In this document: positions 1-36,991 of the stretch, piece after piece
Numbering within the stretch: position 1 is the first letter of the stretch
Layout: the number at the start of each line of letters is the position of its first letter
Assembly (NCBI RefSeq): GCF_905480415.1
Contig: NZ_CAJQQI010000049.1
Coordinates: 1-36,991, forward strand
Reading direction: 5' to 3'
Source: an uncultured Algibacter sp.
GTDB lineage: Bacteria > Bacteroidota > Bacteroidia > Flavobacteriales > Flavobacteriaceae
DNA length: 36,991 nt
Notes under the pieces: model-generated
The model's input: the letters and a program-made list of their open reading frames with translations, nothing else
The model's database searches: none
What the model was told of the DNA's origin: nothing
Position numbers and translations under genes: made by a program

Positions 1-357
1 TAAGGAATCTCTTAGCTTTTTGGACATCCCTTTAACGACCATGTCATAACTATGGTTTATAAGTTCTAAAATAAATTTTGGTTGTAATTCTCCTTTATAA
101 ATTGCAATAGTATTCCAATGAATATTGCTCACATAGGGACCCGGATAAATACTTTCGTATTCTTCTCTTAATTTAACTGTATAAATGGGGTCACACTTTA
201 AAGTAATCGATGCCTCACCGCTTTCCCATTTGTCTAGCGGTGCAATAACAAACATCTTATTCAAAACCTTAAATACTAATGTATCCTTATCGAATGGTAA
301 GCTTTCTGTTGTTCCTTTTTTACTTAAACAGTATTCTCGAATTTGTTCAATATGCAT
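1..357 (-). CDS. MmcQ/YjbR family protein, C-terminal end cut by the window edge
   Basis: Reading the minus strand from the ATG at 357 gives 119 codons with no stop before base 1, so the gene runs off the window. The family is usually about 115-120 residues, so only a few residues are probably missing. The start (MHIEQIREYCLSKKG) and the segments with PFDKDTLVFKV, CDPIYTVKLREEY and IHWNTIAI fit the MmcQ/YjbR fold, a small CyaY-like domain thought to bind DNA but without an established role. Its ATG shares one base with the TAA of the upstream DUF4230 gene (TAATG), so it is the last visible gene of a translationally coupled operon. The family call is confident; the cellular role is unknown. 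Confidence 0.8.
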   Translation of the reverse strand, partial: MHIEQIREYCLSKKGTTESLPFDKDTLVFKVLNKMFVIAPLDKWESGEASITLKCDPIYTVKLREEYESIYPGPYVSNIHWNTIAIYKGELQPKFILELINHSYDMVVKGMSKKLRDSL

Positions 358-965
358 TACTGAATTTTCTTGTTTTCAGATGCACCTATCTCTAAAGCAA
401 AATAGTCTAATTTCCAGCCTATAGTTTCGACTATCGTTTCGATGAGTAGAATAGTTTCTAAGGCTTCTTTTTGAGCCGCTTGAATGAGTCCACTTTCAGG
501 TATTTTATCCTGAATATGTTGTTTAGCCTCATTGTGTAAACCTGTTAAATCGGTTGCTTCAAACCTATTAAAGTAGCCTTCCGTTTTATCGTAATAATTC
601 AAATTAGTTTCGATTGATAATACTTCAGGCTCTGGAAAATGTTTTAATATAATTTTCTTTTTATCTATATCTGCTTCCAAATCTATTTTAGACAAATCAT
701 AACCTACATGCGCCTTGGCATTTATTACAACAAGTGCTTTCTTTCTGCTAGAAAGTAGTTTTAAAAAACGCTCTTTAACATCCTCATAATGATAAATTTC
801 AGCAAAATCACCTTCAACAGTAATAAACTTACACACCTTTCTTATCTTATCTAAAAGTATGGTAGATTGCGAATTAACAAGCTGTTTTTTCTTAATAGAC
901 TTTAATACGGTAACAACTCCTAGAGTTACTAAAATCGCAATAATTACGGCTAAAAAAACTTCCAT
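357..965 (-). CDS. DUF4230 domain membrane-anchored protein
   Basis: A 202-residue protein with one hydrophobic segment at about residues 3-21 followed by a basic stretch (KSIKKK), so it is probably anchored at the N-terminus with the rest outside the cytoplasm. The body, with sections such as EGDFAEIYHYED, KALVVINAKAHVGYDLSKID and EATDLTGLHNEAKQHIQDK, matches the DUF4230 pattern common in Bacteroidota; no enzyme motif is visible. The ATG follows directly on the stop of the cyclase gene upstream, and its own stop overlaps the MmcQ start, so it is translated within the operon. The function is unknown; the family call rests on remembered sequence patterns. Confidence 0.78.
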   Translation of the reverse strand: MEVFLAVIIAILVTLGVVTVLKSIKKKQLVNSQSTILLDKIRKVCKFITVEGDFAEIYHYEDVKERFLKLLSSRKKALVVINAKAHVGYDLSKIDLEADIDKKKIILKHFPEPEVLSIETNLNYYDKTEGYFNRFEATDLTGLHNEAKQHIQDKIPESGLIQAAQKEALETILLIETIVETIGWKLDYFALEIGASENKKIQ

Positions 966-1715
966 CTAACTAATAACTTTATATAAAATAGGTTTACTGG
1001 GTGATGCATCATTCTCGAATGGCGCTATTTGTAAATTTAAAAAATACTCGCCGTCTTCTATCTTATTTGACACGTAAATCAATTCGGTAATCGTGGCATC
1101 TAATCGTAATTTTCCTTTTGTGTTCCAAAAAGCATTATGCCCAAGTAACTCGCCGCCATCTTTTTCTTTATCAATGCTTGGTAAATCTATTAGCAAATGT
1201 TTTACACCTTTACTTACCATAAATTTCACAGCATCTTCTTTTAAATATGGCCAGTTGGTATGTGAATATTGTCTTGATAGTTTCTCTCGAGTATTTGGTA
1301 TTGTTCTTAAAATAATAGCATCCCTCTTTTTGTTTCCTATTGCAAATTGCAATTGCTTTTTTGAAATGATTTTATCTTCATTATCATTTTCGGGGGCTAC
1401 AGTAATAACTTCAGCTAAAAAAAAGAATGTTTTTAAATTTTGATTAATAGAATATACTTTTTCTGTAATATGGCCAGCACACTCAGTATGTGTGCCATGA
1501 GCATGTGGGTTAAAATAAATATTATTAAAATTAACACTAGCACCTTCGCTTACTGAAGCGATCCATTCAGCGTCTTTAATAGGTTCTATTTTAGGTTCAT
1601 CAATGTACCATGCATTTACATTTTTTTTTGATGAAATGATTGGCATGGAAATATCTAATGGTTTTGATAAATCTATTTGAAGTTTTCTAGAATTGTATTG
1701 TATGGTTGCAATCAA
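966..1715 (-). CDS. cyclase-family metal-dependent hydrolase (kynurenine formamidase-like)
   Basis: A 249-residue protein of the Cyclase family (PF04199), which includes bacterial kynurenine formamidase. The family metal-binding signature HxGTHxDxxxH appears here as HAHGTHTECAGHI (residues 71-83), with His71, His73, His76 and His82 as likely ligands and Glu78 replacing the usual Asp. The segment near residue 180 with DLPSIDKEKDGG is also typical. The start is a TTG at 1715, overlapping the TGA stop of hemW by four bases (TTGA), an arrangement like the common ATGA coupling; the next in-frame ATG is at residue 24 and would cut into the domain. No tryptophan-catabolism genes are nearby, so the substrate is open. 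It could hydrolyse another amide or lactone. Confidence 0.8.
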   Translation of the reverse strand: MIATIQYNSRKLQIDLSKPLDISMPIISSKKNVNAWYIDEPKIEPIKDAEWIASVSEGASVNFNNIYFNPHAHGTHTECAGHITEKVYSINQNLKTFFFLAEVITVAPENDNEDKIISKKQLQFAIGNKKRDAIILRTIPNTREKLSRQYSHTNWPYLKEDAVKFMVSKGVKHLLIDLPSIDKEKDGGELLGHNAFWNTKGKLRLDATITELIYVSNKIEDGEYFLNLQIAPFENDASPSKPILYKVIS

Positions 1716-2845
1716 GATAAATTAATTTTAAAAAGGTTTGAAGCAATACCATCACTTAAAAATTTACCTTTTTTTGTGGTTAACAATTTGTCATCTTCAA
1801 TATACAATAAATGTTCCTTAATATAAATTTCAGATTGTTGTAAAAGCTGTTTTTTATAATTTCCACCAAAATCATTTTCTACTTTTTTAAGAGAAACACC
1901 CCAAATAGTTCGTAGACCTGTCATTATATATTCATTGAATTTATCAGTTTTAGTTAGTATTTCTGATTCTGAGGGCAGTTCGTTTTTTTGAATGGTTTTA
2001 ATGTACTTTGTATTATTAGACACATTCCAACTCCGCTGATCACCATTAAATGAATGTGCTGAAGGTCCTATTCCCAAATACAGTTCCCCTTGCCAATAGG
2101 CTGAATTATTTCTACTAAAATAATGAGGCTTTCCAAAATTTGAAAGCTCATAATTACTAAACCCAGAAACTTCTAATTTATCGACAAGTATGTTGAATTG
2201 CTCTTGCGCTAAATCGTCATCTACATTATCAATAATACCTTTTTTTATGAATGTTTCTAAAGCTGTTTTAGGCTCCACGGTTAGAGCGTAACAGGATATA
2301 TGTGGAACATTGAATGATAAAGCTGTTTCTATATTCTCAATCCATTCCTCATTGCTCAATCCGGGAATTCCGTAAATTAAATCGATAGAAATATTATCGA
2401 AATATTGAGTTGCTATTTCTAAACATTCCAAAGCTTCTTTGGTGTTATGTGCGCGATTCATAAGTTTCAAATCACGTTCAAAAAAAGATTGAACACCTAT
2501 ACTTATTCGGTTTACTGGGCTTTTAGATAATTGGATTATGACATCATTAGACAAATCATCTGGATTTGCTTCTAGAGTTATTTCAGGGTTTTCAATAGTG
2601 GTATAGTTTTTATAAACTGTATTGATAAGCAGTTCTATTTCATCTCTAGTTAACAAACTAGGTGTGCCTCCCCCAAAATAAATGGTTTCAATACTGTGAT
2701 TTTGAAGCTCGTTTTTTCTTAGTTCTAACTCTCTAACCAAACATTCAATAAGTTCATCTTTCTTTTTTAAAGATGTCGAAAAATGAAAATCACAATAGTG
2801 ACATGCTTGCTTGCAGAATGGTATGTGGATGTAGATGCCGGCCAT
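1712..2845 (-). CDS. hemW: radical SAM haem chaperone HemW (coproporphyrinogen oxidase-like)
   Basis: A 377-residue radical SAM protein. The N-terminus starts MAGIYIHIPFCKQACHYCDF, so the cluster-binding Cys residues are C11, C15 and C18 (CxxxCxxC), followed by the SAM-binding glycine motif GGGTPS near residue 59. The HemN_C-like C-terminal half is present (NEYIMTGLRTIWGV). The family inserts haem into respiratory enzymes and was long misannotated as oxygen-independent coproporphyrinogen III oxidase; the Cys pattern without a further Cys after C18 favours HemW over HemN. Its ATG overlaps the ruvC stop by one base (TAATG). A haem chaperone 18 kb from a large cytochrome locus is suggestive only. 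Confidence 0.92.
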   Translation of the reverse strand: MAGIYIHIPFCKQACHYCDFHFSTSLKKKDELIECLVRELELRKNELQNHSIETIYFGGGTPSLLTRDEIELLINTVYKNYTTIENPEITLEANPDDLSNDVIIQLSKSPVNRISIGVQSFFERDLKLMNRAHNTKEALECLEIATQYFDNISIDLIYGIPGLSNEEWIENIETALSFNVPHISCYALTVEPKTALETFIKKGIIDNVDDDLAQEQFNILVDKLEVSGFSNYELSNFGKPHYFSRNNSAYWQGELYLGIGPSAHSFNGDQRSWNVSNNTKYIKTIQKNELPSESEILTKTDKFNEYIMTGLRTIWGVSLKKVENDFGGNYKKQLLQQSEIYIKEHLLYIEDDKLLTTKKGKFLSDGIASNLFKINLS

Positions 2846-3399
2846 TACTTCTTAACTCTGCCTTCATTCTGCTTAACAAAAGCGTCCCATCCTGAATAAC
2901 TCTTACCAACTTTAATTCTACCTGAATTATAAAAATGACATACGGCGGCTGCTAAACCATCAGTTGCATCTAAATTTTTTGGAAGTGTTTTTAATCCTAA
3001 CAAACTTTGCAACATTTTAGCAACTTGTTCTTTACTAGCATTTCCATTTCCAGTAATAGCCATTTTAATTTTTTTAGGCAGATATTCCGTTATTGGAATT
3101 TCTCTACTCAAACCTGCTGCCATGGCTACACCCTGTGCGCGTCCTAACTTCAGCATACTTTGCACGTTTTTACCAAAAAAAGGAGCTTCAATAGCTATTT
3201 CATCTGGGTTATGCGTATCTATTAGCTCTATGGTACGTTCAAAAATGAGTTTTAGTTTTAAATAATGGTCACTGTATTTTTTTAAATCAAGTTCATTAAG
3301 TTGGACGAATTGCATTGTCTTCCCAACTACTTTTATGAGTCCGAAACCCATAATAGTTGTTCCTGGGTCAATTCCTAAAATAATTCTTTCATGCTTCAT
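2845..3399 (-). CDS. ruvC: crossover junction endodeoxyribonuclease RuvC
   Basis: A 184-residue Holliday-junction resolvase. The reading frame is open seven codons further upstream, but the ATG at 3399 is chosen because it gives the normal N-terminus (MKHERIILGIDPGTTIMGFG) and overlaps the upstream stop as TAATG. Acidic active-site residues are visible in the expected places: D in GIDPG (residue 11), E in IAIEAPFFGKN, and the two D residues in NLDATDGLAAAVCH. The protein acts with RuvAB in recombinational repair in the cytoplasm. It lies between an outer-membrane protein and hemW with one-base overlaps on both sides, so it is translated as part of that operon. Confidence 0.95.
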   Translation of the reverse strand: MKHERIILGIDPGTTIMGFGLIKVVGKTMQFVQLNELDLKKYSDHYLKLKLIFERTIELIDTHNPDEIAIEAPFFGKNVQSMLKLGRAQGVAMAAGLSREIPITEYLPKKIKMAITGNGNASKEQVAKMLQSLLGLKTLPKNLDATDGLAAAVCHFYNSGRIKVGKSYSGWDAFVKQNEGRVKK

Positions 3400-4037
3400 T
3401 AGTCTCCACAATAATAACAACCACTTAGCGAAATAGATGCGCCAAACGTTATGGTTAATAAATCTCCGTTAAACGATCCAAAACCATCAGAAATAGGGTT
3501 AAAATCTTTACCAAAGCCAAAAATATATGAGGTATCTACATAAACGGATAGCTTATCAGAAATACCATAATGAAACTCAATACCACCCATAGCATTTAAA
3601 TACACCGTTTTATTTTCTCCGTAATTACCTAAAGGTTTTACTATTGAAAACCCTGGACCAGCGTGAATAAAAGTTGCCGTTTTATTTGAAAAACTAAAAA
3701 TTTTAGAGGTATCAAATACCAATTGTGTATTTATACGTGAATAGTTCACTTTAAACTCTGGAGCATTATCAATGTTAGAAAATCTATTAAAACCAAAATC
3801 TATTTTTGCTCCTAAGTGAGATTTAAACATGTACTGCAACCCTAGATTAATCGTTGGGAAATTAATTGAATTCGCTTCAAAACTACTTACAAAACCATTT
3901 GCTGACGGACTATTAATACCCAAAGCAAATTGTGCCTTAATTGTGCTTGTATCGCCTTGAGAAAAACTTGAAAAACCATAAAAAAGGAAAGCTAATGCAA
4001 ACCATAAATGGGTATTCAATTTAAAATTCAAGGTCAT
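3399..4037 (-). CDS. outer-membrane beta-barrel protein
   Basis: A 212-residue exported protein. The ATG at 4037 is preferred over a GTG further upstream because it directly precedes a signal peptide (MTLNFKLNTHLWFALAFLFY, cleavage probably after FSQ at about residue 27). The mature part has the alternating aromatic/polar strands of a small eight-stranded barrel, such as INLGLQYMFKSHLGAKIDFGF and LSVYVDTSYIFGFG, and ends in a strand followed by two Cys (GCYYCGD), an unusual C-terminus. No specific function can be read. It is the first gene of the minus-strand operon leading into ruvC and hemW, and only 30 bases separate its start from the divergent gene at 4068. Confidence 0.75.
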   Translation of the reverse strand: MTLNFKLNTHLWFALAFLFYGFSSFSQGDTSTIKAQFALGINSPSANGFVSSFEANSINFPTINLGLQYMFKSHLGAKIDFGFNRFSNIDNAPEFKVNYSRINTQLVFDTSKIFSFSNKTATFIHAGPGFSIVKPLGNYGENKTVYLNAMGGIEFHYGISDKLSVYVDTSYIFGFGKDFNPISDGFGSFNGDLLTITFGASISLSGCYYCGD

Positions 4038-4067
4038 GTGGTAATATTGATTTAATTTGCAGCACAA

Positions 4068-5042
4068 ATGATGCACTCGCTACCATACAAAACTAAACAA
4101 TTCTTTTTTGTGCTTATTAAATTAAGCATTGTAGTTGGTGCTTTTTATTTTATTTATCAAAAATTAGTAAATAATGATGCTTTGAATTTTTCTGATTTTA
4201 CTAGTTTCTTGCTAAAAAAGAACGTTTTTTCGCTTAAAAACATCATTTTTTTAATGATTTTAAGCGTTTTGAATTGGTTTTTTGAAATTCTAAAATGGCA
4301 GGTTTTAGTGCATTTTATCAAAAAAATTAGTTTTAAAAATGCTACCGAACAAAGTTTAGGCGCATTAACTGCCTCACTGTTCACACCAAATAGAATTGGT
4401 GAATACGGTGCTAAAGCTATTTATTATACATCCAATTTTAGGAAGCGCATCATGTTAGTTAACCTAATGAGTAACCTTCTACAAATGACTGTCACCATAA
4501 TTTTGGGAGTTACCGGACTAAGTTTTTATATATTAAAATACGACCCAGAAATAAATTATTATAAACTGGCAAGGTTTTTAGTTTTTGTTTTGATAGCCAT
4601 ACTTTTATTAAGCTTTGGATTAACCAAAAGCAGACTTACAATTAAAGGATTCTCCATAGAAAAGATTAAAGGTTTTGTTGTAGAATACCCGAAAAATAAA
4701 CTCGTTTTAGGGTTTTTGTTTTCAATAATACGGTATCTTGTTTTTTCCTTTCAGTTTTTTATGTTGTTGCAAATTTTTCAGGTAAACCTTAGCTATTTAA
4801 ATGCCATGATTATTATTACAGCCATGTATTTACTAGCTTCGATAATTCCAACTATTTTTATTTTTGACGTGATTATAAAAGGAAGCGTTGCAGTGTATCT
4901 GTTTTCGGTGGCAGATATAAACGAATTGATTGTGCTATCTATAATTACTATTATGTGGTTACTTAACTTTGTAATGCCAAGTCTATTTGGAAGTTACTAT
5001 GTACTTCGTTTTAACTTCCCAAAAAGTCAAGATAAGATATGA
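4068..5042 (+). CDS. lysylphosphatidylglycerol synthase TM-region-like (flippase-like) membrane protein
   Basis: A 324-residue integral membrane protein with about eight hydrophobic segments (for example residues 14-30, 50-69, 135-151, 168-183, 214-236, 245-268, 288-306). The section with GALTASLFTPNRIGEYGAKA near residue 96 is characteristic of the LPG_synthase_TM/UPF0104 family, which includes the flippase half of MprF. No catalytic domain is attached. Its stop overlaps the start of the glycosyltransferase at 5039 by four bases (ATGA), so the two are coupled, and a role in moving or modifying a lipid-linked sugar is a reasonable inference. Two adjacent ATG codons begin the gene; the first is listed. 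The substrate is unknown. Confidence 0.8.
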   Translation: MMHSLPYKTKQFFFVLIKLSIVVGAFYFIYQKLVNNDALNFSDFTSFLLKKNVFSLKNIIFLMILSVLNWFFEILKWQVLVHFIKKISFKNATEQSLGALTASLFTPNRIGEYGAKAIYYTSNFRKRIMLVNLMSNLLQMTVTIILGVTGLSFYILKYDPEINYYKLARFLVFVLIAILLLSFGLTKSRLTIKGFSIEKIKGFVVEYPKNKLVLGFLFSIIRYLVFSFQFFMLLQIFQVNLSYLNAMIIITAMYLLASIIPTIFIFDVIIKGSVAVYLFSVADINELIVLSIITIMWLLNFVMPSLFGSYYVLRFNFPKSQDKI

Positions 5043-6175
5043 TTTTAATTAGCCTCATTATAACCATTAGTTACTTACTTTTAGTAGGTAGTTTTATTTT
5101 TGGGTTTGATAAAATTGCAACATTTAGGCTAGAAGATACTCCAGCTAAAACCAAATTTTCAATCCTGATTCCTTTTAGAAATGAGGCTGAAAATTTACCA
5201 GATTTATTAAAGTCTATTGAAGCTCTTAAGTATCCTAAACATCTTTTTGAAATTATTTTTGTTGATGATGAATCTGATGATGATTCTGTTGATATCATAA
5301 AAAAAACATTAAAAACAAGACCCTTAGACTGCGCTCAAGATGCTCGTATCATTACAAATGATAGAAAAACAAATTCCCCAAAGAAGGACGCCATAACCTC
5401 AGCTATAAAAAAAGCAAAATACGATTGGATAATCACCACCGATGCTGATTGCCAATTACCTTTATTTTGGCTAGATAGTTTTGACCAGTACATTCAAAAA
5501 AACAATGCCGTTTGTATTGCTGCTCCTGTAGTTTATAATAATGATAATTCGTTTTTAAACCGGTTTCAAGTACTAGACATCTTAAGCTTACAAGGTGCTA
5601 CTATTGGCGGTTTCGGAATCAACAAACCTTTTTTGTGTAATGGTGCTAATCTAGCGTATAAAAAATCAATATTTAATGAAGTAAGTGGTTTTGAAGGCAA
5701 CACTAATATTGCCAGTGGAGACGACATTTTTCTACTTGAAAAAATTGCAACAAAACAGCCTAAGCGTGTTCATTATTTAAAATGCAAACAGGCTATTATA
5801 AAAACACAATCACAACCAAATTGGGCTAATTTATTGTCTCAACGTGTCCGTTGGGCTGCAAAAACAAGCACTTATAATAATTGGTTTGGTAAGCTAACAG
5901 GCTTGATTGTTTTGTTAATGAATACTTTAATCGTTATTGGATTTCTACTTTCTTGTATTAGTATTTTAAACTTTAAAATCCTCCTTTATATTCTGGTTAT
6001 AAAATTTAATATCGATTTCTTTTTAATCTATAAATCAGCTTCCTTTTTTAATCAAAAAAGCATATTAAAAAATTATCTTTTCGGGTTTCTCATTTATCCA
6101 TTCTTTAGTATTTATATTGCGTTTATTTCAAGCTTTTCTAGTTATAAATGGAAAGGACGTGACTTTAAAAAATAA
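5039..6175 (+). CDS. family 2 glycosyltransferase, membrane-anchored
   Basis: A 378-residue GT2 enzyme. After an N-terminal membrane segment (residues 1-22) comes the GT-A fold: FSILIPFRNEAENLPDLLKS (nucleotide-sugar binding start), EIIFVDDESDDDS, the metal-binding DxD in ITTDADC near residue 137, the acceptor-site GDDIFLLEK, and QRVRW, the QxxRW motif of processive-type enzymes. Three or four hydrophobic segments close the protein (about 285-370), like cellulose-synthase-type and ceramide-type transferases. It uses a nucleotide sugar at the cytoplasmic membrane face; donor and acceptor are not readable. It is translationally coupled to the flippase-like gene before it, and the Bax-inhibitor gene follows after 20 bases. 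Confidence 0.9.
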   Translation: MILISLIITISYLLLVGSFIFGFDKIATFRLEDTPAKTKFSILIPFRNEAENLPDLLKSIEALKYPKHLFEIIFVDDESDDDSVDIIKKTLKTRPLDCAQDARIITNDRKTNSPKKDAITSAIKKAKYDWIITTDADCQLPLFWLDSFDQYIQKNNAVCIAAPVVYNNDNSFLNRFQVLDILSLQGATIGGFGINKPFLCNGANLAYKKSIFNEVSGFEGNTNIASGDDIFLLEKIATKQPKRVHYLKCKQAIIKTQSQPNWANLLSQRVRWAAKTSTYNNWFGKLTGLIVLLMNTLIVIGFLLSCISILNFKILLYILVIKFNIDFFLIYKSASFFNQKSILKNYLFGFLIYPFFSIYIAFISSFSSYKWKGRDFKK

Positions 6176-6195
6176 TTTTAGTATTTTTAATTCTT

Positions 6196-6930
6196 ATGGA
6201 CCTATTCAAAAAAACTTCAAATCCAGCCTTTAATAATTACTTTTTTGGTGATAATAGAACTTCATCAAAAACCATGTCAGTGACTGGTATTTTTATAAAA
6301 TCAATGTTGTCCATAGCCATTATTGTAATCATTTCAATTGGCATGTGGAGACTTCACGCCAGTGGAGCAAACATTAAATGGTATTCTTTAGGTGGTATGT
6401 TAGCCGCAATCGTAATTAGTATTATTATTTCTGTTCGTCAACATTGGGCACATATTTTAGTGCCGCTATATGCCATAGCAAAAGGCTTCTTTCTAGGCGC
6501 CATGACCGTGTATGCTCATGCTCAATTTCCTAATTTACCCTATCAAGCCATTGGGATAACAATGGTTACTTTTATAGTGATGTTATTACTGTATCAAATG
6601 CGAATTATCGTGGTGACCAAAAAACTACGAAGTGTTATTATCACTGCAGCAACCAGTATTTTTGTAGTTTATATTATTTCATGGATTTTGGGTTTCTTCG
6701 GGATAAAAGTCTTTATCTGGGGTACGTCTTGGCCTGCTATAGCATTCAATATTCTTGCTGCAATTTTCGCTTCATTATCATTGCTTCTTGACTTTGATTA
6801 TATTGAGCGCCATAAAAATAAATCGCCTAAATATAAAGAATGGATAGCTACCTGGGGGCTTCTCGTAACCTTAGTTTGGTTATATATGGAAGTGTTAAGA
6901 CTCATGCGGAAATTGGCTATTAGGTTTTAA
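6196..6930 (+). CDS. Bax inhibitor-1/YccA family membrane protein
   Basis: A 244-residue protein with seven predicted membrane helices and the family layout: a short polar N-terminus containing SNPAFNNYFFG, then helices beginning near residues 33, 57, 81, 107, 139, 172 and 212. The section GFFLGAMTVYAHAQFPNLPYQAIGIT and the late LLLDFDYIERHKNKSPKYKEW, with its conserved acidic residues, fit BI-1/YccA proteins. These act as pH-sensitive calcium leak channels or modulate FtsH in other bacteria; the role here is unknown. It sits 20 bases after the glycosyltransferase and is probably the last gene of that unit, followed by an intergenic repeat. Confidence 0.88.
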   Translation: MDLFKKTSNPAFNNYFFGDNRTSSKTMSVTGIFIKSMLSIAIIVIISIGMWRLHASGANIKWYSLGGMLAAIVISIIISVRQHWAHILVPLYAIAKGFFLGAMTVYAHAQFPNLPYQAIGITMVTFIVMLLLYQMRIIVVTKKLRSVIITAATSIFVVYIISWILGFFGIKVFIWGTSWPAIAFNILAAIFASLSLLLDFDYIERHKNKSPKYKEWIATWGLLVTLVWLYMEVLRLMRKLAIRF

Positions 6931-7030
6931 GGGCGTTACCCAAAAAGGTTAGGCTTTACGTTACAAGTCCTCACTCATGCTTCGCTGTGGGCTTTGCTAT
7001 GCAATCCCTAACGCACTTATCCGCTGTAGT
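6931..7030. repeat. flavobacterial-type intergenic repeat element
   Basis: Non-coding sequence beginning one base after the BI-1 stop. It starts GGGCGTTACCC and nears its end with ATCCCTAACGC, so GCGTTA (6933-6938) and TAACGC (7009-7014) form an inverted pair. Inside are two related direct units, GGCTTTACGTTACAAGTCC and GGCTTTGCTATGCAATCCC. Sequences of this style, rich in GGGCTTT, CTTCGCTG and AATCCCTAACGC, recur between genes in many Flavobacteriaceae; that statement is from memory and could not be searched here. No protein or known RNA is evident. Confidence 0.55.
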
Positions 7031-7068
7031 AAGAGTTTATAGAACTTGTCAATAGACAATAGACAAAA

Positions 7069-7545
7069 CTAATTTACATGAATAACTATAGGTAGTTTAA
7101 ACTCCGTGGTAACGTGCTGTCCACGTTTTATAGCCGGAAATATTTTTGGCAAAGAATCTAGACTATTAATGAGTAACTGATTAATATTGGGAATTTCTTG
7201 AGTAGTAAGTGAATCTATTTTTGATTGTAATAATAACAACTCACCTTTTTTAGATACTTGAAAATACAGCATTATTGTATCATTAATATCTTGAGTAACA
7301 ACAATCTGTTCTTTTTGCAAATAACTGGTAATATTGTTGGTTATGGTTTGCTGAAAGCAAATGGTTCTATCTTCTTTTACCGTAGAAGAATCACAAGCTT
7401 TAAAACTGGGATATTCATCAACATCATTCCAATTAAAAGTTTCTAATTCTTCTTTTAAAATCGCTTCAGAAGATATTTTTTTCACATTGAAATAGTCACA
7501 AGATGTGATTAACAAAATAAATATAAAAACTAAAGAATATCTCAT
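7069..7545 (-). CDS. TonB C-terminal-domain-like lipoprotein
   Basis: A 158-residue protein. The ATG at 7545 is chosen over the in-frame TTG at 7554. A signal peptide with lipobox LITSC puts the lipidated Cys at about residue 16, so the protein is probably in the periplasm or outer membrane. Residues 90-158 (IMLYFQVSKKGELLLLQSKID, then LINSLDSLPKIFPAIKRG and TEFKLPIVIHV) follow the TonB_C layout of strand, helix with SLPK, basic turn and final strand. There is no transmembrane anchor or proline-rich linker as in true TonB, so it is not an energy transducer of the classical type. A broken paralogous domain lies just upstream at 7665-7871. The role is unknown. Confidence 0.7.
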   Translation of the reverse strand: MRYSLVFIFILLITSCDYFNVKKISSEAILKEELETFNWNDVDEYPSFKACDSSTVKEDRTICFQQTITNNITSYLQKEQIVVTQDINDTIMLYFQVSKKGELLLLQSKIDSLTTQEIPNINQLLINSLDSLPKIFPAIKRGQHVTTEFKLPIVIHVN

Positions 7546-7554
7546 GGACTTCAA

Positions 7555-7957
7555 CTTGAACCGAAAAATACAAATTTTTTAGTTTTTAAATACTCAAAAA
7601 AGTAAAAACCGAAGTTTGAGCTTCGATTTTAAATAGTATTAATAAAAATGGAAGTGCAATTCATTTACTCTGCTATTGCAAATATAATTGACAATGAATA
7701 AGGCACATTTACTTTCTTACCTTTATGTTCTCCTGGTGCAACCTTTGGCAGTGTTTTAATAACACGTATAGCTTAATCTTCTCAATCAGGATGTGGTGCT
7801 CAAAAGCTTACATAAATAACGTCTCCTTCATTACTTATTTTAAAAATAACATGAATACGTTGTTTCCTTTTTTAACTTAAAACTATTGGCTAAAGTTTAA
7901 AAATGTAACATTTGGCATGATTTTTACTCTAAAATTATATATAACTTAAACACTTTT
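7555..7957. other. intergenic region around the TonB_C relic
   Basis: This 403-base stretch holds the pseudogene at 7665-7871. The 86 bases between it and the DUF456 start are AT-rich with near-matches to the TAnnTTTG promoter box (TAACATTTG near 7915, with one extra spacer base). No further gene or RNA was found. Confidence 0.5.
7665..7871 (-). pseudogene. decayed TonB C-terminal domain fragment
   Basis: One minus-strand frame reads KRKQRIHVIFKISNEGDVIYV, then SF*APHPD*ED*AIRVIKTLPK, then VAPGEHKGKKVNVPYSL and SIIFAIAE before a stop at 7665. This is a recognisable TonB_C module (VxFKIxxxGxVxxV, APHP, AIRVIKxLPK, GKxVxVPYSLxI) interrupted by three in-frame stops, TGA, TGA and TAA. Each could have come from a sense codon by a simple change (for example CGA to TGA and GAA to TAA). 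The frame is otherwise intact, so the decay looks recent. No start or signal peptide is found upstream of 7871, so the 5' part is lost. It may be a relic of a tandem duplication with the gene at 7069. Confidence 0.75.
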
Positions 7958-8455
7958 ATGGATATTATTTTAATTATTATTGCTGCACTATTTATGCTTC
8001 TAGGCATTATTGGCAGCTTCATACCTATTCTACCAGGACCTGTTACCAGTTGGTTTGGACTTTTAATTGTTCATTTCACTAATGCGATACCTATTCATAA
8101 ATCGTTTTTGATCACAACTTTTACAATTGCTCTATTTATTTGGCTGCTTGATTATATTATTCCAGCCATAGGCACAAAACGTTTTGGAGGCACTAAATAC
8201 GGGATGATTGGAACCACTATAGGTCTTATTGTTGGATTGATTGCTCCTATACCTGGAGGTATTATAATTGGCCCTTTTATTGGCGCTTTAATAGGAGAAC
8301 TGATAAACAAAAGTGATACAAAAAAAGCAACTAAAGCTGCTTTAGGGTCTTTTATTGGGTTTTTAACCTCAACCTTTATAAAATTTGTAGTTGCTATTAT
8401 CTACCTTGGTCTTTACATTGGTGTTTTGTGGGATTATAAAGATGCTATATTTTGA
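7958..8455 (+). CDS. DUF456 family membrane protein
   Basis: A 165-residue, very hydrophobic protein. The N-terminal hairpin with GIIGSFIPILPGPVTSWFGL and the glycine-zipper stretch GMIGTTIGLIVGLIAPIPGG, then GPFIGALIGELI, are typical of DUF456. About four to five membrane segments are likely (1-25, 43-68, 82-115, 125-155). Glycine-zipper proteins can pack or insert in membranes, but no function is established for the family. The gene stands alone: pseudogene material lies upstream on the other strand, and a hairpin-rich spacer lies downstream. Confidence 0.85.
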   Translation: MDIILIIIAALFMLLGIIGSFIPILPGPVTSWFGLLIVHFTNAIPIHKSFLITTFTIALFIWLLDYIIPAIGTKRFGGTKYGMIGTTIGLIVGLIAPIPGGIIIGPFIGALIGELINKSDTKKATKAALGSFIGFLTSTFIKFVVAIIYLGLYIGVLWDYKDAIF

Positions 8456-8582
8456 TTTCCATTTTACTCATAGCTCTATATTCAAATTAGTCTGTATTCG
8501 TGAATCTACGATGTCATGGGAATAAAAATTTCAACCGATAGCTCTTAAAAATATCGAAGAATTATTTTTCGATTAAAAAGAA

Positions 8583-8615
8583 GAAACCCTATAGGTCTCT
8601 CACATCTATAGGGTT
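8583..8615. terminator. possible terminator hairpin (11-bp stem)
   Basis: The arms AAACCCTATAG and CTATAGGGTTT pair perfectly around an 11-base loop. A T-rich stretch follows only on the minus strand. The stem lies 128 bases after the DUF456 stop and beyond the response-regulator terminator, so its owner is uncertain. Confidence 0.4.
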
Positions 8616-8780
8616 TATGTAAATTGCTATTATCAACAAAAAAAATTGAGGGATTAACTAATTTTTGAAGTGTCGATAATCAAATATAATTATAACTATT
8701 GTTTTCGAACTGCGGGAAACCCGTAATGGCATTACGGGGTAATGGTAATCTTCAACACTAGTCTAGGTTTCAAGCGCATA

Positions 8781-8813
8781 AAAAAAAGTGATTTTTTTGA
8801 AAAAACCACCTTT
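8781..8813 (-). terminator. probable terminator of the kinase-regulator operon
   Basis: On the minus strand, 24 bases after the response-regulator stop, AAAGGTGGTTTTTT pairs imperfectly with AAAAAATCACTTT (one mismatch and one bulge) and runs into seven to eight T residues. Shape and position fit an intrinsic terminator. Confidence 0.5.
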
Positions 8814-8836
8814 CTTTATTTTGTATGATGTTTTAG

Positions 8837-9511
8837 CTATACAAACCCCTTTTTTCTAGCCTCGTTAAGCAAGGTTTCATCTTGTCCGTCGTATACTTCA
8901 AAAATATCTCTAAGTTGTTTTTTTCTTTTTTCAACAGCACTTAAAGAAATATCTAAGGGAGCTGCTAAATTTTTTGTTTTAACACCTTGAGATAGTAGAT
9001 GAAGAATTTTTCTGTTCTTATCATCTATAACAATATCACTCGTTATAGCTTTTCTAATATGGCTATTTACGGTGCCGCTATAAAAAGGCGGATTATTAAG
9101 TACTGCTTGAAAAGCACTTGCCAATTCACTAGATGTTAAGTCACTTTTAATCATAAAACCTTCAGGGTCGATGGTTTTGATAATATTATGAATCCTAAAA
9201 GATTCATTAAACATGGTTAAGATAATAATCTTGGCATTTGGTAAAATCTTTCGTGCATATTCTGCTAAATCTTCTCCAGAACTCATTGAACCATCAGCCG
9301 ATGGCGGCAAACTAATATCAACAAACAGCACATCATAAGGCCTTTCTTTTTGAACAGACTTATCCATAAAAGCAACTGCTTCATCACAATTATTAGCAAT
9401 ATCAATTTCTAATTCTTGACTGTCTTTTTTTGTGTACCGTAATGTGTTTTGATAACCCTCAATAATCATTGGATGGTCATCAATCATAAGTATTTTAATG
9501 TTTTCAGTCAT
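8837..9511 (-). CDS. LuxR/NarL-type response regulator
   Basis: A 224-residue regulator. The receiver domain spans about residues 1-135 with acidic pocket D11/D12 (MIDDHP), phospho-acceptor D65 (VLFVDISLPP), switch T99 (IILTMF) and K122 (MIKSD). A 14-residue insertion between D65 and the next helix (SADGSMSSGEDLAEY) is longer than usual. The C-terminal part (about 158-224, with KILHLLSQGVKTKNLAAPLD and ISLSAVEKRKKQLRDIFEV) is a helix-turn-helix of LuxR type, somewhat diverged. It starts nine bases after the sensor kinase stop, so the two form a two-component pair. Targets are unknown; the TTCGNCGAA repeats near 11905-11957 are candidates by position only. Confidence 0.9.
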   Translation of the reverse strand: MTENIKILMIDDHPMIIEGYQNTLRYTKKDSQELEIDIANNCDEAVAFMDKSVQKERPYDVLFVDISLPPSADGSMSSGEDLAEYARKILPNAKIIILTMFNESFRIHNIIKTIDPEGFMIKSDLTSSELASAFQAVLNNPPFYSGTVNSHIRKAITSDIVIDDKNRKILHLLSQGVKTKNLAAPLDISLSAVEKRKKQLRDIFEVYDGQDETLLNEARKKGFV

Positions 9512-9520
9512 AATTTGGCG

Positions 9521-11356
9521 TTATGGTATTGGTGCCTCTATGGTTACTTTAGTTCCTAAACCTTTTTCCGAGGTTATCCTTATAGTTCCGTTTATTTCTT
9601 TTATTCTAGAATTCATGTTTTTTAGACCAATACCTGATTTAGCTTTATTGACATCAAAACCGGAACCATTGTCTGAGATGATTAAGCAAATTACATCATT
9701 TTTTAATTTAAAACTAATATTAACCTTGGTAGCCTTAGCGTGTTTATAAATATTATGAAGTGTTTCTTGAATAATTCTGTATATGTGAATTTTCTTTTTG
9801 TTAGTTACAGAATCCCAACCTATGTCATCATCATGATTAAATTCATATTTAAGAGAATAAGCTAATGTTTGCGTTTCAACTAATGTTTTTATAATATCAA
9901 TAAATCCAGAACCTGAAACAAAATCAGTATTTAATTCATGTGATACTTTTCTAATATCTTCTTCTATAGTTTTAAGTCCATCAATGTACTGGCTCCTAGT
10001 TTTTATAGCCTCAGTACTATTACTCATATTTAAACTATCTAAACTTAAACGTGTACCAAATAAACGCCCTAAAACACCATCATGTAATTCTTCCGAAATC
10101 CGTTTCTTCTCCTGCGTTCTTGCTTCTTCAATACTCTCATTTTGCGATAACATGAGGTTGTAAATTTCTTCGTTAGTTTCTTGTTGCTTTTGAATAAACT
10201 GTAATTCGTTATTCTTATTTCTTTGAGAAATTACCAGATACAAAAGAATTGAAGCCAAAATAATAACGACAGTTATTATTAAAAGCCACAGACGTTCTTT
10301 GGAAATTTTAATGTTTTCTTGTTCAATCTGTTTGGTTTCAAAGCGTATTCTAGCAAACTTATTTCTTAATAAGCGTTCATTTTTTTGAAGACTATCATTT
10401 AACTTAACATAAGTCTTCAAATGATTAGTTGCACTCATGCCTTCTTCAATTTCAGATAAAAGCAACAGTGAAGTTAATAATTCATCATTGTGATATAATT
10501 CAGCTATGTTTTTCGCTTTATAAGCATAATATTTTGCAGAATCAATATTCTTATTATCATAATAGAATTTAGCTAAATGCTGATTTATAATTATAGAATT
10601 ATATCCTCCATTTGGATTAATACTATCCGTAATTTTAAGTGCTTTTAAATATAATTGAGGAAGTTTTTTTACATCTTTCGATAAATATAATGTATGTGCA
10701 TAATTATCTAATACTAAAGCATAAAAATCTGGTCTAGTATTTATCTTCTGACTTGATAATATATCATTATAATATTTTAAAGCTAATTCATAATCCCCTG
10801 ATTTCTTGTAGGATAGAGCTAAATTATTTTTCGATACATTTATGTTATATGAATTCTCTGGATCATATTCTTCTTTTATTTTTATTGCACTTTTATGATA
10901 AGAGATAGATTCATCAAACTGCCCCAACTCGCCAAAAAGCAAACCTAAATTATTATAAACATATGATTTACACCTTTTTACATCCTTTGTTTGCTTTAAT
11001 TGACTCAATAATGTAAGAGCTTCTATTGAAGTCACTTCACTTCCAGTAAAATCCTTCTCATTCTTTTGAACAACTGCAATACCGTAAAGAGTTAATGCCG
11101 ACTTAAAATCATTATTTAAATTTTTAAAGATTTTTTCCGCTTTCAAATAATGATAGTAAGCACTGTCACCTAAAAAATTAAATCTGTATAATTGCCCAAT
11201 GTCATAATGAGTATTTGCAACTAATAAGGAGTCTTCTAACTTATTAACTAAAACATTTTTCTTAAGAGAATCTATTATATGAAAACTAGTTTTCTCTTGT
11301 GCTAAAGAAGATATACAAAAAGATAATATAAATATGTAAAATACTAAAAATTTCAA
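9521..11356 (-). CDS. TPR-containing sensor histidine kinase (HisKA_3/DegS type)
   Basis: A 611-residue kinase. Residues 1-20 are a signal peptide (FCISSLAQ), about 40-330 form TPR-like helical repeats (for example YNNLGLLFGELGQFDESISY and NLALSYKKSGDYELALKYYN) that would lie in the periplasm, 355-377 is a membrane helix, then a short coiled coil. The HisKA_3 dimerisation helix holds the phospho-acceptor H425 (RISEELHDGVLG), and the HATPase_c domain shows an N box (QETLHNIYKHAKA), G1 (SDNGSGFD) and G2 (GIGLKNMNSRI). It should phosphorylate the regulator encoded nine bases downstream. The signal is unknown; periplasmic TPRs suggest protein or peptide sensing, and a small lipoprotein gene lies just upstream. 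It has its own -7 box at 11383-11390. Confidence 0.93.
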   Translation of the reverse strand: MKFLVFYIFILSFCISSLAQEKTSFHIIDSLKKNVLVNKLEDSLLVANTHYDIGQLYRFNFLGDSAYYHYLKAEKIFKNLNNDFKSALTLYGIAVVQKNEKDFTGSEVTSIEALTLLSQLKQTKDVKRCKSYVYNNLGLLFGELGQFDESISYHKSAIKIKEEYDPENSYNINVSKNNLALSYKKSGDYELALKYYNDILSSQKINTRPDFYALVLDNYAHTLYLSKDVKKLPQLYLKALKITDSINPNGGYNSIIINQHLAKFYYDNKNIDSAKYYAYKAKNIAELYHNDELLTSLLLLSEIEEGMSATNHLKTYVKLNDSLQKNERLLRNKFARIRFETKQIEQENIKISKERLWLLIITVVIILASILLYLVISQRNKNNELQFIQKQQETNEEIYNLMLSQNESIEEARTQEKKRISEELHDGVLGRLFGTRLSLDSLNMSNSTEAIKTRSQYIDGLKTIEEDIRKVSHELNTDFVSGSGFIDIIKTLVETQTLAYSLKYEFNHDDDIGWDSVTNKKKIHIYRIIQETLHNIYKHAKATKVNISFKLKNDVICLIISDNGSGFDVNKAKSGIGLKNMNSRIKEINGTIRITSEKGLGTKVTIEAPIP

Positions 11357-11382
11357 AAGGCTTAATCTATTTGCTGTTTCTT

Positions 11383-11390
11383 CAAATGTA
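11383..11390 (-). promoter_or_regulatory. -7 promoter box of the sensor kinase operon
   Basis: The minus strand reads TACATTTG, a full match to the Bacteroidota TAnnTTTG box, 26 bases before the kinase ATG and just after the terminator of the small lipoprotein gene. No TTG -33 element was found at the normal spacing. Confidence 0.5.
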
Positions 11391-11414
11391 TTTATAATTT
11401 TTTAATTTAATGAA

Positions 11415-11448
11415 TAAAAAAAAACTCATTACATAAATGTAATGAGTT
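11415..11448 (-). terminator. intrinsic terminator after the small lipoprotein gene
   Basis: A perfect 12-bp stem (AACTCATTACAT, 11423-11434, with ATGTAATGAGTT, 11437-11448) with a very short loop is followed on the minus strand by a run of nine T. It lies 30 bases past the stop of the 47-residue lipoprotein and separates it from the kinase gene. Confidence 0.85.
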
Positions 11449-11477
11449 ATATAAACTGATATTTAGTGATTTATTTT

Positions 11478-11621
11478 CTATTGATCAACTCCTCCTCCTG
11501 TAAAAGGTATTTCCGTTTCAGGTACAACCTGGATATCATCCTCAGTTAAATCTTGTTTCGTACAAGATGTAATAGATGCAAAAAATAAAGCTACTAATAA
11601 AGTAATTTTTAGGGATTTCAT
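11478..11621 (-). CDS. 47-residue small lipoprotein upstream of the sensor kinase
   Basis: A short gene missed by a 60-residue cut-off. The minus strand from the ATG at 11621 encodes MKSLKITLLVALFFASITSC as a signal peptide with lipobox, lipidated Cys at residue 20, and then a 27-residue acidic tail rich in D, E and T (starting TKQDLTEDDIQVVPE) that ends TGGGVDQ. It has its own strong terminator and lies in the same direction immediately before the TPR kinase. The Cys is followed by TKQDLTEDD, acidic in the region where Bacteroidota surface-lipoprotein export signals lie (inference). I recall similar mini-lipoproteins near TPR-kinase genes in other Flavobacteriia but could not check. It is probably a secreted peptide; a link to the kinase is a hypothesis. 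Confidence 0.8.
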   Translation of the reverse strand: MKSLKITLLVALFFASITSCTKQDLTEDDIQVVPETEIPFTGGGVDQ

Positions 11622-11987
11622 ATTAATTCGAATTTAAGATTATACAGTTTTCTTGATTTTTATAAATAAAAAATGCTAACTAAGACTTTGAAAAACAAAA
11701 TCTTGGTTAAAGGGAAAAATGGATAATTAACTTAAAATCGAATACACAAAAATGCAGAACGATTCTATACTATTTTTAATGAGGGAAATGACTTAAAAAA
11801 GTCAAAGTGGATTAATTCTTCTCAACTGAACTTAGGGAATATAATGGGTCGCTCAATTAAGGAAAAGCTAAAATATATTAAGAGGTTAAATAAAGTATGT
11901 TTTTTTCGACGAAATGTTAAATATTCGACGAAACGCACTTTTTTTTATCGATGAAATGCAATAAAAAGCAATTTTGTATGTTTTGGA
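11622..11987. other. spacer upstream of the small lipoprotein gene, with repeated TTCGNCGAA sites
   Basis: This 366-base gap has no further gene that I can support. It contains two TTCGACGAA sites starting at 11905 and 11924, and a related ATCGATGAA starting at 11947, 19 and 23 bases apart. The small lipoprotein promoter should lie near 11630-11700 but no clear TAnnTTTG box was found. Confidence 0.45.
11905..11957. promoter_or_regulatory. tandem TTCGNCGAA palindromic sites
   Basis: TTCGACGAA is a nine-base imperfect palindrome (TTCG-N-CGAA) occurring at 11905 and 11924, with a weaker copy ATCGATGAA at 11947. Regular spacing near two helical turns suggests a protein-binding array. Which gene it serves is unclear: it lies 284 bases upstream of the small lipoprotein and 31 bases past the LacI-type gene's stop. 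Confidence 0.35.
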
Positions 11988-12992
11988 TTACAATGTGGAT
12001 TCGTTTTTAACCAAGCTAGTTTTTACTATTTTGGTTTTAACATCTTCTTCTAAGCCATCATTCTCTATTCTTTTAATAAGTAATTCAGCCGCATGTGCAC
12101 CAATAGCTTTAGCATGTTGCCTAATAGTTGTTAATTTAGGCAGCGTATGGTTTGAATCCGATTTGCTAGCAAATCCTATTACCGATATATCTTTTGGTAC
12201 TTTTAAACCAAAACTCACCGCCGTATTTATAGCTATAATACCCGAAGAACTATCAGCAGCTACAATGGCATCAATAGTTTTGTTCTTTTTAAACAGCGAT
12301 TTTATTTTTTTTTGATGATCATCTTTATTCTTTATTTTTAAAACTAAAGGCTCAAGATTCCCGTTTTCTAAAATTGCTTTATTATAACCACGCTCTCTTA
12401 ACTTACCAACACTTATGTCGTTTATATTACTAACGAAAGCGATATGCTTTCTTCCTTCATCAATTAAGCTTTTAGTCGCGTTGTAGGTCGCATCAAAATC
12501 ATCAACAATAACCTTATCGCATAAAACATCATGTGCTACTCTATCAAACATAACAATAGGCAATCCTTGTTTAATTGTTCTTTTAAAATGCTCAACTTCA
12601 TTATTAATTTGAGATTCTTTAGCAACCGACAATATGAAACCATCAACACTTCCATTCGCTAATAATTGTAAACTTTCTTTTTCCTTTTGTAAAGATTCAT
12701 TAGAGATACACGTTATTATATTATATCCTCGTTTTGTAGCTTCACTTTCAATACCAAAAAGAACTTTTGCCAAAAACCGATTCAAAATATTAGGTATAAT
12801 AACACCAATGGTTCGTGTTTTGTTGTTTTTTAAACTTAAGGCTACCTTATTGGGTCTGTAGTTATATAATTTCGCAAGTTCTTTAACACGTCGCACTGTA
12901 TCTTCTCCAATCTCCTCGCTATTGTTTAATGCTTTAGAAACTGTTGATATTGAAACGTTTAATTCTTTTGCTAATTGTTTTAAAGTAACCAT
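11988..12992 (-). CDS. LacI-family transcriptional regulator
   Basis: A 334-residue regulator. The N-terminal helix-turn-helix and hinge are clear (MVTLKQLAKELNVSISTVSK then ALNNSEEIGEDTVRRVKELA and YRPNKVALSLKNNKTRTIGV), followed by a periplasmic-binding-protein-like sensor domain (IGVIIPNILNRFLAKVLFGI, PIVMFDRV, VIVDDFDATYNAT, ISVIGFASKSDSNHTLPKLT). In Bacteroidota such proteins usually control sugar uptake and degradation loci, but none is adjacent, so the ligand is unknown and it may act at a distance. A full TAnnTTTG box lies 36 bases upstream. Confidence 0.93.
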   Translation of the reverse strand: MVTLKQLAKELNVSISTVSKALNNSEEIGEDTVRRVKELAKLYNYRPNKVALSLKNNKTRTIGVIIPNILNRFLAKVLFGIESEATKRGYNIITCISNESLQKEKESLQLLANGSVDGFILSVAKESQINNEVEHFKRTIKQGLPIVMFDRVAHDVLCDKVIVDDFDATYNATKSLIDEGRKHIAFVSNINDISVGKLRERGYNKAILENGNLEPLVLKIKNKDDHQKKIKSLFKKNKTIDAIVAADSSSGIIAINTAVSFGLKVPKDISVIGFASKSDSNHTLPKLTTIRQHAKAIGAHAAELLIKRIENDGLEEDVKTKIVKTSLVKNESTL

Positions 12993-13027
12993 CTTAATAA
13001 TATATAATTTTAAATCAGGGCAATTTA

Positions 13028-13035
13028 CAAAATTA
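13028..13035 (-). promoter_or_regulatory. -7 promoter box of the LacI-type gene
   Basis: The minus strand reads TAATTTTG, a full match to TAnnTTTG, 35 bases before the ATG. No TTG was seen at the standard -33 distance. Confidence 0.45.
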
Positions 13036-13316
13036 CTTCTATCAAGTGTGATTTATTTATCCTGTTGAATGGTTTACAAAGCAAAAAAGAGCTACAATTT
13101 CTTGCAACCCTCTTTTATTGATTAATAGCACTTATAAGACACGTTTATTTTTGAAAGGTCACTATTAAATTTAAAATTCAAAACCTCCCTAAAACAAAAA
13201 AGCATCCCTATTTTCTATAAAGAAAAAAGGAAAGCCTTTCATTGGAATACCAAAATTACTTTGGTATAACTACATCCTAGACACCTCTAGGACAACACAA
13301 CGTCGTAATAATTACC

Positions 13317-13343
13317 AAAAAAAGCCCTAATTTCTCAGAGCTT
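13317..13343 (-). terminator. terminator of tRNA-Asp
   Basis: On the minus strand, 16 bases after the tRNA, AAGCTC pairs with GGGCTT (one G-U pair) across a 10-base loop and is followed by seven T residues. Confidence 0.65.
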
Positions 13344-13359
13344 ATTTGTGCAATTTTAG

Positions 13360-13433
13360 CGGTCTGGACGGGACTCGAACCCGCGACCTTCGCCGTGACA
13401 GGGCGACATTCTAACCAACTGAACTACCAGACC
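13360..13433 (-). tRNA. tRNA-Asp, anticodon GTC
   Basis: The minus strand folds as a 74-base tRNA. The acceptor arms GGTCTGG and CCAGACC pair fully, the D arm holds AGTTCAGTTGGTTAGA, the anticodon loop is CTGTCAC giving anticodon GTC, the T arm contains GGTTCGAGTCC, and the discriminator is G, as expected for tRNA-Asp. CCA is not encoded. It is a single tRNA with its own promoter and terminator. Confidence 0.97.
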
Positions 13434-13450
13434 GTTGCATTATTGCGGTG

Positions 13451-13480
13451 CAAATATACACGGCTTTTTTTATATCTCAA
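13451..13480 (-). promoter_or_regulatory. tRNA-Asp promoter with consensus Bacteroidota elements
   Basis: On the minus strand TTG (13480-13478) is followed after exactly 19 bases by TATATTTG (13458-13451), the textbook TTG-N19-TAnnTTTG arrangement of the Bacteroidota primary sigma factor. The box ends 17 bases before the mature tRNA. This is the clearest full promoter in the window. Confidence 0.8.
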
Positions 13481-13513
13481 ATCTTTTTTTCGCTTTTTTG
13501 TAGAAAACTTTTA

Positions 13514-14443
13514 TCATGCAAACTTTTGGCGTTCTATCATGTAGGCAGTGAGGATGTTATTAAAATTTTTATTAATATCAGCCTCAACATATTTTATTTT
13601 GTATTGCGCACATTTTAAACGTAAAGCTTCAAAATACGCATCAACTGTTTTACTATAACTTTCTTTAATTGAATCTGCGTATAAGTTAATATAATCGCCT
13701 GTCTCCACATCAATAAAACGTTTCGGTTTATTATCAAAATCGAAATTCAATTCTTTTGCCTTATCAAACACATGAAACAAAACCACTTCATGTTTATTGT
13801 ATTTTAAATGCCTCAAAGCTTCAAACAACCTCACTTCATCTTCACGTGTTTGAAACATATCTGTAAACAAAAAAATCATTGAGCGCCTATGTATCTTTTC
13901 AGCAATCTCATGTAAATACTTATATGTTTCTGTTTGCTTATTTAAAGGTTTAGAAATAACAGCTTCACTTAAATGACTCAATAACATTTGATGATGACGT
14001 TCACTGCCTTTCTCTGGCGCATAATAATCATAGTTATCGCTATAAATACTTAAACCTACAGCATCACCTTGCTTTTTTAAAATATGCATTAAAGAGGCTG
14101 CTGCTAATGCTGAAAAACCAATCTTATTTACGTTGTCAATAGAAAACGATTCCAATTTCGGGTAATGCATCGAACTACTGTTATCTAAAATAATATGACA
14201 ACGTAAATTCGTTTCATCATCATAACGCTTTGTGTACAGCTTGTCTGTTTTAGCAAATAGTTTCCAATCTATATGTCGCGTACTTTCGCCTTGATTATAT
14301 ATTTTATGTTCAGCAAATTCTGCCGAAAACCCATGAAACGGACTTTTATGCATACCAGCAATAAAACCCTCAACTACTTGTTTTGCAAGTAGCTCAAGAT
14401 TTTTAAACCCCTCTGCCTTATTAAGTTCGCTTTGTAAGTTCAT
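13514..14443 (-). CDS. DUF58 domain protein (vWA-like)
   Basis: A 309-residue cytoplasmic protein without signal peptide or membrane segment. The DUF58 core is clear: GFSAEFAEHKIYNQGESTRH followed by IDWKLFAKTDKLYTKRYDDE, then the von Willebrand A-like metal site DNSSSM (D87, S89, S91), and FLFTDMF later in the fold. Members often work with a MoxR AAA ATPase and Bat proteins; neither is within this window on the same side, so the partner is not visible. The function is not settled beyond that. It follows the clpP-like gene on the same strand after 88 bases, and the tRNA lies downstream. Confidence 0.9.
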   Translation of the reverse strand: MNLQSELNKAEGFKNLELLAKQVVEGFIAGMHKSPFHGFSAEFAEHKIYNQGESTRHIDWKLFAKTDKLYTKRYDDETNLRCHIILDNSSSMHYPKLESFSIDNVNKIGFSALAAASLMHILKKQGDAVGLSIYSDNYDYYAPEKGSERHHQMLLSHLSEAVISKPLNKQTETYKYLHEIAEKIHRRSMIFLFTDMFQTREDEVRLFEALRHLKYNKHEVVLFHVFDKAKELNFDFDNKPKRFIDVETGDYINLYADSIKESYSKTVDAYFEALRLKCAQYKIKYVEADINKNFNNILTAYMIERQKFA

Positions 14444-14502
14444 TTTTAGATGCTAGACTGCTTCGCTGACAGAATCAAGACCTAAAATAAGGTCAAAATT
14501 TA

Positions 14503-14533
14503 TCTTTTTTCTTTTCTTTCTTTTCTTTTCTCT
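14503..14533. repeat. polypyrimidine tract
   Basis: About 30 consecutive C/T bases (TCTTTTTTCTTTTC and on) lie just past the ClpP-like stop. On the coding strand this is a long A/G tract. It is low-complexity sequence; a function is not evident. Confidence 0.6.
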
Positions 14534-15074
14534 AAATAGCTTTATCTACTATTCCGTAGGCAACAGATTCTTTTGCTCCCATCCAATGGTCACGGTTAAA
14601 ATCTTTCATTACTTTATCAAAGGTTTGCCCACAATTATCAGCTAGTATTTGTGCACTTAACTCTTTAGTAATTATAATCTCTTTAGCCGTAATTTCAATA
14701 TCACTGGCTTGTCCGCGAGCACCACCGCTTGGTTGATGAATCATAACACGCGCATGTGGTTGGATAAAACGTTTTCCTTTTGTACCAGCAGACAATATTA
14801 GTGAACCCATAGAAGCTGCAAAACCCGTACAAATAGTAGACACATCGCTTTTTAAAGATTTCATAACATCATAAATAGCAAAACCAGAAGTTACATAACC
14901 TCCAGGACTATTTATATATAAATGGATATCCTTAGTCTCTAATGCATCCAAATACATCAACCTATCAATGACATGTTTAGCCGATTCATCATCAACCTGT
15001 CCCCATAAAAACACTTTACGTTGTTCTATTAACTTAGTGTCAACAGCATCTTGAATTTTTATCTCATTACTCAT
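14532..15074 (-). CDS. ClpP-family serine protease, orphan paralogue
   Basis: A 180-residue ClpP-like peptidase. The catalytic triad is intact: S88 in GFAASMGS, H113 in ARVMIHQPSGG and D162 in FNRDHWMGAKES. INSPGGYVTSG and the ASDIEITAKEI handle region are also conserved. It is shorter than housekeeping ClpP (about 195-205 residues) at both ends; notably, the N-terminal axial-loop sequence that gates the pore is reduced to MSNEIKIQDAVDTKLIEQRK. No clpX or trigger-factor gene is adjacent, although main clpP usually sits with them. It is thus probably a second ClpP that forms a mixed or separate barrel (inference). It could still be the only copy; the rest of the genome would decide. Confidence 0.85.
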   Translation of the reverse strand: MSNEIKIQDAVDTKLIEQRKVFLWGQVDDESAKHVIDRLMYLDALETKDIHLYINSPGGYVTSGFAIYDVMKSLKSDVSTICTGFAASMGSLILSAGTKGKRFIQPHARVMIHQPSGGARGQASDIEITAKEIIITKELSAQILADNCGQTFDKVMKDFNRDHWMGAKESVAYGIVDKAI

Positions 15075-15264
15075 AATTCGTTTTAATTTAAATGTAAGAA
15101 CTCATTTAAGAACTTATTAATTATTTTTTAATGCCTCTTTTTGCGCATTATTTCGTTAAAAGCTTAAACCTTAGCTATGACGATGTTTAAAAATTTCGCC
15201 TCATATTTCATCAAAAATAGACTATAAAAATTCTAATCACAAATCCTTAAATAAGTTCTAAAAT

Positions 15265-15297
15265 AAAAAAAGGTTCACCAATTACGGTAAACCTTTT
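15265..15297 (-). terminator. terminator of trxA
   Basis: On the minus strand, 21 bases past the trxA stop, AAAAGGTT pairs with AACCTTTT and GGT/ACC pairs inside across one mismatch and a six-base loop. A run of seven T (interrupted only after that) follows. Confidence 0.7.
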
Positions 15298-15318
15298 CAA
15301 CTTTCTTTTTATTATCTT

Positions 15319-15636
15319 TTACAAAAGCTCGTCAATAGCATCAGTGTATGCGTTTTTTGGTGCAACACCAACTTGTCTACCAACTACTTCTCCGTTTTGG
15401 AATACCAAAACCGTAGGAATGTTACGCACACCATATTTAGCGGCAAACTCTTGATTTGCATCAACATCAACCTTTCCTACAACAGCTTTACCATCATACT
15501 CATCGCTAATTTGCTCTATAATTGGCCCAACCATTCTACATGGTCCACACCAAGCAGCCCAAAAATCAACTAATACTGGTTTATCACTTTTTAATACCGT
15601 TTCTTCAAACGTTGCATCTGTTATCTCTAATGCCAT
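15319..15636 (-). CDS. trxA: thioredoxin
   Basis: A 105-residue thioredoxin. The frame is open 19 codons further up, but the ATG at 15636 gives the standard length and N-terminus (MALEITDATFEETVL). The active site is WCGPC with C30 and C33, preceded by VDFWAAW, and the cis-proline loop is NIPTVLVF. There is no signal peptide, so it acts as a cytoplasmic disulfide reductase with thioredoxin reductase. A TAATTTTG box lies 45 bases upstream and an intrinsic terminator follows, so it is a single-gene unit. Confidence 0.96.
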   Translation of the reverse strand: MALEITDATFEETVLKSDKPVLVDFWAAWCGPCRMVGPIIEQISDEYDGKAVVGKVDVDANQEFAAKYGVRNIPTVLVFQNGEVVGRQVGVAPKNAYTDAIDELL

Positions 15637-16010
15637 AATATATATATATTTTAATATGTTCTTAATTCGTTTTAACAACACAAAATTAGTCAAAATATTC
15701 TCGAAAGCTTACAAACCAACAATTTGTTTTCCCTATGACGGTATTGGTTCGGTTTATTTCAATTTTTATGGCGCATAAAACAGGCTATCCGTCATATCTT
15801 TCTGCGAAGCAGTCTCGAACTTGTTTAGGGATCTCAACAATTTAAATCGCAGTATAATAAATCAAACACAGTCTTATAAGTGCTTCATAAAAGGATGCCA
15901 CTACTATACTTTGCGCAATGCAGAAATTCTAATAATATTTAAAATACGCCACTTTAAGCAGGCCACTAGCTTAATTAACGACAATAAAATAAGGATTTAA
16001 TAAAATCTTA
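15637..16010. other. spacer between dnaE and trxA with degenerate repeat sequence
   Basis: This 374-base gap contains the trxA promoter box TAATTTTG (15681-15688, minus). At about 15765-15840 it holds sequence (ACAGGCTATCCGTC, TCTGCGAAGCAGTCTCGAAC, AGGGATCTCAAC) that resembles worn copies of flavobacterial intergenic repeats. A weak hairpin (15991-16009) may end the dnaE transcript. No gene was found. Confidence 0.45.
15681..15688 (-). promoter_or_regulatory. -7 promoter box of trxA
   Basis: The minus strand reads TAATTTTG, a full TAnnTTTG match, 44 bases before the trxA ATG. Confidence 0.45.
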
Positions 16011-19000
16011 TCAATTCAATTTAAATTGAACATCCTGCGCTTCCAATTCACTAATAAGTTCCTGACTAACCCGCACCTTCTGCCTTCTACTAGACATACT
16101 TAATTTAATCTTTTCCTTCATATCATAAACTAAAAAGTTAAGCGCTTGATTCCCAGGATGCATATTAAGCAACTCCTTTAACGCTATTATTTTCTGTTTA
16201 TCTAAATCTTTAATATCTACCTGTATGGATAACTTTTTAGCATAATTCTCCATTACATCATGCAGTAATTGAAAGCTATTAAACTGCAACCTTGGATCGC
16301 TCTTCTTTCCCGTATCCTTATTTGTCCATCCTTCACGAATAAATGATTTTACAAACACAAAACTATTCTGAAGTAAAAAGTGTCTAAACTTTAAATACTC
16401 TTCTCCAAAAATCCTAAATTCAAAACTATCAGTATAATCTTCAATAGTAAAGAGTGCCCAACCTTTACCTTGCTTGCTTACACGGTGTTGCACATCGGTA
16501 ACCACGCCACCAAACACCAACTCACGATTCACGTATGGTTCTAACGTATTAAACATACCAACCGTTCCATTACAAAATGTTTTCATTTCTGTTTTAAAAT
16601 CATCCAACGGATGACCAGAAATATAAACTCCAACGACTTCACGCTCTTTGCTCAATTTCTCCATAGTTCCCCACTCCTCACACGGCGGCACTTCTGGTTC
16701 GGCTATTTGAACATCACTAGCTTCACCAAACAAACTTACTTGAGCAGAATTTTCGTTTTCTTGATGTTTATGTGCATACTTTATGGCTTTTTCTAAAAAG
16801 GTAATATCATCACCTTCTTTATGAAAATATTGTGCTCTATGGGTGTCCCCTAAACCATCAAAACCTCCTGCTAAAGCTAAATTTTCAAATGCCTTTTTAT
16901 TGGCGGCTCGCAAATCAATACGCTTTGCAAAATCGAAAATAGATTTATAATGACCATCTTTTTTTCTATGCTCAACAATCGTCATAACCGCTCCATGACC
17001 AACACCTTTTATAGCGCCCATTCCAAAACGCACTGCATAGTCTTTGTTAACTGAAAATTTATAAAATGATTCGTTTATATCCGGACCAAGCACATCCAAC
17101 TTCATACGTTTACATTCGTCCATAAAGAACGTCACTTGCTTAATGTCGTTCATGTTATTAGAAAGTACCGCTGCCATATATTCCGCAGGGTAATGTGCTT
17201 TCAAATAAGCTGTTTGATAAGCAATCCAAGCATAACATGTGGAGTGCGATTTGTTGAAGGCATAACTCGCAAAGGCTTCCCAATCTTTCCAAACTTTCTC
17301 TAAAATTTTAGCATCATGTCCGTTGGCACTGGCTTGCTCAATAAATTTCGGTTTCATTTTATCAAGAACTGCAATTTGCTTTTTACCCATCGCCTTACGC
17401 AACACATCGGCTTCACCTTTGGTAAAACCTGCTAGACTTTGAGACAATAACATCACTTGCTCTTGGTATACCGTAATACCATAAGTTTCTTTTAAGTACT
17501 CTTCCATCGCTGGTAAATCGTACTCAATAGCTTCATCACCATGTTTTCTTCTAACGAAACTTGGAATATATTCCATGGGTCCCGGACGATATAATGCATT
17601 CATGGCAATTAAATCTTCGAAAACCGTGGGTTTTAAATCTTTTAGATGCTTTTGCATCCCAGGCGATTCATACTGAAACACACCAACGGTTTCCCCCCTT
17701 TGAAACAACTCATAAGTCTTTTCATCATCTAAAGGAAACGTATCCGGATCTAGTAAAATATCGTGTTTGGCTTTGACTATTTTAACGGTGTCTTTAATTA
17801 AAGTCAGCGTTTTTAACCCCAAGAAATCCATCTTAAGCAACCCTGCATCTTCCACCACCGAGTTATCAAACTGCGTGACATACAAATCTGAATCTTTAGC
17901 AAGAGCTACAGGTACGAATTTAGTAATATCATCAGGTGTAATAATTACTCCACAAGCATGAATTCCTGTATTACGGACAGAGCCTTCTAACGTTCTAGCA
18001 AGATTTACCGTTTCTGCTTGCAAATCGTTACCATCAGCAATATTTAAAAGTTCATTAACTTTTTCTAAATCTTCTGCTCTAAACTTTTTTCCTAATTCTT
18101 TTTCATCTAAACCAAAAATCTTTCCAAGCTTAGACATCGTTGGAATCAATTTCGCAATTCTATCCGCATCAAATAAGGGCAAATCTAAAACACGTGCCGT
18201 ATCTCGAATAGATGATTTTGCAGCCATGGTACCATAAGTAATAATCTGCGCTACTTGACTGCTTCCATATTTATCAATAACATATTGCATAACACGACCA
18301 CGACCTTCATCATCAAAATCGATATCAATATCGGGCATACTAATACGGTCTGGATTTAAGAAACGCTCAAAAAGTAAATCGTATTTTAAGGGGTCTATAT
18401 TGGTAATCCAAAGGCAATAAGCCGCCACAGACCCTGCGGCAGAACCACGTCCTGGACCCACCGAAACATCCATCTTTCTGGCTTCTCGGATAAAATCTTC
18501 AACAATTAAGAAATACCCAGGATATCCCGTATTTTCAATAACACTAAGTTCAAAATCAAGCCGTTCTTGGACTTCTTCAGAAAGCACTTCACCATAACGT
18601 TTTTTGGCACCTTCAAATACTAAATGCTTTAAATAGGCATTCTCGCCACGTTTACCACCGTCTGCTAAATCGTCTTCATGTTTAAATTCTTCTGGAATGT
18701 CAAACGCTGGTAATAAGACATCACGAGCTAATTGAAATGCTTCAATTTTATCAACAACCTCTTGCACATTTGAAATCGCTTCAGGAGCATCTTTAAAGAG
18801 TTGCTTCATAGCCTCAGGTGATTTAAAATAATACTCCTGATTTGGCAAACCGTAACGATAACCACGACCGCGACCAATTGGAGTCGCTTGTTTTTCACCA
18901 TCTTTTACACATAATAAAATATCATGTGCATTAGCATCTTCTTGGTTTTGATAATACGTGTTGTTTGATGCTATTAACTTAACATCATGTTTTTTAGCTA

Positions 19001-20399
19001 GTTTAATTAAGGTTGGGTTAACACGATCTTCATCTTCTTGATTATGACGCATTAACTCGACATACAAATCTTCACCAAATTCGTTCTTCCACCAAAGCAA
19101 GGCTTCTTCAGCTTGATTCTCACCTACATTCAATACTTTACTTGGCACTTCACCATATAAGTTGCCAGTAAGCACAATAATATCTTCTTTATATTGCTGA
19201 ATCAGTTTTTTATCAATTCTTGGTAAATAGTAAAACCCATCTACATAAGCATGCGATGATAGTTTCGCTAGATTATGGTAGCCATTTTTATTTTTAGCCA
19301 ACAATACGATTTGGTAACCGTTATCTTTTCTGGTTTTATCTTGATGATTTTCGCAGACAAAAAACTCACAACCAATAATGGGTTTTATAGGTTTTGCATC
19401 TGTAGTTTCTCCCTTTTCTTCTGCCTCAGCAATTTTAGCTTTAACACCACTATTATGTTTATTCACAGCATTTACAAAGTGAAACGCACCCATCATATTT
19501 GCATGATCAGTTAACGCGACTGCTTGCATGTTATATTTTGCTGCTGCCGAAACAATTTCCGTAACACTCATGGTAGATTGTAAGACTGAAAACTGCGAAT
19601 GATTATGCAAATGCACAAAATCTATATCAACTAAATCGGATACATTTTGATTGATATTTTCAGCTGGAACATCTCTTTCTTGAGCTTTTTTTATGCGTTC
19701 GTTGATTTTAGCACTTTCCTTTTTAAGATTAATATGCTTTAAACCAATCAGTTTAATAGTATCGGTATTTTCTTTTTTGAAACCCTCAAAATAATCCGGC
19801 TGAACATCCAACTGCTCTTTGGTGTATTCACCCAAACGAATTAACTCTAAAAAACAACGCGTCGTAGCCTCAACATCAGCGGTAGCATTATGTGCATCAG
19901 CAAACGGTTGATTAAATAAAAACTCATGTAATTCTGTAAGCGTCGGTAATTTAAATTTGCCATATCGGCCTCCAGGAAGCTGACATAAACTTGCCGTATG
20001 TTCTGTGCAGGTATCTAAAAGAGGAAGTTCTTGCAAAGGGTTTTCAACAGCACCACGCACAAATTCGGCACCCATAATATTCAAATCAAACTTCACATTT
20101 TGACCAACAACAAACTTTGTTTTACCTAGAGCTTCATTAAATTTTTCTAAAACTTCAGCTAAAGGAATCCCTTGTTCTTGTGCTAATTCCGTAGAAATAC
20201 CATGAATTTTTTCAGCATCATAAGGAATATTAAACCCTTCTGGTTGCACCAAATAATCTTGACTTTCAATACAATTACCCATGCCATCATGTAATTGCCA
20301 AGCAATTTGAATACATCTTGGCCAGTTATCGGTATCTGTAATGGGTGCGTTCCAACGCTTTGGCAAGCCTGTGGTTTCAGTATCGAAAATTAAGTACAT
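16011..20399 (-). CDS. dnaE: DNA polymerase III alpha subunit with N-terminal DEDDh proofreading exonuclease
   Basis: A 1462-residue replicative polymerase. Residues 1-190 form an epsilon-like exonuclease with an intact active site: D6 and E8 (FDTETTG), D105 (NVKFDLNIMG), H170 and D175 (HNATADVEATT). A charged linker (about 195-255) leads to the PHP domain (FVHLHNHSQFSVL, near 262; ALTDHANMMG). The polymerase catalytic acids are in MPDIDIDFDDEGRGRV (D690, D692), with GPGRGSAAGS before and YQEQVMLL, KAMGKK and YAFNKSHS after. The OB domain (VFGGVVTDVQHR) and a C-terminal clamp-binding region follow. Separate DnaE chains are about 1160 residues; the extra 250 are the fused exonuclease, so one chain should polymerise and proofread. 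It is transcribed alone. Confidence 0.96.
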   Translation of the reverse strand: MYLIFDTETTGLPKRWNAPITDTDNWPRCIQIAWQLHDGMGNCIESQDYLVQPEGFNIPYDAEKIHGISTELAQEQGIPLAEVLEKFNEALGKTKFVVGQNVKFDLNIMGAEFVRGAVENPLQELPLLDTCTEHTASLCQLPGGRYGKFKLPTLTELHEFLFNQPFADAHNATADVEATTRCFLELIRLGEYTKEQLDVQPDYFEGFKKENTDTIKLIGLKHINLKKESAKINERIKKAQERDVPAENINQNVSDLVDIDFVHLHNHSQFSVLQSTMSVTEIVSAAAKYNMQAVALTDHANMMGAFHFVNAVNKHNSGVKAKIAEAEEKGETTDAKPIKPIIGCEFFVCENHQDKTRKDNGYQIVLLAKNKNGYHNLAKLSSHAYVDGFYYLPRIDKKLIQQYKEDIIVLTGNLYGEVPSKVLNVGENQAEEALLWWKNEFGEDLYVELMRHNQEDEDRVNPTLIKLAKKHDVKLIASNNTYYQNQEDANAHDILLCVKDGEKQATPIGRGRGYRYGLPNQEYYFKSPEAMKQLFKDAPEAISNVQEVVDKIEAFQLARDVLLPAFDIPEEFKHEDDLADGGKRGENAYLKHLVFEGAKKRYGEVLSEEVQERLDFELSVIENTGYPGYFLIVEDFIREARKMDVSVGPGRGSAAGSVAAYCLWITNIDPLKYDLLFERFLNPDRISMPDIDIDFDDEGRGRVMQYVIDKYGSSQVAQIITYGTMAAKSSIRDTARVLDLPLFDADRIAKLIPTMSKLGKIFGLDEKELGKKFRAEDLEKVNELLNIADGNDLQAETVNLARTLEGSVRNTGIHACGVIITPDDITKFVPVALAKDSDLYVTQFDNSVVEDAGLLKMDFLGLKTLTLIKDTVKIVKAKHDILLDPDTFPLDDEKTYELFQRGETVGVFQYESPGMQKHLKDLKPTVFEDLIAMNALYRPGPMEYIPSFVRRKHGDEAIEYDLPAMEEYLKETYGITVYQEQVMLLSQSLAGFTKGEADVLRKAMGKKQIAVLDKMKPKFIEQASANGHDAKILEKVWKDWEAFASYAFNKSHSTCYAWIAYQTAYLKAHYPAEYMAAVLSNNMNDIKQVTFFMDECKRMKLDVLGPDINESFYKFSVNKDYAVRFGMGAIKGVGHGAVMTIVEHRKKDGHYKSIFDFAKRIDLRAANKKAFENLALAGGFDGLGDTHRAQYFHKEGDDITFLEKAIKYAHKHQENENSAQVSLFGEASDVQIAEPEVPPCEEWGTMEKLSKEREVVGVYISGHPLDDFKTEMKTFCNGTVGMFNTLEPYVNRELVFGGVVTDVQHRVSKQGKGWALFTIEDYTDSFEFRIFGEEYLKFRHFLLQNSFVFVKSFIREGWTNKDTGKKSDPRLQFNSFQLLHDVMENYAKKLSIQVDIKDLDKQKIIALKELLNMHPGNQALNFLVYDMKEKIKLSMSSRRQKVRVSQELISELEAQDVQFKLN

Positions 20400-20577
20400 T
20401 CAGTAAGTTTATTTGTTGATGTGCATATTCGTTTAGAGCAAAAAACGAAGTGTATAAAAATACATAGAAATGATCCATTTTTAAAGTGAAGTTATAAACA
20501 GTTGTAAACAGGCAAAAAATACTCGACCTAATAGCTGAAAAATTCACCAAGTAAACACAAATAAAATAGTTGGCTCT

Positions 20578-20635
20578 TATGACAAATGTCATATTTTATG
20601 TAACTATAGTTACATATTTTTATTCGGAATTTCAA
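20578..20635 (+). promoter_or_regulatory. dual-palindrome operator/promoter of the hexahaem lipoprotein gene
   Basis: Palindrome 1 (20578-20593) is TATGACAAATGTCATA, perfect; palindrome 2 (20598-20615) is ATGTAAC-TATA-GTTACAT, also perfect. Their centres are 21 bp apart, and GAATTTCAA follows at 20627-20635. The same three elements with identical spacing precede the gene at 22368. Two arms around a four-base centre fit Crp/Fnr-type dimers. Palindrome 2 lies where an activator could replace the -33 element if the start is near 20640-20648 (inference). Confidence 0.75.
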
Positions 20636-20663
20636 ATTTGTGTAACTAAAAAATTATTACATT

Positions 20664-21902
20664 ATGAAGCCCTTCGACAGAATAAATTACTTAATCATTT
20701 TACTGTCAAGTTTAATGATACTTGGATGTACCCATGACACAGAATATATTGCTGGACCAGCAGGTGCTGACGGCATAGATGGCATTGATGGTCATGATGG
20801 ATTAGATGGAGTAGATGCTTCTGCTGCGGTTTGTATAGATTGTCACTCTGCTTCTCATCGAGACCCAATTACCACTTCATATATTCTATCTGGACATGGT
20901 AGTGGAGGCTCTTGGGCTAGAGGAAAAAGTACAAGTTGTGCGCAGTGTCATAACAATGAAGGTTACATTGATTATTTATCCGGACAGTTTTTTGCAACTG
21001 ATACATCGGGCGATCAAAATGAATTTTTACTAGATGAAGCTGGAATACCTATATTAAATGATAATGACACTCCGGGAAATCCAGATGATGATTTTTATGA
21101 GCCAAATCCTGACTATAACCCTGATTATGGCGATTATCTAGTAGATGGGAATGGAGGCCTTGTACCAATGGTAAATCCAAATGGTTATGCTGTTTCAAAT
21201 CCTATTAGCTGCACAGGCTGCCATACTGATCACCGGTCATTCGATTTTGAAAATGATGGTAATGACTATGCCTTAAGAAATATACATCCAGTTAAATTAG
21301 TTCTTGACCCAATGGTTTCAATTGACTTTGCAAATAGTACGGATCCTCTTGGATTAAGTAACGCATGTATCACTTGTCACCAACCTAGACCAAGTTATCC
21401 TATACCGACAGGAACGGAAGACTACGAGATTACGAGTAGTCGTTTTGGGCCGCATCATGGCCCACAATCAACCATGTTAGAAGGTATCATGGGCGGTATT
21501 ATTGCTGGTTCAACAGGCTACCCTGGCGTAGGAGCCGCTACACATAGATCAGGATCATCCTGTATTTCTTGCCATATGGGGGAAACAACCGACGGTAATG
21601 ACGGTGGGCATTCTTGGAAACCAACCTTAAACACCTGTGTTAGCTGCCACACAACCATGACTAGTATTCCTGAAGGTATTGCTGGCTTAGATGAAGATAT
21701 GGCAACGCTTAAAACATTATTACTAGGTCTCGACCCAAGCCCATTGCTTGAAAATGACAGAACTGTACCAGGTACGTATCCAGCCAATGTAGCTAAAGCT
21801 ATTTGGAATTATAAGACTGTAATGGAAGATAATAGTAACGGTATTCATAACCCTGAATATACTAGAGCGCTGATTAAAAATTCAATTGAGGCCTTAGAAT
21901 AA
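20664..21902 (+). CDS. hexahaem c-type cytochrome lipoprotein with collagen-like tether
   Basis: A 412-residue lipoprotein. The signal peptide ends in the lipobox MILGC with lipidated C22, followed by THDTEY. Residues 31-51 are seven G-X-Y triplets (GPA GAD GID and on), a collagen-like or flexible acidic tether. Six CxxCH haem motifs follow at C57, C92, C183, C235, C300 and C325, with many additional His for axial ligation. An acidic D/N/P-rich segment at about 112-165 could bind calcium. The protein has no catalytic motif known to me such as the NrfA CxxCK, so electron transfer is the likely role, probably at the outer membrane or cell surface. It is a single-gene unit with its own operator and terminator, next to the respiratory operon. 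Confidence 0.85.
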   Translation: MKPFDRINYLIILLSSLMILGCTHDTEYIAGPAGADGIDGIDGHDGLDGVDASAAVCIDCHSASHRDPITTSYILSGHGSGGSWARGKSTSCAQCHNNEGYIDYLSGQFFATDTSGDQNEFLLDEAGIPILNDNDTPGNPDDDFYEPNPDYNPDYGDYLVDGNGGLVPMVNPNGYAVSNPISCTGCHTDHRSFDFENDGNDYALRNIHPVKLVLDPMVSIDFANSTDPLGLSNACITCHQPRPSYPIPTGTEDYEITSSRFGPHHGPQSTMLEGIMGGIIAGSTGYPGVGAATHRSGSSCISCHMGETTDGNDGGHSWKPTLNTCVSCHTTMTSIPEGIAGLDEDMATLKTLLLGLDPSPLLENDRTVPGTYPANVAKAIWNYKTVMEDNSNGIHNPEYTRALIKNSIEALE

Positions 21903-21920
21903 AAATTTTAAAGTTCACAT

Positions 21921-21964
21921 AAAGGTTTAACAGTTCGTGAATTTATGAATTGTTAAACCTTTTA
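21921..21964 (+). terminator. terminator after the hexahaem lipoprotein gene
   Basis: AAAGGTTTAACA (21921-21932) pairs with TGTTAAACCTTT (21951-21962), and the stem can extend inwards through TTC/GAA. A short T-rich tail follows. It lies 18 bases past the stop. Confidence 0.65.
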
Positions 21965-22280
21965 AATTTTATTAAATCTCATTTACCAAAAGAGACGACG
22001 TGTTTAAAAAGATATTTTATTTGATTTCTTACTTTAGAAATCACAATCAGTTGTAAACTAGAAAACAGCACTGTAAAAAAACAAACCTACCGGTAAATCA
22101 AACATATAACAACACTATTTTTTACCATTAAAGAAAATAAATAATTAGCCTCTCGCATGTTAAATAGCAGATGATTAATTGTGAAATCATGTTTTTTATT
22201 GAAATAAATTCAGATTTAATGTTAATTCATTTAAAACCTATAGACCCCAAATAATTAGAACAGTAATTCTCTATAGTTTT

Positions 22281-22338
22281 TATGATATAAGTCATAATTA
22301 ATGTAACAATAGTTACATAATTTTATATAGAATTTCAA
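22281..22338 (+). promoter_or_regulatory. dual-palindrome operator/promoter of the NrfD respiratory operon
   Basis: Palindrome 1 (22281-22296) is TATGATATAAGTCATA with one arm imperfect; palindrome 2 (22301-22318) is ATGTAAC-AATA-GTTACAT, and GAATTTCAA lies at 22330-22338. Offsets between the three elements equal those at 20578-20635 exactly (20 and 29 bases), while the sequence between them differs, which supports selection on the elements. Confidence 0.75.
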
Positions 22339-22367
22339 GATCAATTTATAAAACTAAATATATTATT

Positions 22368-23618
22368 ATGAAAATTTTTAAATTAATTACCGCGCTAATT
22401 ATTACAGTAACATTTGTTTTAGGTTGTACCCATGACGATTATGTTCCACTTACAGGAACAGGAGACGCTGGTATTGGGGAAAGCCCTGATGAATTACTAG
22501 TACAGAAATTCTCTACAGCTCCTGTTTTCGATGGCACCATTGATGATGTTTGGAGTGAAGCCAGACCTTTAATTAATAAAGCTACCGTTACCGGTGCTGG
22601 TGATAGAGAAATCACATTAAATGCATCGAGTGCATTCAACTTAGATTTAGAACCTACTGATTTAATGGACCCCTACAAAGGAGAGAGCTACAGCTACTCT
22701 TTAAGAGGTGGTCATGACGGTGAATACTTATACCTATTATTTGAATGGGAAGATGACACTGATAGTCAGGAAAGAGAATCATGGTTCTTTAACTCTATTA
22801 CAAGTCAATGGCAACAAGAAAACAAATACGCCAATCATAAAAATGATAAATTTTATGAAGATAAATTTGGTTTTATGTTTCCTATAGGCAGTCCTGCAGG
22901 ATTTAATGAAGGTACCTGTACAGTAACGTGTCATGGTAACTTAGCGTTAACAGGTGTTGATGAAGACGATGCAGGAACTAAAGTCACCAGACACTACATG
23001 AAAAACGAAGGTGAATTAGCCGATTTCTGGCACTGGAAACGTGACAGACATGCACTAGCTGAAGCCTGTGATGATGGTTTTGTACAATGGGAAGATGACT
23101 TTGGTAAAGCAACTGCTAACGGAAGAAAAAATGATGATGGAATTTCACCTTATAAAAATAATCAAAAATTTACTGATGCCGTAACTGGAATGAGTGGACC
23201 ATTATATGTAATACCTAATAGAGAAAACTACTATTGGATTGCACAATCTGAAATTGATAGTGGAACCGCAAAAGCAGTGACTGGAATTGCTTTAGATGGC
23301 ACAATAACACATGAAGGCGGAACCATTGATCCTAATGGAGATCCTGCATATTCTCAAGGCTTTGGTAGCAAAAGAATGCCTAGTGTAATTATTAATCCAG
23401 CTGGTCAAGGAAATGATGGTAGATCTGAAGTACAGGTAAAAGCTATACATACAGGTTCTGGATGGCAATTAGAAATCAGAAGATTACTTTATACTGGAGA
23501 CCCTACCGATGCTGAGTTTAAGATTGGAGAAAGCATACCATTTGGTTTAGCAATATTTAATAATGCTGCAATTGCACATGGTCAAACAAACTTCCTATCA
23601 ATGAAAATTGAAAATTAG
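22368..23618 (+). CDS. ethylbenzene-dehydrogenase-domain haem lipoprotein
   Basis: A 416-residue lipoprotein with lipobox VLGC (C20) followed by THDDY, nearly the same start as the hexahaem protein (CTHDTEY). The start of the mature fold, FDGTIDDVWSEARPL (about 54-68), with LYLLFEWEDDTDS after it, matches the EB_dh family, whose best-known member is the haem-binding gamma subunit of ethylbenzene dehydrogenase. A CX3CH motif, CTVTCH (C184-H189), is followed by GELADFWHWKRDR, a pairing typical of EB_dh proteins in cytochrome clusters. It probably binds a covalent haem and passes electrons. It heads the operon behind the second operator. Whether it has its own catalytic role is unknown. Confidence 0.82.
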   Translation: MKIFKLITALIITVTFVLGCTHDDYVPLTGTGDAGIGESPDELLVQKFSTAPVFDGTIDDVWSEARPLINKATVTGAGDREITLNASSAFNLDLEPTDLMDPYKGESYSYSLRGGHDGEYLYLLFEWEDDTDSQERESWFFNSITSQWQQENKYANHKNDKFYEDKFGFMFPIGSPAGFNEGTCTVTCHGNLALTGVDEDDAGTKVTRHYMKNEGELADFWHWKRDRHALAEACDDGFVQWEDDFGKATANGRKNDDGISPYKNNQKFTDAVTGMSGPLYVIPNRENYYWIAQSEIDSGTAKAVTGIALDGTITHEGGTIDPNGDPAYSQGFGSKRMPSVIINPAGQGNDGRSEVQVKAIHTGSGWQLEIRRLLYTGDPTDAEFKIGESIPFGLAIFNNAAIAHGQTNFLSMKIEN

Positions 23619-23625
23619 TCTTACC

Positions 23626-23665
23626 ATCAAATAGTGTAGGCTATATTGAGTCTGCACTATTTGAT
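23626..23665 (+). promoter_or_regulatory. intra-operon hairpin between the EB_dh gene and the mono-haem lipoprotein
   Basis: ATCAAATAGTG (23626-23636) and CACTATTTGAT (23655-23665) pair perfectly around an 18-base loop. No T-run follows, so it is unlikely to be a full terminator. It may protect the upstream message end or reduce downstream expression. Confidence 0.5.
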
Positions 23666-23694
23666 ACTAAGCTTACTTGATAAAAACGTATAAT

Positions 23695-24054
23695 ATGAAA
23701 AAACTATTTCAAACTTTAGTAATCATAGGTATTTGTTTATCTCTAGACTCATGTTATTATGATTCTATTTATGAGCCTATAACTGATGATAATGACGGAA
23801 GTGCCATTGAAGAGGTTACTTATAATAATGATATAGCACCAATTTTTGGATTCTGTAGTAATTGTCATGATGGAGGTCAAAACCCTGATTTAAGAGAAGG
23901 AAACGCATACAGTTCACTGGTTCCAACTTACGTTACAGCTTTTGATGCAGAAGTTAGCCCACTATATCTTAAATTAATAGATGGTCACCAAAATTTACCC
24001 GCGATTAGACTAGAATTAGTTAAAACCTGGATAGACCAAGGGGCCAAAGAATAA
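23695..24054 (+). CDS. small mono-haem c-type cytochrome lipoprotein
   Basis: A 119-residue lipoprotein starting at the ATG at 23695 (an in-frame codon at 23677 would only add six residues before the signal peptide). The lipobox is SLDSC with C20. The single haem site is CSNCH (C54, C57, H58) after the motif VTYNNDIAPIFGF, a layout often seen in Bacteroidota planctomycete-type or surface cytochromes. No Met occurs after the haem motif; in the place of the usual MP ligand there is DGHQNLP, so H98 may be the sixth ligand. It lies between the EB_dh gene and the barrel, and is probably an outer-membrane-side relay. Confidence 0.82.
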   Translation: MKKLFQTLVIIGICLSLDSCYYDSIYEPITDDNDGSAIEEVTYNNDIAPIFGFCSNCHDGGQNPDLREGNAYSSLVPTYVTAFDAEVSPLYLKLIDGHQNLPAIRLELVKTWIDQGAKE

Positions 24055-24076
24055 TCAAACCTTTAAGAAAACAGAC

Positions 24077-24964
24077 ATGAAAATATATAAAATATTACTC
24101 TTAGCCGCTTTGGCCTTACCTCTATCAGTCTTTTCTCAAGAACAGGTTAATGATACAATTGTAAAGGAAAAACCAGAGCGCCCAGCGTTTGAAAGTTCCT
24201 TTTTATTTGATAACCCAACAAATGTTCTATTTAGTAAAAACACTTTAGAGATACAAATGTCTCACAGATTTGGAGAGCTTAATGACGACAAGAACGATTT
24301 AGCCGGCTTTTATGGCTCAGCGAATATTAGAATTGGATTAACATATGCAATTCACGATAGATTAACCGTAGGGTTCGGTACTACAAAAAACAAGAACTAT
24401 CAAGACTTTAACTGGAAAGCGGCATTATTAAGACAAACACGTTCTGATAAGATACCTGTAAGTGTAAGTTATTACGGAAATTTTGCTATCGATGCAAGAA
24501 GCAAAAACCAAGGTCTTTTTATAGAGACCTCAGATAGATACTCATTTTTTAATCAGTTAATTATAGCCCGTAGATTTAACCCAAAACTTTCTTTACAAGT
24601 AGCGCCGAGTGTTTCTCATTATAACACAGTTGCTACAACAATGAGAAATGATATGGTTGCCATTGCATTTGGAGGACGCTATAAAATTAGTTCTCAAACA
24701 TCTGTAATAGCAGATTATAGTCAACCACTTACTAAAATGAAGTTAGATAACCCTTACCCGGGAATTAGTTTAGGATTTGAATTTGGTACATCGGCACATA
24801 CCTTCCAGTTATTTGCAACAAACTATTGGGGCATTCTTCCTCAGGACAACTATATGTTTAATAAAAAGGCTACTGGTTTAGAAGGGACCTTTGGTTTTGG
24901 CAAGCAAAAGAAAAGTGGTCAATATCTAATTGGATTTAATATAACTAGAAACTATAATTTTTAA
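24077..24964 (+). CDS. DUF5777-type outer-membrane beta-barrel
   Basis: A 295-residue protein with a signal peptide ending VFSQ (about residue 21). The rest shows regular alternating strands with aromatic ends (NTLEIQMSHRFGEL, ANIRIGLTYAIHDRLTVGFG, FGGRYKISSQTSVIADYS, FQLFATNYWGILPQDNYM) and ends in a strand ending NYNF, the terminal aromatic expected of outer-membrane barrels. PTNVLFSKNTLEI and MSHRFG fit DUF5777, a Bacteroidota family often found in cytochrome or YceI loci. It could be a porin-like sleeve for the lipoprotein cytochromes, by analogy with MtrB/PioB, but it is smaller and unrelated in sequence, so this is inference. Confidence 0.8.
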   Translation: MKIYKILLLAALALPLSVFSQEQVNDTIVKEKPERPAFESSFLFDNPTNVLFSKNTLEIQMSHRFGELNDDKNDLAGFYGSANIRIGLTYAIHDRLTVGFGTTKNKNYQDFNWKAALLRQTRSDKIPVSVSYYGNFAIDARSKNQGLFIETSDRYSFFNQLIIARRFNPKLSLQVAPSVSHYNTVATTMRNDMVAIAFGGRYKISSQTSVIADYSQPLTKMKLDNPYPGISLGFEFGTSAHTFQLFATNYWGILPQDNYMFNKKATGLEGTFGFGKQKKSGQYLIGFNITRNYNF

Positions 24965-24969
24965 ACATT

Positions 24970-25230
24970 ATGAAAGATAAATCTAGAAAAGGTACAAAAA
25001 TCTCTCGTCGTGGTATGTTGCCACTTTTAGGAGGTGGTTTACTAATTCCTTTTCTAGGTTTTAGTAACTCAGATACTAATAGTATTCCCGAAGACGAAGA
25101 GTACACAACGCTTTTAAAGGCAGATGGCACTGCTGTAAAAGTTAAAACTAGCACCCTAAATAAATCGAAAATTGTAAAGAAAAACATATCAAATAAATCA
25201 TTTCTAAACTGGCTTGGTAAAAAACTATAA
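24970..25230 (+). CDS. small Tat-exported protein
   Basis: An 86-residue protein. The N-terminus has a twin-arginine signal (KISRRGMLPLLGGG, R13 and R14) with a modest hydrophobic core ending near residue 32, so at most 54 residues are exported. That tail has no Cys or cofactor motif. The piece YTTLLKADGTAVKVKTSTL matches the post-signal linker of the next gene product (MELMTTDGTLIQVDSSEVM), so the two share a short module. It lies five bases after the barrel and 22 before the ferredoxin. It may be an assembly partner or small subunit of the ferredoxin, or a truncated duplicate that lost the cluster domains; the intact frame and position favour a real gene. Confidence 0.75.
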   Translation: MKDKSRKGTKISRRGMLPLLGGGLLIPFLGFSNSDTNSIPEDEEYTTLLKADGTAVKVKTSTLNKSKIVKKNISNKSFLNWLGKKL

Positions 25231-25252
25231 TTTCCTTTAACTCAATATAATT

Positions 25253-26239
25253 ATGGAAGATAAGAACAAAAGCTCAAGACGTAAATTTCTTGACAATGGC
25301 TTAAAACTGGGAATTGTTAGTGCAATTGGCGGACTTGGCTTGTCTAAAATTACCTCCAAATTAAATGCTTCTAACGTTGATAGCTCTGGAGAGAAAATGG
25401 AGTTAATGACTACCGATGGAACGCTTATTCAAGTAGATTCATCTGAAGTTATGGAAGTAACGCATGCTAAAGAACATGATAAAAAATACAATGTTAGGGA
25501 AGGCAACCCAAATAGAAAATTTGTTATGGTGGTGGATCTTGCAAAATGCAAAAATGCCTTAAAATGTCAAAACGCTTGTAACAAGCATCATTATATTACC
25601 GGAGAAAACGCGTGGCTTAAAGTCTATAAAATGCAGGAAGAAAAAGACACAGCACCGTATTGGATGCCTATGATGTGTATGCATTGTGATCAACCAGCCT
25701 GTGTTACTGTTTGTCCTGTTGACGCCACTTTTAAAAGAAAAGATGGACTCGTACTAATAGACAACGAACGTTGTATTGGTTGCCGATTTTGTATGGCGGC
25801 TTGCCCTTACTCAACACGAGTTTTTAATTGGGGTGAACCCGGTCAAGAAGTCACTTTAAATATGGACATGACTCATCATACACCATCTCCAGAACATGCA
25901 GGAATGCCAAGCATAAAAGGAACAGTAGACAAATGTGACTTTTGCCCGCATGCCATAGACAATAATGAATTACCACACTGTGTTACTTCTTGCCCAAACG
26001 GAGTCTTTTATTTTGGAGACAAATACGAAGACACTGTAACCAATGGAGATGAAACAGTAAGATTAAGCCAATTGCTTGAAGATAAATCAGGATACCGCTT
26101 GATGGAAGGATTAGGAACATCTCCGAGTGTGTATTATTTACCTCCTGTAGATAGATTAGTCGATTTTGAAGATGGTCTAAAAGATTTCAAAGAATTTGAA
26201 TCTGTTGAACCAGTTTCACCTGCTGAAAAACCTGAATAG
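25253..26239 (+). CDS. Tat-exported four-cluster ferredoxin subunit (NrfC/PsrB/CbcT-like)
   Basis: A 328-residue protein with a strong Tat signal (SSRRKFLDNG, R9 and R10), so it folds in the cytoplasm and acts in the periplasm. Four Cys groups follow: group I C99, C105, C109, where the second Cys of the usual CxxCxxCxxxC is A102; group II C142, C145, C150, C154; group III C174, C177, C180, C184; group IV C228, C231, C243, C247. This is the electron-transfer subunit that usually sits on an NrfD-type membrane protein, encoded two bases downstream. Group I would have three ligands, so one cluster may be [3Fe-4S]. No molybdopterin partner is encoded nearby. Confidence 0.93.
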   Translation: MEDKNKSSRRKFLDNGLKLGIVSAIGGLGLSKITSKLNASNVDSSGEKMELMTTDGTLIQVDSSEVMEVTHAKEHDKKYNVREGNPNRKFVMVVDLAKCKNALKCQNACNKHHYITGENAWLKVYKMQEEKDTAPYWMPMMCMHCDQPACVTVCPVDATFKRKDGLVLIDNERCIGCRFCMAACPYSTRVFNWGEPGQEVTLNMDMTHHTPSPEHAGMPSIKGTVDKCDFCPHAIDNNELPHCVTSCPNGVFYFGDKYEDTVTNGDETVRLSQLLEDKSGYRLMEGLGTSPSVYYLPPVDRLVDFEDGLKDFKEFESVEPVSPAEKPE

Positions 26240-26241
26240 TT

Positions 26242-27561
26242 ATGCAAACTCATAAAACTATAATCCGAGATTTAAAGCCAAAAAAATTTGGCAAACGTGA
26301 TACTATCTGGACTATTTCACTCATTGTGATAATACTCATTGGCTTAGTTGCTTATATAGATCAACTTATTACAGGACAAGAAGTTACCAACATGCGAGAT
26401 TATGCCCTTTGGGGTATTTATATTTCAAACTTTGTGTTCTTTGTTGCAACAAGTTTTGTTGGAACAGTAACCGTTGCTATATTAAGGTTAACAAATAATT
26501 CGTGGCGAACACCATTAGTTAGAATTGCTGAAATTATTTCGGTTGCAGCTATTATTATGGCAGGAATCACCATCATGATTGATATGGCAAGACCTGATAG
26601 ATTATTAAATCTATTTATCCATGCGAGACTTCAATCTCCTATTACTTGGGATGTAGTCATTATTCCGACTTACATAGTTATTAGTTTATTATTATTGTAT
26701 TTTCCTTTGATTCCAGATTTTGCAATACTTAAAACGCACTTTAAAAAGAAAGAACCAAAACTTAGTAAGTTTTATGGCAAACTAGCTTTAAACTGGACAG
26801 GAAGTAAAGCTCAAAAATTATTACAAGAAAAATCCATAAGAATTATTGCAATCATGATTATTCCTGTTGGTCTTTTGCTACAAACCATTGATGCTTGGCT
26901 GTTTTCTACCACTTATCGAATTGGATGGGACAGCACTAATTTTGCACCATATTTTATTTCTGGAGCTTTTGTTGCTGGTGTGGGTGCACTGGTAACCCTA
27001 ATTTATATTATTAGAAAAGCGAAAAGATTAGAAAATTATATTACAGATTATCACTTCGACAAACTTGGTAAATTACTAGCACTTGCTTGCTTAATTTACC
27101 TCTACTTTAATATTAACGAATATGTCATTCCTTTATTTACAGCAAAAAAAGGAGAACTTGTACATTTAGAAACATTGTTTACCGGAAGTTATTCAATTTT
27201 ATTTTGGGCAGTAACTATAATAGGATTGATTGTACCAATAATTGTTTTACTGTTTAAAAAAGGAAGAAAACCAAATACCATGTTTGTTATAGGACTCATG
27301 GTTGTAATTGGATCTTGGTGGAAACGATTTGTGATCGTTACGCCAACACTGTTACATCCATTTTTACCGATTCAAGGAGTCCCAGAATCATGGCGTCACT
27401 ATTTTCCTAGCTTACACGAATGGCTAATTACCTTCGCAACATTAGCTATGGCCTTTTTAATTATTACAGTTTGCGTACGTTACTTACCAGTAATACCCAT
27501 TCAAAGAACAATTGATGAAATGGAAGCTTCCGAAGCTAATAATAAAAACACTGAGTCATGA
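26242..27561 (+). CDS. NrfD/PsrC-family quinone-interacting membrane subunit
   Basis: A 439-residue protein with about ten membrane helices (starting near residues 20, 50, 85, 130, 205, 235, 270, 315, 350, 385). The sections MRDYALWGIYISNFVFFVAT, AGITIMIDMARPDR and YFPSLHEWLITFATLAMAF resemble NrfD-like subunits of the longer ActC/DsrP kind. Family members exchange electrons between menaquinone and an attached ferredoxin subunit, and some conduct protons. It follows the ferredoxin after two bases and overlaps the next gene by four bases (ATGA), so the three products should be made together. The direction is inferred as quinol oxidation because the other components are cytochromes. Confidence 0.9.
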   Translation: MQTHKTIIRDLKPKKFGKRDTIWTISLIVIILIGLVAYIDQLITGQEVTNMRDYALWGIYISNFVFFVATSFVGTVTVAILRLTNNSWRTPLVRIAEIISVAAIIMAGITIMIDMARPDRLLNLFIHARLQSPITWDVVIIPTYIVISLLLLYFPLIPDFAILKTHFKKKEPKLSKFYGKLALNWTGSKAQKLLQEKSIRIIAIMIIPVGLLLQTIDAWLFSTTYRIGWDSTNFAPYFISGAFVAGVGALVTLIYIIRKAKRLENYITDYHFDKLGKLLALACLIYLYFNINEYVIPLFTAKKGELVHLETLFTGSYSILFWAVTIIGLIVPIIVLLFKKGRKPNTMFVIGLMVVIGSWWKRFVIVTPTLLHPFLPIQGVPESWRHYFPSLHEWLITFATLAMAFLIITVCVRYLPVIPIQRTIDEMEASEANNKNTES

Positions 27562-28430
27562 AACATCTAAATCCTAGACATCTTCTACTTCTTATACTTT
27601 TATGTGTGTTTATTAGTCCTTTTTTAAGCCAAAAACTGGAAGCACAGGATAAGAAAAAAATAAAGCTTAGAATAAAAGCAGATTATACAAAGATAATAGA
27701 TCATTCCTGCTTTATTGATTTAACAACTACCGCCAAAATCAACAAAAAAAACACAGGTGTTGCTAATTTAATTTTAACCATTATTAATGAAACCGATGAT
27801 GATCAATTAGAATTAGGACAGGCAACTACAAACCAAGATGGAAAAGTTAGATTTCTTATAAATGACCTTAATAAATTACTAAAAGACACTCTCGGGTTTT
27901 ACACCTTAAAGGTGAAATTTAAGGGTGATGAGCGTTTTAAGAAAGCCTCTAAAAGACTTTCATTTAAAGATGCGAACATAGAGGCCAAATCATTTACAAA
28001 AGACAGTGTTAATTATGTGAGCGCAACTCTAAAAGATTTACATTTAGACAGCTTATTAAGCGAGACACCTCTTAATGTGAGTGTAGAGCGCCTATTCAAG
28101 TCACTCCCTTTAGGAGAAGAATTTAATTATACTGACAAAAACGGCACTATTGTTGTACCTATAGAAGAAGGGATTCCGGGTTTAGATGGCAAATTAGTCA
28201 TTGAAGTGGTATTGAATGACAGTGATGATTACGGAACTGTAAAAGCTCTGGTAAATACTACTTTTGGGAAAACAATAATTTTAGACAATTCCTTCGAAAA
28301 CAGAACATTATGGGCACCAAGGAACAAAACCCCTATCTTTATTCTAATATTTGCTAATCTATTAATTTTTGCAATGTGGGGCATCATTATATATTTAATA
28401 AACAATTTATTTAGAATCAATAAATCTTAA
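27558..28430 (+). CDS. tail-anchored periplasmic protein with Ig-like domains
   Basis: A 290-residue protein. It has an N-terminal signal peptide (about 1-30, ending KLEAQ), two stretches resembling Ig or invasin-type beta sandwiches (about 35-135, with GQATTNQDGKVRFLIND, and about 140-245, with NYTDKNGTIVVPIEEG), and a single membrane helix near the C-terminus (263-285) with a short basic tail. No Cys pair, haem or metal motif is present, so it is not itself a redox carrier. Being translated through an ATGA overlap with the NrfD gene, it is probably a structural subunit on the periplasmic face of that complex. No named family was recognised with certainty. Confidence 0.75.
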   Translation: MKHLNPRHLLLLILLCVFISPFLSQKLEAQDKKKIKLRIKADYTKIIDHSCFIDLTTTAKINKKNTGVANLILTIINETDDDQLELGQATTNQDGKVRFLINDLNKLLKDTLGFYTLKVKFKGDERFKKASKRLSFKDANIEAKSFTKDSVNYVSATLKDLHLDSLLSETPLNVSVERLFKSLPLGEEFNYTDKNGTIVVPIEEGIPGLDGKLVIEVVLNDSDDYGTVKALVNTTFGKTIILDNSFENRTLWAPRNKTPIFILIFANLLIFAMWGIIIYLINNLFRINKS

Positions 28431-28443
28431 AAAATTTGACATT

Positions 28444-28842
28444 ATGAAAACACTTAAAAACCTAATCTTTATAGCAATTTTATCTTTCGTTATTGTTTCT
28501 TTCACCTCAATTATTCAAGATGAGTGGGTTGTTCCTGCCAAGTACGAAAACATGAAAAATCCAACAAATTCTAGTGAAGATTTAGACATTGGAAAATCAC
28601 TTTATAGCAAACACTGTAAATCATGTCATGGCAAAGAAGGCTATGGTGACGGACCAAAAGCTGAAGAACAAGAAGGTGATTTAGGAGATTTCTCAACATC
28701 AGAATTTCAAGCACAATCTGATGGAGCTTTATTTTACAAGACCTCTTTTGGAAGAGACGATATGCCAGAATACACAAAAAAAATGACTGATGACGAAGAC
28801 AGATGGCTTATAGTAAATTATATGAGAACCTTAGAAGAATAA
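28444..28842 (+). CDS. class I mono-haem cytochrome c
   Basis: A 132-residue protein with an N-terminal hydrophobic segment (8-24) that could be a signal peptide or anchor. The haem motif is CKSCH (C58, C61, H62), in the typical GKSLYSKHCKSCHGKEGYGDG context, and M107 (FGRDDMPEYTK) is the likely sixth ligand. The C-terminal helix DRWLIVNYMRTL is standard for the fold. It should be a soluble or inner-membrane-attached electron carrier, probably accepting from the NrfD/ferredoxin unit. It lies 13 bases after the tail-anchored protein. Confidence 0.92.
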   Translation: MKTLKNLIFIAILSFVIVSFTSIIQDEWVVPAKYENMKNPTNSSEDLDIGKSLYSKHCKSCHGKEGYGDGPKAEEQEGDLGDFSTSEFQAQSDGALFYKTSFGRDDMPEYTKKMTDDEDRWLIVNYMRTLEE

Positions 28843-28845
28843 CTT

Positions 28846-28859
28846 AAGGAGTAAAATTG
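28846..28859 (+). promoter_or_regulatory. Shine-Dalgarno-like AAGGAG with TTG codon upstream of hemA
   Basis: AAGGAG (28846-28851) stands five bases before an in-frame TTG (28857-28859). Strong Shine-Dalgarno sites are rare in this window, so this could mark a longer HemA form or a coupling site after the cytochrome c stop at 28842. Confidence 0.4.
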
Positions 28860-28895
28860 CCTTATTATTTTATTAAGCAATTAAACAACCATAAA

Positions 28896-30125
28896 ATGAA
28901 CCAGTCATTACGCTATATTAGTATTTCGCATAAAACAGCTTCGGTTAAACAAAGAGAAGTATTCCATATTCCTCTGGAAAAGAAAAGTGATTACACTCAA
29001 ATTTTATGTAATACTTTTCCAGATATTGATGGATTGCTACTTTTAACAACTTGCAATAGGACTGAAATATATTTTGAAACCAGAACACATTCGGCGACAA
29101 GTATTCGTGATTATTTAATAGATCTAAAATTGCCTAAAAGCAGTTCTATAGATAAAAATTTATTTGAGTTTAGTGACAGTACTGAATCCACTGTAAAACA
29201 CCTATTGGAAGTGTCATCTGGACTAGAGTCTTCAGTATTAGGCGATTCTGAAATTATACATCAAATTAAAAAATCGTTTCAATTTTCAATGACCCACAAA
29301 CTACAAGGGTCTTTATTAGAACGTGCAATACAAAGTGTTTTTAAAAGTCATAAGCGAATAAGTAATGAAACTAATTTTAGAGATGGCACAACTTCTGTTG
29401 CCTATAAATCATTAAAAGTCATTCAAAATAATTTCAAAAACGCCAGCTCAAAGACAAAAAAAATACTTTTTATCGGAGCTGGTGATATTGTAAAACAATT
29501 ATTTAAATATAATTCAAAATTTAATTACAGCAATATTTATATAAGTAATCGAAGTAAAGAAAAGGCTATGATATTGGCCCAAAAAAATAAGTGCAAAACA
29601 TTTCCTTGGGCGAACGTACTGGCAAATAAATTAGATGATTTTGAAGTTATTATAAGTGCCGTTAGCAATTGTTCAAATCTGATACATGATTTAACTGTTT
29701 CAAACCATAATGTATTACTTCTTGACTTAGCTGTTCCTTGTAATATTGACAAAAGCCTGATGTATCAAAATAACGTAATGTTTCATGATTTAGATTCTAT
29801 TTCAAAAGAACTTGAAGAAAATAAAGAGATGCGTATAGCTTCCAAAAGTGACGTAATTAATATTATTGTAGAAGAACTTACAACTTACAACGAGTGGCTT
29901 AATGAAGCGCAGTTAAGAGCTCTTTTGGCCAACTTGAAAATTTCGATAAACAAGGTGGTTACGAAACAGTTTCAACCTAATATTGAAGACACTCAAATTA
30001 AATTGGTAACTAATGAGGTCATGAAAAAACTAATCAATCAAAAAGAAACATTAGCATTATTACCTGAAAATGAATTAAATAAAATAATATCTGACGAAGC
30101 TTCACTTCTAATTAATAACTTGTAA
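28896..30125 (+). CDS. hemA: glutamyl-tRNA reductase
   Basis: A 409-residue enzyme that converts Glu-tRNA to glutamate-1-semialdehyde, the first committed step of haem synthesis. The catalytic Cys is C53 (LLTTCNRTEIYFE), followed by SSGLESSVLGDSEI, the NADPH fold (ILFIGAGDIVKQL, NIYISNRSKEKA) and the dimerisation domain. The ATG at 28896 gives the family N-terminus (MNQSLRYISISHKTA). A TTG at 28857 preceded five bases earlier by AAGGAG is an alternative start that adds 13 residues. It follows the cytochrome c gene in the same direction with no terminator, so it is probably in the respiratory operon. It may be a second copy of hemA; this needs the rest of the genome. Confidence 0.93.
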   Translation: MNQSLRYISISHKTASVKQREVFHIPLEKKSDYTQILCNTFPDIDGLLLLTTCNRTEIYFETRTHSATSIRDYLIDLKLPKSSSIDKNLFEFSDSTESTVKHLLEVSSGLESSVLGDSEIIHQIKKSFQFSMTHKLQGSLLERAIQSVFKSHKRISNETNFRDGTTSVAYKSLKVIQNNFKNASSKTKKILFIGAGDIVKQLFKYNSKFNYSNIYISNRSKEKAMILAQKNKCKTFPWANVLANKLDDFEVIISAVSNCSNLIHDLTVSNHNVLLLDLAVPCNIDKSLMYQNNVMFHDLDSISKELEENKEMRIASKSDVINIIVEELTTYNEWLNEAQLRALLANLKISINKVVTKQFQPNIEDTQIKLVTNEVMKKLINQKETLALLPENELNKIISDEASLLINNL

Positions 30126-30229
30126 TAAACAACACACTAGTAGGTATTACATCTTTTTTGTGCCTTTACTACAATTCCTTTCCTAAATTCTCTAAATTAA
30201 ACTACTTTAGAGCACTCTAAAAGTATGTC

Positions 30230-31291
30230 ATGAAACTTAAATTATACACTATATTGCTTACATTAAGTCTTTTAAATTGTAAAGCACAAGATACTACGCT
30301 TTATGTTGGAACCTATACTAATGGAGATTGCGAAGGCATTTACAAACTAACATTTAACACAACTACTGGAGTGTTAACAAATAAGCAATTAGCTGCAAAA
30401 ACAGAAAACCCTTCTTATTTAAGTTATTCTCCAGATAAGAAACATATTTATGCAGTAAATGAGAACGAAAAAGGGATGGTTTCCGCATTTGAAATTCAAG
30501 ATAACGGACATCTCAAGTCATTGAACAAAGTTAGTACCCACGGGGCACACCCTTGTCATGTCGCTATAAATAAATCTGGTAACAAAGCAATTGTTTCAAA
30601 TTATACTGGCGGAAATGCTTCTATATACTCCATAAAAAATGATGGTTCTTTAACAGAAGCTTTTCAGGTTTTAGACCATAATATTGATAGTACAGTTTCG
30701 CATGTGCATTCAGCCCAATTTTATAAAAATCAATTATACATTTCTGATTTAGGAAAAAATGCTGTCTCTAACTATCAACTAGAAAACAATATATATAAAT
30801 TAGTAAATTCATCTATGGTTGACTTAACAAATAATGCAGGGCCAAGACATTTTTCTTTAACTAATAATGGCGAATTTGTTTATATTATTAATGAATATGG
30901 GAGCTCTATTACAACTGGAAAGAAGAATAAAAATGGTTTTGATAAAATTGATGAGGACTCAACCCTAGAAGTTAATTATGAAGGAAAGAATTCATGTGCA
31001 GATATTCATTTATCTAAAGATGAACATTTTTTATACGCCTCAAACCGAGGTGAAAACACTATAGCTGTATTTAAAAGAGACACCAATAAGGGCACAATAA
31101 ATAAAATACAAACCATAAGTGTTCATGGTAACTGGCCCCGAAATTTCACTTTAGACCCAACAGGAAAATTTTTACTAGTAGCTAATAGATGGAGTCATAA
31201 TATTTCTGTTTTTAGCGTTAATACTTCTACTGGAATGCTAAAATTCATGCATGATACTAAAATCTCAGAACCCGTTTGTCTATTGTTTTAA
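30230..31291 (+). CDS. lactonase-family beta-propeller lipoprotein (6-phosphogluconolactonase-like)
   Basis: A 353-residue protein with a signal peptide and lipobox-like SLLNC (C17). The rest is a seven-bladed propeller of the Lactonase family (PF10282), with the typical blade starts LYVGTYTNGDCEGIYKL, NPSYLSYSPDKKHIYAVNE, GAHPCHVAINKSGNKAIVSN, GPRHFSLTNNGEFVYIINE and GNWPRNFTLDPTGKFLLVAN. Cytoplasmic relatives hydrolyse 6-phosphogluconolactone, but lipidation places this one outside the cytoplasm, so the substrate is probably a different lactone, or it may be non-enzymatic. It is the sole gene of its unit, 104 bases after hemA. Confidence 0.82.
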   Translation: MKLKLYTILLTLSLLNCKAQDTTLYVGTYTNGDCEGIYKLTFNTTTGVLTNKQLAAKTENPSYLSYSPDKKHIYAVNENEKGMVSAFEIQDNGHLKSLNKVSTHGAHPCHVAINKSGNKAIVSNYTGGNASIYSIKNDGSLTEAFQVLDHNIDSTVSHVHSAQFYKNQLYISDLGKNAVSNYQLENNIYKLVNSSMVDLTNNAGPRHFSLTNNGEFVYIINEYGSSITTGKKNKNGFDKIDEDSTLEVNYEGKNSCADIHLSKDEHFLYASNRGENTIAVFKRDTNKGTINKIQTISVHGNWPRNFTLDPTGKFLLVANRWSHNISVFSVNTSTGMLKFMHDTKISEPVCLLF

Positions 31292-31352
31292 AAATCAATT
31301 TTATAAGTAAAAAATCTACACAAATAAAGCACTGGATATTAAAAAAATATAA

Positions 31353-31360
31353 TATCTTTG
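31353..31360 (+). promoter_or_regulatory. -7 promoter box of rpsP
   Basis: TATCTTTG matches TAnnTTTG fully, 47 bases before the ATG. The leader after it contains a small stem, GAGGT-CGAGA-ACCTC (about 31379-31393). Confidence 0.6.
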
Positions 31361-31407
31361 CGCCCTCATTAATAATCGAGGTCGAGAACCTCAAATAATT
31401 AATTATT

Positions 31408-31974
31408 ATGCCAGTAAAAATTAGATTACAAAGACACGGTAAAAAAGGGAAACCTTACTATTGGATCGTAGCAGCAGATGCACGTTCAAAAAGAGATGGT
31501 AAATACTTAGAGAAATTAGGTGCTTACAATCCAAACACAAACCCAGCAACTGTTGAATTAAACGTTGATGGTGCTGTACAATGGTTACAGAATGGTGCAC
31601 AACCAACTGATACTGCTAAGACATTATTGTCTTACAAAGGTGCTTTATTAAAAAATCATCTTGTAGGTGGTGTTAGAAAAGGAGCTTTAACTGAAGAGCA
31701 AGCAGAAGCTAAATTTACTGCTTGGTTAGAAGAAAAAGAATCTAAAATTCAAGCAAAAGCTGAAGGTTTATCAGATGTTGAAGCAAAAGTGAAAGCTGAT
31801 GCTCTAGCTGCTGAAAAAGCTGTTAACGAAGCAAGAATCGCTGCTGCAACTCCTGTTGTTGAAGAAGCTGAAGAAGAAGTTGCTGAACAAGCCCCTGTTA
31901 TTGAAGAGGTTGTTGACGAGGCTCCTGCTGCTGAAGAAGCTCCTGCTACTGAAGCTACAAAAGACGAGGAATAA
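31408..31974 (+). CDS. rpsP: 30S ribosomal protein S16 with long acidic C-terminal extension
   Basis: A 188-residue S16. The conserved core is residues 1-80 (MPVKIRLQRHGKKGKPYYWI, VAADARSKRDGKYLEKLGAYNP, GAQPTDTAKTLLSYKGAL). Typical S16 has 80-90 residues; here about 100 more follow, first a charged helix-forming stretch (FTAWLEEKESKIQAKAEGLSD) and then a tail rich in A, E, V and P ending ATKDEE. Extended S16 proteins are usual in Bacteroidota. The protein is needed for small-subunit assembly. A strong terminator follows, so rimM, its usual operon partner, is set apart. Confidence 0.96.
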   Translation: MPVKIRLQRHGKKGKPYYWIVAADARSKRDGKYLEKLGAYNPNTNPATVELNVDGAVQWLQNGAQPTDTAKTLLSYKGALLKNHLVGGVRKGALTEEQAEAKFTAWLEEKESKIQAKAEGLSDVEAKVKADALAAEKAVNEARIAAATPVVEEAEEEVAEQAPVIEEVVDEAPAAEEAPATEATKDEE

Positions 31975-31997
31975 AAAAATTATTTTTTATACTTTTA

Positions 31998-32027
31998 AAC
32001 TCCGATATAACCTATCGGAGTTTTTTT
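31998..32027 (+). terminator. intrinsic terminator of rpsP
   Basis: AACTCCGATA (31998-32007) pairs perfectly with TATCGGAGTT (32013-32022) around TAACC, followed by a run of T to 32027. It lies 23 bases past the rpsP stop. Confidence 0.92.
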
Positions 32028-32067
32028 ATGACATAGTATTTTGATTTAAAAAATACATGATTGAACA

Positions 32068-32133
32068 AATCCCGACGAAAATAGGGATCTCATAATTATT
32101 ATTACATTTAAAGATTCTCGCCCAAGCGAGAAT
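32068..32133. repeat. intergenic double-hairpin repeat between rpsP and rimM
   Basis: ATCCC (32069-32073) and GGGAT (32084-32088) form one short stem, and ATTCTCGC-CCAA-GCGAGAAT (32114-32133) a second, perfect one. The wording (CCCGACGAAAATAGGGATCTC, then GATTCTCGC...GCGAGAATGA) resembles a repeat I recall from many flavobacterial intergenic regions; copy number could not be tested. Confidence 0.5.
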
Positions 32134-32150
32134 GAAAAAATTAGCTTTCT

Positions 32151-32681
32151 ATGAAAAAAGAAGATTGTTTTTACTTAGGTAAAATTGTAAAAAAATACAG
32201 TTTTAAAGGTGAGGTTTTAGCGAAATTAGACACCGACCAACCTGAAATTTACGAAAACTTAGATGCTATATTTTTAGAATTAAGAAACAACCTTGTGCCC
32301 TTTTTTATTGAAAGCTCACAATTACATAAGTCTGAATTGCTTCGAATAAAATTTGAAGATGTGGATGTCGAATCCGATGCCGACGCGATTATGAAAAGCG
32401 GATTATACCTACCACTTGACCTACTCCCTAAACTCGAGGGTAATAAATTCTACTTTCATGAAGTTATGGGATTCACTATTGAAGATGTTAATTTCGGGAA
32501 TGTTGGGATTTTAAAAGCTATAAATGATTCAACAGCACAATCTCTTTTTGAAATTGATAGAGATGGTATTGAAATTCTAATTCCGATGAATGATGAATTT
32601 ATAGTTAAGGTCGATAGAGCCAATAAAACTATTCTTGTTGAAACTCCTGAAGGCTTAATTGATTTATATTTAGAAGAATAA
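32151..32681 (+). CDS. rimM: ribosome maturation factor RimM
   Basis: A 176-residue protein with the two RimM domains: an N-terminal beta-barrel (FYLGKIVKKYSFKGEVLAKL, residues 7-26) and a C-terminal PRC barrel (FYFHEVMGFTIEDVNFGNVG, and EILIPMNDEFIVKVD). It binds S19 and aids 16S rRNA processing. It lies downstream of rpsP as in many genomes but behind a terminator and repeat. The next gene starts two bases after its stop, so these two are coupled. Confidence 0.93.
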   Translation: MKKEDCFYLGKIVKKYSFKGEVLAKLDTDQPEIYENLDAIFLELRNNLVPFFIESSQLHKSELLRIKFEDVDVESDADAIMKSGLYLPLDLLPKLEGNKFYFHEVMGFTIEDVNFGNVGILKAINDSTAQSLFEIDRDGIEILIPMNDEFIVKVDRANKTILVETPEGLIDLYLEE

Positions 32682-32683
32682 TT

Positions 32684-33400
32684 GTGTCTAAAAAACCCTT
32701 TAAGTTTAAAGAATTCACAATTAATCAAGATCAATGTGCTATGAAAATTGGCACTGATAGTGTTTTATTAGGTGCCTGGACATCTATTGATGAAAATCCA
32801 TTTTCAATTTTAGATATTGGAGCGGGTACAGGTGTTTTATCTTTAATGTTAGCACAACGCAGTAATGCTGAACTTATAGATGCTATTGAAATTGATGATA
32901 ATGCATTCGAACAATGTGTTGATAATTTTGAACAATCCTCTTGGGGAGATAGACTGTTTTGCTATCATGCCTCTTTGGAAGAATTTGCAGAAGAAATAGA
33001 AGATGAATACAATTTAATAATCTGCAACCCTCCTTTCTATTCTGAAGATTATAAAACTAAAAATGACCAACGCGATTTAGCACGCTTTCAAGATGCTATG
33101 CCCTTTGAACATTTACTTAAAAATGTTTCAATGTTACTTTCAGAAAATGGCTTATTTTCGGTTATCGTACCTTTTAAAGAAGAGACCCTCTTTATCAGTT
33201 TAGCTTCAAAATATAATTTATTTCTAAACAGAAAACTGCACGTTAAAGGTAATACTCGTTCAGAAATAAAACGAAGTTTAATCGAATTCTCTTTCCGAAA
33301 AAGCGAAACACTCATTGAATCTTTAATTATTGAAACTGAAAGACATCAATACACCGAAGATTACACAAATCTTACCAAAGATTTCTATTTGAAAATGTGA
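32684..33400 (+). CDS. tRNA1(Val) adenine-37 N6-methyltransferase-like protein (TrmN6/YfiC)
   Basis: A 238-residue SAM-dependent methyltransferase starting at a GTG two bases after the rimM stop. The N-terminus FKFKEFTINQDQCAMKIGTD and the SAM motif ILDIGAGTGVLSLMLAQR fit YfiC, and the catalytic NPPF motif is present (IICNPPFYSED, near residue 110). This motif marks N6-adenine or N5-glutamine methyltransferases; the TINQDQCAMKI lead favours the tRNA enzyme. It probably methylates A37 of tRNA-Val. Confidence 0.88.
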   Translation: MSKKPFKFKEFTINQDQCAMKIGTDSVLLGAWTSIDENPFSILDIGAGTGVLSLMLAQRSNAELIDAIEIDDNAFEQCVDNFEQSSWGDRLFCYHASLEEFAEEIEDEYNLIICNPPFYSEDYKTKNDQRDLARFQDAMPFEHLLKNVSMLLSENGLFSVIVPFKEETLFISLASKYNLFLNRKLHVKGNTRSEIKRSLIEFSFRKSETLIESLIIETERHQYTEDYTNLTKDFYLKM

Positions 33401-33420
33401 TTAAATCAATAAAGATTATT

Positions 33421-33428
33421 TAAATTTG
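33421..33428 (+). promoter_or_regulatory. -7 promoter box upstream of the acyl-CoA dehydrogenase gene
   Basis: TAAATTTG matches TAnnTTTG fully, 81 bases before the ATG, so the leader would be about 70 bases. No TTG lies at the standard distance upstream. Confidence 0.4.
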
Positions 33429-33509
33429 GAGCATAAAAATGATGATTTGATAAAAAAAATATCGTTTTAATAATTATTTTCCTTTATCCACTTTTTAAAT
33501 TCAGTTTTT

Positions 33510-34688
33510 ATGAAACCTGACTTATTCGAAGCACCTGATTATTACAACTTAGATGAACTGCTTACTGAAGAACATAAATTAGTTCGAGATGCTGCTCGTG
33601 AATGGGTAAAACGAGATGTCTCTCCCATTATTGAAGAGTATGCTCAAAAGGCAGAATTTCCAAAGCAAATTATTAGTGGCTTAGCCGAAATAGGTGCTTT
33701 TGGCCCTTATATCCCAATGGAATATGGTGGTGCAGGATTAGACCAAATTAGTTATGGCCTAATTATGCAAGAAATTGAACGTGGTGATTCTGGTGTACGC
33801 TCGACAGCTTCGGTACAATCGTCATTAGTTATGTATCCTATTTGGAAATATGGAAACGAGGAACAACGCCAAAAATATCTGCCAAAATTAGCAAGTGGTG
33901 AATGGATAGGTTCTTTTGGATTAACTGAACCTGATCATGGTAGTAACCCAAGCGGTATGGTAACAAATTTTAAAGATATGGGAGACCACTATCTTTTAAA
34001 TGGTGCGAAAATGTGGATTTCTAATTCTCCTTTTTGTCAAATAGCTGTGGTTTGGGCAAAAGATGAAAGCGGACGTATTCATGGGCTAATAGTTGAACGT
34101 GGCATGGAAGGCTTCTCTACACCAGAAACACATAATAAATGGTCATTAAGAGCTTCAGCTACTGGAGAACTTATTTTTGATAATGTAAAAGTGCCAAAAG
34201 AAAATTTGTTACCAAATAAATCTGGTTTAGGCGCACCACTTGGATGCTTAGACTCCGCACGCTATGGGATTGCATGGGGTGCCATTGGTGCCGCTATGGA
34301 TTGTTATGATACGGCTTTACGTTACAGTAAAGAACGTATTCAGTTTGGAAAGCCTATTGGACAATTTCAGCTTCAACAGAAGAAGCTTGCTGAAATGATT
34401 ACTGAAATTACTAAAGCACAACTTTTGGCTTGGAGATTAGGCGTTATGCGTGAAAACGGAACGGCGACTTCCGCTCAAATATCTATGGCAAAACGTAATA
34501 ATGTAGAAATGGCCATTAACATTGCTCGTGAAGCACGACAAATGCTAGGAGGTATGGGAATTAGCGGAGAATATTCTATTATGAGACACATGATGAACCT
34601 TGAAAGTGTTATTACCTATGAGGGCACACATGATATTCATTTATTGATTACAGGATTAGACATTACTGGGTTGAATGCCTTTAAATAG
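33510..34688 (+). CDS. acyl-CoA dehydrogenase, glutaryl-CoA dehydrogenase-like
   Basis: A 392-residue flavoenzyme. It matches the glutaryl-CoA dehydrogenase branch closely: SVQSSLVMYPIWKYGNEEQR, GSFGLTEPDHGSNPSGM, KWSLRASATGELIFD, SARYGIAWGAIGAAMDCYDT, RQMLGGMGISGEYSI and the catalytic base E371 in VITYEGTHDIH. Such enzymes oxidise and decarboxylate glutaryl-CoA to crotonyl-CoA in lysine and tryptophan breakdown, using FAD and passing electrons to ETF. No other genes of that pathway are adjacent. It is a single-gene unit with a probable terminator at 34780-34810. Confidence 0.9.
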   Translation: MKPDLFEAPDYYNLDELLTEEHKLVRDAAREWVKRDVSPIIEEYAQKAEFPKQIISGLAEIGAFGPYIPMEYGGAGLDQISYGLIMQEIERGDSGVRSTASVQSSLVMYPIWKYGNEEQRQKYLPKLASGEWIGSFGLTEPDHGSNPSGMVTNFKDMGDHYLLNGAKMWISNSPFCQIAVVWAKDESGRIHGLIVERGMEGFSTPETHNKWSLRASATGELIFDNVKVPKENLLPNKSGLGAPLGCLDSARYGIAWGAIGAAMDCYDTALRYSKERIQFGKPIGQFQLQQKKLAEMITEITKAQLLAWRLGVMRENGTATSAQISMAKRNNVEMAINIAREARQMLGGMGISGEYSIMRHMMNLESVITYEGTHDIHLLITGLDITGLNAFK

Positions 34689-34779
34689 ATATTATTTAAA
34701 ATCACTTCTTATTAAAGCTATTTAATTGAATTCTATGGTCTGACCAGTTGTTTAACGATACAATGGTTGTAGAAATATA

Positions 34780-34810
34780 AAAAAAGCACTTCTATTCGAA
34801 ATGCTTTTTT
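34780..34810 (+). terminator. probable terminator after the acyl-CoA dehydrogenase gene
   Basis: AAAAAAGCA (34780-34788) pairs with TGCTTTTTT (34802-34810) around a 13-base loop and ends in T residues, 91 bases past the stop. Confidence 0.65.
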
Positions 34811-34857
34811 ATGCATTTTAGGTTTTAATTTCAAAGTCTTATCTTTAAACGAAAAAT

Positions 34858-35643
34858 ATGAAATTTAAATTCTCCTTGTTATGGGTTAGTTTAGTTGGTT
34901 TTTTGTTATTTACATGTTCTGATACTTCTGAAGTAGACCCGCCTGCTGAAAACACTCAAATTAATGTTGATACTGAACAAAATGATGATGAAACTAATGA
35001 GGAAACTAACGAAGAAGAAATAAACACTTCTGGAAATAGTGCTATAAAAATTCTCTCATTGGGAGACAGTTACACTATTGGAACAAATGTATGCGGGACA
35101 TGTCGATTCCCTGTACAATTGAAGGATCGATTAAAATTAAGAGTTGAATCTGCCAATGGAATACAACTCAAAATAATAGCCAGATCAGGTTGGACAACTA
35201 CAAGTTTAATTAACGCAATAAATAGTGATAATCCATCTAACGATTACAATTTGGTAACACTTTTAATTGGCGTTAATAATCAATATCAAGACAAACCTTT
35301 TTCTTTATATGAAAAAGAATTTCCGTTACTTGTAAATACAGCTATCACTAAAGCTAAATCTGATAAAAATAAAGTTATTGTTGTATCCATTCCTGATTAT
35401 GCGTACACTCCTTTTGGGAAAGGAGACCTGAGTATATCGGAAGATATTGATGAGTATAATGATTTTGCTAAAAATTATTGCTCTCAAAGAAATATTACCT
35501 ATGTAAACATCACTGATATAACAAGACAAGGTCTAAATAACCCTGCACTTGTAGCATTTGACGGTGTACACCCTTCAGAATTAGCTTATTCTAAGTTTGT
35601 TGATAAAATACTACCATTAGCTCTGAATAAACTTAAAAATTAA
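34858..35643 (+). CDS. SGNH/GDSL-hydrolase lipoprotein
   Basis: A 261-residue lipoprotein. The lipobox is LLFTC with C20, followed by an acidic linker (about 21-60, rich in D, E, N, T) that may serve as a surface tether. The SGNH fold has S71 in LSLGDSYTIG (block I), VTLLIGVNNQYQ (block III) and D235/H238 in FDGVHPSELAYSKF (block V). A CxxC pair (VCGTCRF, near 79-82) follows block I. It probably cleaves an ester on a sugar or lipid outside the cytoplasm; the substrate is not readable. It is a single-gene unit. Confidence 0.88.
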   Translation: MKFKFSLLWVSLVGFLLFTCSDTSEVDPPAENTQINVDTEQNDDETNEETNEEEINTSGNSAIKILSLGDSYTIGTNVCGTCRFPVQLKDRLKLRVESANGIQLKIIARSGWTTTSLINAINSDNPSNDYNLVTLLIGVNNQYQDKPFSLYEKEFPLLVNTAITKAKSDKNKVIVVSIPDYAYTPFGKGDLSISEDIDEYNDFAKNYCSQRNITYVNITDITRQGLNNPALVAFDGVHPSELAYSKFVDKILPLALNKLKN

Positions 35644-35658
35644 TTCAGAATCTCAATA

Positions 35659-35685
35659 AAGCGTTTCAAAGAGAAATGCTTTTTT
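35659..35685 (+). terminator. terminator after the SGNH-hydrolase gene
   Basis: AAGCGTTTC (35659-35667) pairs with GAAATGCTT (35673-35681, one G-U pair) around a five-base loop, then runs into six T. It lies 15 bases past the stop and 15 before the next ATG. Confidence 0.8.
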
Positions 35686-35700
35686 GTTTACTTTTACTTT

Positions 35701-36600
35701 ATGTTTTCATCCAAGAAAAGATTAGATAATGCTTATAAAAATGCAAAAGTCATCGATTTTGATGATGATAGCAAGTTCATTCTTTTTAGCGATTGCCATA
35801 GGGGTGATAATAGTTTTGCAGATGATTTTGCCAATAACAGAAACATATATTTTCATGCTTTAAAGCATTATTACGATCAAGGATTTCAGTATTGCGAATT
35901 AGGTGATGGTGATGAGCTTTGGGAAAACCTATCATTTGATTCTATCTTGAATGCTCATAGAAATGTATATATGCTCATGAAGTTGTTTCATAAGCGTAAT
36001 CGTTTACACATGATATGGGGAAACCATGACATGGTTTATAGAAACCCGAATTATGTAAAGAAACATTTATCCACTTATTTTGAACCCAAAGTTGATGAAA
36101 ACATTGAGCTTTTTAGTAATATTACCTATCATGAAGGTCTTGTTTTAAAACATTGTATGACAGGACAAGAATTATTTTTAACTCATGGACACCAAGCGGA
36201 TTGGTGGAATTTTTTGTTTTGGAAATGGAGCAGATTTATGGTAAGAGTATTATGGAAACCCTTAAATGTTATGGGAATTGCGGACCCTACAAGCCCTGCT
36301 AAAAACTACAAAGAACTTATTAAGATTGAGCGCAGAACCAAAAAGTGGATTACCGAAAACAATAATTTAATTACAATTGTTGGGCATACCCACAGACCAC
36401 GTTTTCCTGAACCTGGAAATATTGCATTTTTTAATGATGGTAGTTGCGTGCACCCCAGAAGTATTACGGGAATTGAGATTGAAAACGGTGCCATTTCATT
36501 GATTAAATGGCAAATAGCAACAAAGGACGATGGCACACTTCAAATTGTAAAGGATTTACTTGAAGGCCCTGTTAAGTTATTAGATTATAAGACTGAATAA
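35701..36600 (+). CDS. calcineurin-like metallophosphoesterase
   Basis: A 299-residue protein with the metallophosphoesterase motifs in order: LFSDCHRGD (about 28-36, replacing the common DxH), CELGDGDELWEN (GDxxD), MIWGNHDMVY (GNHD), LFLTHGHQADWW and TIVGHTHRPRFPE (GHTH). These bind two metals in the active site. There is no signal peptide. The LTHGHQAD/GHTH pattern is similar to UDP-2,3-diacylglucosamine hydrolase-type enzymes, but the sequence is not clearly LpxH, so the substrate is left open. The next gene starts nine bases after its stop. Confidence 0.85.
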   Translation: MFSSKKRLDNAYKNAKVIDFDDDSKFILFSDCHRGDNSFADDFANNRNIYFHALKHYYDQGFQYCELGDGDELWENLSFDSILNAHRNVYMLMKLFHKRNRLHMIWGNHDMVYRNPNYVKKHLSTYFEPKVDENIELFSNITYHEGLVLKHCMTGQELFLTHGHQADWWNFLFWKWSRFMVRVLWKPLNVMGIADPTSPAKNYKELIKIERRTKKWITENNNLITIVGHTHRPRFPEPGNIAFFNDGSCVHPRSITGIEIENGAISLIKWQIATKDDGTLQIVKDLLEGPVKLLDYKTE

Positions 36601-36608
36601 AAAAATCG

Positions 36609-36991
36609 ATGATCCAAAAAAGATATGAAGGTTTTTTAAAGACACCATTTTTACGGATAAATGATGCTGTCTATAATCTCGATCAATTTAAAATCACTTC
36701 AAAATTTAATAAAATAAAGATTGCTTTAGAAAAAAATCTACGTCTTGGAAAGTATGTTGAGCAACTCGTTTCTTTTGAACTAGCTCAGCAAAATAATATA
36801 TCCGTTTTAGCTGAAAACATACAGATTCAAGATGGTAAAATTACTTTAGGCGAACTCGATTGTTTACTTCTTAAAAATAACAAACCTATTCATCTTGAGG
36901 TTATTTATAAGTTTTACCTTTACGATGCTACTGTTGGCGAATCTGAAATAGACCATTTTATTGGACCAAATAGAAAAGATTCTTTAAAAGA
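36609..36991 (+). CDS. DUF1853 family protein, C-terminal part beyond the window
   Basis: The frame is open from the ATG at 36609 to the window end (127 codons). It begins MIQKRYEGFLKTPFLRINDA and contains LGKYVEQLVSFELAQQ, ITLGELDCLLLKNNKPIHLE and VIYKFYLYDATVGES. The GELDxLL...HLEVxxKFYL pattern is typical of DUF1853, whose acidic and Lys residues resemble the active site of PD-(D/E)xK nucleases. The function is unknown. It is probably coupled to the phosphoesterase gene nine bases upstream. Confidence 0.82.
   Translation, partial: MIQKRYEGFLKTPFLRINDAVYNLDQFKITSKFNKIKIALEKNLRLGKYVEQLVSFELAQQNNISVLAENIQIQDGKITLGELDCLLLKNNKPIHLEVIYKFYLYDATVGESEIDHFIGPNRKDSLK

Follow-up and report, generated by a model that had tools for sequence, protein, structure and literature searches.

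In the 36 991-nucleotide stretch of Algibacter DNA analysed here (the window), two promoters, lying upstream of the genes that start at 20664 and 22368, carry the same two Crp/Fnr-type palindromes, termed sites A and B, at one fixed spacing. We propose, with a probability of about 0.64, that these are two-input promoters at which an FNR-like protein acting at A and a Crp/Fnr protein of the type encoded on contig C95 of the same genome (the C95-type protein) acting at B place a cytochrome operon under the control of low oxygen and reduced sulfur. More specifically, the FNR-like protein would bind site A and be active at low oxygen, while the C95-type protein would bind site B and most likely senses a reduced-sulfur signal via three invariant cysteines. 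As the palindrome centres are 21 bp, or two helical turns, apart, both dimers should sit on one face of the DNA with B proximal to the gene; this spacing, the promoter-proximal position of B and the repeated use of the arrangement at several cytochrome genes suggest that the two proteins most likely activate jointly. The output would be a quinone-linked chain (a DsrO/DsrP-like module, cytochromes, an outer-membrane barrel and lipoprotein cytochromes), made at low oxygen when reduced sulfur is present.

The preliminary description of this DNA had reported both palindromes and a third element upstream of both genes at identical offsets of 20 and 29 bases, with palindrome centres 21 bp apart. All of these motif copies, coordinates and offsets proved exact (Table 1), and the recomputed centres (20585.5 and 20606.5 for one promoter, 22288.5 and 22309.5 for the other) gave the same distance in both copies. 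The four-base centre that had been taken to fit Crp/Fnr regulators also stands, although site A, given as TATGA-N6-TCATA, is better written TATGAY-N4-RTCATA, so that both palindromes have a four-base centre. Site B is written here as TGTAAC-N4-GTTACA, and both cores are 16 bp long. In both promoters A comes first and B lies nearer the gene, the cores are separated by a gap of 5 bases, and the end of the B core is 49 or 50 bases from the start codon.

The assembly searched comprises 2.82 Mb in 194 contigs and is 92.5 % complete; the window, with a G+C content of 33 %, is its contig 49. With up to three mismatches allowed, the A–B pair at 21-bp spacing is found only in these two places in the assembly, against no match for a backwards control, or one when the symmetric form of the pattern is used, and base composition predicts about 7e-7 exact pairs per genome. 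Within the window, site A occurs twice where 0.06 copies are expected; site B, with three mismatches allowed, also occurs twice where 3.5 are expected, a number that is unremarkable taken alone, but both copies found are exact. The paired architecture is far beyond chance. Indeed, the scan for the pair at fixed offset gave a non-random result, and the earlier view that two transcription units are under one control is supported by a common, fixed architecture that is unique to their two promoters in the assembly.

The third element, GAATTTCAA, had been placed on an equal footing with the palindromes. It cannot keep that rank, since it occurs six times in the window (at 4282, 20627, 22330, 28702, 30489 and 32569; 1.62 copies expected) and is loosely kept in the upstream regions of relatives. 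In the aligned upstream regions a T-run, TAnTTTT, directly after B is more constant than GAATTTCAA. The core promoter of the Bacteroidetes consists of −7 and −33 boxes, and a by-eye comparison of GAATTTCAA with these boxes gave no convincing match.

Table 1. Features of the two promoters, the genes behind them and the two candidate regulators (window coordinates, except where a contig of the window's genome, G000, is named)
Feature	Position	Strand	Remarks
Site A, copy 1	20578..20593	.	TATGAC-AAAT-GTCATA, FNR-like palindrome
Site B, copy 1	20598..20615	.	ATGTAAC-TATA-GTTACAT; site type also found before sulfur genes
GAATTTCAA, copy 1	20627..20635	+	3' of B; weakly conserved, may belong to the core promoter
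MHC	20664..21902	+	Hexahaem (6 CxxCH) lipoprotein cytochrome c with collagen-like GxxGxDG stretch
Site A, copy 2	22281..22296	.	TATGAT-ATAA-GTCATA
Site B, copy 2	22301..22318	.	ATGTAAC-AATA-GTTACAT
GAATTTCAA, copy 2	22330..22338	+	
EB_dh	22368..23618	+	EB_dh-domain (PF09459) lipoprotein, one CxxxCH
cytX	23677..24054	+	Small lipoprotein, one CxxCH; in the EB_dh transcription unit by position; no Pfam family
DUF5777	24077..24964	+	Membrane beta-barrel
DsrO-like	25253..26239	+	Ferredoxin subunit (4Fe-4S); DsrO is the top NCBIfam model, with a score below cut-off
NrfD/DsrP-like	26242..27561	+	Membrane subunit (PF03916)
g7	27558..28430	+	Protein without known family, kept in the operon across loci
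Cytochrome c	28444..28842	+	Monohaem
Glutamyl-tRNA reductase	28857..30125	+	Second, divergent copy (haem supply); closes the cytochrome run
FNR-like protein	G000:C63:4999-5676	minus	Crp/Fnr protein
C95-type protein	G000:C95:5148-5774	minus	Crp/Fnr protein, 209 residues; before YeeE/TsuA-type and TauE genes

Relatives of the EB_dh protein occur in 14 of 397 genomes of the family, the window's own included. This genome is the sole match among ten of its genus, none being found in its nine genus mates, and conservation was therefore read in other genera. We compared 36 regions upstream of MHC and EB_dh genes from 24 loci, including the window, and required each of A and B to match at least 9 of 12 positions. 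Loci L042 and L043 (distant or no relatives) were dropped before the counts, and duplicates (L045–L048 and L054) and regions with fewer than 60 upstream bases were dropped from the comparison of upstream regions. Both sites with a gap of exactly 5 bases were found in 12 of the 36 regions and nine of the 24 loci (10 of 34 and eight of 23 when the window is excluded), against a mean of 0.05 regions, and a largest value of one, in 200 dinucleotide shuffles; every other gap from 0 to 15 was seen in at most two loci. The conservation upstream of orthologues that the preliminary description looked for is therefore partial, the gap-5 pair being absent from 15 of the 24 loci even at 9 of 12 matches; several of these keep A alone and others have a rearranged order or spacing. 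Lutimonas halocynthiae and Gelidibacter salicanalis are among the EB_dh carriers in which the gap-5 pair is missing. Another tally gives 21-bp spacing for 16 of 28 pairs, but it includes loci fetched by the fixed-gap pattern and was not used for spacing. Where the aligned start is an ATG, which holds for ten regions, the distance to the start codon varies from 48 to 62 bp; the MHC starts in L040 and L041 are estimates rather than ATG codons. In G133, a one-contig genome from another genus, both promoters carry the pair.

A scan of all 397 genomes with up to three mismatches found 20 pairs in 17 genomes, against 15 matches for the backwards control; the mismatch counts of the latter are unlisted, so that the 14 best pairs have their own positions as their sole matched control. 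With at most two mismatches there are these 14 pairs, and every one of them precedes genes for cytochromes or fasciclin-domain lipoproteins: MHC or EB_dh in 11 cases, another cytochrome lipoprotein in one and fasciclin in two (the last two types named by eye). The six pairs with three mismatches are more mixed, one preceding a fasciclin gene, three lying inside genes and two lying between genes of no clear link. Two of the three pairs before fasciclin genes have an Rrf2-like gene beside them, an arrangement also found in the nos cluster. In G229, G141 and G329 the divergent gene next to the pair is, by eye, DNA polymerase III alpha-like, just as it is in the window, and G096 keeps a pair with 11 matching positions in A and 11 in B. 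The pair architecture is real and specific, and part of the family retains it.

Most of the loci that extend far enough conserve the gene order of the whole run from EB_dh through to cytochrome c. The role and substrate of the operon we infer: the protein families suggest that electrons reach the outer membrane by a quinone-linked route, and no catalytic molybdenum subunit was seen among the genes of the run. For DUF5777 no mention was found in the literature searched, which for the operon yielded a review of NrfD-like subunits. The glutamyl-tRNA reductase gene at the end of the run, which among the operon loci compared is present only in the window and L044, is likely to be a dedicated haem supply for the cytochromes; the other hemA of the genome lies on a separate contig (G000:C146) with a site A of its own. 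Elsewhere a second ferredoxin–NrfD–cytochrome module follows the first (L044, 13808–18436; L027, 7505–10783; L035, L036 and L041), and in G133 a glutamyl-tRNA reductase gene comes after the second module, with a B site before it.

Judged by the genes beside them elsewhere, A and B probably answer to separate regulators. Five operon genomes have 9, 10, 9, 13 and 9 exact A sites, where the control gives 0, 2, 1, 0 and 1 (9 against 0 in the window's genome, where composition predicts 3.1); three genus mates without the operon show no excess (3, 1 and 3 against 4, 3 and 4). Outside the locus, the window's genome has seven A sites, five of which precede genes that are anaerobic or microaerobic by gene identity: a cytochrome c gene heading the nosZ cluster, a site between fnr-like and copper-ATPase-like genes, hemN, hemA and a pyruvate:ferredoxin-type gene (the last by eye). 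The remaining two are not obviously anaerobic: one precedes a TonB-like gene and the other lies between lysS and a DUF302-like gene. In three genera (L102, L110 and L167) A is found between lysS-like and DUF302-like genes, both named by eye. In other genomes A lies beside genes for RIC, NuoEF and nos-type cytochromes and beside hemA; some A sites of G285 and G096 are inside genes, probably by chance, and others are beside unrelated genes. The name NorC-like for an A-site neighbour in G366 and G096 was given by eye, with no NCBIfam match in the one tested. Taken together, the regulon neighbours support the reading of A as the mark of a putative FNR-type anaerobic and denitrification regulon, and to this extent the oxygen input suggested by the preliminary description is upheld.

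The FNR-like protein of the window's genome aligns to FNR structures 5cvr and 5e44 over residues 3–222, its best chain being 2gau, another Crp/Fnr protein, and it matches NF008365 Fnr with a score below cut-off. FNR has a third N-terminal cysteine. In the FNR-like proteins compared the N-terminal CxxC and the Cys before IP are present, but the third cysteine is, by eye, shifted in G000, G133 and G285, located elsewhere in G366 and absent in G096. The core of A, TGAY-N4-RTCA as fixed by the search pattern, has the four-base centre of FNR sites. Like the E. coli FNR regulon, for which the consensus is TTGATnnnnATCAA (PMC3688515), it is associated with anaerobic genes and with a protein bearing an N-terminal CxxC; unlike the E. 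coli sites (TTGAT), as given in the available part of that source, the outermost bases are TA rather than T.

Exact B sites number five in the window's genome (control 0, expected 0.33) and 6, 2, 4 and 0 in the four other operon genomes (control 0, 1, 0 and 1). The five comprise the two window promoters, one site before a type III sulfide:quinone reductase (SQR) gene, one inside a coding region and one without an assigned gene; one of the six in G133 adjoins no sulfur gene. Elsewhere, B precedes genes for a metallo-beta-lactamase/rhodanese protein resembling persulfide dioxygenases, a SulP transporter, SorA-like sulfite dehydrogenases, TsuA/YeeE and TauE transporters and a FadL-type porin, and in G366 it lies upstream of a NapA-like gene. 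In a neighbour test on one B locus (the first listed site) from each of 29 genomes, relatives of reference proteins were found within 1.5 kb at 16 of the 29, against two of 40 control loci, namely the SQR promoter that carries both A and B, and the regulator's own locus; since the references were drawn from B loci, the test measures recurrence and not independent choice. The 16 include one locus with merely a desaturase-like neighbour of a sulfite dehydrogenase and one that is the source of a reference, and six of the 29 B sites are inside an open frame. These neighbours point to sulfur rather than nitrogen oxides as the probable theme of the second palindrome, and the single oxygen or nitrogen-oxide system to which the preliminary description had assigned both palindromes would give way, as regards B, to a second regulator.

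Some further loci with B sites deserve mention in their own right. In G177 (L258), PhsA-like molybdenum and ExtM-like multihaem genes are divergent around an A–B pair 32 bp apart. At L150 (2101–2463), L268 and L269, B is located about 35–37 bp before the gene of a similar 120-residue small protein (by eye). The SQR of L106 (1653–2897) exceeds the cut-off of NF049943, a model for the selenoprotein subtype of type III SQR, although its frame is open as that of an ordinary protein.

In the SQR promoters of G000 and G285, A and B occur in the reverse order, 27 bp apart, and the roles of the two sites may therefore differ between promoters. This reversal, when set against the promoter-proximal position of B at the cytochrome genes, would be in keeping with a possible, though less likely, alternative in which the two regulators are antagonists, B being a repressor site that is released when sulfur is present and A alone activating; BigR, a known persulfide sensor, is indeed a repressor in the part of the account available (PMC7315123). 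A spacing fixed at two turns, when the distance to the start codon is more variable, would, we infer, better suit activators bound side by side, and joint activation is the reading that we prefer.

The candidate regulator of site B contains a cNMP-binding domain (PF00027, 35.0 bits) and a Crp-type helix–turn–helix (PF13545, 42.6 bits), both above cut-off. An alignment of 33 orthologues from 33 genomes (the 30 best-scoring, with that of the window's genome among them, plus those of G133, G285 and G366) shows the recognition helix TSRVVxSR in all 33, with Val and not Pro at the 181 position, and Cys78, Cys84 and Cys85 are invariant in every sequence. Helix residues were read as CRP 180, 181 and 185 by eye, and TSRxxxSR was used to locate the protein, so those letters are no independent test, though none of the 33 loci was lost by it. 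In 32 of the 33 loci a YeeE/TsuA-like gene (by eye) follows directly downstream. Relatives of the regulator at an E value of 1e-20 or better are found in 340 of the 397 genomes; these 340 hold 400 exact B sites against 153 for the control (at least one site in 202 genomes, none in 138), whereas the 57 genomes without a relative hold 12 against 20. The association of B sites with regulator presence has a Fisher p of 8e-5, uncorrected for phylogeny, genome size or completeness, and, as the regulator is found in so many genomes, its presence is weakly informative. G002 and G007 have the regulator and no exact B site; among the 14 operon genomes, G096 and G246 (87 % and 82 % complete) gave no regulator match at 1e-20. 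No Crp/Fnr-type regulator of sulfide or sulfur was recognized in the titles and abstracts of the literature searched, which leaves its absence unproven.

Given that the co-occurrence is statistical, it is conceivable, albeit improbable, that B is bound by another Crp/Fnr protein, such as a response-regulator/Crp fusion (G000:C164) or a protein of the R-P type, and that the C95-type protein merely co-occurs. G096, which keeps a pair without a detected orthologue, does have an R-P-type protein. However, the PF13545 proteins of G133 are the FNR-like protein, the response-regulator fusion and the C95-type protein, with none of the R-P type, and this genome has six exact B sites; three further cNMP-domain proteins of G133 remain candidates for B. 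The fusion, for its part, keeps Glu at the 181 position of its helix (by eye), so that TGA-type sites are predicted for it. We continue to regard the C95-type protein as the probable ligand of B.

The core of site B is GTAACnnnnGTTAC, the published HcpR2 motif, and GTAACnnnnGTTAC has been linked to replacement of Glu181, by Pro in HcpR2 (Rodionov et al., 2005; PMC1274295). The change at CRP position Glu181 is common to both regulators, and Val at 181 with Arg before it fits, by analogy, the HcpR2 motif rule. In the available part of that study, however, the predicted HcpR2 regulons consist mostly of hcp genes and the residue is Pro, whereas here Val takes its place and the neighbours are for the most part sulfur genes; with Val in place of Pro at 181, the putative B regulator is not classed as an HcpR. 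DNA contacts of Bacteroides thetaiotaomicron HcpR have been modelled via Pro187, Ser188 and Arg191 (2026 preprint, PMC13370916) and, as far as the available part of that preprint goes, the B regulator is without a residue equivalent to Pro187 (by eye).

The HcpR2-like sequence of B, its position 5' of the NapA-like gene in one genome, the A sites before nosZ and RIC genes and the three pairs before fasciclin genes, two of them beside an Rrf2-like gene as noted above, are partial links to nitrogen oxides, and could be accommodated by one nitrogen-oxide and oxygen system, with an HcpR- or DNR-like sensor at B and FNR at A, serving denitrification or nitrosative defence. We consider this quite improbable and dropped the idea of one such system for both sites once the genes beside B sites had been read: in several genera these are sulfur genes, no hcp gene was recognized by eye beside those B sites whose neighbours were read, and the co-occurring regulator sits before sulfur transporter genes. 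A recent duplication of one promoter, leaving a fixed spacing without a function of its own, is scarcely credible, for although the copies have 48 of 58 bases in common, G133 has both copies, its EB_dh site A is that of the window letter for letter while the window's own two copies differ, so that neither window promoter is a recent copy of the other, and the family-wide scan found pairs before unrelated genes also.

The BigR repressor is of the ArsR type. Together with FisR, it provides persulfide-sensing control of SQR, PDO, TauE and YeeE/YedE genes in Acinetobacter (PMC7315123); in the available portion of that report the two are a sigma54 activator (FisR) and a repressor, and not Crp/Fnr proteins as proposed here. 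In a manner similar to the promoters of the window, at which two different Crp/Fnr paralogues are predicted from the sites, the E. coli ansB promoter is co-activated by two Crp/Fnr paralogues (cited in PMC3688515). Unlike ansB, as far as it is presented in that source, the window promoters have their sites at a distance of 21 bp, in a pattern seen again at several operons and in several genera. The Shewanella omcA and mtrC promoters are under CRP, with one site each at about −61 (PMC4417206), and resemble the window's promoters in the Crp-family control of outer-membrane cytochrome genes predicted here; the available part of that account contains no paired second site of the window's kind.

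It is tempting to extend the two-input reading to a wider and decidedly tentative proposal: that the C95-type protein is an undescribed sulfur sensor (C-x-M-x-x-x-C-C), widespread in the Flavobacteriaceae, that runs sulfide and sulfite oxidation, and that at a subset of its promoters it is combined with FNR in a putative, helically locked AND gate, which would allow the quinone-to-outer-membrane cytochrome chain to be made only at low oxygen and in the presence of reduced sulfur. For a large bacterial family, the analysis offers a regulon of sulfide and sulfite oxidation that can be put to the test, naming a probable regulator and its DNA site, and it ties an uncharacterized cytochrome operon to low oxygen and sulfur. 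In addition, the fixed spacing of two different Crp/Fnr sites may provide a natural system for studying two paralogous activators on one promoter.
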